DNA from: Bacteroidia bacterium
GTDB lineage: Bacteria > Bacteroidota > Bacteroidia > Flavobacteriales > Flavobacteriaceae
Reading direction: 5' to 3'
Length of the DNA stretch: 64,000 nucleotides
Assembly (NCBI GenBank): GCA_030432635.1
Contig: JAUIMB010000004.1
Span: 62,001-126,000, forward strand
The position numbers and the translations under genes are program-made. The notes under the pieces are model-generated. The model was given only the letters and a program-made list of their open reading frames with translations, had not been told where the DNA came from and did not search any database. Positions 1 through 64,000 of this stretch are shown in pieces. The stretch's first letter is position 1. The number at the start of each line of letters is the position of its first letter.

Positions 1-227
1 TCGTCGATAGAAAATTATATCCTAATGTCGATTTCTATTCAGGTATTATTTACCGAGCCATGGGTATTCCTGTAGAAATGTTTACAGTGATGTTCGCACT
101 AGGTCGACTACCAGGTTGGATAGCACAATGGAGAGAAATGCGCTTGCGTAAAGAACCAATAGGACGACCAAGACAGCTATATGTAGGTGAGACCTATAGA
201 CCGTTTAAAAAAATTAACGATAGATAA
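1..227 (+). CDS. gltA: Citrate synthase, C-terminal part (5' end outside window)
   Basis: The open frame runs in from the left edge (first full codon at 3) and ends at TAA 225-227. The visible residues match the C-terminal end of type II citrate synthase: a PNVDFYSG stretch, then IYRAMGIP, then an [11 protein letters not shown] stretch carrying the late-domain arginine/tryptophan region, ending RPRQLYVG...Y. In the family this enzyme condenses oxaloacetate and acetyl-CoA to open the TCA cycle in the cytoplasm. The aspartate of NVDFYSG corresponds to the conserved catalytic Asp of the His/His/Asp triad (family knowledge). Only about 74 residues are visible, so nothing can be said about the N-terminus or promoter. 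A terminator follows directly. Confidence 0.9.
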
Positions 228-251
228 GGTATTAGAACCAAGATTTAGACT

Positions 252-284
252 AAAGCTTCATAAGACATTATGGAGCTTTTTTTA
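252..284 (+). terminator. Intrinsic terminator after citrate synthase
   Basis: AAGCTTCATAA pairs with TTATGGAGCTT (one G-U pair) around a short loop, followed by a run of T. It lies 25 nt after the gltA stop. Confidence 0.75.
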
Positions 285-368
285 ATTATTTTTAAAAATA
301 GTGGGTAACAATTTGTAATGATTGGAACATTTAAATGAAATCGAACATAACATTTAAAAACAATCATT

Positions 369-1598
369 ATGAAAACAATTAAATCTTTTTTGACCATTTC
401 CTTTGTGGTAATAGTCTTCGTAAACCAAATGGGTGGTCAAACCAGTACATCAACAGGAACAAATGCAGGTAATACAGGAGCTCATAATAGTGCTTTTGGA
501 GCTAATGCATTAATGAGCACTACAGGTGGTTACAATTCTGCCTTTGGATCTGGGGCTTTACAAAATAATATTGGAGGTCAAAATAATACTGCTTTAGGGC
601 GAGAAAGTCTTTCGGACAATACTACAGGTTTAAATAATGTTGGGGTTGGTATGTATGCTTTAAGACGTAATACTACCGCTTCAAATAATATTGCTATAGG
701 ATATAATACACTTGCAAATATGACTACTGATGGAAAAAATACAGCCATTGGTCATTCGACAGCTACATCACTAACATCTGGAACGCTAAATATTCTTATA
801 GGATATAAATTGGCGGTACCATCCAATTTGGAGTCGACTATTATTTTAGGTAATAATTCCAAGTGGAAAATTACGTCTGATGCCGATGGTTATACGGGAA
901 TTGGATTAGGATATAATCAATTTGCGCAAAACCGACTTGAAATTGGAAGTGGTATTCCTGGAACTTCTGGATTACGATTTAGAAGTATTAACTCTAATAG
1001 TTCAACAGTGGCCTCAAATGGTAAGGTCTTAACGGTAAATGCAAATGGAGATGTAGTGCTTACAACAGATGCTGGAGGATCAGGAGGCGGATCTAATGTG
1101 AACATCTATAACGCAGATGGCACACTCACGGGAAATAGAACTGTAACGATGAATAACAATAGGCTCATGTTTAATACGGATACTAATGGTTCAATTTATG
1201 TAGGAGATCGAAGTGATATTACCAACAATGCTAATTTCCCAACAACTACAGGTAATTATAGATTATATGTTGAAGGAGGTATCCTAACCGAAAAAGTAAA
1301 AGTAGCGCTAAGAAATCCAAATACGAATTGGGCTGATTATGTGTTTGAAGACGATTATAAACTAATGTCTTTAAAAGATATTGAGAATTTTATTAAGAAG
1401 CATAAGCATTTACCTGGTATTGCTTCAGCTAATGACTTGGTTGAAAACGGATTAGATTTAGCCGACATGCAAGCTAAACAAATGGAAAAGATCGAGGAAT
1501 TAACACTTTATATTATAGAACAACACAAAAACGTTGAGAAGCAACAAAAGGAGATTGAAAAGTTAAAAGCAATGGTTAAAGCGCTAACTAAGCAATAG
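369..1598 (+). CDS. Secreted fibre-like protein with 17-residue YadA-type head repeats
   Basis: The 409-residue product starts with a signal peptide (about residues 1-23, ending near GGQ). Residues about 30-150 hold consecutive 17-residue units with an N-[ST]-A-[FIL]-G core and an AL...NTTG segment (NSAFG, NTALG, NVGVG, NIAIG, NTAIG). These resemble head repeats of trimeric surface adhesins and phage-type fibres. A glycine/serine-rich hinge lies near 235-245. The C-terminal ~90 residues hold a conserved KHKHLPGIASA-type segment and a long coiled coil, seen in many Bacteroidota tail-fibre-like proteins; the Ser-Lys pair of a peptidase S74 domain is not visible. Inference: an exported, probably trimeric surface fibre. 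It is 31 nt upstream of a T9SS protein, so the two may be co-transcribed. Binding partner unknown. Confidence 0.7.
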   Translation: MKTIKSFLTISFVVIVFVNQMGGQTSTSTGTNAGNTGAHNSAFGANALMSTTGGYNSAFGSGALQNNIGGQNNTALGRESLSDNTTGLNNVGVGMYALRRNTTASNNIAIGYNTLANMTTDGKNTAIGHSTATSLTSGTLNILIGYKLAVPSNLESTIILGNNSKWKITSDADGYTGIGLGYNQFAQNRLEIGSGIPGTSGLRFRSINSNSSTVASNGKVLTVNANGDVVLTTDAGGSGGGSNVNIYNADGTLTGNRTVTMNNNRLMFNTDTNGSIYVGDRSDITNNANFPTTTGNYRLYVEGGILTEKVKVALRNPNTNWADYVFEDDYKLMSLKDIENFIKKHKHLPGIASANDLVENGLDLADMQAKQMEKIEELTLYIIEQHKNVEKQQKEIEKLKAMVKALTKQ

Positions 1599-1629
1599 AA
1601 TATCAGTTTAATTTTTAAATCTCAACATT

Positions 1630-2982
1630 ATGAAGTCATTAGATAATTATAAGAGGCTGAAAAGGCTTGTTTTATTAGTTAGTGTAATGTTTGTAAATAA
1701 TATATATTCACAAACTTATGTGACATGGAATAATCAGCCACCAGAAGCAAATACCATTACTGGCACATATGGGGCAGGAACTTTAGTTACTGTTACTACT
1801 CAAGGAGGTGGTGGAAATATTGGATTAGAATCACCAGCGAGTAACACAAATAATTTGGTAACAACTGTTGCTGCTAATACATTTGATACGAATGGGCCAG
1901 GGAATAGTCAAAACTCTCAGACCTTATTAATTACATTTAATCCACCCGTTTATATTACACAATACAATATGTCAGATATAGATAGAGGAGGAACTTGGGA
2001 TGATTCATTTAATTTTGTTGGTGTTACGTTCGCTAACAATACTTCTACAACTTCAAATACAAACTTAAATGGAGCGGTTGTGACAAACGATCCTTTTAAT
2101 TCCGGAGGTTTTGCATCTTGGTTTTGTTCTTCTCAACCTATTCAGACATTTTCATTGAATTACTTTGGTAATAATGCAAATTTAGTGCATGAATTTTTGG
2201 GCTATTCAATAGAGGTTCTAATTCCTCCAACAATAGATGATATTTGTTTAGACGATACTACTACTAATCTGCCAACGACAATTGGAAATAACATATCTGG
2301 AACATGGAACCCAGAAATTATTAATACTAGCGCTATAGGCACGACTACTTATACATTCACACCTGATAATGGTCAAGCAATACAATGTCCTATTACAATG
2401 GATGTTACAATTGTAGATTGTTGTTTGCCAGATTTAACCTCTAATATAATCATATCGACCATGGTTCAAGAAGAAAGAGATATATGGATTCGATCTACAG
2501 ATAATATTACGTTTTCTGACGGAATACTTGGTAATGGTGTCGTTTATCATGCAGGTGATTTTATAGAATTAAACCCTGAAGATAATCTTGGTAATCTAGG
2601 TTTTGAAGCAGTATTTGGTTCTCAGTTTTCTGCATATATAGAAGGCTGTTCTGGAAATTATGTGTATCGATTGGGAGAAACTGAAATGGATACTTCCAAA
2701 GATGTTCCTCGTCCTAAAAATTCCTCACGTATTATCAATAAGCCAAGCTACTTTGATATTATTTTAGACGATTTTGGGGAAAATATTAAAATTCCTATTA
2801 CCGACTATGAACTCGAGTATGTTGAATTGTTTTCTATTCAAGGTAAACTATTGTATTCAGGAGCGATGGATAAAAATAAAGTGACCATCATTCCGGTTGA
2901 AGCGTTTGATTCGGGCGTTTATATTGTAAAAGTGACATCAGCTCACGGCAAAGCTTTTTCCGAAAAATTTATTAAAAAGTAA
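1630..2982 (+). CDS. T9SS type A sorting domain-containing secreted protein
   Basis: The 450-residue protein has an N-terminal signal segment (basic residues, then a hydrophobic stretch ending near YSQ, residue 28). It is rich in Thr/Asn, with two middle beta-rich regions. The last ~75 residues form a T9SS type A sorting domain (VELFSIQGKLLYSG, then GVYIVKVTS, ending FSEKFIKK), which in this phylum directs export through the Por system and attachment or release at the surface. The middle (residues ~30-260) is not a family I can name; a Cys-Cys-Leu-Pro stretch near 265 may separate two domains. It follows the fibre gene by 31 nt and is closed by a strong terminator. Confidence 0.75.
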   Translation: MKSLDNYKRLKRLVLLVSVMFVNNIYSQTYVTWNNQPPEANTITGTYGAGTLVTVTTQGGGGNIGLESPASNTNNLVTTVAANTFDTNGPGNSQNSQTLLITFNPPVYITQYNMSDIDRGGTWDDSFNFVGVTFANNTSTTSNTNLNGAVVTNDPFNSGGFASWFCSSQPIQTFSLNYFGNNANLVHEFLGYSIEVLIPPTIDDICLDDTTTNLPTTIGNNISGTWNPEIINTSAIGTTTYTFTPDNGQAIQCPITMDVTIVDCCLPDLTSNIIISTMVQEERDIWIRSTDNITFSDGILGNGVVYHAGDFIELNPEDNLGNLGFEAVFGSQFSAYIEGCSGNYVYRLGETEMDTSKDVPRPKNSSRIINKPSYFDIILDDFGENIKIPITDYELEYVELFSIQGKLLYSGAMDKNKVTIIPVEAFDSGVYIVKVTSAHGKAFSEKFIKK

Positions 2983-3006
2983 AATCAAGAGTTCACATCA
3001 TTTATT

Positions 3007-3037
3007 AAGCTCCACTTTAAATCGTGGAGCTTTTTTT
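3007..3037 (+). terminator. Intrinsic terminator of the fibre / T9SS pair
   Basis: AAGCTCCAC pairs perfectly with GTGGAGCTT around an 8-nt loop, followed by seven T. The T tract runs straight into the TATATTTG promoter element of the next gene. Confidence 0.85.
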
Positions 3038-3044
3038 ATATTTG
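3037..3044 (+). promoter_or_regulatory. Predicted -7 element (TATATTTG) of the DDAH-like gene
   Basis: Exact match to the Bacteroidota TAnnTTTG -7 element. It begins at the last T of the preceding terminator and ends 6 nt before the ATG at 3051, predicting transcription start at or next to the start codon. The position expected for a -33 element lies inside the terminator hairpin. Confidence 0.5.
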
Positions 3045-3050
3045 CAATCT

Positions 3051-3965
3051 ATGATTATACCTAACGTCAAAAACGAAACCTCGCGACTACGTGCTGTAGT
3101 TTTAGGCACTGCCGAAAGCATTGGTCCTGTACCTACTTTAGAAGAGGCTTACGATCCTAAATCTGTCGAACATATCAAGGCAGGAACTTATCCTGTGGAA
3201 GCCGATATGATCCAAGAAATGGACGCAGTTGCCCAAGTGTTTATGAAATATGATGTAACGCTTTACAGACCCAAAGTGATAGCAGATTACAACCAGATTT
3301 TCTCTAGGGACATTGGTTTTGTGATTGACGATAAGTTCATTTTTGCCAATATCTTACCCGATCGTGATCGTGAAATTGAAGCCATCGAGCATGTATGGAG
3401 TCAAATTCCGAAAACGCATCGTATTCGATTGCCTGAAGAATGCCATGTCGAAGGTGGTGATGTCATGCCTTGGAACGACTACATCTTTATAGGAACCTAT
3501 TCTGGTGAGGACTACTCCGATTATATTACAGCACGTACCAATATGGACGCGGTTATTGCACTACAGGAATTATTTCCTCATAAAACGGTAAAGCCTTTCG
3601 AACTTCGAAAATCCAATACTGAAGCCCAGGAGAATGCCTTGCATTTGGATTGCTGTTTTCAACCTATAGGAACCAATAAAGCCATTTTGCATAAAAACGG
3701 TTTTTTAGTGGAAAGCGAATACCAATGGCTGGTTGATTTCTTCGGAAAGGATAATGTTTTTGAGATTACCAAAGCGGAAATGTACCATATGAATAGCAAT
3801 GTATTTTCTATTGCTGAAGATGTCATTATTTCTGAACGAAACTTTACTAGATTAAATACGTGGCTTCGTGAACAAGGGTTTACGGTAGAGGAGGTGCCTT
3901 ATGCTGAAATAGCCAAACAGGAAGGCTTGTTACGTTGTAGTACTTTGCCTTTAATTAGGGATTAA
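3051..3965 (+). CDS. Dimethylarginine dimethylaminohydrolase / amidinotransferase-family protein
   Basis: The 304-residue protein has the guanidino-modifying (GME) pentein fold signature: an EGGD segment near residue 136 (acidic residues that hold the guanidinium), a catalytic His in ALHLDC near residue 200, and the nucleophilic Cys near the C-terminus in LLRCSTLPL. The family hydrolyses or transfers the guanidino group of arginine derivatives through a covalent Cys adduct. Whether the substrate is methylarginine, arginine or another guanidine is not decided by the sequence. ATG 3051 was chosen over an in-frame GTG at 3024 because the latter lies inside the terminator hairpin and upstream of the promoter element. 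A second GME-family enzyme (CtlX) lies at 16 kb. Confidence 0.8.
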   Translation: MIIPNVKNETSRLRAVVLGTAESIGPVPTLEEAYDPKSVEHIKAGTYPVEADMIQEMDAVAQVFMKYDVTLYRPKVIADYNQIFSRDIGFVIDDKFIFANILPDRDREIEAIEHVWSQIPKTHRIRLPEECHVEGGDVMPWNDYIFIGTYSGEDYSDYITARTNMDAVIALQELFPHKTVKPFELRKSNTEAQENALHLDCCFQPIGTNKAILHKNGFLVESEYQWLVDFFGKDNVFEITKAEMYHMNSNVFSIAEDVIISERNFTRLNTWLREQGFTVEEVPYAEIAKQEGLLRCSTLPLIRD

Positions 3966-3974
3966 TTTTTTGTT

Positions 3975-5051
3975 TTATTTTACAAATCCATCCCAGCGTT
4001 TCATATAGTTGATAAATTGAGAACCTAAACCTTCTTTCTTGAGATACTCTTCAGAAGTAGGTAATTCGGTTGGTTCGAAGTTAGGATGTTTTAAAACTTG
4101 ATTTGGGAAGTCATGATGCAATATTGCAGAGCGACCAATGGATACAAAATCAACACCATAATCTAACACCCTAAGTACGTCCTTTCCTGTTCTAATTTGT
4201 CCTGCAACCGTCCATTTTACAGTTTTAAAATCAAGTTCAGAGAAATGTTCTAACAACGATTTATGTTGATGCTCCATGTCTTCAGGTTTCTTAAAGACAT
4301 CCCAAAGGGATAGATCTAAAAAGTCGATTTCGTGATGGTCTATCAATTGTTGGGCAACCATTTTGATTTCGTTTAGTTGCATTCCAAAACGTTCAGGAGA
4401 TAGTCGCACCCCAATCAAAAATCCCGAACCGCAGGTCGCTCGAATGCCATCAACAATTTCAAAAAGTAATCGTGCTCGATTTTCAAGGGTTCCACCATAT
4501 TTGTCTTTACGTTGATTAATACTTGAACTCAAAAATTGGGTCAAAATGTAACCATGTGCTCCATGGACTTCAACACCATCATAACCGCTTTGTTGCGCTC
4601 TTTTGGCTGCAACAATAAAATCATCACGTAGTTGGCGAATTTCATCAAGGGTCAAGGCACGTGCATTATGCTTTTTGCTTTCCGAAGGACAAACAGCTTT
4701 TTGCTTAATCACATCAACAGGAGAGCGCATACCAGCATGATGCAGTTGAATAACGGCTAAACTATTATGTGCTTTGATTCCTGAAGCCAATCGTTTGTGC
4801 CCTTCAATATGATCATCTGAGAATATTCCTAACTGACCTGCAAATCCTTGTCCTATCGATTGTACATGCGATGCACATGTCATGGTGAGTCCAAATCCAC
4901 CTTTGGCGCGCATGGTCAACCATTGGTATTCATTATCAGATAGTGAACCGTCATCATGACTTTGGGTATTGGTCATAGGAGCCAACATGAAACGATTTTT
5001 CATTCGAGATCCACAATGAAACTGAACTTCAGAAATTAAACGATTAGACAT
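3975..5051 (-). CDS. NADH:flavin oxidoreductase, Old Yellow Enzyme family
   Basis: The 358-residue TIM-barrel flavoenzyme shows family landmarks in order: an N-terminal LAPMT segment, an IQLHHAGM strand (~residue 102), the active-site segment GVEVHGAHGYILTQFLS with the paired His that bind the substrate carbonyl, the SINQRKDKYGG stretch, a GVRLSPE strand, and a C-terminal phosphate-binding VDFVSIGRSAI. Such enzymes carry FMN and reduce activated C=C bonds or xenobiotics with NAD(P)H. The physiological substrate is unknown. It starts 5 nt after the M28 peptidase stop, so it is probably translated from the same mRNA, and it converges on the DDAH-like gene with 9 nt between stops. Confidence 0.85.
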   Translation of the reverse strand: MSNRLISEVQFHCGSRMKNRFMLAPMTNTQSHDDGSLSDNEYQWLTMRAKGGFGLTMTCASHVQSIGQGFAGQLGIFSDDHIEGHKRLASGIKAHNSLAVIQLHHAGMRSPVDVIKQKAVCPSESKKHNARALTLDEIRQLRDDFIVAAKRAQQSGYDGVEVHGAHGYILTQFLSSSINQRKDKYGGTLENRARLLFEIVDGIRATCGSGFLIGVRLSPERFGMQLNEIKMVAQQLIDHHEIDFLDLSLWDVFKKPEDMEHQHKSLLEHFSELDFKTVKWTVAGQIRTGKDVLRVLDYGVDFVSIGRSAILHHDFPNQVLKHPNFEPTELPTSEEYLKKEGLGSQFINYMKRWDGFVK

Positions 5052-5056
5052 GCTAA

Positions 5057-6217
5057 TTACTTTACAACAATGGTTTTAACAAAACGCTTATTATTTATCG
5101 AGAAGATGGCAAAATATTGAGAAGGTGCAAGTCCTTCAATGGTTAAGGTTTGACTGTCTTGTGTCAAGGTATTTTGGTAGACTTCTTTCCCAAGGATATC
5201 CACTAATTTAAAATCGATATTTCCCGATAAGCCCTTTTTGAACGATACCGTCAATTGCTCATGGATAGGATTTGGAGAAATACTTATTGCATTCTCGATT
5301 AAGTTCAATTCGTCGATATCCAAACTATCGTAAGCCACTGCGAATTCCATTGCGGCACCTAGAGCACCTTTGATTGCCTCATAAGCATAAGTAACATCCA
5401 TGTTGGTTAGATTGTCATTGATAGTATGGATAACAGACGATACATTGGTTTCGTAAAGTCCAGTAATGACTTCGCCATTATTTTCAAAAGGAATATAATC
5501 GGAAGCAAATGCAAATGAAATTTCTGTTTCCAGATTGGAATAGAATTCCATACAATTTGCCAAGACTATTGTTGCGGCATCTGATGCTGCATTGTTTGAA
5601 GAAGGGTTGCTAAGGTCGCGTTCGCAAGTAATGGTGTTATTGGTCACTCCATTCACACCACCAATTTCATCAATATTGAACACCACTTTGATGTCTAGGT
5701 TTTGCGGAATAACCGTATTATTTACATAATAGGAGCTGCCTATCAAACCATCTTCCTCTCCTGAGAAGTGAATGAATTTAATGGAATATTCAGTATCGAT
5801 ATCCTTTAACAAACGCGCAAGCTCCAAGAGTAACACAGTACCTGAGCCATTGTCATTGGTTCCTGGTCCATTTATGGTATCGTAATGCGCGTCGATAATT
5901 ACATAAGTGTTTGGAAAAGTCGTTCCTGTTTTTGTCACAATGATATTGTTGCTTGTTCCAGCCGAATAAGAAAAATCTTGTAGCACGATGTCTGTATAGC
6001 CCAAATCCTGATAGCGAGAAGTGATCCAGTTTTCAGCATCGGTAAGTGCCTGTGAACCTACTGTTTTTATTCCGAAATTTTCAAAAGTCGTTAAATCATT
6101 GAGTACGTTCGTCTGTGAAGTGTTGGCCACAACATCTGCATAAAATTGATTAAAGGTTTGTGCATAAGAACAACTTATGGCGACAATAAAAATGATGGAT
6201 AGTTTGATGGTTTTCAT
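5057..6217 (-). CDS. Secreted M28-family metallopeptidase with T9SS sorting domain
   Basis: The 386-residue protein has a signal peptide (1-20, ending SYAQ), an M28 zinc peptidase domain (~residues 30-290) and a T9SS type A C-terminal domain (from about ISISPNPIHEQ to the end). The di-zinc ligands expected for M28 are visible in order: His in DAHYDT, Asp in NDNGSG, Glu-Glu in FSGEEDG, Asp in NIDEIGG and a late His in SVIHTINDN. The family includes aminopeptidases and related exopeptidases; here it would act on the surface or outside the cell after T9SS export. It lies 30 nt downstream of the acyl-CoA-binding protein gene and 5 nt upstream of the OYE gene. Confidence 0.85.
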   Translation of the reverse strand: MKTIKLSIIFIVAISCSYAQTFNQFYADVVANTSQTNVLNDLTTFENFGIKTVGSQALTDAENWITSRYQDLGYTDIVLQDFSYSAGTSNNIIVTKTGTTFPNTYVIIDAHYDTINGPGTNDNGSGTVLLLELARLLKDIDTEYSIKFIHFSGEEDGLIGSSYYVNNTVIPQNLDIKVVFNIDEIGGVNGVTNNTITCERDLSNPSSNNAASDAATIVLANCMEFYSNLETEISFAFASDYIPFENNGEVITGLYETNVSSVIHTINDNLTNMDVTYAYEAIKGALGAAMEFAVAYDSLDIDELNLIENAISISPNPIHEQLTVSFKKGLSGNIDFKLVDILGKEVYQNTLTQDSQTLTIEGLAPSQYFAIFSINNKRFVKTIVVK

Positions 6218-6247
6218 GTGATATTGGTGTTGCGATTTACACGAGGT

Positions 6248-6514
6248 TCATTCGCGATATAAAAAGTAATTATTCACCAATTCGATATACATACGTTTGG
6301 CGTCATCTTCACTGACGTCTTGTACTTGAAATAGCGCATTGGTCTTAAAGGCATTAATAATTGGTTTACGACTACTTGGTCTACCATAATCATTGGTCGC
6401 TTTTTTATAATAGGCATACAATCGCAAGAGGAAATCTGCAGGAAAAGGCTCAGCATGAGCGTTTATACGCGCAACAGCTTCTTCAAATTCGATTTGTAAT
6501 TCTTCTGAACTCAT
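6248..6514 (-). CDS. Acyl-CoA-binding protein (ACBP)
   Basis: At 88 residues it has the length of a free-standing ACBP. It shows the helical-bundle pattern: an FEEAVARIN helix 1, the LLRLYAYYKKAT segment (Tyr and Lys residues that contact the acyl-CoA in the family), a short loop replacing the usual GD...P, and a C-terminal A..MYIELVNNY helix. The role in the family is to sequester and deliver long-chain acyl-CoA in the cytoplasm. Its ATG overlaps the psd stop by 4 nt (ATGA), so translation is coupled, which suggests a link between acyl-CoA supply and phospholipid synthesis (inference). Confidence 0.8.
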   Translation of the reverse strand: MSSEELQIEFEEAVARINAHAEPFPADFLLRLYAYYKKATNDYGRPSSRKPIINAFKTNALFQVQDVSEDDAKRMYIELVNNYFLYRE

Positions 6515-7164
6515 CGTTTTTCAGCAATAACACTTTCGCCTCCTCTTACTTTTTGGTTAAGTTCAACTTTGATATCAGCATCCAATGGTAAAAATAGATC
6601 GACACGAGATCCGAATTTTATAAATCCCGAATCTGAACCCTGTATGGCCTCATCCTTGACTTTTGCATAATTGACAATACGTTTCGCCAAAGCACCTGCA
6701 ATTTGTCTGTAAAGGATTTTTCCGAAGTTTTTATTTTCAACAACAACCGTTGTACGTTCATTTTCCTCACTTGCCTTAGGATGCCATGCAACAAGATATT
6801 TTCCAGGATGATATTTACTGTAAGTTACATTTCCGCTTATGGGATAACGTGTCACATGAACATTTATTGGCGACATAAATACAGATACCTGAATGCGTTT
6901 ATCATTGAAGACTTCCTTTTCATAAACTTCCTCGATGACTACTACTTTCCCATCTACGGGAGAGACTGCAGTATGGGCTTCTATTTTTGTATGCCGTTTT
7001 GGATTTCTAAAAAATTGAAGAATCAAGACCAACAATACCAGTAGCCCAATTAATAATGTTAATCGTAACCATTGGATATCGATAAATCTATCGATCAATA
7101 AACTGCCAGTGATGACAATGACAAATGTGATGAATATGATTTTATAACCTTCTTTATGAAACAT
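6511..7164 (-). CDS. psd: Phosphatidylserine decarboxylase, short form
   Basis: The 217-residue protein is the short Psd type common in Bacteroidota and archaea. Two membrane segments lie at about 8-24 and 33-52. The VSPVDGKV segment (~67-74), SVFMSPINVHVTRYP (~94-108) and the self-cleavage site FGS (G185-S186) are present. The serine is converted to the pyruvoyl prosthetic group, giving beta and alpha chains. The enzyme makes phosphatidylethanolamine from phosphatidylserine at the inner membrane. The start overlaps the cdsA end by 11 nt, and its stop overlaps the ACBP start, matching a phospholipid-synthesis operon. Confidence 0.9.
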   Translation of the reverse strand: MFHKEGYKIIFITFVIVITGSLLIDRFIDIQWLRLTLLIGLLVLLVLILQFFRNPKRHTKIEAHTAVSPVDGKVVVIEEVYEKEVFNDKRIQVSVFMSPINVHVTRYPISGNVTYSKYHPGKYLVAWHPKASEENERTTVVVENKNFGKILYRQIAGALAKRIVNYAKVKDEAIQGSDSGFIKFGSRVDLFLPLDADIKVELNQKVRGGESVIAEKR

Positions 7165-7975
7165 AATGTACTAATCTTAAAAACAAAAATATAAAAGGTG
7201 CAGCAAAGATAATACTATCCAAGCGATCCATTAAACCACCATGACCAGGCATGATCACACCACTGTCCTTGACGTTTGCCTGACGCTTAAACTTAGATTC
7301 TATTAAATCGCCAAGTGTTCCAAAGACACTGATAATAATACTTAAAATAAGCCAATTGGTAAAGCTTAAGGTTTCGGTATAGTGTGCAATAAAATAGCTT
7401 GCTACACATGAAAAAAAGAGTCCGCCAAGAAAACCTTCCACGGTTTTCTTTGGAGAGATTTTAGGGAAAAGTTTTTGCTTACCAAAGTTTTTTCCAACAA
7501 GGTAGGCAAATGTGTCGTTAATCCAAACCAATAGAAATGAGCCGAATAGGAGCAATGGTGTAAACTTTTGGTCAAAATTTGCAATAGCGTTGATAAAAAC
7601 AAAACCACTTGAGAGATAAAACGTGGTAAGTATAAATCGTTTCGCACTAAAAAGCGGAATGGTCTTTTCCGAAAACAGATCCTTGATCAATATCAATTGA
7701 ACGAATATGGTTAAGACCAATAATATTTGACAGGCTTCATCGACTCCAGTTGTAGATGGTGAAAGTAGACTCCAATAAGCAAATCCCAAATATAAAAAGG
7801 TAAAAATAAGGTAAGGTGAAAAGCTTTTTAAGTGAATCAGTTTTTTAAACTCGATCATACAAATGATTCCGAAAAAATAAAAGAGGGTAATGAGCGCGTG
7901 CTGCCAAAATAAAGCGACAACAAGAAGCGAAGCATATAAAAGGCCTGAGAGCGCTCTTGTACCAAGTTCTTTCAT
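7154..7975 (-). CDS. cdsA: Phosphatidate cytidylyltransferase
   Basis: The 273-residue polytopic protein (about eight hydrophobic helices) ends with the CDP-alcohol synthase signature: a GDLIESKFKR segment, then KDSGVIMPGHGGLMDRLDSI (about residues 235-255), with the conserved Asp residues. PKKTVEG upstream is also typical. It converts phosphatidic acid plus CTP to CDP-diacylglycerol, the branch point of phospholipid synthesis. The ATG follows the stop of the LUD gene with no gap, and its 3' end overlaps psd, so the gene is inside a translationally coupled chain. Confidence 0.92.
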   Translation of the reverse strand: MKELGTRALSGLLYASLLVVALFWQHALITLFYFFGIICMIEFKKLIHLKSFSPYLIFTFLYLGFAYWSLLSPSTTGVDEACQILLVLTIFVQLILIKDLFSEKTIPLFSAKRFILTTFYLSSGFVFINAIANFDQKFTPLLLFGSFLLVWINDTFAYLVGKNFGKQKLFPKISPKKTVEGFLGGLFFSCVASYFIAHYTETLSFTNWLILSIIISVFGTLGDLIESKFKRQANVKDSGVIMPGHGGLMDRLDSIIFAAPFIFLFLRLVHYVS

Positions 7976-8581
7976 TTATAAGTCTTCTAGGAGCATCAAA
8001 TATAAGTTTTTTGAACTACTTCCGTAGGTCAGGAAGTCTTTATCTTCGATGGCTTTAAAATGCTTAATGGTTGTAATATTTGTTGGAATTTTATTGCGGT
8101 TTTTCCCTTTAATGCCACGCAAGCCTTCTCCAATATTTTGGACAAATTGACTAGTGGTAGCATAAATGATGAAATTATCAGGAAGTTCCTTCAGCTTCTT
8201 TTCAGCAATTTGATTGGAAGAGATGAGCAGTGAACCATCATCAGAAATCAAGTACTCACAAGTAGAGAGAAAATAGGTGCTTTCCGATATGCGTTCTGTG
8301 GTATTTAACTCAAAGTCTTTGAACAAGTCATTCAAACGTTCATCAAAAAGCAGTACCTTATTATCTTGCCATCCATTTTCCTTCAGGATTGAATTGAAAC
8401 TATCCTGAATTTCCTGCATATTTTCGCAATATAGAAACTTACCACCATTGGCCTTGAAGTTTATGGTGAATTGTTCATCCACAGGCAACTTTACCTCAGG
8501 CATATACTTGCCTCGTTCTTCGCTTTTTATGTGGTCTTCGGGTGTGTTTTTTAAACCGAAGATTTTACGAAATAAACTCAT
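7976..8581 (-). CDS. LUD (LutC/YkgG-type) domain protein
   Basis: The 201-residue protein has an N-terminal basic tail and a domain from about residue 55 on that looks like the LUD fold: NGWQDNKVLLFDE, a CEYLISDDGSLLIS strand-turn-strand, NFIIYATTSQFVQNIGEGL and a terminal GSSSKNLYLMLLEDL. LutC-type proteins work in lactate oxidation in other bacteria, but no lutA/lutB partner is present here. Its place between ftsH and cdsA suggests another job, possibly in membrane or acyl metabolism (inference). It ends directly at the cdsA start. Confidence 0.65.
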   Translation of the reverse strand: MSLFRKIFGLKNTPEDHIKSEERGKYMPEVKLPVDEQFTINFKANGGKFLYCENMQEIQDSFNSILKENGWQDNKVLLFDERLNDLFKDFELNTTERISESTYFLSTCEYLISDDGSLLISSNQIAEKKLKELPDNFIIYATTSQFVQNIGEGLRGIKGKNRNKIPTNITTIKHFKAIEDKDFLTYGSSSKNLYLMLLEDL

Positions 8582-8693
8582 GTATTGGGTACGCTATTAA
8601 TCGTATGTCTCTGATGTATGTTTTCAAATATAAAAAAACTAAAATGAATGGTTTATGGATTTAAGTTTTTTATAAGACAAAGTTCGAGAGTGG

Positions 8694-10685
8694 TTAGTCT
8701 TCTTTTTCGATTTCAACTTCAGGCTCGGTTTCTGTTTTTTCCTCAGGTTTAGGTTCGGAAAGTTCTTTTTTCTCGAATGGACGCTTTCCAAAAATTACTT
8801 CTAGGTTATCCTTAAAGATGACTTCTTTTTCAAGAAGTACTTCGGCTAATTCTGTGAGTTTGTCCTTATGTTGTTCCAGCAGATTTACAGCACGTTGGTA
8901 TTGTTCTTCAATGATGTCTGAAATTTCCTTGTCGATCAATTCTGCAGTTTGCTCACTGTAAGGTTTAGTAAATCCATATTCCGATTGTCCTGAAGAATCG
9001 TAATAGGTAAGGTTACCAACTTTATCGCTCAAACCATAAATAGTGACCATTGCGCGAGCTTGTTTGGTTACTTTTTCAAGGTCACTCAATGCACCTGTTG
9101 AAATTTTATTGAAAATAACTTTTTCAGCAGCTCGTCCACCAAGTGCAGCACACATTTCATCCAACATTTGTTCGGGTCTTACGATCAATCGTTCTTCTGG
9201 TAAATACCAAGCGGCACCCAAGGATTGCCCTCGAGGAACAATGGTTACTTTAACCAAAGGAGCAGCATGCTCTAACATCCAACTAACGGTAGCATGACCA
9301 GCTTCATGATAGGCAATGGCCTTTTTTTCTTCCTTGGTAATGATCTTGTTTTTCTTTTCAAGTCCACCAACAATTCGATCTACAGCATCGAGAAAATCTT
9401 GTTTTCCAACGGCTTTCTTACCATTACGTGCAGCAATAAGGGCAGCTTCGTTGCACACGTTTGCAATATCAGCACCCGAAAATCCTGGTGTTTGTTTTGC
9501 TAGAAAATCGACATCTAGTTTTTCGGATTGCTTAATTGGTCTCAAATGCACTTCAAAAATTTCTTTTCGTTCACGTACATCTGGAAGATCAACAAAAATT
9601 TGTCTGTCAAAACGACCAGCACGCATAAGAGCTTTGTCTAAAACATCAGCTCGGTTGGTGGCTGCCAAAACAATAACATTGGTATTGGTTCCAAAACCAT
9701 CCATTTCAGTCAATAGCTGGTTTAGTGTATTTTCGCGTTCATCGTTAGATCCCGAAAAATTACTTTTTCCTCTAGCTCTACCAATAGCATCGATTTCATC
9801 AATAAAAATAATAGCAGGCGATTTTTCTTTAGCCTGTTTAAATAAATCCCTTACACGAGAGGCACCAACACCAACAAACATTTCGACAAAGTCTGAACCA
9901 GATAAGGAGAAGAAAGGGACTTTGGCCTCTCCAGCAACGGCTTTCGCGAGTAAGGTTTTACCTGTTCCTGGTTGACCAACCAATAAAGCGCCTTTAGGTA
10001 TTTTTCCACCAAGGGATGTGTATTTTTCAGGGTTTTTTAAGAAATCAACGATTTCTTGCACTTCTTCCTTGGCACCTTCCAGTCCTGCCACATCCTTGAA
10101 AGAGGTTTTTACATCTGTTTTTTCATCGAAGAGCTTGGCTTTGGATTTTCCTATATTGAAAATTTGTCCACCAGCACCACCACCAGCACCGCCAGACATA
10201 CGTCTCATGATAAAAATCCAGACACCTATGATTAAAATGAATGGAAGTAAGGAGAACAATAAGTTTCCGAACAAATTCTCTTCGGTTTTAAATGATACAG
10301 GCACATCAACATTAGGATTGTTCTTATTGATGTTGTTGACTTCATTCTGAAAAATCTCCAATTCACCAAATTCGAATGAATAATTAGGTTGTGCTGTTAC
10401 CGAAGGAATAATGTTGTTGGGTTTTGCTTTTTTATGGATTTCCTTTGAAAGAGCCTCTTTGGTCAAAAACACTCTAGCTTCCCTGTTATTGATTATATCC
10501 AGCCTTGCAACATCGCCTTGTTCCATAAACCCGAAAAAGTCAGAGGGATTGATTTGCTTTGCAGATGATCCTCCAAAACCTCCTGATAAAAATTGGATGC
10601 CCAAAAAAGCAGCAATTACGAGTCCGTAAACCCAATAAGGGCTGAATTTTGGTTTCTTATTTATATTTTTATTGTCTTTTGCCAT
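8694..10685 (-). CDS. ftsH: ATP-dependent zinc metalloprotease FtsH
   Basis: The 663-residue protein shows the full FtsH order: two membrane helices (about 16-34 and 138-160) around a periplasmic domain, Walker A GQPGTGKT (237-244), Walker B IIFIDEID (292-299), the SRH region ending RAGRFDRQ (~355-362), and the zinc protease motif HEAGH (460-464). A Gly-rich linker (164-173) and a Glu/Pro-rich C-terminal tail are lineage features. It degrades short-lived and misassembled membrane proteins at the inner membrane. It follows rsfS by 36 nt and precedes LUD-cdsA-psd. In E. coli FtsH controls lipid A synthesis, so linkage to phospholipid genes is suggestive (inference). Confidence 0.96.
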   Translation of the reverse strand: MAKDNKNINKKPKFSPYWVYGLVIAAFLGIQFLSGGFGGSSAKQINPSDFFGFMEQGDVARLDIINNREARVFLTKEALSKEIHKKAKPNNIIPSVTAQPNYSFEFGELEIFQNEVNNINKNNPNVDVPVSFKTEENLFGNLLFSLLPFILIIGVWIFIMRRMSGGAGGGAGGQIFNIGKSKAKLFDEKTDVKTSFKDVAGLEGAKEEVQEIVDFLKNPEKYTSLGGKIPKGALLVGQPGTGKTLLAKAVAGEAKVPFFSLSGSDFVEMFVGVGASRVRDLFKQAKEKSPAIIFIDEIDAIGRARGKSNFSGSNDERENTLNQLLTEMDGFGTNTNVIVLAATNRADVLDKALMRAGRFDRQIFVDLPDVRERKEIFEVHLRPIKQSEKLDVDFLAKQTPGFSGADIANVCNEAALIAARNGKKAVGKQDFLDAVDRIVGGLEKKNKIITKEEKKAIAYHEAGHATVSWMLEHAAPLVKVTIVPRGQSLGAAWYLPEERLIVRPEQMLDEMCAALGGRAAEKVIFNKISTGALSDLEKVTKQARAMVTIYGLSDKVGNLTYYDSSGQSEYGFTKPYSEQTAELIDKEISDIIEEQYQRAVNLLEQHKDKLTELAEVLLEKEVIFKDNLEVIFGKRPFEKKELSEPKPEEKTETEPEVEIEKED

Positions 10686-10721
10686 CTATGATTACCACAA
10701 TCGTGGTTTTGTTTAAAATGT

Positions 10722-11093
10722 TTAATAACTGGTTTCTATAATTGTTGTTTTAGCATCTCCCCAAAGACTTTCAATGTCATAATAATCCCTGATATGCTTT
10801 TGGAATACATGAACAACAACATTCACATAGTCGATCAAGACCCATTCGGCATTATCGCTTCCTTCAACATGCCAAGGGTTGTCTTTATGTGTTTTACTGA
10901 CTTTCTTTTGAATGGAACTTACAATGGCATTTACTTGTGTGTTTGAGCTTCCTTCACAAATAACAAAGTAGTCGCAAACTGTATTTTCAATTTCTCTCAA
11001 ATCTAAGATCGTAATCTCTTTTCCTTTTACATCTTCTATTCCAGCAATTACTGTACTAATGAGTTGATCTGGGCTCGTATTTTTTTTCGCCAT
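10722..11093 (-). CDS. rsfS: Ribosome silencing factor RsfS
   Basis: The 123-residue protein matches RsfS/Iojap in length and motifs: KGKEITILDLREIE, CDYFVICEGSSNTQVNAI, then PWHVEGSDNAEWVLIDYVNVVVHVF, ending with the YYDIESLWGDA helix. It binds ribosomal protein uL14 and blocks subunit joining when nutrients are short. It is the first gene of the minus-strand ftsH/lipid cluster. A TAACTTTG element lies about 20 nt upstream, with predicted transcription start around 11107, giving a short leader. Confidence 0.92.
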   Translation of the reverse strand: MAKKNTSPDQLISTVIAGIEDVKGKEITILDLREIENTVCDYFVICEGSSNTQVNAIVSSIQKKVSKTHKDNPWHVEGSDNAEWVLIDYVNVVVHVFQKHIRDYYDIESLWGDAKTTIIETSY

Positions 11094-11113
11094 TAAATTG
11101 ATTTAATTTTGTG

Positions 11114-11121
11114 CAAAGTTA
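11114..11121 (-). promoter_or_regulatory. Predicted -7 element (TAACTTTG) of rsfS
   Basis: Exact TAnnTTTG match on the minus strand, 20 nt before the rsfS ATG. Just upstream (11131-11150) a 9-bp unit AGTTCTTAT is repeated in tandem, covering the expected -33 region; it could be a binding site. Confidence 0.45.
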
Positions 11122-11188
11122 TTATTTTTTTAGTTCTTATAAGTTCTTATTCCTCTTAAGAAAGATATAAATTTTCGAATTCTTACGC

Positions 11189-11920
11189 ATGCACATAATC
11201 AAACTTAATGCCATCGATTCTACGAACACCTATTTAAGGCAGTTGAGCAGTTTTGATAAATTGGAAGATTATACGGTTGTAATGGCAGATTCTCAATCGA
11301 ATGGTCGTGGACAAATAGGAACAAAATGGTGCTCTGAAGCCGGTAAAAACCTGACTGTCAGTGTTTTTGTGGATGTTTCATTTTTGTCTTTAGCGCATAG
11401 CTTTTATATTAGTATGGCAGCTTCATTAGCTATTTATGAAGCTTTAAAACAGTTTCAAATCAAGCAAGTAAAGGTTAAATGGCCAAACGACATTTTGGCA
11501 GACCAAAAGAAAGTTTCTGGTGTGTTAATAGAAAATGTCATAAAAAATAATAAGTTAAAGGGCAGTATTATTGGTTTTGGGCTGAATGTTAACCAAAGAC
11601 ATTTTACAAATTTACCTCAAGCAACCTCAATGCGGTTACAATCTGGTGGTGTATACAATCGAGATGAAGTGTTGGATCAGGTTTTAAGATTCCTAAAGCA
11701 ATATATTGATATGTTAAGACATGGACATCTCGAAACACTGAAAGCGTTGTACGAATCAAAACTTTTTAGAAAAAATAAACCGTCAACATTTGAAGATGCC
11801 AAAGGTCATTTGTTTTCAGGTTATATAAAAGGTGTTTCAACATCTGGCCATCTATTGGTGTTGATTGTAGATGGTGTTGTTAAGTCTTTTGATCTAAAGG
11901 AAGTAAAACTCCTGTATTGA
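11189..11920 (+). CDS. birA: Biotin--[acetyl-CoA-carboxylase] ligase
   Basis: The 243-residue protein is a catalytic-only BirA: no N-terminal winged helix is present, so it should not act as a repressor. Visible landmarks are IDSTNTYLR, the biotinyl-AMP loop NGRGQIGTKW (~38-47), VKWPNDIL (~98-105), KKVSGVLIE and GFGLNVNQ, plus a C-terminal SH3-like domain. It activates biotin with ATP and transfers it to the biotin carboxyl carrier protein. Divergent from rsfS with 95 nt between the starts. Confidence 0.92.
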   Translation: MHIIKLNAIDSTNTYLRQLSSFDKLEDYTVVMADSQSNGRGQIGTKWCSEAGKNLTVSVFVDVSFLSLAHSFYISMAASLAIYEALKQFQIKQVKVKWPNDILADQKKVSGVLIENVIKNNKLKGSIIGFGLNVNQRHFTNLPQATSMRLQSGGVYNRDEVLDQVLRFLKQYIDMLRHGHLETLKALYESKLFRKNKPSTFEDAKGHLFSGYIKGVSTSGHLLVLIVDGVVKSFDLKEVKLLY

Positions 11921-12055
11921 ACTCTTTTTGACTTTTTCTATCCCAAGAGGTCAATTTTTCCTACAAGATTTGGCTTTCAAAAGTGTTTTGCCTAGACACA
12001 TTTCAACTCTACCTCCATTGAAACAATAAGTCAAAATATGTTGTTGATTGATCAA

Positions 12056-12451
12056 TTAAACTTGTGCTGGCATATTGCCAACTAAAGTTTCAATAAACTT
12101 ATTTATAGGTCCTTTGATCATCATGGCCATCATGGCGTTGAATTCGCCTTCAAAAACCAATGCCACATCACTTTCATTTTCAGTAATTTCAGTGATATTT
12201 GCAGTTAATGAAAAATCCAATTTACCACCTGCAGCTCCTAAAACAATTTTATGTGGTGCGATTGCTTCTTTCTTTTTCAAGACGATTTCAGGCATGCCTT
12301 TTAAAGCGAACAAAAATTTATCATCTTCCAAAACCTCAAACTTACTAATGTTTTCAGGCATGAGTTTTTCGAAATTTTTTACGTCAGATAAGAAGTCAAA
12401 GGTCTCTTGAGCCGATTTGTTTATGGTTGTTTTTGGTGATTCTAGTTTCAT
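12056..12451 (-). CDS. SRPBCC-family protein linked to pyrE
   Basis: The 131-residue protein starts LESPKTTINKSAQETFDFLSDVKNFEKLMPENI, the typical entry to a START/Bet v 1-like (SRPBCC) fold, followed by beta strands and a C-terminal helix (NKFIETLVGNMPAQV). Such proteins form a hydrophobic pocket for lipids or other ligands; here the ligand is unknown. It lies 31 nt downstream of pyrE on the same strand, a linkage I recall from other Flavobacteriaceae (recollection, not checked). No link to pyrimidine synthesis is evident from the sequence itself. Confidence 0.7.
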   Translation of the reverse strand: MKLESPKTTINKSAQETFDFLSDVKNFEKLMPENISKFEVLEDDKFLFALKGMPEIVLKKKEAIAPHKIVLGAAGGKLDFSLTANITEITENESDVALVFEGEFNAMMAMMIKGPINKFIETLVGNMPAQV

Positions 12452-12482
12452 AAGTGTGTGAATTGTGTTCGGTTAGGTCATA

Positions 12483-13127
12483 TCAAATAGCGTTCCATTC
12501 GCTCGGATTGGCATTCCAACGTGTCAAAACTTCCTGTTCCTTGGCAGTAATATAGTTTGTATCCACAGCTTGTTCGAGTAGATTTTCATAATTGCTTAAA
12601 GTATGAAGATCGACATTGGCATTTCCGAAGTTTTGTTCAGCAATTTCAAATCCGTATGAGAAAATAGCCACCATGCCCTTAACATTGACCTTAGCTTCTT
12701 TAAGCGCCTTCACGGCATTTAAGCTGCTTTTTCCGGTACTTATGAGGTCCTCTACAACCACAACATTTTGTCCTGCTTCTACAAATCCTTCAATTTGATT
12801 TTGTCTTCCGTGGGATTTGGGCTCTGGTCTAACGTATACAAACGGTAAGCCAAGATATTCTGCCACAAGAATGCCTATACCAATGGCTCCTGTGGCAACA
12901 CCAGCAATAACATCCACTTTGCCATAATGGTTGGCAATGTGTTTTCCCATAGTTTCACGAATGTACGTTCTAATTTGCGGAAAGGATAATACGATGCGGT
13001 TGTCACAATATATGGGTGATTTCCAACCGGAAGCCCATGTGAAAGGGTCGTTTGGTTGGAGTTTTATCGCATGGATTTGCAATAAAACTTCTGCGGTTTT
13101 TTTTGCGGTATCTTTGTCAAAAATCAT
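12483..13127 (-). CDS. pyrE: Orotate phosphoribosyltransferase
   Basis: The 214-residue protein has the OPRTase order: an N-terminal hood (FTWASGWKSPIYCDNR, ~29-44), VDVIAGVATGAIGIGILVA (~71-89), the catalytic loop region RPEPKSHGRQNQIEG (~100-114) and the PRPP-binding VVVVEDLISTGKS (122-134). It makes orotidine 5'-phosphate from orotate and PRPP in de novo pyrimidine synthesis. The ATG lies only 4 nt after a minus-strand TAATTTTG element, so the mRNA may be almost leaderless. Followed by the SRPBCC gene. Confidence 0.95.
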   Translation of the reverse strand: MIFDKDTAKKTAEVLLQIHAIKLQPNDPFTWASGWKSPIYCDNRIVLSFPQIRTYIRETMGKHIANHYGKVDVIAGVATGAIGIGILVAEYLGLPFVYVRPEPKSHGRQNQIEGFVEAGQNVVVVEDLISTGKSSLNAVKALKEAKVNVKGMVAIFSYGFEIAEQNFGNANVDLHTLSNYENLLEQAVDTNYITAKEQEVLTRWNANPSEWNAI

Positions 13128-13131
13128 GCTG

Positions 13132-13139
13132 CAAAATTA
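13132..13139 (-). promoter_or_regulatory. Predicted -7 element (TAATTTTG) of pyrE
   Basis: TAnnTTTG match on the minus strand. A TTG (plus-strand 13157-13159) lies 17 bp upstream, matching the Bacteroidota TTG-N17-20-TAnnTTTG pattern. Only 4 nt separate the element from the pyrE ATG. Confidence 0.5.
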
Positions 13140-13180
13140 AGCTTTTAAAATGAGTTCAATGAAAAGAATTTTAAAAATGA

Positions 13181-13188
13181 TATTTTTG
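13181..13188 (+). promoter_or_regulatory. Predicted -7 element (TATTTTTG) of the Nudix gene
   Basis: TAnnTTTG match 25 nt before the ATG at 13214, in the pyrE/Nudix divergent gap. No clear TTG at the -33 position. Confidence 0.35.
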
Positions 13189-13213
13189 CTAAGTAATACT
13201 CCAAACCCTATTT

Positions 13214-13795
13214 ATGATTCACGTTTTTGTTAATGACAAGCCTATTGTATTGACAACTGTAGTTGAGCAGGAAGATGGCTTTAAAAATTACTTGTTGTCA
13301 ACCGTCAATATTGGTAAAGTGATCAAAGAACTGAATACGACTTCGCTCCAATCGGCAAGACTTATCGGTAACAGTGATAAAAAACTTCTAAAGAAATTCC
13401 TGAAGCTTTTGCCCAATGTTGTAGCAGGAGGCGGAAAGGTTTATAATCAGGACAATAAGGTGCTGTTTATATATAGAAATGATAAGTGGGATCTACCCAA
13501 GGGTAAAATTGAAGGAGATGAAACCATTGAGTGTACAGCAGTTCGAGAAGTCGAAGAGGAAACAGGAGTGAGTGGATTGAGCATTACCAAACCACTTTCT
13601 ACCACCTATCATATTTTTAAGCGCAATGGAAAGCATAAGATTAAAATCACCTATTGGTTTGAAATGAAAACCACTTTTAGCGGTGAACTTTTTCCTCAGG
13701 AAAAAGAGGGTATAACCAAGGTAGCTTGGTTGGATAGTGACCAAAGCAATGAAGCTTTGAAGAATAGTTACGCCAATATTAGAATACTAGTTTAA
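13214..13795 (+). CDS. Nudix hydrolase with N-terminal extension
   Basis: The 193-residue protein holds a complete Nudix box (G-x5-E-x7-REVEEETGV) at about residues 96-118 of a domain starting near residue 70 (GGGKVYNQDNKVLF, WDLPKGKIEGDET). The first ~68 residues are a separate beta/alpha segment not needed for the box. The DLPKGK segment and neighbours resemble the diadenosine polyphosphate / nucleotide-clearing branch, but the substrate cannot be named. Its stop is 5 nt from the convergent M14 peptidase stop. Confidence 0.85.
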   Translation: MIHVFVNDKPIVLTTVVEQEDGFKNYLLSTVNIGKVIKELNTTSLQSARLIGNSDKKLLKKFLKLLPNVVAGGGKVYNQDNKVLFIYRNDKWDLPKGKIEGDETIECTAVREVEEETGVSGLSITKPLSTTYHIFKRNGKHKIKITYWFEMKTTFSGELFPQEKEGITKVAWLDSDQSNEALKNSYANIRILV

Positions 13796-13800
13796 TAGTT

Positions 13801-15534
13801 TCAATCTAGTCTGTAAATAGGATATTGTAAATGAGCAGACTCATAGTGCTCACTTTTTTTATGTAACCAATCCAATTGTGCATACCAATTTTCGGCGAAG
13901 TCTTTATCATACGTTTTTTTTAGATTGAATTCTATTTGCAATTTCGGGTTTTGTTTGAGTAGTTGTAAGGCTTTGTCTTCCCATACGTAAGGTGAAAACC
14001 CTTCTTTCTGTTGTAAAATCGTGTCGAAGAAATTCCAACTAAAAAATGAATCTTGCGCTTGAGGTTCCAAAGTCTCTACAAGATATCTCAAGGAATATTG
14101 ATCGGTAAATACTATAAAATCCCCTTTTCTAAAAGCCACTTTTTCCGTAGACGAAACGACTTGTGTATTGTAATGTGGATAATGACCTTCGTAGGCTTGC
14201 TTTCGTGTTTCAAAATCCTTTATTCGATAGGAAGTCACTGATATTGTAGAATCCTTATCCATAGGAGTCATCTCAACATTGTTAAGTTCAAGAAGTTCGA
14301 TAACATTCCACCAACCTTGAGGAATGATGTATGCTTTTGGGATAGTAACATCCAATTGGGATTTCATGAAATCTTGATATTTAATTGGTTTTGTAAATGC
14401 CTTGTTTCTATCATACTTTAAACGTTGCATGCCAGTGATTTCACTTTCAATCATTTCACCTTCATAACCTTTAAATTGTAATGTCGAAGATTGTGTAGTA
14501 TCGATGGTCCATTGAATAGGATAAGTCATGGTCGACTGGTATGCCTTGAATGCGTTTTGTCTTAACTCGGAAATTTTAGGACCTTCGGTTTCGGTAATTT
14601 CAATCATGGTTTTCATAATCTCGTAGGTGCCTTCCACACGTTGCTTGTAAGGTTTGAGCATATGGGTTTCGACCATCATTCCTAGGGTGTTCCACAAACT
14701 TGTGTAGCCAGTTGAATATCGAGGCGTATCCATAAACTGACTGAAACCATTATCAGGAGTTCTGTTGAAGACATTCACATAAGGTGTAATGTCCCAGTTT
14801 TGTTCTGAAAGTTTTTGTTCTAATTGAGGCCTAAGCGCTTCATGGAGGAAAGTTCCAAGTTCACCACCAAGTTTGTTATGTTGCGTAAATAGATGTGTTA
14901 ATGTGTATTGATAATCGGCACCATTGCTCACATGATTGTCGATAAAGACATCAGGTTGTACCAAATGGAATATTTTAGCAAAGGTCTTGGCGTTTTTAGT
15001 GTCATTTTTGATAAAATCACGATTGAGGTCATAATTTCTCGCATTTCCTCTAAACCCATAAGACTTAGGGCCATTTTGATTGGTTCTTGTTGTGGAATTT
15101 CGATTAAGGCTTCCACCGATATTATAGACAGGAATGGTAACTAAAACAGTAGCTTCAGGCATGTTGATTTTTCCCTGAACTAGGTCGCGAAATAAAAGCA
15201 TGGTAGCATCAATACCATCCGACTCACCTGGATGAATACCATTGTTGATCAACATTATTCGTTTGTTTTTTCGGATGTGTTGAAAATCGAAATCAGCATC
15301 AGGATTTAAAGTGACCAAATGAAGTGGTCTGCCAGAATCTGTATCACCTATACTAATGATTTTTACGGCCTCATAGGCTTCGGCTAAATGTTCATAAAAT
15401 GAAATTACCTCTTTGTAAGTACTGGTTTCTGTTCCATTCGAGTGCTCAAATCTAGTACTAAAATCAAATTGTACTTGTTGGTTTTCAGAAGAACACGATA
15501 TGAGAATGGCAAATAGTAGCGCAAATCTTTTCAT
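13801..15534 (-). CDS. M14-family zinc carboxypeptidase lipoprotein
   Basis: The 577-residue protein begins with a lipoprotein signal (lipobox ILISC at ~11-15). The M14 domain (~40-330) shows the zinc ligands His and Glu in GIHPGESDG, the substrate-binding Asn-Arg in NARNYDLNRDF, the third zinc ligand His in FIDNHVSNG, and a candidate catalytic Glu in MMVETHMLKPY. A further ~240 residues form a C-terminal domain without an obvious name. The family removes C-terminal residues or trims peptides. As a lipoprotein it should sit in the outer membrane or periplasm. Its promoter region overlaps that of the divergent STAS-like gene. Confidence 0.85.
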   Translation of the reverse strand: MKRFALLFAILISCSSENQQVQFDFSTRFEHSNGTETSTYKEVISFYEHLAEAYEAVKIISIGDTDSGRPLHLVTLNPDADFDFQHIRKNKRIMLINNGIHPGESDGIDATMLLFRDLVQGKINMPEATVLVTIPVYNIGGSLNRNSTTRTNQNGPKSYGFRGNARNYDLNRDFIKNDTKNAKTFAKIFHLVQPDVFIDNHVSNGADYQYTLTHLFTQHNKLGGELGTFLHEALRPQLEQKLSEQNWDITPYVNVFNRTPDNGFSQFMDTPRYSTGYTSLWNTLGMMVETHMLKPYKQRVEGTYEIMKTMIEITETEGPKISELRQNAFKAYQSTMTYPIQWTIDTTQSSTLQFKGYEGEMIESEITGMQRLKYDRNKAFTKPIKYQDFMKSQLDVTIPKAYIIPQGWWNVIELLELNNVEMTPMDKDSTISVTSYRIKDFETRKQAYEGHYPHYNTQVVSSTEKVAFRKGDFIVFTDQYSLRYLVETLEPQAQDSFFSWNFFDTILQQKEGFSPYVWEDKALQLLKQNPKLQIEFNLKKTYDKDFAENWYAQLDWLHKKSEHYESAHLQYPIYRLD

Positions 15535-15584
15535 TAGTTTAAGATTTATTCAAGGTTGTTGATATATTGTTCATTTCTTTATTG

Positions 15585-15596
15585 TCGGCATGCCGA
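15585..15596. promoter_or_regulatory. 12-bp perfect palindrome between divergent genes
   Basis: TCGGCATGCCGA, unusually G+C-rich for this intergenic region. It lies next to the overlapping divergent promoter elements at 15604-15622, where an operator would act on both genes. Function not shown. Confidence 0.3.
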
Positions 15597-15603
15597 ACCA
15601 TTC

Positions 15604-15611
15604 CAAAGTTA
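15604..15611 (-). promoter_or_regulatory. Predicted -7 element (TAACTTTG) of the M14 peptidase gene
   Basis: TAnnTTTG match on the minus strand, 69 nt before the ATG at 15534. It lies 3 bp from the divergent plus-strand element, so the two polymerase sites overlap. Confidence 0.4.
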
Positions 15612-15614
15612 ATT

Positions 15615-15622
15615 TAAATTTG
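15615..15622 (+). promoter_or_regulatory. Predicted -7 element (TAAATTTG) of the STAS-like / ctlX pair
   Basis: TAnnTTTG match 26 nt before the ATG at 15649. Confidence 0.4.
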
Positions 15623-15648
15623 GCTCATCCCTCTAAAAACCCTAATTA

Positions 15649-16062
15649 ATGACAACAATAACTTTACCTTTCGGGAAAGTCAATATCATAAACAATGCTA
15701 TAGCAGAAGCCATTATTGATGAAAGTGTGGTAATGACAGCTGATAAGCTAAAGACTTTTCATGATGCTTTATTATCTCATTTTACTTCCCAACCATTTTC
15801 ACTTCTAATCAATAAGGAGAATTCGTATACCTATGACTTTGAAGCACAGCTTAACGTTGGTAGTTTAGATCAAATTGATAAAACTGCTGTTGTAGCCTAT
15901 AGTCAAATTTCAAAATTGGCCACAAGAGTGATTATGTCTATCAATCAAAACAAAAATTGGAATGTCAAAATGTTTGAGGATAGACAGGATGCAATCGATT
16001 GGCTTCTTACATCAAATAAAGAAGGTGAAATTACAGATGAAATCTCTCGCAAAATTGGTTAA
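15649..16062 (+). CDS. Small protein with possible STAS/SpoIIAA-like fold
   Basis: The 137-residue soluble protein has no signal peptide or cysteine. Its alternating strand-helix pattern (TTITLPFGKVNIINNAI, then a helix, SLLINKENSYTYDFEA, then KTAVVAYSQ, and a C-terminal NWNVKMFEDRQDAIDWLL) resembles the SpoIIAA-like STAS fold of Bacteroidota proteins where the last segment ends in an 'F.....A..WL' helix. This is inference from pattern only. It is 26 nt upstream of ctlX and probably co-transcribed. Confidence 0.55.
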   Translation: MTTITLPFGKVNIINNAIAEAIIDESVVMTADKLKTFHDALLSHFTSQPFSLLINKENSYTYDFEAQLNVGSLDQIDKTAVVAYSQISKLATRVIMSINQNKNWNVKMFEDRQDAIDWLLTSNKEGEITDEISRKIG

Positions 16063-16088
16063 TTTTACGGCATTCTAAATTTGATCAC

Positions 16089-17027
16089 ATGTCAATGTCG
16101 CAAACCACTAATACCATTTTGATGATTCGTCCAGTTCGATTTAGGATGAATGAGCAAACAGCCGTGAATAATTATTTTCAGGAAGATTTAGATCTGAAGA
16201 ATGCTGAGATCAATAAAAAAGCCCAAGAAGAGTTTGATGCTTTTGTTGGTAAATTGAGAGCAGTTGGTGTTCATGTTATAGTTGAAAATGATGATTATGA
16301 ACAGGATACTCCAGATTCTATTTTTCCGAATAATTGGGTGAGTTTTCACGAAAATGGTGATGTTGGACTCTATCCTATGTTTGCTGAAAACCGTCGTCGT
16401 GAACGTCGTGAAGATATCATTGAACGATTGGAAAGTGAAGGCTTCAAGATAGAAAATATCATTGATTATACCAGTGCCGAAGAGGAAGATTTATTTTTGG
16501 AAGGTACAGGAAGTTTATTGCTAGACCGTATTAATTCGAAAGCATATTGTGCCTTGTCTCCACGAGCTGATGAAGGCCTGTTTATTGAGTTTTGTGAGGA
16601 TTTTGAATACACACCAGTTGTTTTTACAGCAAATCAAACCGTAGATGGAAAGCGATTACCAATTTATCATACAAATGTTATGATGTGTTTGGCCGAGAAT
16701 TTTTCAGTAATTTGTTTGGATACCATCGATGATAAAAAAGAACGTAAGCATGTCGTTAAAAATCTGAAACAAGATGGGAAAGCCATAATTGAGATTTCTG
16801 AATCCCAAATGCATCAATTTGCAGGTAACATGCTTCAAGTGCAAGGCCATGGAGGACAACGATACCTAGTAATGAGTCAAGCCGCCTACGACAGTTTAAC
16901 GCCAAAACAAATATCTGATATCGAAACGTATTGTCCGATTGTTTCAAGTTCTTTAGAAACAATAGAAACCTGTGGTGGTGGTAGTGCACGTTGTATGATG
17001 GCTGAAGTGTTTTTGCCTCAAGCCTAA
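16089..17027 (+). CDS. ctlX: Citrulline utilization hydrolase CtlX-like amidinotransferase-family protein
   Basis: The 312-residue protein has the pentein/GME signature of the CtlX group: an IRPVRFRMNEQTAVNNYFQ start, the TPDSIFPNNWVSFH segment, YPMFAENRRRERR, an acidic EGTGSLLLDR (~143-152), a His in PIYHTNVMMC and the nucleophilic Cys in CGGGSARCMMAE near the C-terminus. In the family this type hydrolyses citrulline or arginine-like guanidino/ureido groups. A second possible start is the Met two codons later (16095). The 3' end overlaps the convergent CpcT-like gene by 4 nt. Confidence 0.8.
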   Translation: MSMSQTTNTILMIRPVRFRMNEQTAVNNYFQEDLDLKNAEINKKAQEEFDAFVGKLRAVGVHVIVENDDYEQDTPDSIFPNNWVSFHENGDVGLYPMFAENRRRERREDIIERLESEGFKIENIIDYTSAEEEDLFLEGTGSLLLDRINSKAYCALSPRADEGLFIEFCEDFEYTPVVFTANQTVDGKRLPIYHTNVMMCLAENFSVICLDTIDDKKERKHVVKNLKQDGKAIIEISESQMHQFAGNMLQVQGHGGQRYLVMSQAAYDSLTPKQISDIETYCPIVSSSLETIETCGGGSARCMMAEVFLPQA

Positions 17028-17659
17028 TCCAGCTTGTTAAAAATATAGCCACCTTTTTCGGCACCCCAAATATGTTCGCCATTGGCATCAAAGCCTCTAT
17101 CCCAAGAGATGATTTTATCTTCCATGATTTCGACTTCACTAGTGGCATAAGAAGCTCCATATAGTGTGCTTTCACAACTTTTTTCACCTGTTTCGCCTTT
17201 GTAGTACTTAGATTCAAGTCGCTTTAGTAATACTTCACAACCTTCTTTTTTAGTAATACTTTCGATGGAAAGACTATCAAAGGCCTTTGGAGTTTTCCAC
17301 TTGCCAATCCATAAAGAGTCGTCTGGAATGGTATAAATTACCGAACTGTAGATACTATCATTTAATTGTGTTACTTCATAGATGCGTTGACGATAAGGTT
17401 TGTTCTGTCTTGCGTTGAGCGCTTGTTCAACATAAAGATAATGGCCTTTGTCTTCCCAAATTGGATACATGTGCAATGAGATATTAAAATAGGTCGTATC
17501 AACCTTTGACTGTACTTCAGAATTGAATGAGCCTTGCATTAGGGCAAACAATTCTGGGAGATGATTTGGCTTGGTGCCTTTGTCGGTTACCTTTTTTTCA
17601 TTTTTACAGCTCATAAAACAAATGGCTGTCAATATTATAAATGTGCAATTTCTTATCAT
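17024..17659 (-). CDS. CpcT/CpeT-family (chromophore lyase-like) lipoprotein
   Basis: The 211-residue protein has a lipobox (FMSC, ~residues 14-17) and then a domain like the cyanobacterial CpcT/CpeT bilin lyases: LMQGSFNSEVQ near the start, MYPIWEDKGHYLYVEQA, the PYRQRIYEV segment, a C-rich middle (EGCEVLL, EKSCESTLYGA) and the closing WGAEKGGYIFNKL. In cyanobacteria these attach phycocyanobilin to phycobiliproteins. No phycobiliprotein or bilin gene is visible here and the export signal moves it out of the cytoplasm, so a different ligand is likely (inference). Confidence 0.75.
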   Translation of the reverse strand: MIRNCTFIILTAICFMSCKNEKKVTDKGTKPNHLPELFALMQGSFNSEVQSKVDTTYFNISLHMYPIWEDKGHYLYVEQALNARQNKPYRQRIYEVTQLNDSIYSSVIYTIPDDSLWIGKWKTPKAFDSLSIESITKKEGCEVLLKRLESKYYKGETGEKSCESTLYGASYATSEVEIMEDKIISWDRGFDANGEHIWGAEKGGYIFNKLD

Positions 17660-17722
17660 GATTGGTCTGTCTTTTGGCGAAAGATACCAAAAATAGCAAT
17701 GGGACTAAATGCTAAAATAAGA

Positions 17723-19780
17723 TTAATCTACAGGTTTGGTCTTTGGAAGTTCAACGTAAAATTTGGTTCCAATACCTAGTGTACTTTCTACCCAAATTCT
17801 TCCATTGTTTAATTCGACCAATTCCTTACAAATGGATAAGCCAAGGCCAGTTCCTTTTTCGTTGTCTGTTCCTCTTGTGGTAAAAGATCCATTCTTAAAT
17901 AATTTATCGACGTTTTCAGGCGCAATACCAACACCAGTGTCTTCGACACAAATTAAACTATTTCCACTTAGATCGGTATTGGAGACTGTAATCACATCTG
18001 CAACGCGAGAAAACTTCACAGCATTGGTGATGAGGTTTTGTACTACAATTTCAACCATACTTTTGTCGGCATAAATAAAATCACGACGTGATTCATCAAT
18101 AAGCACAATACGTTTCTGTTCGACTTTCTGTTCAACCAAACTCATTTTGGAGCGGAAAACCTCTTGAATATTGAAAAGTTCTGGTTTTGGTTTTAAGCTT
18201 TGCATTTGGGATTTAGACCAATTGAGCAAGTTGTACAATAGTTGCGATGCACTATCGGCATTTTCACTCAATTCAGGAATCAAATCATAGAACTCTTCCT
18301 TTGAAATACCGTCTTCCTTGAGCAAGTCTATACAGCCTTTAATGGACGAGATAGAATCCTTAAGGTCATGTGATACTATGGAAAATAGGCGATCCTTAAC
18401 ATGGTTGACTTCCTCGAGGTGTTGTTTCTGCTTAGCAAATTCTTGGTTTTTAAGTCTAATCTCCAAGTTTTTATCCTGCAGTTCTTCATTGAACTTTAAG
18501 GTGTTCTTGCGCTTAAGGTAAATGAGTAACAAAATGGTAGATACAATTAGAAATGCTGCGCCAAGGACATATGAGATCGCTTTTAATTTTTTGAATGTTT
18601 TGTCATTTTCCTGCTCCTTCAGCTTTAAGGCCATGTCGTTGTCTACATCCTCTTCATCTTCTATAGGTTCTATTTCTATAGGTTTTGTAATAACAGGCGT
18701 GATGGGTTGTATTTCTTTGTCCATCTCACTTTTGAGACTGTAATATTTGCCTTGCCAAAAGAAGGCATTTTGAAATCGTCCTCTAATGGAGTCCAATTCC
18801 TTATGAAGTTTATAATTCTTGAGTAACTCTTCCTTGTTGTCTATTTTTGTCGCTATATCATAAGCTTCATCAATTTGAGCTTGGGCAGTACGAAGGTTTT
18901 TTTGTTGCATGTTTAGCTCACCAATGGCATTTAGCGCTCTTAGAATACCGTCTTCGTTATCAATTTGCCTGTTGAAGGTAAGTCCTTCAACTAAATATTC
19001 GGCGGCTTTACCGTAGTCTTTAAACTGAAGATATTCAGCTCCTATGCGAGGTAAAATTTCACCTTTTAAGCGTTGGTCTGTTATAGGGTTGATTAGGCTT
19101 AAGACAGTTTCAAAATATTCAATAGCCTTACGGTGTTCTTTTCTTTCAGAATACAATAGTGCTATATTTTTGGTTGAGTTTTTAATGCCAACACTATCCC
19201 TAAGCTGTTTTCTTACATTCAATGCCTTGATATTAAACTCAAGTGCCTTGTCAATTTGGTTCGTATTATAGTAAGCTTCGGAAAGGTTGTTATAGGCTGA
19301 ACTTAGTTCATCCTTAAGATTTCGGGACTCGAAGATATGAATGGCAGATAACGAATTTTGAAGCCCAACATTGTAATTGCCACGTTTGATTTCTATGAGA
19401 CCAATGCTGTTGTTGACCTTTGCGATACCAAGTGTGTCACCTAGTTGGCGATAGAATTTTCGAGACCTGTTATAACCGTCGATGGCATTGTAATAGTCAT
19501 CATTTTTAGCATAAATCAAAGCTTTGTAGTAGTTCACATCAGCGATACCTTTACTATGATTTAAAAACTCGGCTAAATGCTCAGTTTGATCAATGTATAA
19601 AAGTGCTTTTTTGTAGTTCTCATCCCGATATAGAGCCTTGACCAAATGAATAGAGGTGTCAACTTTCGAAGAGTCTTGTTTTTGATAAGCTAATTGTATG
19701 GTCAAGCTGTCGATCTCGTCCGTTTGCGTAAAACAGAAAGTCGAAGCAAGTAAAACAGCTAATGTTATTAACTGTTTCAT
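17723..19780 (-). CDS. Orphan sensor histidine kinase with periplasmic TPR domain
   Basis: The 685-residue protein has a signal peptide (1-19), about seven TPR units (~25-330), one membrane helix (ISYVLGAAFLIVSTILLLIYL, about 402-422), a coiled coil and a HisKA domain with the phosphorylated His in SIVSHDLKDS (about residue 471). A HATPase_c domain follows with N box QNLITNAVKFS, G1 DTGVGI and G2 GTGLGLSI. The TPR array outside the membrane probably senses a protein or peptide partner (inference). No response regulator is adjacent, so its target lies elsewhere. A TAATTTTG element (19803-19810) lies 22 nt upstream of the start. Confidence 0.88.
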   Translation of the reverse strand: MKQLITLAVLLASTFCFTQTDEIDSLTIQLAYQKQDSSKVDTSIHLVKALYRDENYKKALLYIDQTEHLAEFLNHSKGIADVNYYKALIYAKNDDYYNAIDGYNRSRKFYRQLGDTLGIAKVNNSIGLIEIKRGNYNVGLQNSLSAIHIFESRNLKDELSSAYNNLSEAYYNTNQIDKALEFNIKALNVRKQLRDSVGIKNSTKNIALLYSERKEHRKAIEYFETVLSLINPITDQRLKGEILPRIGAEYLQFKDYGKAAEYLVEGLTFNRQIDNEDGILRALNAIGELNMQQKNLRTAQAQIDEAYDIATKIDNKEELLKNYKLHKELDSIRGRFQNAFFWQGKYYSLKSEMDKEIQPITPVITKPIEIEPIEDEEDVDNDMALKLKEQENDKTFKKLKAISYVLGAAFLIVSTILLLIYLKRKNTLKFNEELQDKNLEIRLKNQEFAKQKQHLEEVNHVKDRLFSIVSHDLKDSISSIKGCIDLLKEDGISKEEFYDLIPELSENADSASQLLYNLLNWSKSQMQSLKPKPELFNIQEVFRSKMSLVEQKVEQKRIVLIDESRRDFIYADKSMVEIVVQNLITNAVKFSRVADVITVSNTDLSGNSLICVEDTGVGIAPENVDKLFKNGSFTTRGTDNEKGTGLGLSICKELVELNNGRIWVESTLGIGTKFYVELPKTKPVD

Positions 19781-19802
19781 ACCTTAATTAGGGTATTAAT
19801 TG

Positions 19803-19810
19803 CAAAATTA
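19803..19810 (-). promoter_or_regulatory. Predicted -7 element (TAATTTTG) of the TPR-kinase gene
   Basis: TAnnTTTG match on the minus strand, 22 nt before the ATG at 19780. Confidence 0.4.
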
Positions 19811-20001
19811 TTTGTACACGAAACGTCCTTGAGGGAAAATAGGTCGTAATAGTGCTGAAATAATAATGTCAATCTTAAATAAGATTGATTAGTTATCATC
19901 AACGTTTGGGACTTAAATTAATAGCAACACCAAAATTGTGTAAAAAGGACGATAAATGCTAATTTTCAAGTCTTAATGCCAAAAAAACGGATAAAGTGAA
20001 G

Positions 20002-20056
20002 TTTATTCGATGAACTGCATTTTTAAGTGGTTTCTATTTTGCACTTCATCGATAAA
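20002..20056. repeat. Imperfect inverted repeat, ~16-bp stem
   Basis: TTTATTCGATGAACTGCA pairs with TGCACTTCATCGATAAA with one bulge and one mismatch, around a 20-nt A+T-rich loop. It begins 33 nt after the VOC gene stop. Read on the minus strand it is followed about 10 nt later by a T run, so it may be that gene's terminator; its length is unusual for that role. Confidence 0.5.
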
Positions 20057-20088
20057 AGTATGGGTATTGAGTGTTGATTTCCTTAGAG

Positions 20089-20466
20089 TTATGCAGTTTC
20101 TTGCACTAATTCCTGACCAAATTTTATCATATTTCCATCCTCATCCAGGATAGCAAACTCGCGCATTCCCCAAGGTTTGTTCTCCAACGGTCCATTGGGA
20201 TGAACAACACCAAGTGGTTTTAATTCAGCATATAGTTTGTCGATTTCCTGAACATCAACATAACAACTTGTGTTTTCTGGATGAATTTTATCATTACATT
20301 TCCAAAAATGTACTACAAATTGATCACGAGCAATAACGGCATAATTATCATCGAGATAACCTACGCGATTGAAACCAAGTTTGGTTTTGTAAAATTCGAC
20401 GGTATTTTTAATGTTTAGTGAGGCCAAAACAGGAATACCTCTTAGTAGATGCTTTTGTCGTTCCAT
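20089..20466 (-). CDS. VOC-superfamily (glyoxalase / bleomycin-resistance fold) protein
   Basis: The 125-residue protein shows the paired beta-alpha-beta3 pattern of the vicinal oxygen chelate fold: GIPVLASLNIKNTVEFYKTKLGF, YAVIARDQFVVHFW, SCYVDVQEIDKLYAELK, then KPWGMREFAILDEDGNMIKFGQ. The layout is close to bleomycin-binding proteins, but no substrate can be assigned. I chose the Met followed by ERQKHLLRG as start; the longer frame adds 16 residues that do not belong to the fold. Confidence 0.75.
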   Translation of the reverse strand: MERQKHLLRGIPVLASLNIKNTVEFYKTKLGFNRVGYLDDNYAVIARDQFVVHFWKCNDKIHPENTSCYVDVQEIDKLYAELKPLGVVHPNGPLENKPWGMREFAILDEDGNMIKFGQELVQETA

Positions 20467-20545
20467 GGAATCGATGTGCGTTGATTTCGACTTGTAAATT
20501 AAGGAATAATCCATTGTCCTTATCTTAAAATTTTAATAAAAAGTC

Positions 20546-20553
20546 TATCTTTG
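20546..20553 (+). promoter_or_regulatory. Predicted -7 element (TATCTTTG) of argS
   Basis: Exact TAnnTTTG match, 22 nt before the argS ATG. No TTG at the usual -33 spacing. Confidence 0.45.
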
Positions 20554-20575
20554 CCAACCTAAAAATACAATCAAA

Positions 20576-22360
20576 ATGACCCTTCAGGACACTTTATCAA
20601 CCAACGTTAAAGAAGCTGCGAAAGTTATATTCAATGCCGAATTGGAAACCGTGGAATTTCAGGCCACACGAAAAGAGTTTGCAGGTGACATTACTGTGGT
20701 TGTCTTTCCGATGTTAAGGGTCATCAAAGGAAATCCAGCTCAAATAGGAACAGAAATAGGCGATTATTTGGTAGAACATGTCAAGGAGGTTAAGAATTAT
20801 AATGTCGTTAAGGGGTTTTTGAACATCGAAATTTCCGATGCGTTTTATATTGCATTTTTTGATACGATAAGAACTAATTCAAAGTACGGATTTACTTCTG
20901 CTAATGCTGAAAGCAAAGCTGTAATGGTTGAATATTCTTCACCAAATACTAACAAGCCATTGCATTTGGGACATGTGAGAAATGTGTTATTAGGATATAG
21001 TGTTGCGGAAATTTTGAAGGCTTCAGGAAAAAAGGTCTATAAAACACAAATCATAAATGATCGAGGTATCCATATTTGTAAAAGCATGTTGGCATGGCAG
21101 CGCTTTGGAAATGGAGAAACACCAGAAGCTACAGGTTTAAAAGGTGATAAACTCGTAGGAAACTACTACGTAAGGTTTGATCAGGAATATAAAAACGAGA
21201 TTCAAGAACTCATGTCAGAAGGGCAAAGCGAAGCTGAAGCCAAAAAAAATGCTCCAATCCTATTGGAAGCCCAAGAAATGCTCAGAAAATGGGAAGCTGG
21301 AGATGATGAAGTTGTCGCACTTTGGAACAAAATGAATGGTTGGGTATATGACGGGTTTGATACGACGTACAAAAATATAGGTGTAGATTTTGATACACTG
21401 TATTATGAAAGCCAAACCTACTTGTTAGGTAAGGAATTTGTGACCGAAGGTTTAAGGTCTGGTGTTTTCTTCAAAAAGGAAGATGGGTCGGTTTGGTGTG
21501 ATTTGACTGAGGAAGGTTTGGATGAAAAGATTGTATTGCGAAGTGATGGAACTGCTGTATATATGACCCAAGATATAGGCACAGCGATTCAACGTGTCAA
21601 GGATTTTCCTGATGTGGGAGGAATGGTGTATACCGTCGGAAATGAGCAGGATTACCATTTTCAAGTCTTATTTTTGATCTTGAAAAAATTAGGGTTCGAT
21701 TGGGCCAAAAACTTGTACCATTTAAGTTATGGGATGGTAGATTTACCTTCAGGAAAGATGAAGAGTAGAGAAGGTACTGTAGTGGATGCTGATGATTTGG
21801 TTGCTGAAATGGCAGATACTGCTGGTCAAATTTCTGAAGAGCTAGGAAAACTCGATGGCTATACAGAGCAAGAAAAGCAAGAGTTGTATAAAACCATTGG
21901 CTTAGGTGCTTTAAAATATTATATTCTTAAGGTAGATCCAAGAAAACGAATCATGTTCGATCCCAAGGAATCTATCGATTTTCAAGGAAATACGGGTCCG
22001 TTTATTCAATATACATACGCTAGGATTCAATCTATTTTGCGTAAGTCAAATATGAATTTGGATGTTGTATTGAGCGATCTCGAAATGCCTCTTCATGAAA
22101 AAGAAAAAGAACTCATAAAGCAATTGGAATTATTCCCAGAGGTAGTTCAAAATGCCGCAAGTCATTATAGTCCGGCTTTAATTGCCAATTATACGTATGA
22201 TTTGGTAAAAGAATTCAATTCGTTTTATCAAAATGTTTCCATTTTAGGTGCTCATACAGAACACGAAAAAACCTTCAGAGTGCAACTTTCAAATACGGTG
22301 GCCGAAGTCATTAAAAAAGCCTTTGGTTTGCTTGGCATAGAAGTACCAGAGCGTATGTAA
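20576..22360 (+). CDS. argS: Arginyl-tRNA synthetase
   Basis: The 594-residue class I synthetase has an N-terminal Add-1 domain (1-~115), the signature SSPNTNKPLHLGH (HIGH motif HLGH at 130-133), VDLPSGKMKSREG (KMSKS equivalent, about 394-398), and a C-terminal DALR anticodon-binding domain (FIQYTYARIQSIL to the end, closing LLGIEVPERM). It charges tRNA-Arg and needs the tRNA for arginine activation. The length matches the family. A single gene with its own promoter element. Confidence 0.97.
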   Translation: MTLQDTLSTNVKEAAKVIFNAELETVEFQATRKEFAGDITVVVFPMLRVIKGNPAQIGTEIGDYLVEHVKEVKNYNVVKGFLNIEISDAFYIAFFDTIRTNSKYGFTSANAESKAVMVEYSSPNTNKPLHLGHVRNVLLGYSVAEILKASGKKVYKTQIINDRGIHICKSMLAWQRFGNGETPEATGLKGDKLVGNYYVRFDQEYKNEIQELMSEGQSEAEAKKNAPILLEAQEMLRKWEAGDDEVVALWNKMNGWVYDGFDTTYKNIGVDFDTLYYESQTYLLGKEFVTEGLRSGVFFKKEDGSVWCDLTEEGLDEKIVLRSDGTAVYMTQDIGTAIQRVKDFPDVGGMVYTVGNEQDYHFQVLFLILKKLGFDWAKNLYHLSYGMVDLPSGKMKSREGTVVDADDLVAEMADTAGQISEELGKLDGYTEQEKQELYKTIGLGALKYYILKVDPRKRIMFDPKESIDFQGNTGPFIQYTYARIQSILRKSNMNLDVVLSDLEMPLHEKEKELIKQLELFPEVVQNAASHYSPALIANYTYDLVKEFNSFYQNVSILGAHTEHEKTFRVQLSNTVAEVIKKAFGLLGIEVPERM

Positions 22361-22535
22361 ATGACTAAGCTATTTTTTCATAATAGTTCATTGTATTTTT
22401 ACGTTAAGGTTAAATCTATTTGTTAAAAAAATGTTAAAACATCTGTTTTTCAAAACTGCTTGGTTGATAAACTCGTAAGTGTTTCTGTCTTTCCCCAAAG
22501 AGGCTTAATCGCAAGTTTAATTAATAACTAATCAA

Positions 22536-25500
22536 ATGAAAAACAAAATTACTCTAGTAGTTGCTTTTATAGCAATTTTACTTACTTCAACATTTTCATT
22601 TGCTCAAATTGTTACAAGTGGAGCAGATGATGGATCAGACGGAACTTTACGAAACGAAATTGCAGATACGCCTCCTGGAGGAATTATAACCTTTGTAGGT
22701 GTGTCAACAGTTACCTTGAACAGTGAGCTTACTATTAGCAAGGCATTGACCATATCAGGATTGCCTGGATCAACAGTTACTATTGATGCTAACTTTAATG
22801 GAAGGGTTTTTAATGTAAGTGATGGTCCTTTATTTTTGAATGACCTAACATTAACTAATGGGTTAGCTTCAGATGGAGGAGCAATCTACATCACGAATGC
22901 AGATGTGACAATCAATGATTGCATCATTACTGGTAATGTTGCCAATGGCACAGGATCTCCTGCAGGTTCTGGAGGTGGAATTTTTAATGATGTTGGAGGT
23001 GTCTTGGCGGTCTACAATTCTGAAATTTCAAATAATATGGCCAATAGAGCTGGAGGTGGAATTGAAGATAATTCTGGTGTTGGTCTTGGTGTAATACTGA
23101 ATAATGTAAATCTCGATTACAACAATACAGGTGTAATGCCTGCCATTGCTGCTCCTGGAAATGGTGGTGGACTTCATATTACTGGTCCAGGTGATGTCAA
23201 CATCACTGGCGGAACTAGTATCGGAAACATTGCTGCTTCTGAAGGAGGAGGATTGTGGAATGGTTCAGGAATAATGAATGTGGAAGCAACCTTAATAGAT
23301 ACAAATGATGCTCAGGGTGATGGTGCAGATAATGGAGGAGGCGGTATTTTTAACAATGGAGGTACTCTGAATGTTAATTCCAATACACAAATAATCAATA
23401 ATACAGCCACTGGTACTGCAGGTTCAGGTGGAGGAATACTAAGTGTTGGTGGTATTGTAACAGTCAACAGTACTTCAATTACTGCGAACAGAGCAAATAG
23501 AGCTGGAGGTGGTATTGAATTAGCTGGAGGAACCTTGAACTTAAATAATACAAGTCTCAACTCAAATAATGCTGGTGTTGCACCTGCAATGGCCGCTCCT
23601 GGATCAGGAGGAGGACTTCATGTTACTGGCAGTGCAACTACAAACATATCAGGTGGAACCACAAATGCTAATATTGCGGCTAACGAAGGTGGAGGCCTAT
23701 GGAATGGTTCTGGTGTGATGTCAATTGTAGATCATTCTGTAGACGGCAATAGTGCCTCTGGAAATGATGTAATGACTCCTGGTGCTGCTGGTGGAGGTGG
23801 AATTTATAATGAAGGAGGTACGGTTAATATTTCAGGGGCTACGAGCATTTCAAATAATATTGCTGATGGTGCGCAATCTACTGGAGGTGGTATTTTAAAT
23901 GCTTCAGGAACACTCATCGCAAACGGTATATCAATTACAGATAATCAATCGAATAGAGCTGGTGGAGGTATCGAGACCAACGGATTAGGTACTGTTACTT
24001 TGACCAATGTAACACTAAATTCTAATGATACAGGTGTTGTTACCGGAACCGGAGCACCTGGAAATGGTGGTGCTTTACATGTTAGTGGAAGTGGAACCGT
24101 AGACGTAATAGGAAGTACGGTAAGTATGAATATGGCTGCTTCTGAAGGAGGAGGCTTATGGAATGGTTCAGGAATAATGACTGTAGATTCAACTTCCTTA
24201 ACACAGAATGATGCTCAAGGTGATGGTGCAGATAATGGAGGCGGAGCATTGTTTAATAACGGAGGAACACTCATAGTTCAAAATAACACGTCAATCAATG
24301 GTAATACAGCTTCTGGAGCATCGGGTTCAGGAGGAGGAATCCAAAATGTAGATGGAGGCACAATAGAAATTTCTGATTCATCAATAAATGGAAATACAGC
24401 TAACAGAGCTGGTGGAGGAATAGAAGATAATTCTACAAATGCTACTGGAACAATTACACTCACCAATGTAACATTGAATGATAATACTGTAGGAAGTACT
24501 CCTGGAAATGGAGGTGGACTTCATATTACAGGTCCAGGGAATTCTACAATTACTGGTGGAACAGTAAATGGAAATATTGCAGCTCTTGAAGGTGGTGGTT
24601 TATGGAATGGCTCAGGAATGATGACTGTTGATGGAGTTACAATTGATAACAATACTGCAAGTGGTGATGCTGCCAACGAAGGTGGTGGAGGGATCTTCAA
24701 CGCTGGAGGAACTTTAGTGGTTCAAAATGCAACGGTTATTTCAAATAATGATGCCAATGGAGCTGCTGGATCAGGAGGAGGAATCTTGAATGACATGGGA
24801 ACATTGACTGTTATGGATTCAGAATTGAGTGGTAATACCTCTGTTCGAGCTGGAGGTGGAATTGAGGATAATTCGATGATGGGAGCCTTACTAACCTTAA
24901 CCAATGTGACGCTTTCAAATAATAGTACTGGTGCTGCGCCAGGTAATGGAGGCGGACTTCATATTACAGGTCCAGGAGATTCCAATATTATAAATGGTGT
25001 TGTAACTGGTAATGATGCTGCTAGAGAAGGTGGTGGACTTTGGAATGGTTCTGGAGTCATGACCATTAGTGGTGTCGTTATTGATATGAACACGGCAACA
25101 GGAGATGCTGCAGATGATGGAGGAGCAGGTATATTCAACAATGGTGGAACATTAAACATCACCAATGGTACATTGGTTTCCAATAATATTGCTTCAGGGA
25201 CATCAGCTTCAGGTGGTGGATTGCTAAGTACAACAGGAGATGTTACAATTACAAATTCAACATTTGATGGTAATTCTGCAAACAGAGCTGGTGGAGCTAT
25301 CGAATTGATTGATGGTAATTTAATGTTTGAAAACTCTATAATGTCAAACAACGATGTTAATGGTAATGCAGGTACAGCAAATCCAGGAAATGGAGGAGGA
25401 TTCCACGTTTCTGGTATGTCTGGTATGATTACTTTTTCAGCATCTACCATTACAGGTAATTCAGCTGCTAATGAAGGAGGCGGACTTTGGAATCAAAATG

Positions 25501-26324
25501 GAACGACCATGAACGTTAGTATGTCAACTGTTGATAATAACATGGCAGGAGAAGGCGGAGGAATCTATAACAATACAGGTTCTATCACCACAGTAATGAC
25601 AAGTACGATTTCTGGTAATGCAGCATCAGTATCTGGTGGAGGATTGACCAATAATGGTGCAAGTTTAGACCTGAATGCCGTAACAGTTGCACAAAATACA
25701 GCTACAGGAAATGGAGGAGGCATCGATGCCGTTAACAATGTAACACTGAAAAACACAATTGTAGCATTGAATTCTGCAACTACGGGAACAGACGTTTCTG
25801 GAACATTCACCTCAAATGATTATAACTTGATTGGTATGGACGATCTCAATGTTTTCCCTGCACAAGTTAATGATATTGAAGGTGCAGATCCAATTGTTGG
25901 TCCGTTGCAAGATAACGGTGGAACGACTTTTACACATCAATTGTTGGCTGACTCTCCTGCATATAATGCTGGTGATCCAGGCGATATGTTTGTTGATCAG
26001 ATAGGTCAAGCAGTATTTGGATCAGCTAGGGATATTGGAGCCTATGAAGCTCAGACGGCTTTATCGGTTAATGAGTCTACATTAAGTGATTCACTGAATG
26101 TATATCCGAATCCAACAACAGGTGTTTTCAACATTAATGTTGCTTCAGATATTGGAGAAGATTTAAAATTGGAGGTGATTTCCATGAATGGAAGATTAGT
26201 TAGTGAAACCTCATTGACTGAAGGCTTGAATACCATTAATATCAATGGCCTCTCTGCAGGTTTATACATTTTAAAAATGACTTCAGAGACCAGTTCTGTA
26301 ACACATAAGTTGATTTTAGATTAA
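22536..26324 (+). CDS. Giant T9SS-exported right-handed beta-helix repeat protein
   Basis: The 1262-residue protein has a signal peptide (1-24, FSFAQ), an entry segment DDGSDGTLRNEIADTPPGG like CSLREA-type proteins, then six ~150-residue repeats, and a choice-of-anchor-Q-like region (~1130-1180; DPIVGPLQDNGGTT, SPAYNAGD, RDIGAYE). It closes with a T9SS type A domain (VYPNPTTGVFNINV ... GLYILKMTS). Each repeat carries [AS]NRAGGGIE, LTNVTLNSN, PGNGGGLHITG, EGGGLWNGSG and NGGGGIFNNGGT blocks, which predict stacked beta-helix coils with Gly ladders. Inference: a long, thin surface adhesin or polysaccharide-binding filament. No catalytic motif is evident. A terminator follows. Confidence 0.85.
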   Translation: MKNKITLVVAFIAILLTSTFSFAQIVTSGADDGSDGTLRNEIADTPPGGIITFVGVSTVTLNSELTISKALTISGLPGSTVTIDANFNGRVFNVSDGPLFLNDLTLTNGLASDGGAIYITNADVTINDCIITGNVANGTGSPAGSGGGIFNDVGGVLAVYNSEISNNMANRAGGGIEDNSGVGLGVILNNVNLDYNNTGVMPAIAAPGNGGGLHITGPGDVNITGGTSIGNIAASEGGGLWNGSGIMNVEATLIDTNDAQGDGADNGGGGIFNNGGTLNVNSNTQIINNTATGTAGSGGGILSVGGIVTVNSTSITANRANRAGGGIELAGGTLNLNNTSLNSNNAGVAPAMAAPGSGGGLHVTGSATTNISGGTTNANIAANEGGGLWNGSGVMSIVDHSVDGNSASGNDVMTPGAAGGGGIYNEGGTVNISGATSISNNIADGAQSTGGGILNASGTLIANGISITDNQSNRAGGGIETNGLGTVTLTNVTLNSNDTGVVTGTGAPGNGGALHVSGSGTVDVIGSTVSMNMAASEGGGLWNGSGIMTVDSTSLTQNDAQGDGADNGGGALFNNGGTLIVQNNTSINGNTASGASGSGGGIQNVDGGTIEISDSSINGNTANRAGGGIEDNSTNATGTITLTNVTLNDNTVGSTPGNGGGLHITGPGNSTITGGTVNGNIAALEGGGLWNGSGMMTVDGVTIDNNTASGDAANEGGGGIFNAGGTLVVQNATVISNNDANGAAGSGGGILNDMGTLTVMDSELSGNTSVRAGGGIEDNSMMGALLTLTNVTLSNNSTGAAPGNGGGLHITGPGDSNIINGVVTGNDAAREGGGLWNGSGVMTISGVVIDMNTATGDAADDGGAGIFNNGGTLNITNGTLVSNNIASGTSASGGGLLSTTGDVTITNSTFDGNSANRAGGAIELIDGNLMFENSIMSNNDVNGNAGTANPGNGGGFHVSGMSGMITFSASTITGNSAANEGGGLWNQNGTTMNVSMSTVDNNMAGEGGGIYNNTGSITTVMTSTISGNAASVSGGGLTNNGASLDLNAVTVAQNTATGNGGGIDAVNNVTLKNTIVALNSATTGTDVSGTFTSNDYNLIGMDDLNVFPAQVNDIEGADPIVGPLQDNGGTTFTHQLLADSPAYNAGDPGDMFVDQIGQAVFGSARDIGAYEAQTALSVNESTLSDSLNVYPNPTTGVFNINVASDIGEDLKLEVISMNGRLVSETSLTEGLNTININGLSAGLYILKMTSETSSVTHKLILD
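23040..25520 (+). repeat. Six tandem ~450-bp coding repeats
   Basis: The block encoding NRAGGGIE recurs near 23042, 23496, 23951, 24402, 24842 and 25280 (spacing 438-455 bp). The block encoding GGGLWNGSG recurs near 23243, 23688, 24146, 24589, 25028 and 25484. The copies have diverged at third positions, so they are old duplications, but local identity is still high around the Gly-rich blocks. Confidence 0.85.
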
Positions 26325-26355
26325 AATCCTTACTTTAATAACTAAATTTGCTAGA

Positions 26356-26384
26356 AGGAGTCACTTTACAGTGGCTCTTTTTAT
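26356..26384 (+). terminator. Intrinsic terminator of the beta-helix repeat gene
   Basis: AGTCAC pairs with GTGGCT (one G-T pair) around a short loop, then a T-rich run. It lies 31 nt after the stop at 26324, in the convergent gap before the YfiT-like gene. Confidence 0.6.
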
Positions 26385-26400
26385 TTTTGAAAACATCGCA

Positions 26401-26946
26401 CTAAAACTGCCCTTTGTTGGAAATGGCTTGCTTTATATGCGCCAAATGATGGTTGCAATGCCAAGCATATATGCCAATTGTTTCGTCTAAGCGGAAATGT
26501 TTTCCATGTTCAGGATGGATAAATTCCTTAGACAATTCTGCATCAGAAATGTGTCGAAGTAGTTTGCCCAATTTCGCATGAAGACCTTTGAGGAGTAGCA
26601 ATGTGTCATGTAGATTATCATCATTGCCATCAATAAGTGTTGCCCAACGGTCTTCATAATAAGGTCTGATAGTTGGTGTGTCCTCAGTGAGCGCAAGCTT
26701 AAATCTAATGAGGCTATTCATGTGGCTGTCAGCACAATGATGTACCACTTGTTTGATCGTCCATCCATCTGGTCTATAGACCCATCGCAATGCTTCTGCA
26801 CTTAAATCTTTTGTGATATCTTCAACGGCTTTTGGGAACTGCTCAATTGTAGTTATCCAAGACGCAATCATTGATGTTGATATCTGCTTTGGTTTTCTAA
26901 ATTCCCCTATCGGAAATCGTAAGCTGTAAAGTACTTCTGGTGTCAT
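26401..26946 (-). CDS. DinB/YfiT-family protein, probable bacillithiol transferase type
   Basis: The 181-residue protein is a DinB-like four-helix bundle with the three metal-binding His of the YfiT branch: the pair in KQVVHHCADSHMNS (~77-90) and the WHCNHHLAHI motif (~162-171). The opening YSLRFPIGEFRKP is characteristic of the YfiT/BstA subgroup, which in Firmicutes transfers bacillithiol to electrophiles. The function here is by analogy. It stands alone, convergent to the repeat protein and 9 nt downstream of the PagL-like gene, so it may share that gene's mRNA. Confidence 0.8.
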   Translation of the reverse strand: MTPEVLYSLRFPIGEFRKPKQISTSMIASWITTIEQFPKAVEDITKDLSAEALRWVYRPDGWTIKQVVHHCADSHMNSLIRFKLALTEDTPTIRPYYEDRWATLIDGNDDNLHDTLLLLKGLHAKLGKLLRHISDAELSKEFIHPEHGKHFRLDETIGIYAWHCNHHLAHIKQAISNKGQF

Positions 26947-26955
26947 ATAATCAGA

Positions 26956-28221
26956 TTAATGCTTTTCCTTAAAATTAAAACGATAGACATATCCTAAGCT
27001 CAATTCAGTAAAATCTGCCTGACCTAAATTGGCATTGATGTGTGCTCCTAAGAACACATTGTGCTTTGGTCTTTTGTTTGTTGAATAGAGATAATATTTT
27101 AATCCCAAACGTGACGAAATAGTGCGCTTTATTTCGTAATACCAATCTAGTTCTCCTAAAACTTCAAAAGTTTGGCCATATTCTTCATAAGAATATCCTT
27201 GATTGAGTTGCCAATCTATTTTGTAAAACGGTTTATAGACATTCAGTCCTATGTCGAACTCAAAACCTACGTGACCTATCAATAGTTCAGATGTTACATA
27301 CAAACCAAAGTTTGACGCGTACCCAAAAGGATTGTCCCTAAAATGTGGCAACTGTTCGGCGACTAAGGTTTCATTGCTTTTAATATAATCGTAATAATGT
27401 TCATAGAAGCGATAATAGAATCCAGCTCCTATCTTAAACGTGTTGTTAATGATCTTACCTGTTGAGGCTGAAAAGGAATACACTTCTTTTTTTGTGTTGA
27501 ATGTTTCCGAAAGTACATTCTGACCTATACCAAAACGATAAGTCATATAAGCTTCTGATGTTTTAGGAAACTCACGTTTTATAAACCCAAAATCATCGAA
27601 GTCTCTATCATTGAATTTTACGGAAACACTTGCTACAAATGAGTTCAATCCTTGGTTGGGTAACCTGGTATGACCATTGGAATGATGCAGATAACCTGCT
27701 CCCAACCTCCAACTTGTTGTATTTTGTTGAAACAAATCATAATAGAAAAATGATCGAAATGACCAATTGAATTTGGTAGTGATTGCCTTATTGAATTCAT
27801 TATCTAGAGGATCATATTGTGTATCCATATAAGATGTTCCAATCCCAATTTGTAAATTCAAGTGATTTATACGTTTCTTAAGGATTTGAAACTCCATAAA
27901 AGGCATAATCGAGTAGGCTAAACCAACCTTGTCGATATTTCCGAAATCTGTAACACCTATGGTTAATCCAGTTTTAGGATAATTGAGTCTTGCAGCCCAT
28001 TCTTTATCGGTTTCAAAATTATAGCGTCCAAAGCTGAAGAAAACTCCTTTTTGTAACGACGTTTCAGGAAAATCAGTATTGGCTTCCATGGTTTTGCCTA
28101 AGGTGATTTCAGGAATAAAGAAAAAGTGATTTGGAATAGGTTTATCTTCGGTTTGCCCAAAACTGCTTAAACAAACAAAGCAGCAAAGTATGACAAAGCT
28201 AAGTGGAAGGTGTGGATTCAC
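26956..28221 (-). CDS. PagL-like lipid A 3-O-deacylase / acyloxyacyl hydrolase-family outer-membrane protein
   Basis: The 421-residue protein starts with GTG (28221) and a signal peptide ending near FGQ (residue 23). Long alternating hydrophobic beta strands fit an outer-membrane barrel. The segment YLHHSNGHTRLPNQGLNSF (~188-206) matches the PagL active-site pattern with the catalytic His-Ser and the downstream P-N-x-G-x-N. PagL removes the R-3-hydroxyacyl chain from the 3 position of lipid A. At 421 residues it is much longer than PagL (~150-180), with extra barrel strands or an N-terminal domain. It sits 90 nt downstream of the TonB receptor, whose regulators may also govern it (inference). 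Confidence 0.7.
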   Translation of the reverse strand: MNPHLPLSFVILCCFVCLSSFGQTEDKPIPNHFFFIPEITLGKTMEANTDFPETSLQKGVFFSFGRYNFETDKEWAARLNYPKTGLTIGVTDFGNIDKVGLAYSIMPFMEFQILKKRINHLNLQIGIGTSYMDTQYDPLDNEFNKAITTKFNWSFRSFFYYDLFQQNTTSWRLGAGYLHHSNGHTRLPNQGLNSFVASVSVKFNDRDFDDFGFIKREFPKTSEAYMTYRFGIGQNVLSETFNTKKEVYSFSASTGKIINNTFKIGAGFYYRFYEHYYDYIKSNETLVAEQLPHFRDNPFGYASNFGLYVTSELLIGHVGFEFDIGLNVYKPFYKIDWQLNQGYSYEEYGQTFEVLGELDWYYEIKRTISSRLGLKYYLYSTNKRPKHNVFLGAHINANLGQADFTELSLGYVYRFNFKEKH

Positions 28222-28311
28222 AATAACGGATGATTAGTTCTACAAATAAAGGCAAAAACTAACGTTTTTCAAACATCGGCTCTCTATGTAACGTGTTATC
28301 ATTGAATGATT

Positions 28312-30627
28312 TTAAAACTGAAGCCTAAAACTTACATTGGGAGTGATTCCCAGTGAAAGATTTTCCACAGCAACGACATTACCGTCATTATTTTCAACAT
28401 AATACGTATTGATGATGTTTTGTCTATCTAACAGATTCCAAATTGAAGCTCCAATAGAAGCATTGATCGTATTGCTAAATTTCATTTTATAGGTAGCAGA
28501 AATATCCATTCTGAAATAATCCTTCAGGCGAGCATTATTCGGATTTCCATATTCTATTTGCGCATTGCTGGTATCCTGAATTTGAAGCGGTAGGGTTTGC
28601 GGTTTTCCAGAATGCCAGTTCATTCCAAAGGCGAATTTTAAACGGTTAACGGCATAGGTTCCTGCAAAGGTTGCCGTGTGCCTGATATCCAAATTGTTAG
28701 GGAAAGGGTTCCCTTCATTAAGGGATTCAAAAGTATAGGTATTGTCACTGAACGAGTAGCTCAACCATGTACTGAAGGAATCAAATTGTTTGTTAATTAA
28801 AAAGTCTATCCCTTTTGCCTGATAATCACCAATGTCGTTTGCAAATTGAAATTGGTTTTGAAAACCTTGGCTTCTTGCCGTAATACCTTCCACATTTTTT
28901 AAAAAAGCCTCAACACTAATCAAAAGCTTGTTTTTGTTGTAGTGAATACCAACAGCGCCTTGGGTGCTCTTAATAATGGGAATATCCATGTCGTTTGACA
29001 AAATCCATCGTCGTTTCTCAATGCCTAAAAAGTCATTTTGTAAGTCGATAATTTGTGATGTAGTCTGACTTTTAAGTTCTGCTAAAAATTCGAGTCTAAA
29101 GTCATTATTGAGTTTATGGCTCACCGACAATCTTGGTTCGGTAAAGAATTCAGAGAATTTCTCGATATAATTGGTTCGAATACCAATTCTTGCATAAGTG
29201 TTTTTATTGGCAGAAGTAAATTCGGCTTCACCATAAATGGAATGGTTTCTAACGACTTCCTTGGTGACACTCTCAAAATCAGGATTGCTCAATGTTTCAG
29301 TATTGTTCACAATCGTCTCGCTAAATTGATATCCACCATGTAGCTTTAAATGCTCATCAATGTGGTTGGTAACATTAAGTTTGATACCAAGATCATTGAC
29401 CTTATTATCTTGGTCCAAACGCTGGTCATTTATGATGTTGAAGTTGGTGGCCTTCAAGTCGTATGTTGTATAATAAAACTTGGCAGTTGTAGTTAGCTTG
29501 CTGCTCCAATATTTCAAATACTCAAAACCTGTTGCAAAATTTCGTTGTTCGAGTTCATTTCGCAATGGTGATTGAGAGGCATTGTTAGGCTGTTGGTCAT
29601 AAGTTAAATTATTGTTTATAGTCAAGAAGTTAAATCGAAATTGATCTTGATCTGTTATGTCATAAAGGAATTTTGTTGAGATATCGTAAAAATAAAAACG
29701 TTCGTTGTTCGAAATAATATCTTGATCTGTTTGTTGCGAATTGGAAAAGTCACTGTCCTGAAATACACGTTGTAAATATTGGTCGTAAGTTGGTGTAAAA
29801 ATAAAATCAGTCACAGATCGTCGTGCGGCAATTTGAAGTTCGGCTTTGTCATCCAAAGGGATTTTGGCATAGGCATCAGCATTGATGAGATTGAAACCTC
29901 CACCAGCATCAAACTCTTGGTCTAAACTATTGGATTGTTGCATGTCGATTACGCTAGAAACACCATCTCCATATATGACACTAGTTCCATTTTTTGAGAC
30001 ATTGACTTCTTTGGTGAGATAGGGATTGAAAGCCGATACTAATCCGAAGAAGTGTCCAGATTGGTACATTTTAATGCCATCCCATAAAATGAGGTTTTGA
30101 TCGTGCGTTCCACCTCTAATGTTAATGTTTGATACACGTTCATCCACACTCAATATTCCTGGAAGTGCTTGTATACTTTGTAGAATATCAGGCTCAATAA
30201 GTCCAGGAAGAATGCCAAAATCTTTAGTTTTTATATTGATTTTCCCGTCACTCTTTTTGGAAATTCCTTTGGTCAAATAATTGGTTATTACAACTTCTTC
30301 CAGTTTTTGGGTTATAAAATCACTGAAGGGATTGTTTCGCTTTGAGATGACAATACGCTTGGTATCCAGCAAGATGAAGTCCAATTTTGTTTCTGCCATT
30401 AACACATCAATGGCTTCCCTAAGATTCAGATCTTCAGAAGGGAGCATCGCTCTTTTTTCCGAGATGGTCTGATCTAAATAGGTAAAGTTGATATCGTATC
30501 GAAGTTCTAATATGGAAAGGATTTCAGTAAGGGATCGCTTCTGTTTTGATTGTGATTGCGCAAGAATTCCATTCACATTCAAAAAGAAAAGACAAATAAA
30601 AAGATGTAGAGCAACCTTTCTAGTCAC
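28312..30627 (-). CDS. STN-domain TonB-dependent receptor (FecA-like transducer)
   Basis: The 771-residue protein has a signal peptide (1-23, ILAQ), an STN (secretin/TonB short N-terminal) domain at ~30-100, a TonB-box-like EEVVITNY (~112-119), a plug domain with NINIRGGTHDQNLILWDG (~168-185) and SVIYGDGVSSVID, then a beta-barrel ending with aromatic NVSFRLQF. STN plus neighbouring FecR and an ECF sigma factor fits the Fec-type surface signalling model: ligand uptake signals through STN to FecR and frees sigma. No SusD partner is adjacent, so a polysaccharide utilisation locus is unlikely. The 5' end overlaps fecR by 8 nt. Confidence 0.9.
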   Translation of the reverse strand: MTRKVALHLFICLFFLNVNGILAQSQSKQKRSLTEILSILELRYDINFTYLDQTISEKRAMLPSEDLNLREAIDVLMAETKLDFILLDTKRIVISKRNNPFSDFITQKLEEVVITNYLTKGISKKSDGKINIKTKDFGILPGLIEPDILQSIQALPGILSVDERVSNINIRGGTHDQNLILWDGIKMYQSGHFFGLVSAFNPYLTKEVNVSKNGTSVIYGDGVSSVIDMQQSNSLDQEFDAGGGFNLINADAYAKIPLDDKAELQIAARRSVTDFIFTPTYDQYLQRVFQDSDFSNSQQTDQDIISNNERFYFYDISTKFLYDITDQDQFRFNFLTINNNLTYDQQPNNASQSPLRNELEQRNFATGFEYLKYWSSKLTTTAKFYYTTYDLKATNFNIINDQRLDQDNKVNDLGIKLNVTNHIDEHLKLHGGYQFSETIVNNTETLSNPDFESVTKEVVRNHSIYGEAEFTSANKNTYARIGIRTNYIEKFSEFFTEPRLSVSHKLNNDFRLEFLAELKSQTTSQIIDLQNDFLGIEKRRWILSNDMDIPIIKSTQGAVGIHYNKNKLLISVEAFLKNVEGITARSQGFQNQFQFANDIGDYQAKGIDFLINKQFDSFSTWLSYSFSDNTYTFESLNEGNPFPNNLDIRHTATFAGTYAVNRLKFAFGMNWHSGKPQTLPLQIQDTSNAQIEYGNPNNARLKDYFRMDISATYKMKFSNTINASIGASIWNLLDRQNIINTYYVENNDGNVVAVENLSLGITPNVSFRLQF

Positions 30628-31525
30628 GTTTTAGCCTAATGATATTATCCGTTTTACTGTACTTTAATTGTAATGGTAAAGTAATGGATTTTAAGGCAAT
30701 TTCAATATCATTATGGGTAAAACTTCCTGTAAATAATTGTGAGCCATCAATAGCACCTAATGCAATGGATACATTATATTGTCTTTCAAATTCAGCGATG
30801 ACCTCTCGATAAGGAATACTTTTAAAAGTGCTGTTGTGGTCTAGCCATGAAGGGCTGGATACAGATTCTTTTTCGGTAGCAATATAATTCCCATCTATAA
30901 TTAAAAATCGATCTCCCGGAAGGAGTATGGCTTGTTTTGATTTCGTTTCTATACCAACTTTTCCCTCATAACAAATAACTTCAAAATAGTTATCTCGTTG
31001 TTTAACATTAAATTCTGTACCGAGTACAGTGACAGTTCCAAAGCTTGTTTCTACCTCAAATGACTGTCCTTTGGAAACCTTAAAAAACGCTTCTCCATCG
31101 AGCAAAATGTGACGTTCGCTATCCCAACTGGAATCACTATAAGTTATGGTTGATAGCGCATTTAATGTTACTTCGGAAGCATCAGGTAACACAATAGACT
31201 TGTGCTGTGCGATCATGGTACTTGCAACGGTATCTGAAGATCTGGTAAGAAAATATATACCAAAACAAACTACCAAAATAGCAGCAATCTTGGAAAGTAG
31301 AGGAACTAAACGTCTTGACTTTTTTGGCCTTGATTCAATCTTAGCCTTAATGGCATCCAAAGTCTCTTCGGTGTCGAAAGGGTCAGCTTTAAACGTCTTT
31401 AAATGCGCATCCAAAGCGGTTAATGCGTCATAGTCTTCAAGCTGCTTAAAAGCTTCAAGTTCTTGCGCACTAAGATCGTGGTCAAGCCATTTTTGTATGA
31501 GGCGTTCTTTATTCATGGTCTTCAA
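30620..31525 (-). CDS. fecR: FecR-family anti-sigma factor
   Basis: The 301-residue protein has an N-terminal cytoplasmic helix domain (LIQKWLDHDLSAQELEAF, anti-sigma), one membrane helix (about residues 79-95), and a periplasmic FecR domain (KSIVLPDASEVTLNALSTITY, LLDGEAFFKVSKG, FGTVTVLGTEFNV, YEGKVGIET), then a DUF4974-like C-terminal part ending PLQLKYSKTDNIIRLKRD. It should hold the ECF sigma factor at the membrane until the STN domain of the receptor signals. Start at 31525 (MKTMNKER); an internal Met three codons on is possible. It overlaps the receptor gene by 8 nt. Confidence 0.9.
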   Translation of the reverse strand: MKTMNKERLIQKWLDHDLSAQELEAFKQLEDYDALTALDAHLKTFKADPFDTEETLDAIKAKIESRPKKSRRLVPLLSKIAAILVVCFGIYFLTRSSDTVASTMIAQHKSIVLPDASEVTLNALSTITYSDSSWDSERHILLDGEAFFKVSKGQSFEVETSFGTVTVLGTEFNVKQRDNYFEVICYEGKVGIETKSKQAILLPGDRFLIIDGNYIATEKESVSSPSWLDHNSTFKSIPYREVIAEFERQYNVSIALGAIDGSQLFTGSFTHNDIEIALKSITLPLQLKYSKTDNIIRLKRD

Positions 31526-31662
31526 TTCGACTATATAACAGATTCAATATCATAATTCCTACCCTTATTTAGTAAAACGTTAAAAAATAATATTCAATAG
31601 AAATCTTTGATAACAGATATCATTCTTTTTTATTGATTATCTTCAAACAACAACTAACGAGC

Positions 31663-32178
31663 CTATAATTCATCAATATCCTTTCGCAGCTTCTTGAGCG
31701 CTCCATAAATTCGCTTTTCTACGGCTTTTGTGGAAATGTCAAGAATGGCTGCTATTTCCTTAAAACGTTTGCCTTCAACTCTGTTCATTAAAAAAGCGAC
31801 ACGTTGTGCTTCCGTTAAGTTGGCAATTGCATGTTCTAATTTTGCCTTGTATTCCTTTTCCTGAAGTAAAAATTCAGGATTAATATTAGTGCTGCTTTTG
31901 GGTTTAGTTTGTTGATGTTTCCATACTACTTTTTGGTGAGCATATTCATTGAGCATCATATTGTTAGCAGTCGTAAACAAAAAGCTTTTGGCTTTATCCT
32001 GAGTTACCTTTGCGCAGTTTTCCCATAACTTGACAAACGCTTCCTGCATTTTGTCCTGCGGATTGAATTGACCTCCAAATTTGAAGTATAAAAAATCGCT
32101 TAAATCCTTGGAATACTTCCTAAAGATGGATGAAAATAAGCGTTCTTCACAAATGTTATCCTTTAGCGGTTTTGACAT
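31663..32178 (-). CDS. ECF-type RNA polymerase sigma factor
   Basis: The 171-residue protein has sigma-2 (LFSSIFRKYSKDLSDFLYFKFG ... DKMQEAFVKLWEN) and sigma-4 (LTEAQRVAFLMNRVEGKRFKEIAAIL, then a recognition helix with STKAVEKRIYGALKKL) regions. It is typical of the Bacteroidota FecI group. I chose the Met of MSKPLKDN at 32178; the open frame extends 28 codons upstream but that sequence lacks sigma-factor similarity. The 137-nt gap to fecR leaves room for a second promoter. Confidence 0.88.
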   Translation of the reverse strand: MSKPLKDNICEERLFSSIFRKYSKDLSDFLYFKFGGQFNPQDKMQEAFVKLWENCAKVTQDKAKSFLFTTANNMMLNEYAHQKVVWKHQQTKPKSSTNINPEFLLQEKEYKAKLEHAIANLTEAQRVAFLMNRVEGKRFKEIAAILDISTKAVEKRIYGALKKLRKDIDEL

Positions 32179-32386
32179 GTCGTTTTTGGTTGTGGCTAAT
32201 TTATAAAAATGATTTACACTTTGGCAAGCAGTATGGGTAAATCTTGAAATTCCATATATCATTATTGAGTAACCAATTACAAATCAATGGCCTTTGAGAG
32301 CTCTAAGTGGTACGTGGTCAGATTGCTAAATGTACCTAGAAGGTAGGAGATTCGTAATGTCGACTGTTGTAGTTATAGATATAATA

Positions 32387-32402
32387 GTTAAGTTAACTTA
32401 AC
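32387..32402. promoter_or_regulatory. 16-bp perfect palindrome between the sigma-factor gene and ffh
   Basis: GTTAAGTTAACTTAAC reads the same on both strands. It lies about 210 bp upstream of the ECF sigma start and 140 bp upstream of ffh. It may be an operator; A+T-rich chance palindromes of this length are uncommon but possible. Confidence 0.35.
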
Positions 32403-32430
32403 CGTTAGTTTTAGTTTTTAGTTGGTTTAA

Positions 32431-32463
32431 AAGGATTGTCGGACACGGTAGTCCTTTTTTTTT
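32431..32463 (+). terminator. Terminator-like hairpin upstream of ffh
   Basis: AAGGATT pairs with AGTCCTT (one G-T pair) around a 12-nt loop, followed by nine T. It is on the plus strand with no plus-strand gene before it for several kb, so it either ends an unseen short transcript or insulates ffh from antisense transcription. Confidence 0.55.
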
Positions 32464-32509
32464 GGTTCTTATATTTTAAACATTGCTTCATAAATACATC
32501 ACAAATCGT

Positions 32510-32517
32510 TAAATTTG
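32510..32517 (+). promoter_or_regulatory. Predicted -7 element (TAAATTTG) of ffh
   Basis: TAnnTTTG match 23 nt before the chosen ffh ATG (32541). A TTG at 32483-32485 is 24 bp upstream, slightly long for the usual spacing. Confidence 0.4.
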
Positions 32518-32540
32518 CATCTTTAAAATTTGCACACCCT

Positions 32541-33872
32541 ATGTTTAATAATTTAAGTGAAAAGTTAGATAGAGCATTACATGTCTTAAAAGGTCATGGT
32601 AGCATCACTGAAGTCAACGTTGCTGAAACCTTAAAGGAAGTTCGAAGAGCTTTGCTTGATGCTGATGTTAACTTTAAAATCGCCAAGGAGTTTACCAATA
32701 AAGTCAAGGAAAAGGCCCTTGGTCAAAATGTATTGACCAGTCTTCAACCTGGTCAACTCATGGTGAAACTTGTTAAGGACGAGCTTACCGAACTTATGGG
32801 TGGAGATGCAGAGGGAATTAATCTCTCTGGAAGCCCAAGTGTAATTTTGATGTCTGGTCTTCAGGGATCAGGTAAAACTACGTTTTCAGGAAAACTAGCC
32901 AATTATCTTAAGAATAAAAAAACTAAACGTCCACTGTTGGTGGCTTGTGATGTGTATCGTCCTGCTGCTATTGATCAGTTGCATGTTGTTGGTGATCAAA
33001 TTGGTGTTGAGGTGTATAGTGATAAAGGTAACAGTGATCCTGTTGCCATTGCACAAGCTGGTATTGCGCATGCAAAGTCTAATGGATTTAATGTTGTAAT
33101 CATTGATACAGCTGGTCGTTTGGCTGTAGATCAAGCCATGATGGATGAGATTTCGAATATCCATCGTGCTATACAACCACAGGAAACTTTGTTTGTTGTG
33201 GATTCCATGACAGGTCAAGATGCCGTGAATACTGCTAAGGCCTTTAACGATATCTTAAATTTTGATGGTGTCATCCTCACCAAGTTGGATGGAGATACAC
33301 GTGGTGGAGCAGCAATTTCCATTAAATCAGTGGTCAATAAACCTATTAAGTTTATTGGTACTGGAGAAAAGATGGAAGCTATCGATGTCTTTTATCCATC
33401 GCGTATGGCAGATCGTATTCTCGGAATGGGTGATGTGGTGTCGCTTGTTGAAAGAGCCCAAGAACAATACGATGAGGAAGAAGCAAGGAAGATTCAAAAG
33501 AAAATTGCCAAGAACCAATTTGGCTTTGATGATTTCCTGAAGCAAATCCAACAAATCAAGAAAATGGGTAATATGAAGGATTTGATTGGGATGATTCCTG
33601 GTGCTGGTAAAATGATGAAGAATGTAGATATTGATGATGATGCATTTAAGGGTATAGAAGCCATTATCCATTCGATGACACCAGCAGAGCGTTCTAACCC
33701 TTCTATTATAAATGCGAGTAGAAAGAAACGTATTGGAAAAGGTTCTGGGACATCTGTTCAAGAAGTGAATCAGCTTTTAAAGCAGTTTAACCAAATGAGC
33801 AAAATGATGAAAATGATGCAAGGCGGAAGAGGAAAGGCGATGATGCAAGCCATGAAGAATATGCCTAGGTAA
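32541..33872 (+). CDS. ffh: Signal recognition particle protein Ffh
   Basis: The 443-residue GTPase has the N domain (MFNNLSEKLDRALHVLKGHG), G1 SGLQGSGKTTFSGKL (~102-116), the DVYRPAAIDQL box, G3 DTAGR, G4 TKLDGDTRGGA, and a Met-rich M domain ending MSKMMKMMQGGRGKAMMQAM that binds SRP RNA and signal peptides. ATG 32541 matches the family start; the open frame continues 35 codons upstream through the promoter region and is not used. It works with 4.5S RNA and FtsY in co-translational targeting. Confidence 0.96.
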   Translation: MFNNLSEKLDRALHVLKGHGSITEVNVAETLKEVRRALLDADVNFKIAKEFTNKVKEKALGQNVLTSLQPGQLMVKLVKDELTELMGGDAEGINLSGSPSVILMSGLQGSGKTTFSGKLANYLKNKKTKRPLLVACDVYRPAAIDQLHVVGDQIGVEVYSDKGNSDPVAIAQAGIAHAKSNGFNVVIIDTAGRLAVDQAMMDEISNIHRAIQPQETLFVVDSMTGQDAVNTAKAFNDILNFDGVILTKLDGDTRGGAAISIKSVVNKPIKFIGTGEKMEAIDVFYPSRMADRILGMGDVVSLVERAQEQYDEEEARKIQKKIAKNQFGFDDFLKQIQQIKKMGNMKDLIGMIPGAGKMMKNVDIDDDAFKGIEAIIHSMTPAERSNPSIINASRKKRIGKGSGTSVQEVNQLLKQFNQMSKMMKMMQGGRGKAMMQAMKNMPR

Positions 33873-33936
33873 ATGGTGCTTAACCCTATAATTGAATATT
33901 AAATATGCTGCTCATTGCAGACGGAATACTTTAAAC

Positions 33937-34812
33937 ATGACAATTCTCGACGGAAAAAAAGTTAGTAACGATATTAAGGAGGAAATCAAGCTTCAGGTAG
34001 ATAAAATGAAAGCTAAAAATGAAAAAGTTCCTCATTTGGCAGCTGTTATCGTTGGGAATGATGGCGCAAGTCTAACCTATGTTGGTAGTAAGGTGCGTGC
34101 CTGTGAGCGTGTTGGTTTTGAATCGACTATGGTTCGCATGTCAAATACAACGAGTGAAATTGAATTATTGGATAAAATTGAAGAGTTGAATCAAGATGAT
34201 GATATCGACGGATTTATCATTCAGTTGCCTCTGCCTCCTCAAATCAATACACAAAAAGTTCTTATGGCTGTCGATCCAAGTAAGGATGTTGATGGATTTC
34301 ATCCAGAGAACTTTGGAAAAATGGCACTTGATATGAGTACCTTTATTCCTGCTACACCTTTTGGGATTTTGGAACTATTAGATCGTTATAATGTGGAAAC
34401 CAAAGGGAAGCATACCGTCGTTATTGGCAGAAGTCATATCGTAGGGAGACCAATGAGTATTTTGATGGGACGAAAAGGTTTTCCGGGAAATTCTACAGTC
34501 ACCTTAACACATAGCCACACCAAAAATATTACCCAAATTACGTCTCAGGCAGATATTATCATTACGGCTTTAGGGCAGCCTAATTTCTTAAAGGCAGAAA
34601 TGGTAAAGGATGACGTGATTGTGATTGATGTCGGAATTACACGTGTTCCAGATGATAATTCGCCAAAAGGCTATATCATTACTGGAGATGTCGATTATGA
34701 GAATGTCAGTAAAAAAGCAAGCTATATTACTCCAGTTCCTGGTGGAGTTGGTCCCATGACCATTGCCATGCTACTCAAAAACACATTGTTGGCTCGCGAA
34801 CAGCGAATGTAA
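33937..34812 (+). CDS. folD: Bifunctional methylenetetrahydrofolate dehydrogenase / cyclohydrolase
   Basis: The 291-residue protein has the FolD pattern: TILDGKKVSNDIKEEI start, the catalytic Lys region YVGSKVRACERVGF (~48-61), FIIQLPLPPQIN, DVDGFHPENFG, the NADP-binding VIGRSHIVGRPMS, and PVPGGVGPMTIAMLL near the end. It interconverts methylene-, methenyl- and formyl-THF for purines and formyl-Met. ATG 33937 was chosen; the frame open to 33892 starts with an unlike leader. It follows ffh by 64 nt on the same strand, so read-through from ffh is possible. Confidence 0.95.
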   Translation: MTILDGKKVSNDIKEEIKLQVDKMKAKNEKVPHLAAVIVGNDGASLTYVGSKVRACERVGFESTMVRMSNTTSEIELLDKIEELNQDDDIDGFIIQLPLPPQINTQKVLMAVDPSKDVDGFHPENFGKMALDMSTFIPATPFGILELLDRYNVETKGKHTVVIGRSHIVGRPMSILMGRKGFPGNSTVTLTHSHTKNITQITSQADIIITALGQPNFLKAEMVKDDVIVIDVGITRVPDDNSPKGYIITGDVDYENVSKKASYITPVPGGVGPMTIAMLLKNTLLAREQRM

Positions 34813-34849
34813 ACACATCTTCCTTTTTTAAATAGCCTTATATTGCAGC

Positions 34850-35557
34850 ATGAGTTTTGTTGTGACTGGTTCAGAACGTGTGCAAATATTAAGTGTCGAG
34901 CATCTAGTACCAATAGGTATAGCTGTCGCTTTAACGGTTTTATTGATTCGTTATGCAAGTTCTCAAAGCATAAAAAGACAACAACAGCTAATTCATTCTA
35001 TCGCAGTTTTTATCTCATCATTTGTCATAATTTTCCATGTGTATCATATGGTGTTTGATGTGTATGATTTTCGAACCGATTTGCCCTTGTACTTATGTAG
35101 TTTACTAGCAGTTTTAATACCGATATTTACCTATTACAGAAAATATTGGATGTTTGAGGTTTTAGTGTTTTGGATAATAGCTGGTACGATTCAAGGTGTC
35201 ATTACACCAGATATCGCTGTAGGTTTTCCGAGTTTTGATTATTTCAGATATTGGATCGTGCATTTGGGATTGCTCTTGGTGATTTTTTATGCTGTTTTTG
35301 TGTTCAAGCTGAAACCCAAATTCAAAAGCATTTTTAAGTCCTTTGTTGCACTTCAGGGTTATGTGGTCTGTATGATGCTACTTAATTATTGTCTGGACGC
35401 AAATTATTTCTATTTAAATGAAAAGCCAGAATCAGCCTCTATTTTAGATTACTTCGGAGAATGGCCTTATTATATTATCATTTGCCAAGTTCTTATAATT
35501 CCTGTGTTTTATCTTGTGTACTTACCGTTTCATTTCCGAAGAAAACACAATGGGTAA
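34850..35557 (+). CDS. YwaF-like (TIGR02206-type) integral membrane protein
   Basis: The 235-residue protein has about six membrane helices. Conserved family marks are LPLYLCSLLAVLIPIF, FWIIAGTIQGVITPD, the FDYFRYWIVHLGLLLVIFYAV helix, CLDANYFYLNEKPESASILDYFGEWPYYI and a final helix with a basic tail. The function of this family is not known. It is 37 nt after folD. Confidence 0.75.
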   Translation: MSFVVTGSERVQILSVEHLVPIGIAVALTVLLIRYASSQSIKRQQQLIHSIAVFISSFVIIFHVYHMVFDVYDFRTDLPLYLCSLLAVLIPIFTYYRKYWMFEVLVFWIIAGTIQGVITPDIAVGFPSFDYFRYWIVHLGLLLVIFYAVFVFKLKPKFKSIFKSFVALQGYVVCMMLLNYCLDANYFYLNEKPESASILDYFGEWPYYIIICQVLIIPVFYLVYLPFHFRRKHNG

Positions 35558-35619
35558 AAGTGATTCCTGTTTTTGTTGCCTAGAAGCGTTACAGAAACTA
35601 TAATAAATTAATCCTGTAC

Positions 35620-36819
35620 TTAGTTTTTAATAATGATTTTTTGAGTTTTGCGTTGTTCGTCTTTTGATATGATTTCAATGAAGTAAATACCATTATCATA
35701 ATGTTGTGGAGACCATTTGAAACTCTGATCAAGCTCTAGGGTGTCAATCTTTTTTCCTAATGTAGAATACACATGGATTGTATCTTTTAAACTGACAAGT
35801 TGAGAGTCGAAAGTAAATTGATGTCCAATAGATGGATGCAAGAATGCAGAATGCTTTTGATCTACTTCAGGTAAGGATAATGTCGATGGGACAATATAGA
35901 ACGCATTGGTATTAATGAGGTTGGCATCCATTGAAGCGTTACTGTCTACAAAATCTTCTATAAATGTACCGTTCATGTCATACATTTTTATCAAGCCTGT
36001 CAAACCATTTCCCATGAGAAAGTTTCCGTTGTCCAAAAAGACAACACCTTCAGGTCTATTGAGGTTAGTGACAACTGTGCTTATGTTATTGCCTTCGTTG
36101 TCAAATAGTTTGAGTGATGAACCATTGTAGTCTATTACCCATAGGTTTCCATTTCCAGACTTGTCAAACCAAATGTTTGTGGGTCCAGCCAATTCTGATT
36201 CACTGATAAAAACACCTTGATATTGACCGTTACTATTGAACATGTGTACTTGGGCAGGAATTGCAGGATTGCCACCAAAAGGAGGCTGTCCATAAGAGCT
36301 TACATAAAAATTACCATCTTCGTCCCAATCCATTCCGATGCTAAGAGGAATACCTGTATCGGTGTAATTATCTAAAGCTGTACCATCTAGAGCAAATCTC
36401 AATACGAATTCTGGACCACTAAGGTCATTCCATTGTAGTACGAACAGTACATCATTGACAATTCTCATACGCGTTGGACTCCCTAATCCAGTGGCAAAGT
36501 CACCCAAATAGTTTCCATTGAGGTCGTATTTTGTGATTTTTCCGCTGAATAAATTGGAGATCAATACTCTATGACCTTCATTCGGAATATCAGCGATAAG
36601 TATGTCCTGAGGCCAAGACAATTCTTCTTCCGTGAAAATCACACCATTTTGACCATTATTGTCGAATTTTAATATTTTATAATCTGAGGTAGGTGTGACA
36701 TTAGCTGTTATGTCACTAACCAAAAGAAAGGAACCTTCAGGAAGTTGTGCGTTGAGCAGATTTGTCTGGCATAAGAAAACAACTGTAAAGGTTAGCAAGA
36801 ATGTGGTAATGTTTTTCAT
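35620..36819 (-). CDS. NHL-type beta-propeller protein with T9SS sorting domain
   Basis: The 399-residue protein has a signal peptide (1-25, LLNAQ), then repeated propeller units of the type 'GxxxKYDLNGNYLGDFATGLGSPTRM', 'DEDGNFYVSSYG', 'KSGNGNLWVIDYNGSSLKLFDNEGN', 'DNGNFLMGNGLTGLIKMYDMNGTF', and a T9SS type A end (VYSTLGKKIDTLEL ... GIYFIEIIS). Exported through the T9SS, it likely works outside the cell as a binding or scaffolding propeller. It lies 83 nt downstream of the 7-TM AraC regulator. Confidence 0.75.
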   Translation of the reverse strand: MKNITTFLLTFTVVFLCQTNLLNAQLPEGSFLLVSDITANVTPTSDYKILKFDNNGQNGVIFTEEELSWPQDILIADIPNEGHRVLISNLFSGKITKYDLNGNYLGDFATGLGSPTRMRIVNDVLFVLQWNDLSGPEFVLRFALDGTALDNYTDTGIPLSIGMDWDEDGNFYVSSYGQPPFGGNPAIPAQVHMFNSNGQYQGVFISESELAGPTNIWFDKSGNGNLWVIDYNGSSLKLFDNEGNNISTVVTNLNRPEGVVFLDNGNFLMGNGLTGLIKMYDMNGTFIEDFVDSNASMDANLINTNAFYIVPSTLSLPEVDQKHSAFLHPSIGHQFTFDSQLVSLKDTIHVYSTLGKKIDTLELDQSFKWSPQHYDNGIYFIEIISKDEQRKTQKIIIKN

Positions 36820-36902
36820 GATTTGTTATTTATTGATGATATAACAAAACAATAAGAAACCTATTAAAATAATGTATGTAATTATAAAAGCTAACCTTTT
36901 TT

Positions 36903-37988
36903 TTAGAGGTTTGCATTTTTATATTCGGTAGGTGTACAGTTGTGCTTTTGCTTAAATGCTTTATAGAAAGTCACTTTGTTATTAAAACCGACATCAAAGT
37001 AAATAGACTTAACACTATATTCGAGGGAAGACTTTAGCAACTTTTCGGCTTCCAATAAACGGTAATCATTTATGAAGTTATTGAAGTTCTTTCCAGACTT
37101 TTTATTGATAACCTTTGATAGAAGATGGGTTGAATAACCAACTTGATCAGCTAACTGAGCCAAGCGCAATTCATTATCAGTAAAAGGTTTTTCGGTTTCA
37201 ATGTAGGTTATCAAATTATGATATAATTCATTTATTAAATGCTCCTCAAAACTATGTCCTTTGTTTTCAATGGGTAAAAATAGTTCAGAAAAAAAATTGC
37301 CATTGAAAATTTCAGGTTCTTTGTAAACAAAATACCCTATGGTGTAAATTGCCACAGACATGGTTATGGATATCATGTAGTCCCATTGATTATTGAAAAA
37401 CTGAAAATTAACAAGAATATAATACGATATATATGCTGCAACAAATAAACCGTATAATATCAATAGTACACTTGCCCATCTGTAGCGTATTTTTTTAACT
37501 TCGGTCTGACCAGATCCATGCTTATAAAGTATGCGAATGCAAAGAATGAAGTAGATAACCATATGGCTAATGACAAAGCCATAGTGTGTTAGATGTCTTA
37601 TAATGGTTCCCAAACCTAGGTTGTAATTGATGAGGTATTGTAGATTGACAATTATGGTCAACATAATCCACGACCAACACGGAATCAAATGAAATTTTGA
37701 ATAGGGTTTTTCCTGGTTGTACAATTTGACAAAATATAGATAGAGTAGAGGTCCAGAAGCATAGTAGCCTATAAACTGTAATAGATTAAAATATGGAAAT
37801 CTGAAACTGTATTTTGTCCAAAACAACACATAGGAAAATAAAATCCCAGAGAACGCAAGTACCAAGAACGCAATAGGATAATTACGTTTGTTATTATTTG
37901 TGATGAGTATTAAGAACAGAAAAATTCCCATAGCGACCGCAAATAGGAATCCCGAGGTCCAAGTATCGAATGAAGGTGTAGGCTGCAT
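36903..37988 (-). CDS. AraC-family regulator fused to a 7-TM membrane domain
   Basis: The 361-residue protein has about seven membrane helices in residues 12-235 (FLFAVAMGIFLFLILIT through MSVAIYTIGYFVY), then a C-terminal HTH_18 DNA-binding domain (~265-358; LAQLADQVGYSTHLLSKVINKKSGKNF and the second helix pair SIYFDVGFNNKVTFYKAFKQKHNCTPTEYK). Regulators of this membrane-AraC type are common in Flavobacteriia and are thought to sense membrane or extracellular signals and bind DNA from the membrane. A likely target is the adjacent secreted propeller gene (inference). Confidence 0.85.
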   Translation of the reverse strand: MQPTPSFDTWTSGFLFAVAMGIFLFLILITNNNKRNYPIAFLVLAFSGILFSYVLFWTKYSFRFPYFNLLQFIGYYASGPLLYLYFVKLYNQEKPYSKFHLIPCWSWIMLTIIVNLQYLINYNLGLGTIIRHLTHYGFVISHMVIYFILCIRILYKHGSGQTEVKKIRYRWASVLLILYGLFVAAYISYYILVNFQFFNNQWDYMISITMSVAIYTIGYFVYKEPEIFNGNFFSELFLPIENKGHSFEEHLINELYHNLITYIETEKPFTDNELRLAQLADQVGYSTHLLSKVINKKSGKNFNNFINDYRLLEAEKLLKSSLEYSVKSIYFDVGFNNKVTFYKAFKQKHNCTPTEYKNANL

Positions 37989-38078
37989 GAAACACTAAAG
38001 TTAAGAAATTACTGTGTTTAAATGTTTATTATTATAATTCCTTACTCGATTGTGACTATTGCAAAGAAAAAAGAAGCA

Positions 38079-38648
38079 CTATTGTTCCTTTCTAGAGCAT
38101 TCTATTTTCCAAGTCGGATAGACAATGGTTTCGTTTTTATCGACCCATTCACCAACCCATTTATAGCCAGATTTGGTCATGTCATAAAAGGTTAATCTAA
38201 AAAAACCTTCTGTTCCGTTTGGAGCGGTTTGTTCTCTATACAATCTAATTTTATCCTCCTTTTTATTTCCTTCCCAAGCAGGCAGTTTGCTCGAAGGTGT
38301 TTTCGACGAATACCAATGTACATACCAACGGCTGCTATCTGCAATAAACTGCCGTATACTCCCTGAATGTGAACCGTCAGCTTTCAAGGTTTCATCTTGC
38401 ACAGCTGTTCCGTTCATAATGTATCGCCAAGTCCAGATCATGCTTTCAGGTTCATTCCAAGTACCGTCTTGTTTTCTGGAGGTTGATGTGCAATTACAAG
38501 AACCAATCATAGCCTCAAAATCCCGTATTTGTTCGGGAGATTTAGGGTTGGGCTGTCCATAAGGATGTGCCTCGGAAGCTTCATACTCGTATTGGGCAAA
38601 ACATAGTGTTGTGAAAGCTAAAAAGCTAAGGGTAAAAATCAGTCTCAT
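38079..38648 (-). CDS. Secreted protein of unknown function (DUF1579-like)
   Basis: The 189-residue protein has a signal peptide (1-18, CFAQ). The core W-rich segment (FEAMIGSCNCTSTSR, WTWRYIMNGTAVQDET, SIRQFIADSSRWYVHWYS, GYKWVGEWVDKNETIVYP) looks like DUF1579-type lipocalin-like folds. The CNC pair at ~52-54 may form a disulfide. No enzyme residues are evident. It is alone between the AraC gene and the LytTR gene. Confidence 0.6.
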   Translation of the reverse strand: MRLIFTLSFLAFTTLCFAQYEYEASEAHPYGQPNPKSPEQIRDFEAMIGSCNCTSTSRKQDGTWNEPESMIWTWRYIMNGTAVQDETLKADGSHSGSIRQFIADSSRWYVHWYSSKTPSSKLPAWEGNKKEDKIRLYREQTAPNGTEGFFRLTFYDMTKSGYKWVGEWVDKNETIVYPTWKIECSRKEQ

Positions 38649-38755
38649 GAGTTTTGGTTTTTAAATGCTATTCAAATCAAACCAAAAAAAGGAAAGGCTG
38701 GAAGCTAATTGCAGAGAACAAGGTGTATTTTGCAGTAAACAGCGTTAATAAAACC

Positions 38756-39628
38756 TTAATTCAGAAAATCTTTGACCGTTTTCAGGTTGCTCTTAGACAC
38801 AGGTATGTGCATGTTGTTTTCGAGAATGAGATTTGGTGAGCCAGACATGTGCAACTCTTTGGCAAAGCTCATATTAACGATAGCCTTACGATGAACTCTT
38901 AAAAAATTAGAACTTAACTTTTCCTCAAGGGCCTTTAATGAGCTTCTCATTGTATATGATCCATTTGCTGTGGTATGAACCTTAACGCAATAATCGTCAG
39001 CTTCTATCCAACCGATGTCTTCTACAGGTATAATCTTACGTTTGTTGCCTATTTTGATGTTCAGTACGGTTGTTTTTTCATCAATGGTTGAATTCAGTTT
39101 TTTAAAGAGTTTGGCATTGGTGAGTTTTAATTCTGAAAGCTCTTGGACCTTGATCTGTAGTTTTTCATTTTCGAAATATAACTGAAGAATAATGCTAATA
39201 GCGATATAGCCCAATGTATAAATCGGTGCTTTTTGATACATGAAGAATGGCATATATTCTGAAAACAAATTGGCCATTGAAAACAGATCACCTGAAGCGA
39301 GGATACCAATCAAGGATATGATCAAAATATTCAATGCGACCAATCCAATAATAAGACCTGACAGCTTCAATAAACTTGAAGTTGTTGTTGGTTTCGTGCG
39401 TTTTGTTCTAAAATACCAAATCAAGATCAATGATAATAACAACCAGATACACCAACGATAGGATTGTGTTTGTAGCACTTCAAAAAATGTCACTTCCACT
39501 TCTGGTTGGAATCGTTTGACATAAAACATAAGCTGAAGTGTTTCGAAGGTAATGGCAAGCATTACCACGAGCAAAACAATGAGAATGCTTTGTTTGGTGT
39601 TAGATAGATTTTTAATACGTTGAAGCAC
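38756..39628 (-). CDS. Membrane-anchored LytTR-family regulator
   Basis: The 290-residue protein has about four membrane helices (~15-160), a short coiled segment, and a C-terminal LytTR DNA-binding domain (~190-290; KIIPVEDIGWIEADDYCVKVHT, LKALEEKLSSNFLRVHRKAIVNM). There is no receiver domain, so signalling would pass directly from the membrane part. It starts with GTG at 39628, immediately after the rluF TAA (39629-39631) with no gap, so it is probably translated by coupling. Confidence 0.8.
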   Translation of the reverse strand: MLQRIKNLSNTKQSILIVLLVVMLAITFETLQLMFYVKRFQPEVEVTFFEVLQTQSYRWCIWLLLSLILIWYFRTKRTKPTTTSSLLKLSGLIIGLVALNILIISLIGILASGDLFSMANLFSEYMPFFMYQKAPIYTLGYIAISIILQLYFENEKLQIKVQELSELKLTNAKLFKKLNSTIDEKTTVLNIKIGNKRKIIPVEDIGWIEADDYCVKVHTTANGSYTMRSSLKALEEKLSSNFLRVHRKAIVNMSFAKELHMSGSPNLILENNMHIPVSKSNLKTVKDFLN

Positions 39629-40396
39629 TTATGAAGGTCTTTTTTTTCTGTTGGAAATTTTTGTATTGTAATGTTTGCTCGAATCCTTGAGCAATACATT
39701 TAAGTCCTTGAATTCTTGTTTTGTAAGTTCGCGAAACCTTCCAATAGGAACATCAAGTTCAATGTTCATGATTCTAATGCGCTTTAATGTCAATACTTCA
39801 TAATTTAAGTACGTACACATACGACGAATTTGACGATTAAGTCCTTGTGTCAATATAATGCTAAAGGTGTTCGAATTGATTTTATTGACCTCACATTTCT
39901 TTGTGGTTTGACCCAATTCTTCCAAATAAATACCACCAGCCATTCTTTTGATAAAGGTTTGGGATATGGGTTTGTCTACAGTAACCAAATACTCTTTCTC
40001 ATGGTTGTTGCTCGCACGAAGTATCTTGTTGACAATATCGCCATCATCGGTCAAGAGGATAAGACCTTCACTTGGTTTGTCAAGTCTACCGATTGGGAAA
40101 ATGCGTTTATGGTAGTTGATGAAGTCGATAATGTTATCTTTTTCCACACGTGTATCTGTGGTACATACAATACCGACAGGTTTATTAAACGCTAAATAGA
40201 CAAATTCTTCTTTAGTGTTTTTGACCAGTTTTCCGTCGACACGAACTTCATCTTCAGGCGTCACTTTAGATCCCATTTCTGGGATTTGTCCATTGATGGT
40301 CACACGTCCAGCTTCGATAAGTTTATCAGCAGCGCGACGTGAACAGTAACCCACTTCACTTAAATATTTGTTTATGCGCTTGGCAGTATCGCTCAT
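39629..40396 (-). CDS. rluF: 23S rRNA pseudouridine synthase, RluF type
   Basis: The 255-residue protein has an N-terminal S4 RNA-binding domain (RINKYLSEVGYCSRRAADKLIEAGRVTINGQ), then a RsuA/RluB/E/F catalytic domain with the Asp in IFPIGRLDKPSEGLILLTDDG, and ends TQGLNRQIRRMCTYLNYEV with ELTKQEFKDL. It fits RluF (U2604 in E. coli numbering) better than RluB. It would modify the 23S rRNA peptidyl-transferase region. A basic tail follows (~240-255). It directly precedes the LytTR gene. Confidence 0.88.
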   Translation of the reverse strand: MSDTAKRINKYLSEVGYCSRRAADKLIEAGRVTINGQIPEMGSKVTPEDEVRVDGKLVKNTKEEFVYLAFNKPVGIVCTTDTRVEKDNIIDFINYHKRIFPIGRLDKPSEGLILLTDDGDIVNKILRASNNHEKEYLVTVDKPISQTFIKRMAGGIYLEELGQTTKKCEVNKINSNTFSIILTQGLNRQIRRMCTYLNYEVLTLKRIRIMNIELDVPIGRFRELTKQEFKDLNVLLKDSSKHYNTKISNRKKRPS

Positions 40397-40413
40397 TCCT
40401 TAAAAGTACGAAA

Positions 40414-41241
40414 CTAAGTGTTAATAAACTCAAGAATGTGATTGTTGACCTCTTCACCTCTGAGTCCGTGACCTAACCCTTTTGTCGTTATAAGTTTTGC
40501 CTTCTTGTAAAAGTTCTTAAAATCCTCAGCATCGTTGTAAGGAATGACCTTATCTAATTCATCATGAATGATTAGACCATCTGCCATTATATGTTCAGAT
40601 AGTCGTGCAGCATTAAAATAATCTGGACCGTGGTTATAGCGTTTTAAAACAATGTTTTCCATAGCTTTGTCTATACTTTGGCTGTAGCCCATCATTTTAG
40701 AATATCGATTAAACACACCAACAAAATTTGAAGGTGCACCCAATAAAATGAGCTTTTTAACTGATGGTGGGCAATATTTCTGTTGGCAGAATGTCGCTGC
40801 CATACCACCAACCGAATGTCCTATGATAATATCAACATTGAATTTTTTTACTATAACATTGATGCATTCAGAATAGATTAAGGCATTAAATGACTTTCCA
40901 CTAGATCGTCCGTGAGCAGGCGCATCCAAAGCGACAACATTGTAATCAAGAGCCTTAAGTTGTTCGATCAACGGTCTCCATCGATGCGAATTACTTTCCC
41001 AACCATGTGCCAATAATATGGTTTCTTTCTTGCCTAGCCATCTGTAGGTCATGATATGGAGATGCTTGTAGTCGACTTCTTCAATAAAAGAAGTCATTAG
41101 AAAGTCTTTTTCGAGTTCCTTAAGTCTGATTTTACGTGGTCTGGAAAACAGTTGAATGGCCAAGTTTCCTGCCGTTTTTGGAGAAATCAAACCAACTAGA
41201 TTGATGATGGCACCAATAGCTTTAGCAATTATCATTCTCAT
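40414..41241 (-). CDS. Alpha/beta hydrolase
   Basis: The 275-residue protein shows an oxyanion-side LLAHGWESNSHRW, a nucleophile elbow GHSVGGMA (Ser), an acid in IHDELDKVIP and a late His in GLGHGLRG, completing a Ser-Asp-His triad. The first ~40 residues include one hydrophobic helix (AIGAIINLVGLISPKTAGN). I chose ATG 41241: it overlaps the cupin stop as ATGA, whereas the longer frame would start inside the cupin gene. Substrate unknown. Confidence 0.82.
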   Translation of the reverse strand: MRMIIAKAIGAIINLVGLISPKTAGNLAIQLFSRPRKIRLKELEKDFLMTSFIEEVDYKHLHIMTYRWLGKKETILLAHGWESNSHRWRPLIEQLKALDYNVVALDAPAHGRSSGKSFNALIYSECINVIVKKFNVDIIIGHSVGGMAATFCQQKYCPPSVKKLILLGAPSNFVGVFNRYSKMMGYSQSIDKAMENIVLKRYNHGPDYFNAARLSEHIMADGLIIHDELDKVIPYNDAEDFKNFYKKAKLITTKGLGHGLRGEEVNNHILEFINT

Positions 41242-41603
41242 TGGTCTTCTCGGTTTACTGAATCCAATGAAAACGCTGGAGTACAAATGGCTAAATAGTC
41301 ACAAGATTCGCTAAATGGATTGGAATACTGAACGCGTGCGTGCTTTTGGATTTTGATGGATTGTCCTGCTTCCAAAATCACTTTGTCACCATCGATGATG
41401 AATTGCTTTCTGCCTTTGATGATGTAGGTGTATTCATCAAATTCTGGTGTTTGAAAAGGTTCGCTCCAGCCTGAAGGTGCGACCATGTGTGCGATGCTAA
41501 TCTCAGAATTTTGATTCGACAGAATTCCAAAATGTTCTTCAATTAGCTTTCCGTCAGTTGTGGGAACAACAAATGGGGATTTTTGGATGCTATATGTTTT
41601 CAT
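41238..41603 (-). CDS. Cupin-fold protein
   Basis: The 121-residue protein is a single small beta-barrel with the cupin pattern: EPFQTPEFDEYTYIIKGRKQFIIDGDKVILEAGQSIKIQKHARVQY. The metal-binding His pattern of motif 1 is replaced (EYTYI), and only one late His (KHARVQYSNP) is kept. Thus it may not be a metal enzyme. It is translationally coupled to the downstream hydrolase by a 4-nt overlap. Confidence 0.7.
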   Translation of the reverse strand: MKTYSIQKSPFVVPTTDGKLIEEHFGILSNQNSEISIAHMVAPSGWSEPFQTPEFDEYTYIIKGRKQFIIDGDKVILEAGQSIKIQKHARVQYSNPFSESCDYLAICTPAFSLDSVNREDQ

Positions 41604-41727
41604 TAATTAGGTGTTAATCTCCCTTTAGTTTTAGTACATGTTTCGTTTGTTGTTAGCACGATATAGCTATTGATCGCGCAATGTTATTGGTTAAAGTCTT
41701 ATCGTAAATCGAGGCTATCGCAAAAAG

Positions 41728-42297
41728 TTACCAATGTACAATAAAGTACTTTATTTTGGCATTATCTGGTATTTGAATGGCTTCGATGTTTAGGCTCATA
41801 TCGTACCTTAGGTTGGCAGGCAGTTCTTTTTTATCTATAGTGAACGAGGCACCAATCTCATTGACCGAAACGACAACCGTATTTATAAGATTATCAATCT
41901 TAGAAATTTTATAGTTTTCATTAATGTCTTTAAAAGTACTTATGATGGAAACGTTTTTTTTGGTTTTATATTTTCCACTTAAAACTTGAACGCTTTCAAA
42001 GACTGAAGTTGAGTCTAAAGCTTGACTAGGTGTAAGGCTTAACAGTCGTTCGCCTGTTGAAGAATATACATCAATATCATTATTCTGACCAGTAAATTCA
42101 TCTCCTTTTACTGAAAATTCAACAATGGAATCATTTGGAAAAACGAGTTTGAGATCCTTTACTTGGGTAGAGTCGGTGAGTAAACCAACGTGCTGCTTTC
42201 CAACCTCAAACGGATCTTGTTTTTTTTCAGGAGCACAATGAATTAGAAGCAAAGCAACAATTAGAATTGGGAGGCGTTGTTTAATTAGGGTTTTCAA
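41728..42297 (-). CDS. Small lipoprotein of unknown function
   Basis: The 189-residue protein has a lipobox (LLIHC, ~17-21) followed by a beta-rich region with VGLLTDSTQVKDLKLVFPNDSIVEF and repeated short strands up to KIKYFIVHW. It resembles no family I can name. It lies 28 nt after the HerA-like gene stop, on the same strand, so it may share its mRNA. Confidence 0.6.
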   Translation of the reverse strand: MKTLIKQRLPILIVALLLIHCAPEKKQDPFEVGKQHVGLLTDSTQVKDLKLVFPNDSIVEFSVKGDEFTGQNNDIDVYSSTGERLLSLTPSQALDSTSVFESVQVLSGKYKTKKNVSIISTFKDINENYKISKIDNLINTVVVSVNEIGASFTIDKKELPANLRYDMSLNIEAIQIPDNAKIKYFIVHW

Positions 42298-42325
42298 TAG
42301 TATGTGTTTTAATTTAATCTCTGTA

Positions 42326-43864
42326 TTATTTCATCATTTTGGTCAAGATACCAAGAACACTTCTGATAACTGTGGGACTTGTCAATACTTTAACAATAGG
42401 GTTCTGTCTTGTACTTCGGCTTCTCGAACGAGAGGTTCGTCGTTTGCTTTCTGCTTTTTCCAAGGCCTCCTTTTCTTTTCTTGCCTTTTCCTTAGCTTCT
42501 TCAGCTTCAGCAATTTCAATTTTTTTGTTGAGCATTTCGTAGGCACTTTCCCTATCTACTTCGTCATTGTATTTTTTTGCCAGTTTTGACTTTCCAAAGA
42601 GATTTCCGAGTTCAACTTCAGTCAATACATCCATTCGACTCATTGGTGCACGCATCATGGTCGCGGCTAATGGAGTAGGTTTTCCTTTTTCGTTCAATGC
42701 TGAAACCAAGGCCTCACCAATTCCCAAGGATGTCAATACATCAGCAGTATCATAATATGCAGTATCAGGATAATTTTGTGCAGTGAGCTTAATGGCTTTT
42801 CGGTCTTTGGCCGTAAATGCTCGTAGTGCGTGCTGGACTTTTAGACCGAGTTGACCCAAAACGGCTTCAGGAACATCGGTTGGGTTTTGAGTGACAAAAT
42901 AGAGTCCGACACCTTTACTGCGAATGAGCTTAACAATGCTTTCAATTTGATTTAAAAGTGCTTTGGAAGCTTCGTCGAAAATCAAATGCGCTTCATCAAT
43001 AAACATGATAAGTTCTGGTCGACCACTATCTCCTTGTTCAGGAAAAGTAGAATAAATCTCAGCAAGTAAACTTAACATGAATGTCGAGAAAAGTTTGGGA
43101 CGATCTTGAATATCGGTAAGTCGAATGATATTGATATAGCCTCTGCCATCATTGTCAACTCTCAGCAAATCGTCAACTTCAAAAGACGTTTCTCCAAAGA
43201 ACCGTTCACCACCTTGCTGTTCGATTTCCACTACTTTTCTTAGAATCGCACCTGTGGAAGCAGTTGAAATTCTTCCGTAGGCTTCAGTAAATTCCTTTTT
43301 ACCTTCCTGAGTGGTATATTGTAATATTTTTTTAAAGTCCTTTAAATCCAATAACGGCAACTTGTTATCATCACAATATTTAAAAATCACTGCCACAACA
43401 CCAGATTGAGCTTCAGTAAGGTCTAAAATTCTAGATAAGAGGACTGGTCCAAATTCGCTAACGGTTGCTCGAAGTCTTACGCCATCTTGTTCGGAAAGGG
43501 TAAGTATTTCAACAGGAAAAGATTTTGGCTCAAAAGGCAACCCTATCTTTTCATGTCGCTCATCAATTTTAGCATGTCCAGGACTAGGTTGCGCTAAACC
43601 ACTCAAGTCACCCTTGACGTCCATGAGTAAAACAGGTACACCTTGTTCGCTTAGATTTTCTGCGAGAACTTGAAGTGTTTTTGTCTTTCCTGTTCCAGTT
43701 GCACCTGCAATTAATCCATGTCTATTCATGGTCTTTAGGGGAACATTGACATATGTATTCGTCAGTGTTTCACCATCTAACATAGCCGATCCCAAGGTAA
43801 TGAAGTCACCTTTGCAAGTGTTCCCGTTTGTGATCTCTTTTATAAAATCGTCCGTTCTGCTCAT
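42326..43864 (-). CDS. HerA-like helicase (DUF853-type ATPase)
   Basis: The 512-residue protein has Walker A GATGTGKT (54-61), Walker B region RPELIMFIDEAHLIFDEASK, and the closing YFVTQNPTDVPEAVLGQLGLKVQHALRAFT with the arginine region of DUF853/HerA-type ATPases, ending in a charged coiled coil (~440-480) and a basic Arg-rich tail. Family role: hexameric DNA-translocase-like ATPase; biological role unknown. ATG 43864 matches the family start; the frame extends 39 codons upstream into the divergent promoter region. A minus-strand TATTTTTG element (43880-43887) lies 15 nt upstream. Confidence 0.85.
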   Translation of the reverse strand: MSRTDDFIKEITNGNTCKGDFITLGSAMLDGETLTNTYVNVPLKTMNRHGLIAGATGTGKTKTLQVLAENLSEQGVPVLLMDVKGDLSGLAQPSPGHAKIDERHEKIGLPFEPKSFPVEILTLSEQDGVRLRATVSEFGPVLLSRILDLTEAQSGVVAVIFKYCDDNKLPLLDLKDFKKILQYTTQEGKKEFTEAYGRISTASTGAILRKVVEIEQQGGERFFGETSFEVDDLLRVDNDGRGYINIIRLTDIQDRPKLFSTFMLSLLAEIYSTFPEQGDSGRPELIMFIDEAHLIFDEASKALLNQIESIVKLIRSKGVGLYFVTQNPTDVPEAVLGQLGLKVQHALRAFTAKDRKAIKLTAQNYPDTAYYDTADVLTSLGIGEALVSALNEKGKPTPLAATMMRAPMSRMDVLTEVELGNLFGKSKLAKKYNDEVDRESAYEMLNKKIEIAEAEEAKEKARKEKEALEKAESKRRTSRSRSRSTRQNPIVKVLTSPTVIRSVLGILTKMMK

Positions 43865-43879
43865 TGTTCCAAATTTGAA

Positions 43880-43887
43880 CAAAAATA
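43880..43887 (-). promoter_or_regulatory. Predicted -7 element (TATTTTTG) of the HerA-like gene
   Basis: TAnnTTTG match on the minus strand, 15 nt before the ATG at 43864. Confidence 0.35.
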
Positions 43888-43996
43888 GTGTAATTTTAGA
43901 CAAGTTTAAAATGTGTTTATCTTGAATAAAACTGGACTTTATTTTATCCTTTTGCTTTTCGTTGGAATGAGTTCTTGCCACTATATACTTAATACC

Positions 43997-44004
43997 TATA
44001 TTTG
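43997..44004 (+). promoter_or_regulatory. Predicted promoter of queE (TTG-N19-TATATTTG)
   Basis: TATATTTG with a TTG at 43975-43977 exactly 19 bp upstream, the cleanest Bacteroidota-type promoter in the window. Only 6 nt lie between the element and the ATG at 44011, so the mRNA is predicted to be leaderless. Confidence 0.55.
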
Positions 44005-44010
44005 CCTATT

Positions 44011-44643
44011 ATGACACGAAGTGAACGACAAGAACTTATAGATAAAGGGCTATTGTTGCCTTTAATGGAAGAGTTTTATACCATACAAGGAGAAGGCTAC
44101 CACAAAGGTACAGCAGCTTACTTTGTAAGAATCGGTGGCTGCGATGTAGGTTGCCATTGGTGTGATGTAAAAGAAAGTTGGTTAGCCGAATTGCATCCGC
44201 CAACTGAAACCCAAAAGATTGTGGATAATGCTGTTAAGTACAGTAATACTATTGTGGTAACAGGAGGTGAGCCACTAACTTGGGATATGGGTCCATTGAC
44301 CCAAATGCTGAAAAATAAAAAGGTGCAAACACATATTGAAACTTCTGGAGCCTACAAGCTTACAGGTGAGTGGGATTGGATTTGTTTGTCTCCAAAAAAG
44401 AACAAATTGCCAACAGAAGAAGTTTATGCTAAAGCCGATGAATTAAAATGTATTGTCTATAACAAGGACGATTTTAAGTTCGCTGAAGACCAAGCTTCAA
44501 AAGTGAACAAGGATTGCATTTTATATTTGCAGCCAGAATGGAGCAAGCGCGAAAAAATGATGCCATTAATTGTAGATTACGTAATGGCAAACCCTAAATG
44601 GAAGGTGTCATTACAAACCCATAAGTACCTTAATATCCCTTAA
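44011..44643 (+). CDS. queE: 7-carboxy-7-deazaguanine synthase
   Basis: The 210-residue radical SAM enzyme has the cluster motif C44-x3-C48-x2-C51 in GGCDVGCHWCD, preceded by EEFYTIQGEGYHKGTAAYFVRI, and later TGGEPLTWD and SLQTHKYLNIP. It converts 6-carboxy-tetrahydropterin to 7-carboxy-7-deazaguanine in queuosine synthesis. The canonical CxxxCxxC spacing is kept. ATG 44011 chosen; an in-frame TTG at 44002 lies inside the promoter. No other que gene is visible in the window. Confidence 0.92.
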   Translation: MTRSERQELIDKGLLLPLMEEFYTIQGEGYHKGTAAYFVRIGGCDVGCHWCDVKESWLAELHPPTETQKIVDNAVKYSNTIVVTGGEPLTWDMGPLTQMLKNKKVQTHIETSGAYKLTGEWDWICLSPKKNKLPTEEVYAKADELKCIVYNKDDFKFAEDQASKVNKDCILYLQPEWSKREKMMPLIVDYVMANPKWKVSLQTHKYLNIP

Positions 44644-44681
44644 AAGTATTCCGATTTATATGGTCGGTTACGTGATGGTAA

Positions 44682-44717
44682 AAAAAATGTTCCTCAGATT
44701 GATTCTGCGGAACATTT
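44682..44717 (-). terminator. Intrinsic terminator of the DUF2911 gene (minus strand)
   Basis: AATGTTCC pairs with GGAACATT, with further partial pairing (TCAGA / TCTG) inside. On the minus strand it is followed by eight T. Confidence 0.7.
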
Positions 44718-44737
44718 AAAGATGCATTTAAATTGTT

Positions 44738-45283
44738 TTAGAAAGTTAATTCGATTGGCACGCGAACATCAGACCAAGCTAAATACATGGTGGCACCATT
44801 TTCAGATTTTTCGAATGCAATGGAAAAGGCTTCAAGATGTTCTTTCCCTCTTATGGCAGAAACAGTTGTTCTAGCAATATCATTTTCTTTATCGTAATAA
44901 TAGCTTCCCCAAACATTGAGGTCCTTACTTAAAATAGCCGTCCATTCCTTTTCACCTGGAATCACAAAAAAAGTATACGTACCTGGTTTTACTTCTTGGT
45001 CGCCAAACCTTACGTTTTTGTAAAATGTTATTTCAGCAGCTTCGTTTGCTCCTGTCCTCCAAACTTTCCCGTTAGGAACCAGTTTTTCAAGTTTGCGTTC
45101 TTTTAATTGCGGTCTACTGTAAATAATCTTCACAACCTTGTTCTTGTCCTTGTAATCTGAAGGAAAAGAAGCAGCATCCATCGGACTTACATCTAGATCT
45201 GAAAATATTTGCGCATTCATTTGAGTTGAACATAGCAATGCAATCGCAAGGCTAATAGTGGAAATAATTGATGTTGTTTTCAT
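44738..45283 (-). CDS. DUF2911-family secreted protein
   Basis: The 181-residue protein has a signal peptide (1-25, MNAQ) and the DUF2911 pattern: VVKIIYSRPQLKERKL, VPNGKVWRTGANEAAEITFY, VKPGTYTFFVIPGEKEWTAILSKDLNVWGSYYYD. Family function is unknown. The YSRP and GKVWRTGANE blocks are the most conserved. It faces asnB across 259 nt. Confidence 0.85.
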   Translation of the reverse strand: MKTTSIISTISLAIALLCSTQMNAQIFSDLDVSPMDAASFPSDYKDKNKVVKIIYSRPQLKERKLEKLVPNGKVWRTGANEAAEITFYKNVRFGDQEVKPGTYTFFVIPGEKEWTAILSKDLNVWGSYYYDKENDIARTTVSAIRGKEHLEAFSIAFEKSENGATMYLAWSDVRVPIELTF

Positions 45284-45542
45284 GAATTGTGTTTTAGTTA
45301 TTATAAATGTCTTAAAAATAAAACCTGAAGGTCTTAATATTATATTAAATGTCGTTAAGTGGTTTTAAAATTTACAATTTGAAAAGAAAAATGCCAAATA
45401 TCGATACTTTGGTTATATTTCAACATTATTTTGTTTAATAAACTTTAAAAATGAAACTATTATAGCTTTTTATGTTTTCTAATTGTAATTATAATTTCAT
45501 ATTTGCCTATATCATTATGAAATAAAACAAAAAATATAGATT

Positions 45543-47213
45543 ATGTGCGGAATAGTATGTGCGTTCGAATTAAAACAAAAAAGTGAAACCCTGAGACCCC
45601 AAGTCTTGGAAATGGCAAAAGCCATTCGCCATCGTGGTCCAGATTGGAGTGGTATCTATAGTGATGATAAAGTCATAATGGCTCATGAGCGCTTGGCAAT
45701 TGTTGATCCAGCATCAGGAAAACAGCCTTTGTTTACAGCGGATAAAAAAATCATCTTGGCAGCCAATGGCGAAATTTATAACCATAGGGAATTACGAGAG
45801 CAGTTTCCGTCGTATGCCTTTCAAACTGAAAGTGATTGTGAGGTGATATTGGCATTGTATAAAGAAAAGGGCGTTGATTTTATTGATGAGATGAATGGTA
45901 TTTTCGGATTTGCCATTTATGATGTCGAAAAAGACGAATACTTCATAGCACGTGATCACATGGGAATCATTCCGTTGTATATTGGTTGGGACAAATATGG
46001 AACCTTCTATGTCGCTTCCGAATTGAAAGCTTTGGAAGGCATTTGTACTAAGATAGAGCTATTTCCTCCAGGTCATTACCTGTCAAGTAAAAATGGAGAA
46101 TTTGTGCAATGGTATAAAAGAGATTGGGAAGATTATGAGGCTGTTAAACACAATGAAACTAGCATTGCTGAAGTAAGACAAGCTTTGGAGGATGCTGTTC
46201 ACAGACAATTGATGAGCGACGTGCCTTACGGTGTTTTGTTGTCTGGAGGCTTGGATTCCTCTGTGACTTCTGCCATTGCCAAAAAATATTCAGAGCGTCG
46301 AATTGAAGCCGATGATAAGGAGAAAGCATGGTGGCCTCAATTGCACTCATTTTCAGTAGGATTAGAAGGCTCACCTGATTTGGCTGCTGCACGCAAAGTG
46401 GCTGATCATATTGGGACGATTCATCATGAAATTCAATTTACTATTCAAGAAGGATTGGATGCGCTGAAGGACGTTATTTATCAATTGGAAACTTATGATG
46501 TTACTACCGTTAGAGCAAGCACGCCAATGTATTTAATGGCTAGGGTTATAAAATCCATGGGTATTAAGATGGTGTTGTCTGGAGAAGGAGCAGATGAGCT
46601 CTTTGGTGGTTACCTGTATTTCCATAAGGCACCAAATGCCAAAGAATTTCATGAGGAAACAGTAAGGAAGTTAGGCAAACTTCACCAATACGACTGCTTA
46701 CGTGCAAACAAAAGTTTAGCGGCTTGGGGCATCGAAGGTCGTGTGCCTTTCTTGGATAAAGAGTTTATGGATGTTGCCATGCGTATCAATCCGAAGGATA
46801 AAATGATTAACAATGAACGCATTGAAAAATGGGTTGTTCGCAAAGCTTTTGAAGATATGCTTCCAGAAAGTGTCGCTTGGAGACAAAAGGAACAATTTAG
46901 CGATGGTGTAGGTTATAGTTGGATTGACACTTTAAAGGAGCTCGTTGAAGTAGAGATTAGTGATGAGCAAATGGCCAATGCGCATTTCCGTTTTCCTATA
47001 CAAACGCCTCAAAATAAAGAAGAATACTATTACCGATTGATATTTGAGTCACATTTTACTAGTGATGCTGCAGCAGCCAGTGTTCCTCAAGAGCCAAGTG
47101 TTGCCTGTAGTACAAAAATCGCCTTAGAATGGGACGAAGCGTTTAAAAATATGAATGATCCTAGTGGTCGAGCAGTTGCAAAAGTCCATGATGATGCTTA
47201 TGTTAGAATTTAG
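45543..47213 (+). CDS. asnB: Asparagine synthase B (glutamine-hydrolysing)
   Basis: The 556-residue protein begins MCGIVCAFE, so Cys2 becomes the N-terminal nucleophile of the glutaminase domain after Met removal. RHRGPDWSGIY, AHERLAIVDP and GEIYNHRELRE follow. The synthetase domain has the PP-loop LLSGGLDSSVTSAIA (~232-245), and later LSGEGADELFGGYLY. It makes Asn from Asp, Gln and ATP. Length and motifs are complete. A CATATTTG (one base from TAnnTTTG) lies about 40 nt upstream. Confidence 0.96.
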   Translation: MCGIVCAFELKQKSETLRPQVLEMAKAIRHRGPDWSGIYSDDKVIMAHERLAIVDPASGKQPLFTADKKIILAANGEIYNHRELREQFPSYAFQTESDCEVILALYKEKGVDFIDEMNGIFGFAIYDVEKDEYFIARDHMGIIPLYIGWDKYGTFYVASELKALEGICTKIELFPPGHYLSSKNGEFVQWYKRDWEDYEAVKHNETSIAEVRQALEDAVHRQLMSDVPYGVLLSGGLDSSVTSAIAKKYSERRIEADDKEKAWWPQLHSFSVGLEGSPDLAAARKVADHIGTIHHEIQFTIQEGLDALKDVIYQLETYDVTTVRASTPMYLMARVIKSMGIKMVLSGEGADELFGGYLYFHKAPNAKEFHEETVRKLGKLHQYDCLRANKSLAAWGIEGRVPFLDKEFMDVAMRINPKDKMINNERIEKWVVRKAFEDMLPESVAWRQKEQFSDGVGYSWIDTLKELVEVEISDEQMANAHFRFPIQTPQNKEEYYYRLIFESHFTSDAAAASVPQEPSVACSTKIALEWDEAFKNMNDPSGRAVAKVHDDAYVRI

Positions 47214-47240
47214 AAAAGTGTAAATCATTGCGGATGTATA

Positions 47241-47268
47241 AAAACCAATCGAAGGATTGGTTTTTTTT
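47241..47268 (+). terminator. Terminator after asnB, possibly bidirectional
   Basis: AACCAATC pairs perfectly with GATTGGTT around a GAAG loop, with eight T on the plus strand and four or five T on the minus strand. It can serve asnB and, from the other side, the S74 fibre gene. Confidence 0.85.
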
Positions 47269-47425
47269 GATTTAAATTTGAAAAGGATATACTAACGAAG
47301 AACTTTTAGTTACAATAACCATGATTTGGTTGAGGTGTACTTATTTAAAAGTTTAGACTGATGTGGTGCTGGGTGAGATTTTAGAATGTATTTTAAGGAC
47401 TAGGATTAAAAATTTAGGGTTTGAT

Positions 47426-49021
47426 TTAGTTACCTTTTTGATTTAATAGTAGTTTAATGTCCTCAAGCTCTTTTTCAAGATTAGACAATCTCTCTTCTTG
47501 AATTTTAATGATTTCGTGTTGCTCTTGTATCCCTTTTACCAATGTTGGAATTAATCCAATATAGTTTACCGAATTAAACTCTATTTTAGGCGAGATTAAT
47601 TTTTTGTTTTGATCTTCTAAATCAAACTGTTCAGGATTAATGGTTTCTTTTACTAGTTCTGGAAATATTAAGGCAAAATCTTCAGCAATAAAACCAGTTT
47701 GCTTTCCTTGAGGTAGATTCATGAAATCATATTCCTCTGTTTTATAGTCATAATTTTTGACATCGATTGTCAATAATTTTGCAAGTACCGATCTAGCAGA
47801 ATTGATATTGGTTTTCAGAAAACGAGCAGACGGATTTGTGAGTACACCTGAAATATAGACATCTCCTAAAAAATGACCAGCATCACCTGCTGTTGTATTT
47901 ACCTCAGAATATACACCGTAATTTGTACCGTTGGTCGTACTTATCCTATTATAGCTACCATATTTATCACCTGTTCCTGAATTCAGAATGAAATTATAAC
48001 TACCATGTATATCACCTGTTCCTCCACCATCCATGATGTTTGCAGTACCATAGGCATCTGAAGCATTAAAACCACGTGTAAAATTGTATACGCCATAGTG
48101 AGTGCCTCCACCACTAGAGATTTCGTTGAACAAACCGTATTTATCACCACTACCACTACCGCTCACGTCATTGTAAATACCATATCTATCGTTGGTAACA
48201 GAACTAGATGTATTATTCAACAAATTTAAAATGCCATATTCTTCTGGATTTCCTCCATTAGTTCTTACATTATTATAAAATCCGATGACTTCACCTGTAG
48301 GTGAACCATTCATTCTCTGCCAAATACCAACATAATCATCTGGTGAGTCACTCTCCATTTCTCGATAGATACCATAAATCCTACCATTGCCGTTCTGTCT
48401 TAATTCTTGCTCAGTTCCAGTTATAGTGCCAGAACCTCCACTTGTACTAGCAAATAAATAGTTGCCAGTAACCGAATTACCTCCATTGCCAAAGGTTGAT
48501 ACATAACTGCCTGTTATGTTACCATTTCCAGAGTTGGAGATATCCGTATATAAACCTCGGATATTATTTGAAGAGTTTTCAGATAATGACAGATTTAACA
48601 TGCCTTGAAAAGTGAACCCATTGCCAATATTTACGGCGCCTTGCGTGTAAATATCATCCGTAATATCATTTGAGGAATTCGTAGTATTTCTAACGTACCA
48701 ATCTGCATCGCCTGTTCCTGCATTGCTAGTTAATATTTTTGTCCAAATTCCACCACTAAAAAGATAAAAACCAATTCCATCTCCTCCTGTTACAGAACTA
48801 TTAGTATTGTAAATGAGCATACCTTCAGCAGTGTTGTTGGAGCCGTCCAATTGGGACTGGCTTACATTGCTTAGAGAAACACGAGGAATTAGAATTCCCT
48901 TGTCGGTTGCCATTATATCTAATATAGCCGAGGGATCTGGTGTAGTGGTATTAATACCAACTTGTGCTTGAGTCAAAAAAATGCTAGCTAAACAAAGGAG
49001 ATATAGATAAAAAATTCTCAT
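47426..49021 (-). CDS. Secreted fibre protein with peptidase S74 (intramolecular chaperone) domain
   Basis: The 531-residue protein has a signal peptide (1-20), an N-terminal head (ATDKGILIPRVSL, typical of Bacteroidota tail-fibre proteins), then about ten Y-G-x-[YF]-N-type repeats (~150-385; e.g. YGIYNDVSGSG, YGLFNEISS, YGVYNFTRG), and a C-terminal S74-like domain starting at NPSARFLKTNI with a candidate catalytic S398-K403 dyad, followed by QTGFIAEDFALIFPELV and a coiled-coil end. In phage fibres this domain folds the trimer and then cuts itself off. The gene is divergent from the propeller-kinase system, and two matched operator-like sites lie before its promoter. Confidence 0.78.
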   Translation of the reverse strand: MRIFYLYLLCLASIFLTQAQVGINTTTPDPSAILDIMATDKGILIPRVSLSNVSQSQLDGSNNTAEGMLIYNTNSSVTGGDGIGFYLFSGGIWTKILTSNAGTGDADWYVRNTTNSSNDITDDIYTQGAVNIGNGFTFQGMLNLSLSENSSNNIRGLYTDISNSGNGNITGSYVSTFGNGGNSVTGNYLFASTSGGSGTITGTEQELRQNGNGRIYGIYREMESDSPDDYVGIWQRMNGSPTGEVIGFYNNVRTNGGNPEEYGILNLLNNTSSSVTNDRYGIYNDVSGSGSGDKYGLFNEISSGGGTHYGVYNFTRGFNASDAYGTANIMDGGGTGDIHGSYNFILNSGTGDKYGSYNRISTTNGTNYGVYSEVNTTAGDAGHFLGDVYISGVLTNPSARFLKTNINSARSVLAKLLTIDVKNYDYKTEEYDFMNLPQGKQTGFIAEDFALIFPELVKETINPEQFDLEDQNKKLISPKIEFNSVNYIGLIPTLVKGIQEQHEIIKIQEERLSNLEKELEDIKLLLNQKGN

Positions 49022-49080
49022 GTTGATGGAATGAAAAAGTGGCTAAAGTCTCCAATAAAGATCTGTAGATTTGACGCTTA

Positions 49081-49088
49081 CAAACATA
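49081..49088 (-). promoter_or_regulatory. Predicted -7 element (TATGTTTG) of the S74 fibre gene
   Basis: TAnnTTTG match on the minus strand with a leader of about 50 nt before ATG 49021. No TTG lies at -33, as expected for a promoter that needs an activator; the first operator-like site occupies the position just upstream. Confidence 0.5.
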
Positions 49089-49111
49089 ATAATCAGTCAC
49101 ATACGATTTAC

Positions 49112-49129
49112 TCACCCAAACGGGTAGTT
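49112..49129. promoter_or_regulatory. Operator-like site 1 (ACCC-N4-GGGT dyad)
   Basis: TCACCCAAACGGGTAGTT. It matches site 2 at 17 of 18 positions and has a short ACCC/GGGT dyad, typical of two-fold binding by LuxR-type helix-turn-helix proteins. Centred about 45 bp upstream of the predicted fibre-gene start. Confidence 0.55.
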
Positions 49130-49158
49130 TGATAATGCAGATGGTCATCACTTAAAAA

Positions 49159-49176
49159 TCACCCAAATGGGTAGTT
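49159..49176. promoter_or_regulatory. Operator-like site 2 (ACCC-N4-GGGT dyad)
   Basis: TCACCCAAATGGGTAGTT, starting 47 bp from site 1 in the same orientation. With one C-to-T change the core ACCCAAATGGGT keeps its dyad and gains extra symmetry. Confidence 0.55.
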
Positions 49177-49297
49177 CCTTTTACTGATATTTTTAGTAAA
49201 ATTTACTACGCACTCTATGAGATGTAACTTGTTGAAATTTAGTGTTATTTTGTACTTTTATTTGTTAACCCAAAATTCCTGCAAATAGGATACGCTT

Positions 49298-52200
49298 ATG
49301 AAGAATGTATTCTTCAGCATTTTTGTCATTTTATTTTTAGTCATTATTGTCAACGCGCAAAAGAGCTATCAATTTCAGCATTTTGGGGTAAAAGACGGAC
49401 TCTCGCAATCAAATGTTCATGCAATCTTTCAGGATAGTAGAGGTTTTATTTGGATTGGTACAAACAAGGGACTTAATAAATTTAATGGGCAAGATTTCGA
49501 AGTGTTTATGCCTAGTTCAGATTCTCTGAAAATTGGATTGGCTCATCAAAGTGTTTACGACATTATAGAAGACAGTGAAGGCAATTTGTGGATAGCTACT
49601 AGAGATGGTGTGAGTAAATATGACCCAAAGCTCGGTACTTTTAAAAACTTTCAAAAGACTGGAAACTGCAACGGGTGTTTGGCTGGTCAGATTGTAAAGA
49701 AGCTTATAGAAATACCACCTTACGTGTATGTAGGTAGCTCGGCTGGATTGTCACGTATTCATACAGTAACAGACGAGGTTAAAGGTTGGTGGTATACAGA
49801 TGGAAGTGATGGCATACCTTATATTTATTCTATTCGTGATTTTGAGTTGTTGCCAAATGGGAGTCTCATGATGGCTACAGATGATGGTTTGGCATATTAT
49901 AATCCTAAAACTGATTCTTATAGAACCATTACTGCAAAAGATGGTTTGCCTGATGCTGGAAATGGGATAGAGGCAATCTTTAAAGATAGTTCCAATCAAT
50001 ATTGGCTAGGTATGTCGCGCAGTGGTGTGGTAAGATTAATTGGTGATCCTAATAATCCACAGTTTGTACAACTGCCAATGCAAGAGCCTAATGGTATTCC
50101 TTCTCATACGGTTTATGAGATTGTAGAACATACAAATGGAGTTTTGCTCATTGGGTCACACAGTGGTATTGTACAATATAAAATAAAAACAGACACATAT
50201 GAATATTTGAAAAGTAATCCTGGGAGTACACATTCAATAAGTGATAATGAGGCTAAAAATCTTTATATCGATAGTGAAGATAGACTTTGGGTAGCTGGTA
50301 ATTATGGTCTAGATGTTTACGACCCTTACGTGAATCAGTTTGAAATCATAGGGTATTCTTCAAACCCTGAAAAAGGATTGACTAGTAATAATATTACTGC
50401 ACTTCATCAAGATCAAACAGGAGCTATATGGATTGGTAATTCAGAAACAGGAGTTACGGTTTTCGAAGAAAAAAACGGTATAAAGTCATACCACCACATT
50501 GATGCAGAAAACGGTTCGAATACACTAAGCGATCCGGTAGTTTATGAAATAAGTGAAGATAATGATGGAAATATATTTATAGTGACAGGAAATGGTATTA
50601 ATAAAATTGTTTGGCATGATAGAGGCAATTTAAAGTATACCATTTCAACCATACCGATTGGGCCTATTTCAGAACAAAAACTACCTACACCATATGTTAA
50701 TCTCATTTATGAAGATCAAAACAATTCTCTTTGGTTTGCGACACATGGAAAAGGAATTGTAAATAAAGATAATTTTGGCAAATTCACACAATATAGATAC
50801 GAATTACAAGATCCAAACTACTTGTCAGGAGATTATGTGACTCATGTCATTCAAGATGAAAAAGGTAATTTTTATGTGTCAAATTCAGGGAGTGGTTTTT
50901 CTTATCTTAACGTTGTTGGACAGGACACAGTATATAGAAAATTCAAGGCTAAAACACCGTTCAATCGTGTTCAATCTTTTAATGTAACACTACATCAGAA
51001 TAAACTATTTGCCAATACCTCTGTTGGGAGTTATTTTTTTTCCAATAAAGAAGAATTGCATACCAAGGAAAATGCGACTTACAAATTGTATAATGAATCC
51101 AATGGTCTTCCTGATAATAGTGTCATGAAAGTAGTTCCGGTTACAGACAGTACGTATTGGTTTAGTACAGGTAATGGTCTTGCATTTGTTAATACTCAGC
51201 AGGAAAATGCCACTCCATACAAATATATTGCTGGCGCCAGGAATGTCGAGTTTGCCCGTAATTCAGGTTTGATGAGCAGTGACAGTACCATATATTTTGG
51301 CAGTTTAAAAGGGGTAGTACGCTTTAAGCCCAAAGAGTTTCAGAAAAACACAAAGGCACCAAGACTCTACTTTTCAGAATTTAAGATTTGGAATAAATCG
51401 GTACCTGTTGGCATAAATTCTAAAAACAATACTACATTACCCAAGAATATAGATTTTCTTCGGAAGGTCACGCTTCAACCGGAAGATAAAGTCTTCAGCG
51501 TTGACATGAATGCTGTAAATTTCACGCTACCACAAGAAATTCATTACGCATACAAATTAGAAGGATTTGATGAAGATTGGAATTATACTGAAAACAACAA
51601 TATCACACGTTCTAATTTAGAGCCAGGTACATATACCTTATTGGCTAAGGCGGCAAATAACGATTGGTTTTGGTCCGAACCGATTTCCCTAAAAATTGAA
51701 ATACTTCCACCTTGGTATCTCACATGGTGGGCATATCTATTGTTTGCTTTGTTATGTGCTGGAGCTGTGTCAATATTGTTGAAAATTCGGTTGCAACAAG
51801 AGCGTCGTGTAGAACTGGCTCGTTCGCAGGAACGCGATATTTTTAGAAAACGCAGTTCTCGTGATTTTCATGATGAAGCCGGAACCAAAATTACGAGGAT
51901 TTCATTAATAACCGAATTAGCGCGTTTGGAAAACTCAGACAACAAACCCTTGCAGAGTTATCTCGACCAAATTGAAGAAAATGTTCAAGACCTTAATCAT
52001 GGGATGCGCGATTTTATCTGGACCTTAGATCCAACAAAAGACAACGCATATGATACCTTCACGAGGTATATCGAGTTTGCAGGAAATTTTTGTGAATATG
52101 CCAACGTAAAGTTTCAATCTCAAGTGATTTCCGAAGATTTAAAATCCAAAGAGCTTAATATGGCCGAACGTCGACACTTGCTAATGATTTTAAAGGAAGC

Positions 52201-52453
52201 TACGAATAATTGCATCAAACACGGCAATCCTACCATTATTAATTTTGAGGTAAACTATAGACCCAAAAGTTTAAAGATTATATTGAAGGATAATGGTAGA
52301 GGTTTTGATGTTGATAAGGAAAAACGAGGAAATGGATTAAATAATATGAAAGAACGAGCCGAAGCCTTAGGTGGTGTTCTAAAAATAGAATCCAAGATCA
52401 ACGATGGAACAACATTGTTACTTACCTTGCAAACGACCCGATTGGGCAATTGA
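49298..52453 (+). CDS. Two-component sensor kinase with propeller and Y_Y_Y domains
   Basis: The 1051-residue protein has a signal peptide (1-20), two periplasmic seven-bladed propeller-like regions with the repeated 'I.QD..G.IWIGT..GL..F' unit (~25-680), a Y_Y_Y immunoglobulin-like domain (~715-800), one membrane helix (~810-828), a NarX/DesK-type dimerisation domain with the phospho-acceptor in RDFHDEAGTK (H about 858) and HATPase_c (DNGRGFDVDK, RGNGLNNMKERAEALGG). The extracellular part resembles sensors of oligosaccharides in Bacteroidota hybrid systems, but here the kinase is separate from its regulator. Followed by the LuxR-type regulator and facing the S74 fibre gene. Confidence 0.9.
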   Translation: MKNVFFSIFVILFLVIIVNAQKSYQFQHFGVKDGLSQSNVHAIFQDSRGFIWIGTNKGLNKFNGQDFEVFMPSSDSLKIGLAHQSVYDIIEDSEGNLWIATRDGVSKYDPKLGTFKNFQKTGNCNGCLAGQIVKKLIEIPPYVYVGSSAGLSRIHTVTDEVKGWWYTDGSDGIPYIYSIRDFELLPNGSLMMATDDGLAYYNPKTDSYRTITAKDGLPDAGNGIEAIFKDSSNQYWLGMSRSGVVRLIGDPNNPQFVQLPMQEPNGIPSHTVYEIVEHTNGVLLIGSHSGIVQYKIKTDTYEYLKSNPGSTHSISDNEAKNLYIDSEDRLWVAGNYGLDVYDPYVNQFEIIGYSSNPEKGLTSNNITALHQDQTGAIWIGNSETGVTVFEEKNGIKSYHHIDAENGSNTLSDPVVYEISEDNDGNIFIVTGNGINKIVWHDRGNLKYTISTIPIGPISEQKLPTPYVNLIYEDQNNSLWFATHGKGIVNKDNFGKFTQYRYELQDPNYLSGDYVTHVIQDEKGNFYVSNSGSGFSYLNVVGQDTVYRKFKAKTPFNRVQSFNVTLHQNKLFANTSVGSYFFSNKEELHTKENATYKLYNESNGLPDNSVMKVVPVTDSTYWFSTGNGLAFVNTQQENATPYKYIAGARNVEFARNSGLMSSDSTIYFGSLKGVVRFKPKEFQKNTKAPRLYFSEFKIWNKSVPVGINSKNNTTLPKNIDFLRKVTLQPEDKVFSVDMNAVNFTLPQEIHYAYKLEGFDEDWNYTENNNITRSNLEPGTYTLLAKAANNDWFWSEPISLKIEILPPWYLTWWAYLLFALLCAGAVSILLKIRLQQERRVELARSQERDIFRKRSSRDFHDEAGTKITRISLITELARLENSDNKPLQSYLDQIEENVQDLNHGMRDFIWTLDPTKDNAYDTFTRYIEFAGNFCEYANVKFQSQVISEDLKSKELNMAERRHLLMILKEATNNCIKHGNPTIINFEVNYRPKSLKIILKDNGRGFDVDKEKRGNGLNNMKERAEALGGVLKIESKINDGTTLLLTLQTTRLGN

Positions 52454-52479
52454 TTGTCAAATGGTTAATACCTGTTTTT

Positions 52480-53121
52480 ATGATAAACCCAACAAACTTG
52501 ACTAGTATAAAGATCTGTATTGTTGAAGACGACACCTTAATTTTAAAGTCGTTGCAACAAGTATTGAACAAAGCTGATGGCTTTTCGGTTATTGGTGCTT
52601 TTGTTTCTGCAGAGATTGCTTTGGAAAAATTAAAAACATATGAACCAGATGTGCTGTTACTGGATATTGACCTTCCAGGGATTTCAGGTATTGAAGCCAT
52701 TCCTAAACTCAAAAGAATCCAACCAGAACTTAATATTGTCATTTTAACCGTTCACGAAGAATCAGAATTGGTTTTTTCAGCATTGCGAAAAGGTGCTGTT
52801 GGGTATTTGGTAAAAGGGAGCAATTCAAAATATTTATTGCAAGGCATACGTGAGGTTTTTGAAGGAGGATCTCCTATGAGTCCTAGTATCGCGAGGCAAG
52901 TGATTAAGTCATTTACGCCAAATACAGAAACAAATTTAAGTGAACGTGAGCTCGAGGTACTTCAAAAACTGAGTAATGGCACCAATAACAAACAAATTGC
53001 CGAAGATCTTTTTGTTTCAACCAACACAATAAAAGCGCATATAAAAAATATTTATCGCAAGCTTCATGTCAATTCTCGAGCTGAAGCTGTAAGCAAGGCC
53101 ATGAAGAAAGGATGGATATAA
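52480..53121 (+). CDS. NarL/LuxR-family response regulator
   Basis: The 213-residue protein has a receiver (ICIVEDDTLI, phospho-acceptor D62 in LLLDIDLPG, KGAVGYLVKGS) and a C-terminal LuxR HTH (~146-205; LSERELEVLQKLSNGTNNKQIAEDLFVSTNTIKAHIKNI). It is the partner of the upstream kinase, 26 nt after its stop. ATG 52480 was chosen; an in-frame TTG at 52450 would overlap the kinase stop by 4 nt and is possible. Candidate targets are the ACCC-N4-GGGT sites near 49.1 kb. Confidence 0.92.
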   Translation: MINPTNLTSIKICIVEDDTLILKSLQQVLNKADGFSVIGAFVSAEIALEKLKTYEPDVLLLDIDLPGISGIEAIPKLKRIQPELNIVILTVHEESELVFSALRKGAVGYLVKGSNSKYLLQGIREVFEGGSPMSPSIARQVIKSFTPNTETNLSERELEVLQKLSNGTNNKQIAEDLFVSTNTIKAHIKNIYRKLHVNSRAEAVSKAMKKGWI

Positions 53122-53142
53122 ATTTAACTAAAAACTTTCGAT

Positions 53143-53358
53143 ATGGAAATATCTAAAATGAGGATGATATTGATCCTACGACTATTTGTTGTAACTACTT
53201 TTGGATTAGAGATGAAATTAAATTCAGCGTTCTCAAAGTATTGACAAATCTAACAAGGTTTGAAACTTGGACACACTCCATTGCTTTTCTAGTCATATTG
53301 GTTAGCCTTTAATGGAATGCTTTTCGCAACAAAAGATGCTAAAAATAGACGTTCTGTT
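53143..53358 (+). pseudogene. Possible decayed small membrane-protein gene
   Basis: An ATG at 53143 opens a 33-codon frame (MEISKMRMILILRLFVVTTF...) that stops. The next frame, from 53247, reads NLTRFETWTHSIAFLVILVS and then stops, and the first frame resumes with AFNGMLFATKDAKNRRSV and a stop. Joined, the pieces read like one hydrophobic protein with charged C-terminus, so two frameshifts in a dead gene are plausible. It could also be chance. Confidence 0.25.
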
Positions 53359-53562
53359 TGACCAAATCCGTACGATTGAAGGTTCAAAATTTTTGATGTA
53401 ATGAGGTTTTGTTATATATGAATTTTGCAAACATGTTAAAATATGCAGAAATCGATTTTAAGGGGTTTTTCGTGCGTTTTAAGGCACTTTTACGTAATTA
53501 ACAATTGTTGATAATTATTGTATTCTATCGTTAAAAACCTTTTAGAAACCTTCAAAATTTCG

Positions 53563-53570
53563 TATCTTTG
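53563..53570 (+). promoter_or_regulatory. Predicted -7 element (TATCTTTG) of gyrB
   Basis: Exact TAnnTTTG match; transcription start predicted near 53576, giving a ~110-nt leader. A TTTA lies ~18 bp upstream. Confidence 0.5.
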
Positions 53571-53582
53571 AAAGTACTCAAA

Positions 53583-53607
53583 AGAGACGCAAAGGCGTCT
53601 TTTTTTT
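53583..53607 (+). terminator. Terminator-like hairpin in the gyrB leader
   Basis: AGACGC pairs with GCGTCT around an AAAG loop, then eight T. It lies about 10 nt after the predicted start of transcription, so it may be a 5' protective hairpin, an attenuator, or the terminator of an upstream transcript. Confidence 0.6.
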
Positions 53608-53676
53608 GTGAATGAAAGTGCTCGGTTTTTATCAAAAAAAATAATTGCATAGCACGATTACAATCTAAATTTTTAA

Positions 53677-55623
<1,947 letters not shown>

Positions 55624-55657
55624 CATCTTAAGAAACGTAAATAAATAACCACTTAAA

Positions 55658-55689
55658 AGGCAACTATGGAATACATGGTTGCTTTTTTT
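55658..55689 (+). terminator. Intrinsic terminator of gyrB
   Basis: GCAACTATG pairs with CATGGTTGC (one G-T pair) around a 5-nt loop, then seven T. Confidence 0.85.
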
Positions 55690-55981
55690 ATTGGTAATAG
55701 GTCACATTTTTGGTCGATACAATAAAGGAGGTCTTAAAGACATGATGAATCAGAAATAGGACATAGTTGGACTGTTTGGCGTTTGGGTGAATGCGGCTAT
55801 TGCCCAACTCAATAGTGATAGTGGTCAGAATGCTCCAAATTTGATGAAATAGGATATAATGACGCATCGCTTTCTCTTGGTTGCGATGACTAAAATTTAT
55901 TCAATTTAGTTCAGATGATTTTAGTTTATCGTTTAAAAATCCTATTTTAGACCTTTATTTAACAACTTAAATTAACTTGAT
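55690..55981. other. Gap between gyrB terminator and the adhesin gene
   Basis: The stop-to-start gap is 358 nt including the terminator. I see no gene. One plus-strand frame is open from about 55654 to 55909 except for two TAG codons (55757-55759 and 55850-55852), each after AAA and before GAC/GAT-ATA, but it lacks a convincing start. A GTTTGGGTGA at 55781-55790 matches one end of the fibre-gene operators. Confidence 0.45.
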
Positions 55982-58165
55982 ATGAAAAAAATTACTTTAT
56001 TATTTTCCTTACTTTTTTGTTTTGGCTTGAATGCTCAAGTTTTGACAGAAGGTTTTGAGGGAGGAATTCCTGCTGGTTGGACGCAAACCCAAGTTACTGG
56101 AACGACAGATTGGATTACCGCTGCGAATAACCAGAACAGCTCAGTTCAACCTAGAACTGGAGCTGCAATGGCATATTTTTTCGTTGGAAATTATGTTAAT
56201 AGAACTCGTTTAGAAACTCCTGCACTGGATTTAACAACTTTAACCACGCCTGTTCTTACTTTTTATTATACAAATGCAACTTGGGGTGGAGATATTGAAG
56301 AACTAAGAGTCTTAGTGAAAAACTCAGCCGCAGGAGACTGGACTCAAGTAGCAGAGTATACATTAAATGCTGAAACTTGGACTGAAGTAAACATAGTGTT
56401 GCCAGACCCAAGTGATGATTATTATATTGCTTTTGAAGCCAAAGCAAATTGGGGAAGAGGTGCAACTCTTGATGATATTCTAGTAGATGAGCTCTCTGGT
56501 TGTTTGCCTGTTGGAAGTTTGGCAACCACTGCAACTTCTACAACAGATGCTGACTTAACTTGGGTAGCTGCTGGATCTGAAGGTAATTGGACATATGAAT
56601 ATGGACTTGCTGGTTACACGCAAGGTGTTGATCAAATAGGAGGTGGTGCTGTTACAGAAGAAACGGCTTCGATATCTGGGTTAACTCCTGGAACTGCTTA
56701 TGATTTTTATGTACAAGCCAATTGTGGTGGTACAGATGGTGACAGTACCTATTCAGGACCATTTACTTGGACTCAAGCAGATGTAGGACAGGCTTGTGGT
56801 ACTGCAATAGCGGCAACTGTAGATCCAGATTGTACAACACCTTTGAGCTTAGATTTTAGTACAGGCTTAGAAGGTGGTGCTAGCTGTGATACTTTTAACA
56901 ATACAGTGCTATGGGTTTCGACAACTGCGCCAGCAAGTGGAGGTATAGAGGTTAGTTTGTCCGAAGCTGGTGATGCAGCTATCTTTGATGCCTGTAATGG
57001 TATGGAACTTGCTTGTGGTCCTCTGCCTCTTGTTATAGATGGTTTGACTCCAAGTTCAGAGTATTATATTGCTGTATGGAAAGATGCCGCAGGCTCTACT
57101 GCTGTTAATGATTTATGTATTATTTCTTATACCGCAGCACCTGCTCCTGATTGTGCCGAAACTCCAATTTTTCCAGCTGATGGTGCGATAGATGTTACCG
57201 CTTTTGGAGACCTTACGTTATCTTGGACTGCACCTTCAAGTGGACCAGCTCCAACGGCTTATAATATTTATAGCGGAGTAACTTCTGGTGCTCTAACGCT
57301 GTTTGCAACTGTTGATGCACCTGCTACAACTTTTGATACTACCGTAGGAGCTTACAGTACTGAAATTTTCTGGTCTGTCGTGCCTGTTAATGAAGGTGTT
57401 GAGGCTGTTGGACCTTGTGCAGAATGGAGTTTTACAACTGAAGACGCACCACCACCACCAGCAAATGATAATGCTTGTGATGCTATCATGTTAAATATAG
57501 GAGATGCATCAACAGGTGGATTTTACACGAATGTACAGTCAACTGTGGAAGCAAATGAAGTTGGCGGTGCGTGTTATTTCAATGGAGATCCAGCTAGTAC
57601 AACTACATGGTTCTCATTTGTAGCTCCTAGTTCAGGAGAGGTGTTAATATCAACTGAAGATACTGGTACAGGAGCAACTTTGGATGATACCCAAATTACA
57701 TTGTACAATGTTATCGACTGTACAGATTTAACAACAGCATTTGAATTAGGATGTGATGAAGATGATGACAATGATGTTGTTGGTGATGGCGTAGGTCTTC
57801 AAGCTAATTTATTAATCACGACCCTAGATGCAGGAGTTACTTATTATTTCGTTGTTGATGGCTATAATGGTGCTACAGGTACTTTTGATGTGGCAATCTC
57901 TGATGCAACTCTATCGGTTGAATCGTTCGAAGATGATGCTGCTTTCACGTATTATCCTAATCCTGTAAATAACGAATTACAGTTGAGTGCTCAAAAAGAC
58001 ATTCAAAACGTTTCTGTTTATAATATGCTTGGGCAAGAGGTCTTGAGAACTGCTCCAAATACTATGGAGAGTACAATTGACATGACTGGCTTTAGTCAAG
58101 GTGCTTATTTCGTTAGAGTGAACATCGATGATACGGTCCAAACCATTAGAATTATTAAAAATTAA
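55982..58165 (+). CDS. T9SS-exported adhesin-like protein with jelly-roll and fibronectin-III-type domains
   Basis: The 727-residue protein has a signal peptide (1-18, LNAQ), a MAM/choice-of-anchor-J-like jelly-roll (~22-165; EGFEGGIPAGWTQ, LTFYYTNATWGGDIEEL, WGRGATLDDILVDE), a fibronectin-III-like domain (~170-262; SLATTATSTTDADLTW, ISGLTPGTAYDFYVQANCGG), a central region with paired Cys, another FN3-like domain (~385-480) and a C-terminal pre-peptidase-like region (~490-640), then a T9SS type A domain (YYPNPVNNELQLSA ... GAYFVRVNID). It is likely a surface-associated binding protein. No enzyme motif seen. Confidence 0.8.
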   Translation: MKKITLLFSLLFCFGLNAQVLTEGFEGGIPAGWTQTQVTGTTDWITAANNQNSSVQPRTGAAMAYFFVGNYVNRTRLETPALDLTTLTTPVLTFYYTNATWGGDIEELRVLVKNSAAGDWTQVAEYTLNAETWTEVNIVLPDPSDDYYIAFEAKANWGRGATLDDILVDELSGCLPVGSLATTATSTTDADLTWVAAGSEGNWTYEYGLAGYTQGVDQIGGGAVTEETASISGLTPGTAYDFYVQANCGGTDGDSTYSGPFTWTQADVGQACGTAIAATVDPDCTTPLSLDFSTGLEGGASCDTFNNTVLWVSTTAPASGGIEVSLSEAGDAAIFDACNGMELACGPLPLVIDGLTPSSEYYIAVWKDAAGSTAVNDLCIISYTAAPAPDCAETPIFPADGAIDVTAFGDLTLSWTAPSSGPAPTAYNIYSGVTSGALTLFATVDAPATTFDTTVGAYSTEIFWSVVPVNEGVEAVGPCAEWSFTTEDAPPPPANDNACDAIMLNIGDASTGGFYTNVQSTVEANEVGGACYFNGDPASTTTWFSFVAPSSGEVLISTEDTGTGATLDDTQITLYNVIDCTDLTTAFELGCDEDDDNDVVGDGVGLQANLLITTLDAGVTYYFVVDGYNGATGTFDVAISDATLSVESFEDDAAFTYYPNPVNNELQLSAQKDIQNVSVYNMLGQEVLRTAPNTMESTIDMTGFSQGAYFVRVNIDDTVQTIRIIKN

Positions 58166-58186
58166 AGTTCGCTTATTTTAGTATTG

Positions 58187-58213
58187 CAAAAGCCACCTTT
58201 TCGGTGGCTTTTG
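58187..58213 (+). terminator. Intrinsic terminator of the adhesin-like gene
   Basis: An 11-bp perfect stem, CAAAAGCCACC with GGTGGCTTTTG, around a TTTTC loop. The next gene's promoter -7 element starts 14 nt later. Confidence 0.8.
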
Positions 58214-58226
58214 TATTTTGTTTGTT

Positions 58227-58234
58227 TAACTTTG
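58227..58234 (+). promoter_or_regulatory. Predicted -7 element (TAACTTTG) of the glycosyltransferase operon
   Basis: TAnnTTTG match ending 6 nt before ATG 58241, predicting a leaderless mRNA. The -33 position falls in the right arm of the preceding terminator stem. Confidence 0.5.
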
Positions 58235-58240
58235 TGAGGT

Positions 58241-59251
58241 ATGGGCACATTGCAGTTTTCATTTATTATTCCTGTATATAATAGACCAGATGAAATAGAG
58301 GAATTACTCCAAAGCTTCAAAAGTTTGGAAGGTGAATTACCTTTTGAGATTGTGATTGTCGAAGATGGTTCGTCCATCAATTGTAAGAAGGTTGTTGAAG
58401 CATTTCAGAAGGATTTGAATCTGTCCTATTATTTTAAGGAAAACACAGGTCCAGGAGATTCCAGGAATTTTGGAATGAAAAAAGCAGGAGGTAATTACTT
58501 TATTATTTTAGATTCTGATTGTATCCTGCCAAAAAGTTATCTTAAAACCGTACATACCTATTTAACCTCTAGGTATGTGGATTGTTTTGGTGGTCCAGAT
58601 GCAGCTCATCAGTCCTTTTCAAATCTTCAAAAAGCGATTAATTTTGCTATGACATCCATAATTACGACTGGAGGAATTAGAGGTGGACAATCGTCAAATA
58701 AAAAGTTTCAACCTCGTAGCTTTAACATGGGTTTGTCTAAAAGCGCTTTCTTGAAGTCTGGTGGCTTTGGTACCATTCATCCAGGTGAAGATCCAGATTT
58801 ATCCATTAGATTAAACGATCTTGGTTTTGACACTGTATTAATTCAGGAGGCATTTGTGTATCATAAACGTCGGATATCATGGAAAAAGTTCTATCAACAA
58901 GTACATAAATTCGGATTGGTAAGACCAATATTAAACGCATGGCATCCAAACTCCCAACGCTTAACGTATTGGTTTCCGACCTTGTTCTCATTAGGATTGC
59001 TGAGTTCAGTTATATTAAGTGTGTTTGGTATCATATGGCCATTACTATTATATGGTGTCTATATGATCTTGGCGTTTTTTATAGCGTTGCTTTCCACAAA
59101 AAATTTAGTTGTGGCAGTGCAATCCATTTTAGCGATTTGTATTCAGTTTTTTGGTTATGGTTACGGATTTTTGAAGTCGACTATTTTGGTGTCGGTTCTA
59201 AAAAGAAAACCAGAAGTGCAATTCCCAAAGTTATTTTTTAAACATGCTTAG
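58241..59251 (+). CDS. Glycosyltransferase family 2
   Basis: The 336-residue protein has a GT-A fold N-terminal domain: FSFIIPVYNRPDEIEELLQS, EIVIVEDGSS (nucleotide-binding Asp), GPGDSRNFGMKKAGGNYFIILDSDC (DxD-type metal site ~91-93), and HPGEDPDLSIRLNDLGF (acceptor loop with the ED pair). Two or three C-terminal membrane helices (~246-300) anchor it to the membrane. The sugar donor and acceptor are unknown. It overlaps ybbR by 8 nt and leads an operon with ybbR and coaE. Confidence 0.88.
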   Translation: MGTLQFSFIIPVYNRPDEIEELLQSFKSLEGELPFEIVIVEDGSSINCKKVVEAFQKDLNLSYYFKENTGPGDSRNFGMKKAGGNYFIILDSDCILPKSYLKTVHTYLTSRYVDCFGGPDAAHQSFSNLQKAINFAMTSIITTGGIRGGQSSNKKFQPRSFNMGLSKSAFLKSGGFGTIHPGEDPDLSIRLNDLGFDTVLIQEAFVYHKRRISWKKFYQQVHKFGLVRPILNAWHPNSQRLTYWFPTLFSLGLLSSVILSVFGIIWPLLLYGVYMILAFFIALLSTKNLVVAVQSILAICIQFFGYGYGFLKSTILVSVLKRKPEVQFPKLFFKHA

Positions 59252-60212
59252 TAAAGTCAAATCAAATATTTCAAGATTAATAAAGAGTAAGCGACTTAAT
59301 GTCTTTGGGCTTTTTGTATTGATATCGTTTTTGATTTTGGTAGTGACTAAATTATCAGAAACTTATGTAGAGACCATTCCCTTTGACATCACTTATAAAA
59401 ATCTTCCAGAAACCAATGTCATTACTCTAGATAGCACACCAAAATTGAATGTGACGGTTTCAACGCATGGCTTTAATTTATTGTCGTACTTGTTTTTCAA
59501 CAAGAATTATGAATTGGATTTTGAAAATAGCACCTACATCAAGGATAAAACGTATCTGTGGTTGGCTAACAAAGGCACCTATAATTTACAGGAGCAGCTA
59601 GGTAACGCAGTAAAAATTATATCGATAAAGCCTGACACATTGCGCTTGCCTTTTGGAACAATGAGCGTCAAAAAAGTGCCTATTGCTTTGGAGGCTAATA
59701 TTGATTTTGTACCAGGATATGATTCCATCGAAGGTGTTAGGTTGATTCCCGATTCGGTAAAGGTTATAGGAGCAGAGGAAGAATTGCTCAATATTGACTA
59801 TGTCAAGACAAAACCTTTGCGATTAGAGCAAATAAAAACCCATGTAGATAAGACTATAGGTTTGGATTTCGAATCCGATTCCAAGCGATTAAAGCTATCT
59901 GAAAACAAAACTGTAGTACAAGTGGACGTCGAAAAGTTCACCGAAGGAAACTATGAAATTCCGGTCACAATCGTGAACTTGCCTAAGGATTTGGATATCA
60001 ATTTTTTTCCGAAGCACATCAAGGTCTCCTACTATTTAAGTTTAAAGGATTATAAAGACGTGAAACCAACGGATTTTACGATTGAATGTGACTATGATGA
60101 GGTTAGAACCTCTGATAAATCGTTTTTTAAACCTCGACTCATTGTGCATTCAAAAAAGATAAAGTCCAGTAAAATGAAACAGAACAAAGTAGAATATATT
60201 ATCGTAAAATGA
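59244..60212 (+). CDS. YbbR-like (CdaR-type) domain protein
   Basis: The 322-residue protein has one N-terminal membrane helix (~20-38), then YbbR-like beta repeats outside (YVETIPFDITYKNLPETNVI, LDSTPKLNVTVSTHGF, VPIALEANIDFVPGYDSIEGVRLIPDSVKVIG, YEIPVTIVNLPKDLDINFFPKHIKVSYY). YbbR/CdaR proteins control diadenylate cyclase CdaA in Firmicutes; the cdaA gene is not in this window. It is coupled on both sides: 8-nt overlap with the glycosyltransferase and 4-nt overlap with coaE. Confidence 0.75.
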   Translation: MLSKVKSNISRLIKSKRLNVFGLFVLISFLILVVTKLSETYVETIPFDITYKNLPETNVITLDSTPKLNVTVSTHGFNLLSYLFFNKNYELDFENSTYIKDKTYLWLANKGTYNLQEQLGNAVKIISIKPDTLRLPFGTMSVKKVPIALEANIDFVPGYDSIEGVRLIPDSVKVIGAEEELLNIDYVKTKPLRLEQIKTHVDKTIGLDFESDSKRLKLSENKTVVQVDVEKFTEGNYEIPVTIVNLPKDLDINFFPKHIKVSYYLSLKDYKDVKPTDFTIECDYDEVRTSDKSFFKPRLIVHSKKIKSSKMKQNKVEYIIVK

Positions 60213-60805
60213 TTGTAGTTGGTCTTACAGGTGGTATAGGAAGTGGAAAAACCACTGTAGCGTCTTTTTTTAAAGCGCTTGATATTCCTATTTATATTGC
60301 CGATGATGAGGCCAAGGCTCTCATGAATAGGTCAAAAGTCATTAGACGTAAACTTGTGTCGCTGTTTGGTAAGGAGGCTTATCACCATGATGAACTCAAT
60401 AGACCATTTATTGCGTCCAAAATTTTTAATGACAGAAGACTGTTGGATCAAATGAATGCCATTGTACATCCAAAAGTCGCATCACACTTTAAGAGATGGT
60501 TGAAAAAGCAGGACGCTCCTTATGTGATTAAGGAGGCGGCAATAATTTTTGAGCACAATACACAAGACCAATACGATTTTATAATTACCGTGACCGCTGA
60601 TACTGAAACACGAATACAACGTGTCATTAAAAGGGACAATTCTGATAGGTCCAAAATCGAGGCCATTATTGACAACCAAATGAGTGATGCTCAAAAGATA
60701 GAGAAGTCTCACTTTGTAATCATTAATGATGAGCTTAATTCTACAAAAGATCAAGTGCTCCAAACCCATTTAAGCATACTTGACAAAATTAAAAACATAG
60801 GGTAA
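60209..60805 (+). CDS. coaE: Dephospho-CoA kinase
   Basis: The 198-residue P-loop kinase has GLTGGIGSGKTT (5-16), DIPIYIADDEAKALM, an NRPFIASKIF segment, PYVIKEAAIIFEH (CoaE lid and substrate region) and ITVTADTETRIQRVIKRD. It phosphorylates dephospho-CoA in the final step of CoA synthesis. The start overlaps ybbR as ATGA, so translation is coupled. Confidence 0.95.
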   Translation: MIVVGLTGGIGSGKTTVASFFKALDIPIYIADDEAKALMNRSKVIRRKLVSLFGKEAYHHDELNRPFIASKIFNDRRLLDQMNAIVHPKVASHFKRWLKKQDAPYVIKEAAIIFEHNTQDQYDFIITVTADTETRIQRVIKRDNSDRSKIEAIIDNQMSDAQKIEKSHFVIINDELNSTKDQVLQTHLSILDKIKNIG

Positions 60806-60859
60806 TAATTCATTTGTTAATGTAAGGTTAAACCCTAATAGTCATAAATGTTAAAATAC

Positions 60860-60867
60860 TAAATTTG
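60860..60867 (+). promoter_or_regulatory. Predicted -7 element (TAAATTTG) of the RprX/RprY-like pair
   Basis: TAnnTTTG match ending 4 nt before ATG 60872; predicts leaderless or near-leaderless mRNA. Confidence 0.45.
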
Positions 60868-60871
60868 ACTG

Positions 60872-62446
60872 ATGAGCAAAAAGCTATTCATTTTATTGGT
60901 GGTTTTAATGAGTTTGTCACTCATAGGTATCATTTTCGTTCAAGCTTATTTTATCAATAATACCTTACAAAATGAAGAGAAGCAGTTTACTTCAGATGTC
61001 AAACGTTCTCTAATCGCTGTTTCAAAGGCTATTGAAGATAAAGAACTTCTAAGTTATGATAGACTGGTCAACGAAGTTGTCAATAAAGGACGTGTTCCTG
61101 ATACCACGGAAATCAAACAGTTTTTGATTTTTGATTCGTTTAATGAAGAAACCAATCAAGCCGTTCGGTTTAGAAACGCGATTTCCGAAGAAAGCTTTAA
61201 AGTGCCATCCTTGTTCTTTGACATTGGTAGAGACAGTATTAATATTAGTAGATTCACCAATCATAGTGTGACAAATGTTTTTGAGAAGAGTGAAATCGAT
61301 GGTAAGATAAACCTTGAACCTGTTCAGACCTTTACCGAGTACAGTACTTTGGATGAAATAGGAAAGATGAACTACAAAATTGGATATCATAATGTTTATA
61401 AGAACTTTCCGATTTACAAGCGTATTTCCAACGAGGAAATGTCCGAGCTTTTAAATTCCCAATTTGATATAAGTGGTATAAAGACCGATTTTGAATATGC
61501 GATTTATGATAAGGATTTGTCAACGAAAATCAGATCCGATAATTTTGAGCTCAGTCCAGAAACAACCTTGGGAGTTCCTGTGTTCATGGATCATGAAAAT
61601 AGTGTTAAGTATAGACTTTATGTCGATTTTCCTAAACGGAAAAAGTACATCCTATCATCTATTTTAGGGATGATTGTTTTGTCGGTAGTGTTTACTTCCA
61701 TCATAATCTTAGCGTATTCAAGTGCCATTTATCAGTTGGTAAAACAACGTCAGATTTCGCAAATCAAAACCGATTTCATCAATAATATGACTCATGAGTT
61801 CAAGACACCAATTGCTACAATCAATTTGGCATTGGACTCAATTAAAAACCCTAAGATCATAGGCGACCAGGAAAAGGTTAAACGCTATCTTAAGATGATA
61901 AAGGATGAGAACAAACGAATGCACGCTCAAGTAGAGAATGTGCTACGAATCTCAAAACTCGAAAAAAACGAACTAAATATAAGTAAGGAACGTGTCAAGC
62001 TTCACGACTTAGTACAAGATGCAGTAACCCATGTGCAGTTGATTGTTGAGGATAGAAAAGGCTATGTCAAAACGCATTTGGAAGCTGAGAAATCTTCGGT
62101 TCTAGCAAACGATACACATTTTACAAATGTCATTGTCAACATTTTGGACAATGCCATAAAATATAGCAACGATGCACCTAAGATTGATGTTTATACTGAA
62201 AATGTCGGTACCAATATACTGCTAAAGGTCACAGATCAAGGTAGTGGTATGTCAAAACAAGTTCAAAAGCGTGTGTTCGAAAAGTTTTATAGAGAACACA
62301 CAGGAAATGTACATAATGTTAAAGGTCATGGTTTAGGTTTGGCCTATGTTAAACGAATAGTAGACGACCATCAAGGTCATATATCAGTAGAAAGTGAAAA
62401 AGGGAAGGGTAGTACATTCACAATTAAACTACCCCTAATATCATAA
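60872..62446 (+). CDS. Sensor histidine kinase, RprX-like
   Basis: The 524-residue kinase has two membrane helices (~5-27 and ~256-284) around a ~225-residue periplasmic sensor, then HisKA with the H in DFINNMTHEFKTPIATINL (H about 308), N box NVIVNILDNAIKYS, and HATPase glycine boxes DQGSGM and GHGLGLAYV. It is followed 3 nt later by an OmpR-type regulator. The order coaE-kinase-regulator-miaA resembles what I know of flavobacterial genomes (recollection). The sensed signal is unknown. Confidence 0.9.
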   Translation: MSKKLFILLVVLMSLSLIGIIFVQAYFINNTLQNEEKQFTSDVKRSLIAVSKAIEDKELLSYDRLVNEVVNKGRVPDTTEIKQFLIFDSFNEETNQAVRFRNAISEESFKVPSLFFDIGRDSINISRFTNHSVTNVFEKSEIDGKINLEPVQTFTEYSTLDEIGKMNYKIGYHNVYKNFPIYKRISNEEMSELLNSQFDISGIKTDFEYAIYDKDLSTKIRSDNFELSPETTLGVPVFMDHENSVKYRLYVDFPKRKKYILSSILGMIVLSVVFTSIIILAYSSAIYQLVKQRQISQIKTDFINNMTHEFKTPIATINLALDSIKNPKIIGDQEKVKRYLKMIKDENKRMHAQVENVLRISKLEKNELNISKERVKLHDLVQDAVTHVQLIVEDRKGYVKTHLEAEKSSVLANDTHFTNVIVNILDNAIKYSNDAPKIDVYTENVGTNILLKVTDQGSGMSKQVQKRVFEKFYREHTGNVHNVKGHGLGLAYVKRIVDDHQGHISVESEKGKGSTFTIKLPLIS

Positions 62447-62449
62447 ATT

Positions 62450-63160
62450 ATGGAAGAGCAAAATAAAAAAATTCTTTTGGTTGAAGACGATCCTAACTTT
62501 GGAACCGTATTAAAAGACTATCTTAACATGAATGACTATGAGGTCGTTCATGCCAAAAACGGAATGGAAGGTTTCGAAAAATTTAAAAAAGACGATTACG
62601 ACCTGTGCATTCTGGATGTCATGATGCCATATAAGGATGGATTTACTCTAGCTAAGGAGATTAGGGAGAAAAATACCGATGTTCCTATTATATTCCTCAC
62701 AGCAAAAGCCATGAAGGAAGACGTTTTAAAAGGGTATAAAGTCGGCGCAGACGATTACCTTAATAAGCCTTTTGATAGTGAAGTGCTCTTGATGAAGATC
62801 AAGGCCATCATGCAGCGTAAGGCGACTGATACTATTGCTGATAGTAAGCAGTTTGAATTTAAGATCGGTAGATTTGACCTAAACTCTAAACTACGCTTTT
62901 TAAAGTTCGATGGAAAAGATCCTATAAAACTATCGCCTAAGGAAAACGAATTGTTGCGTATGTTAGCGCTACATGAAAATGATTTGATGCCAAGGGAATT
63001 GGCGCTGACCAAAATATGGAGGGATGATAATTACTTTACGTCACGAAGTATGGATGTGTACATTGCAAAGTTGAGAAAATATTTAAAATTGGATCCGAAA
63101 GTCGAAATTTTGAACATTCATGGTGAAGGGTTCAGGCTCGTCGTGAATCAAGATGCTTGA
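62450..63160 (+). CDS. OmpR-family response regulator, RprY-like
   Basis: The 236-residue protein has a receiver with acidic pocket LLVEDD, phospho-acceptor D56 in CILDVMMP and conserved K in DYLNKPFDSE, followed by a winged-helix DNA-binding domain (~140-232; IKLSPKENELLRMLALHENDLMPRELAL ... YFTSRSMDVYIAKLRKYL). It lies 3 nt after the kinase stop, so the two form one operon. RprY in Bacteroides regulates stress and membrane genes (family knowledge). Confidence 0.93.
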   Translation: MEEQNKKILLVEDDPNFGTVLKDYLNMNDYEVVHAKNGMEGFEKFKKDDYDLCILDVMMPYKDGFTLAKEIREKNTDVPIIFLTAKAMKEDVLKGYKVGADDYLNKPFDSEVLLMKIKAIMQRKATDTIADSKQFEFKIGRFDLNSKLRFLKFDGKDPIKLSPKENELLRMLALHENDLMPRELALTKIWRDDNYFTSRSMDVYIAKLRKYLKLDPKVEILNIHGEGFRLVVNQDA

Positions 63161-63190
63161 TCTTTATCCAAAAACAACATACAGTCATAG

Positions 63191-63219
63191 TAGCCATTCT
63201 TATTTAGGATGGCTATTTT
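63191..63219 (+). terminator. Terminator-like hairpin after the response regulator
   Basis: TAGCCAT pairs with ATGGCTA around a 11-nt loop with TTTTG behind it. The hairpin overlaps the last codons of the convergent miaA gene, so two genes share this short segment. Confidence 0.6.
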
Positions 63220-64000
63220 GTTTGATGGCTTTATGAATACGATTGATAATGGTATCAATATCAGTTTTGTAATCTATCCAAAGTGTGGTCTCATTTTTTT
63301 TGAACCAGGTCAGCTGTCGTTTTGCAAAGCGTCTGGTGTTCTTCTTTATTTCCGAAATGGCAAACTCTAAAGTCCACTCACCATCCAAAAACTTAAAAAG
63401 TTCTTTGTACCCAACGGTATTGAGTGCATTGAGATGTTGTTTAGACTTTAGGTTCTTAACTTCAGCCAATAAGCCATTGTCCATCATAATATCAACACGT
63501 GTATTGATACGATTGTAAATAATTTCCCTATCAGCAATCAGGCCAATAGTAATGGTGTTGAAGTGTCGAGTTTTTTTATTGTCTTTTTTGAGAAAGGACG
63601 AATATGGTTTTCCAGTGGATAAACAGACTTCCAAAGCACGGATAACACGTTTCGGATTATCGATGGCTATGCTCATGTAGGACTTTGGGTCTAAACCCTT
63701 AAGTTGGCGTTGTAATGATTCTAAACCCTCATTGAGTAATCTGTTGTTAAGCGATTGCCTAATTTCCAAATTGGCTTTTGGCAAGTTATCAAGACCTTTA
63801 GTGACTGCATCGACAAACAAACCAGAGCCTCCAACCATGATAACGATATCTTTGTTTTGGTGAAGTGCATTGATTTTTTCAATAGCATCACGTTCAAAAG
63901 TGCCAGCGTTATAGTCTTGTTCAATAGATAAATGCTGAATGAAATGATGTGAAGCAGCATCCAATTCAGAAGCAGAAGGTACAGCAGTTCCAATACTCAT
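63200..64000 (-). CDS. miaA: tRNA dimethylallyltransferase, partial (5' end outside window)
   Basis: The 266 visible residues start inside the protein at MSIGTAVPSASELDAASHHF, which in MiaA follows a DSRQxY region, and continue with IVMVGGSGLFVDAVTKGLD, RVIRALEVCLSTGKPYSSF, and RRFAKRQLTWFKKNE near the end. The N-terminal P-loop and about 40-50 residues lie beyond base 64000. The Met at 64000 is probably internal, not the start. MiaA adds dimethylallyl to A37 of tRNAs that read UNN codons. Confidence 0.93.
   Translation of the reverse strand: MSIGTAVPSASELDAASHHFIQHLSIEQDYNAGTFERDAIEKINALHQNKDIVIMVGGSGLFVDAVTKGLDNLPKANLEIRQSLNNRLLNEGLESLQRQLKGLDPKSYMSIAIDNPKRVIRALEVCLSTGKPYSSFLKKDNKKTRHFNTITIGLIADREIIYNRINTRVDIMMDNGLLAEVKNLKSKQHLNALNTVGYKELFKFLDGEWTLEFAISEIKKNTRRFAKRQLTWFKKNETTLWIDYKTDIDTIINRIHKAIKQNSHPK

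Follow-up and report, generated by a model that had tools for sequence, protein, structure and literature searches.

The two 18-bp elements in the gap between the fibre gene and the kinase gene (Table 1) are best read as predicted operators of the adjacent LuxR/NarL-type regulator. The dyad in these elements behaves as a putative operator of this regulator, since it recurs beside orthologous kinase-regulator genes in other genomes. The fibre gene looks like a lineage-specific target. As a whole, the two-component pair probably activates the fibre gene via site 1 and uses site 2 for autoregulation, an arrangement apparently rewired in this lineage.

Table 1 Features of the fibre-kinase-regulator region. 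Positions are those of the window, which is the whole 64-kb stretch of DNA analysed.
Feature	Position	Strand	Description
Fibre-like protein gene, secreted	47426–49021	−	531 aa; S74 intramolecular-chaperone domain at aa 401–458
Predicted −7 box of the fibre gene	49081–49088	−	TATGTTTG; 31 bp from the centre of site 1
Site 1	49112–49129		TCACCCAAACGGGTAGTT; dyad 49114–49125; predicted activator site of the fibre gene
Site 2	49159–49176		TCACCCAAATGGGTAGTT; dyad 49161–49172; counterpart of the kinase-side site elsewhere
Sensor histidine kinase gene, non-hybrid	49298–52453	+	1051 aa; propeller + Y_Y_Y + HisKA_3/HATPase_c
Degenerate third site	52432–52451		AACGACCCGATTGGGCAATT; 3 mismatches to AATYACCCNNNNGGGTRATT
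LuxR/NarL-type response regulator gene	52480–53121	+	213 aa; Pfam Response_reg + GerE

The positions of sites 1 and 2 given in the first-pass annotation were confirmed, as were the other properties described there: the sites are identical at 17 of 18 bases, have the same orientation, are 47 bp apart, and are both located within the 276-bp gap (49022–49297). ACCC-N4-GGGT occurs twice in the window, at these two sites. In the 3.5-Mb genome, exact YACCC-N4-GGGTA is found only at sites 1 and 2 (three matches for the reversed control), YACCCNNNNGGGTA has two copies (control, three), and the two exact copies of ACCCRWWYGGGTAGTT are the window pair. With up to two mismatches, ACCCRWWYGGGTAGTT gives 18 matches genome-wide versus 37 for the reversed control, showing no excess. 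Allowing up to three mismatches, the 17-mer has two matches in the window versus 0.39 expected. The window alone is weak evidence, because 7 of 100 shuffles of it also give two matches. This shuffle result is what would favour chance repeats without function, a reading that we regard as practically negligible and that is already disfavoured by conservation and spacing in other genomes; the pair stands above chance because it recurs there at syntenic places with a fixed promoter geometry. The degenerate third site overlaps the kinase gene at its 3′ end, where the conserved junction site is located in the orthologues. A stricter consensus, ATYACCCNNNNGGGTRATT, is not matched by the window sites or anywhere else in the window's genome.

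Pfam matches over their cut-offs give Reg_prop, Y_Y_Y, HisKA_3, and HATPase_c domains in the kinase and Response_reg and GerE domains in the regulator. The propeller/Y_Y_Y kinase with a LuxR-type regulator recognized in the earlier reading is confirmed at the domain level. One membrane span is read from the kinase sequence. The H-box region RDFHDEAG and the receiver motif LLLDIDLPG are present in the kinase and the regulator, respectively, and the two genes lie on the same strand with 26 bp between them. Judging from the sequences, the pair is a classical non-hybrid two-component system consisting of a HisKA_3 kinase and a NarL/LuxR-type regulator, with putative phosphotransfer, and the kinase may respond to an extracellular ligand. 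The fibre gene product contains a single S74 domain (Pfam Peptidase_S74, 1.9e-09, 38.1 bits versus a cut-off of 22), in agreement with the secreted S74-type fibre assigned previously, and an NCBIfam search gave no family. A signal-peptide-like N terminus, Gly/Tyr-rich repeats, and a coiled-coil-like C terminus are seen in its translation by eye, not by computation.

The kinase-regulator type is present in nine other genomes belonging to six genera, where it is located in another conserved cluster. No fibre gene adjoins the kinase in these nine genomes, and fibre-like genes are found beyond nhaC, on the far side, in two of them. In each of the nine, the dyad recurs at three or four syntenic positions: upstream of the kinase (all seven close orthologues with 43–68% identity, neither of the two distant ones), at the kinase-regulator junction (eight of nine), between tpx and a divergent envelope gene (nine of nine), and upstream of a VWA gene (nine of nine). 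At tpx loci outside the orthologue set, none of 30 in a sample of relatives including the window's genome has the dyad. An alignment of the regulators of the window and the nine orthologue genomes shows a nearly invariant recognition-helix region. The sensor-regulator-fibre module with two matched operators proposed in the first-pass annotation is thus retained in part. Operator behaviour and the 31-bp spacing described below support it, but the three-part composition does not recur, as the pair lies in another cluster in nine of nine genomes; a second genome with a fibre gene beside an orthologous kinase was not found among the genomes examined. Both sites stand, but site 2 is the counterpart of a kinase-side site that is kept in seven of the nine genomes, and the check named in the first-pass annotation, whether relatives keep the two sites, applies to this site alone.

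In genome-wide searches of the seven close orthologue genomes, YACCCNNNNGGGTA shows no clear excess over the reversed control (for example, 17 versus 17 in G363 and 8 versus 14 in G364), and only its clustering and spacing are striking. The exact site pair occurs in one of 146 genomes, the window's own, a criterion that is too strict. Among 397 family genomes, TCACCCAAAYGGGTA gives 23 matches in 21 genomes versus four for the control; two are in the window, four are upstream of kinase orthologues, and 17 are not beside the kinase. Matches to ATYACCCNNNNGGGTRATT are found in 34 of the 397 genomes, versus seven with control matches. The 34 include the nine orthologue genomes, eight with matches in the cluster and G363 with matches elsewhere only, while the other 25 are not accounted for by the kinase-regulator system. 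Identical-looking sites in G449, G190, G311, and G390 were set aside as coding, since they are inside the coding frame of similar genes.

The distance from the dyad centre to the TAnnTTTG box is exactly 31 bp at the tpx-divergent promoter in nine of nine genomes, with no mismatch in the box. At the VWA promoter, which also belongs to an envelope gene, the box at 31 bp has no mismatch in five of the nine and one mismatch in four. On the tpx side the spacing varies, and therefore the divergent gene is a likelier target than tpx, which was rejected. The kinase-side site has two to three mismatches in the box at the 31-bp offset in all seven orthologues, and site 2 likewise has no good box there. 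A −33 TTG adjoins most conserved sites and is missing at the fibre promoter. These points, like the poor fit of the window sites to ATYACCCNNNNGGGTRATT, weigh against the reading proposed below.

Site 1 is likewise 31 bp from the fibre box, with zero mismatches in the box. The minus-strand TAnnTTTG facing the fibre gene and the missing −33 element had both been noted before, and indeed no TTG is found at the place expected for this element. With the box taken as −12 to −5, site 1 is centred at −43.5 from the inferred start, which bears out the earlier estimate of about 45 bp upstream, with the same spacing as in the conserved promoters. A class II activator site has a fixed place beside the core promoter, near −41.5. 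The 31-bp distance in all 18 orthologue promoters, which represent two promoter families and not 18 independent events because the nine genomes are related, and in the fibre promoter agrees with class II-type placement in geometry only. The frequency of a box at any one offset is 0.0007 in the window, compared with 0.00115 when the gap sequence is shuffled, giving a chance of approximately 0.3–0.5% for two sites and two directions. One relaxed dyad with a zero-mismatch box at 31 bp, that of the fibre promoter, and two with a one-mismatch box are found in approximately 537 kb of the window's genome, some of it overlapping.

These positions bear on whether the sites serve the kinase-regulator genes only, with the fibre gene as a bystander and site 1 as a duplicate of site 2. 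The two sites differ at one of 18 bases, and site 2 matches the single kinase-side site of seven of seven close orthologues, none of which has an adjoining fibre gene. However, a perfect −7 box lies at the conserved 31 bp from site 1 towards the fibre gene but not towards the kinase gene, and the distance of approximately 4.5 helical turns between the sites disfavours side-by-side binding on one face. Autoregulation alone is consequently unlikely. The fibre gene did appear to be a bystander while only the kinase-side site seemed conserved, an impression that was dropped because of the 31-bp spacing.

The sign of the regulation is a prediction. Since the dyad flank overlaps the −33 position, the bound regulator could block polymerase and repress, rather than activate, the fibre and envelope promoters. 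A site centred at a fixed position near −43.5, with the −33 element missing as at the fibre gene, is usual for an activator, which makes repression distinctly improbable. Given the operator recurrence and the conserved 31-bp spacing, the fibre gene is best read as activated in a class II-like way, and the activator proposed in the first-pass annotation thereby gains comparative support. The regulator that binds could also be another LuxR/NarL-type protein of the cell. Two similar dyads lie upstream of a different LuxR-type system in G396 with a 40% identical regulator, indicating that the half-site is not unique to the window regulator. Nevertheless, the dyad adjoins the kinase-regulator pair in all 10 genomes, the window's included, and the only two exact sites of the genome flank this pair, leaving very little room for such a protein.

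We propose that a phosphorylated dimer of the adjacent regulator would bind the dyad TCACCC-N4-GGGTA. Site 1 would set the dimer at −43.5 of the fibre promoter, where it would recruit RNA polymerase to switch on the fibre gene; a class II-like mode is suggested by the good −7 box being kept while the −33 element is missing. Site 2, on the DNA face opposite site 1 because of the half-integral number of turns, would serve autoregulation as the counterpart of the kinase-upstream site. In other Flavobacteriaceae, the predicted targets of the orthologous system are an OmpA or secreted-protein gene and the VWA gene, which it would activate with the same geometry. In the window lineage, the kinase-regulator pair has the fibre gene as its neighbour and is located between asnB and gyrB; asnB is directly upstream of gyrB in 10 of 22 same-genus genomes.

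The closest match to the fibre in the other genomes examined is found in G002 (46% over aa 230–518). Its gene is likewise divergent from a kinase-regulator pair, but a different one. In the window's genome, four of five S74-fibre loci are within two genes of two-component genes (control, 15 of 272). Among 12 fibre places in other genomes, two (both in G002) have a kinase or regulator within two genes, which is not significant (0.14), one (G010) has a TPR-LuxR protein, and nine have neither; fibre-sensor linkage as a general rule is unsupported outside the window's genome and G002. It is possible, though less likely than not, that in this genus S74 fibres repeatedly serve as outputs or partners of sensory systems, and that a ready-made regulator can be captured, together with its operators, beside a fibre gene and take control of it. 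On this view, surface fibres of one kind would be coupled to unrelated two-component types, namely a propeller kinase with a LuxR regulator, a TPR kinase with LytTR in one apparent operon, a TPR hybrid kinase with a receiver and HPt, and a TPR kinase with LytTR in divergent order.

For propeller/Y_Y_Y kinases that have a separate LuxR-type regulator, operators and regulons are little described, judging from term searches of the open-access literature, in which the titles listed included no such operator and no S74-fibre target. The comparison yields a concrete predicted operator and a fixed promoter geometry for predicting regulator targets in Flavobacteriaceae. It also provides a case where a regulator seems to have swapped envelope genes for a surface fibre, and the neighbourhoods in which fibres and sensors lie together offer a way to test what chromosomal S74 fibres do.

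The sensor part of the kinase, a Reg_prop propeller with Y_Y_Y, is that of the hybrid two-component systems (HTCS) of Bacteroides, which regulate polysaccharide-utilisation loci. The top PDB match of the kinase is 4a2l, a sensor kinase/response regulator chain (4.9e-72), and both HTCS and, as predicted, the window pair control exported-protein genes. Unlike the HTCS, which have sensor, kinase, receiver, and AraC-type DNA-binding domain in one chain, the window kinase has neither a receiver nor an AraC domain, the regulator is a separate LuxR/NarL-type protein, and no SusC/SusD or glycanase genes are among the neighbours listed. The HisKA_3 kinase with a NarL-like regulator resembles NarX/NarQ-NarL/NarP, and the NCBIfam matches of the pair, all below cut-off, are to UhpB, NarQ, and NarX and to MadR, NarL, and NarP; the sensor, however, is a propeller and not a nitrate sensor. 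The TACCC of the window dyad resembles the NarL half-site, stated as TACYYMT in a passage of PMC4886647. NarL targets are mostly inverted repeats, according to a passage of PMC9314961, and the ‘7-2-7’ arrangement of TACYYMT heptamers in NarL/NarP operators would put six bases between TACCC and GGGTA, whereas the window dyad is TACCC-N4-GGGTA.

The Peptidase_S74 domain is shared with trimeric fibres such as phage tail fibres and endosialidases, and the G002 homologue has a weak, sub-cut-off match to Phage_T4_gp36. The window fibre differs in being chromosomal with a signal-peptide-like start, among surrounding genes that have no phage look as far as seen, and in having no relative in a PDB search at E ≤ 0.01. 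Finally, the fibre promoter has the TAnnTTTG box of flavobacterial sigmaA promoters, which a passage of PMC9723704 places at −12 to −5, and differs from them in that a predicted activator dyad is added at a fixed place, 31 bp upstream of the box.

The asnB-gyrB interval of this 3.5-Mb genome (40 contigs) contains the fibre gene, which is on the minus strand, and, across a gap of 276 bp, the genes for the propeller/Y_Y_Y/HisKA_3 kinase and the LuxR-type regulator. When the gap was re-read, both 18-bp elements agreed exactly with their description in the first-pass annotation, and the ACCC-N4-GGGT dyads inside them (sites 1 and 2) are the only ones in the 64-kb window. The exact form YACCC-N4-GGGTA also occurs only at these two sites genome-wide; its reversed control occurs three times. 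Our own models place more histidine kinase and kinase-regulator genes at 17723-19780 and 60872-63160 in the window.

Coordinates of the locus flanks, the junction dyad, and the other fibre loci
Feature	Coordinates	Description
asnB	45543-47213	One flank of the fibre-kinase-regulator locus
Degenerate dyad	52432-52451	Kinase-regulator junction; window counterpart of the conserved junction site
gyrB	53686-55623	Other flank of the fibre-kinase-regulator locus
C4 locus (this genome)	L220 2618-7661	Fibre, 17-bp gap, TPR-His_kinase, LytTR regulator; one strand
G002 locus (same genus)	L222 606-6659	Fibre, 19-bp gap, TPR-histidine kinase, LytTR regulator; one strand, order like C4
C22 locus (this genome)	L228 1773-7615 (C22:174000-188000, at 181 kb)	TPR hybrid kinase, receiver, and HPt directly before S74 fibre
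C15 locus (this genome)	L232 1-10381	Two TPR-HisKA_2 kinases, LuxR and LytTR regulators, two fibre-type genes in 10 kb
C9 locus (this genome)		Fibre interrupted by contig end

The kinase query matched 22 of 397 family genomes at E <= 1e-60. Full-length relatives with 43-68% identity are present in seven genomes besides this one (G363, G153, G181, G034, G323, G154, and G364). In two more, G185 and G465, the initial match covers the C-terminal half (41-43% identity); their entire kinases are about 30% identical to that of the window, and their regulators 65-69%. The remaining 12 matches are more distant and were left out of the comparison. The UBA3611 record is the same as G363 letter for letter over the compared stretch, and the two are counted once. 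A kinase search of 116 relatives gave matches in only six, with no second genome of the same genus among them. The recognition-helix region of the regulator is nearly invariant across the window and the nine genomes.

These nine genomes, from six genera, share a cluster of nhaC, (an AhpC-type peroxiredoxin gene), kinase, regulator, envelope genes, tpx, dagK, a VWA gene, and ftsK, where the envelope genes are OmpA-type in five and encode a different secreted protein in the rest. One dyad lies upstream of the kinase gene in all seven close orthologues (7/9 overall), at a position corresponding to site 2. Further dyads are found at the kinase-regulator junction (8/9, degenerate in G034), between tpx and its divergent neighbour (9/9), and upstream of the VWA gene (9/9). 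A tpx relative is present in 33 of 42 relatives, this genome counted in, and none of the 30 such loci retrieved has the dyad within the stretch examined. Counted over whole genomes, YACCCNNNNGGGTA is roughly as common as its reversed control in the seven close orthologue genomes, so the argument rests on the clustering of the dyads, not on their overall number. The dyad is best read as the predicted operator of the adjacent LuxR-type regulator, and we consider it very improbable that another regulator acts there. One full-consensus dyad outside the cluster (G363:C12, L217, 5706), 73 bp before a lipoprotein-like gene, is a possible further target; no box was found at 31 bp from it within one mismatch.

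We measured, on both sides of every dyad, how far from its centre a TAnnTTTG box has its first base. The box lies at 31 bp on the side of the tpx-divergent gene (9/9, zero mismatches) and on the VWA side (9/9; zero mismatches in five, one in four), and site 1 has it at 31 bp facing the fibre gene, with zero mismatches. The tpx side has no such box at this fixed distance in the nine genomes, nor does site 2 in either direction. The kinase side lacks a good box, with two to three mismatches at the 31-bp offset in 7/7, though all start with TA. Since the nine genomes are kin, their 18 promoters amount to two independent families, to which the fibre promoter adds a third. At any one offset, a box occurs with a frequency of 0.0007 across the window (0.00115 in shuffled sequence of the gap), so the chance for two sites in two directions is about 0.3-0.5%. 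A scan of roughly 537 kb of this genome for a relaxed dyad 31 bp from a box turned up a single perfect case, site 1 with the fibre gene, and two cases with one mismatch. We regard a chance arrangement as hardly credible. Upstream of the regulator of a different LuxR-type system (G396, L214 6047-6820) lies a pair of similar dyads spaced 82 bp apart, and both have a box at 31 bp with one mismatch, so the geometry may extend beyond the window's type of regulator. Taking the box as -12 to -5, as placed in PMC9723704, the dyad centre is at -43.5; repression of the fibre gene from site 1 seems improbable to us.

No fibre gene adjoins the kinase in the nine cluster genomes; in G154 and G364, two fibre-like genes lie beyond nhaC, on the side far from the kinase. 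That the fibre gene is a bystander beside site 1 is unlikely, though worth weighing. In 10/22 other genomes of the genus, asnB immediately precedes gyrB; in 10 of 11 further genomes fetched, it is upstream with intervening genes. In nine of those ten, the intervening genes are an XRE-like gene and membrane-protein-like genes, named by reading the sequences. The fetched stretch of the eleventh, G011, did not include asnB, and that of G018 stops at a contig edge. None of these 21 genomes has the kinase, regulator, or fibre between asnB and gyrB, which makes all three specific to this genome at that position; in G014, an S74-like frame lies on the upstream side of asnB. We infer that this genome gained the locus, perhaps via transfer.

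Of 57 genomes, nine contain fibre relatives, at 15 places altogether. The top match outside this genome, in G002 (46% over amino acids 230-518, with the S74 domain), is divergent from a TPR-HisKA_2 kinase gene with a LytTR regulator, 234 bp apart. At two other loci, C4 in this genome and L222 in G002, fibre, TPR-histidine kinase, and LytTR regulator genes form an apparent operon. Kinase or regulator genes lie within two genes of four of the five S74 loci of this genome (window, C4, C22, C15, and C9) versus 15 of 272 control genes (simple binomial, 4e-5, with a control of 20 stretches of one genome and detection models built from these same proteins). In other genomes, however, they lie near only 2 of 12 fibre places (0.14), so the linkage is strong in this genome and G002 but unproven in general. 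The C22 locus adjoins frames resembling genes for a PLP enzyme and an Lrp-like protein, which border nhaC in several orthologue clusters. Two fibre genes of this genome each have a small lipoprotein-like gene beside them, and these two neighbours are similar (…DTTPPTFS…; L228 7621-8187 and L233 11693-12247).

Judging from these sequence comparisons, the best-supported explanation is that the regulator probably activates the fibre promoter through site 1, as the first-pass annotation proposed. Among solved structures, propeller sensors come nearest to the kinase sensor in sequence (4a2l, 4.9e-72), a similarity that fits extracytoplasmic sensing. The system would be an ordinary two-component switch with a new operator geometry and an unusual predicted target.
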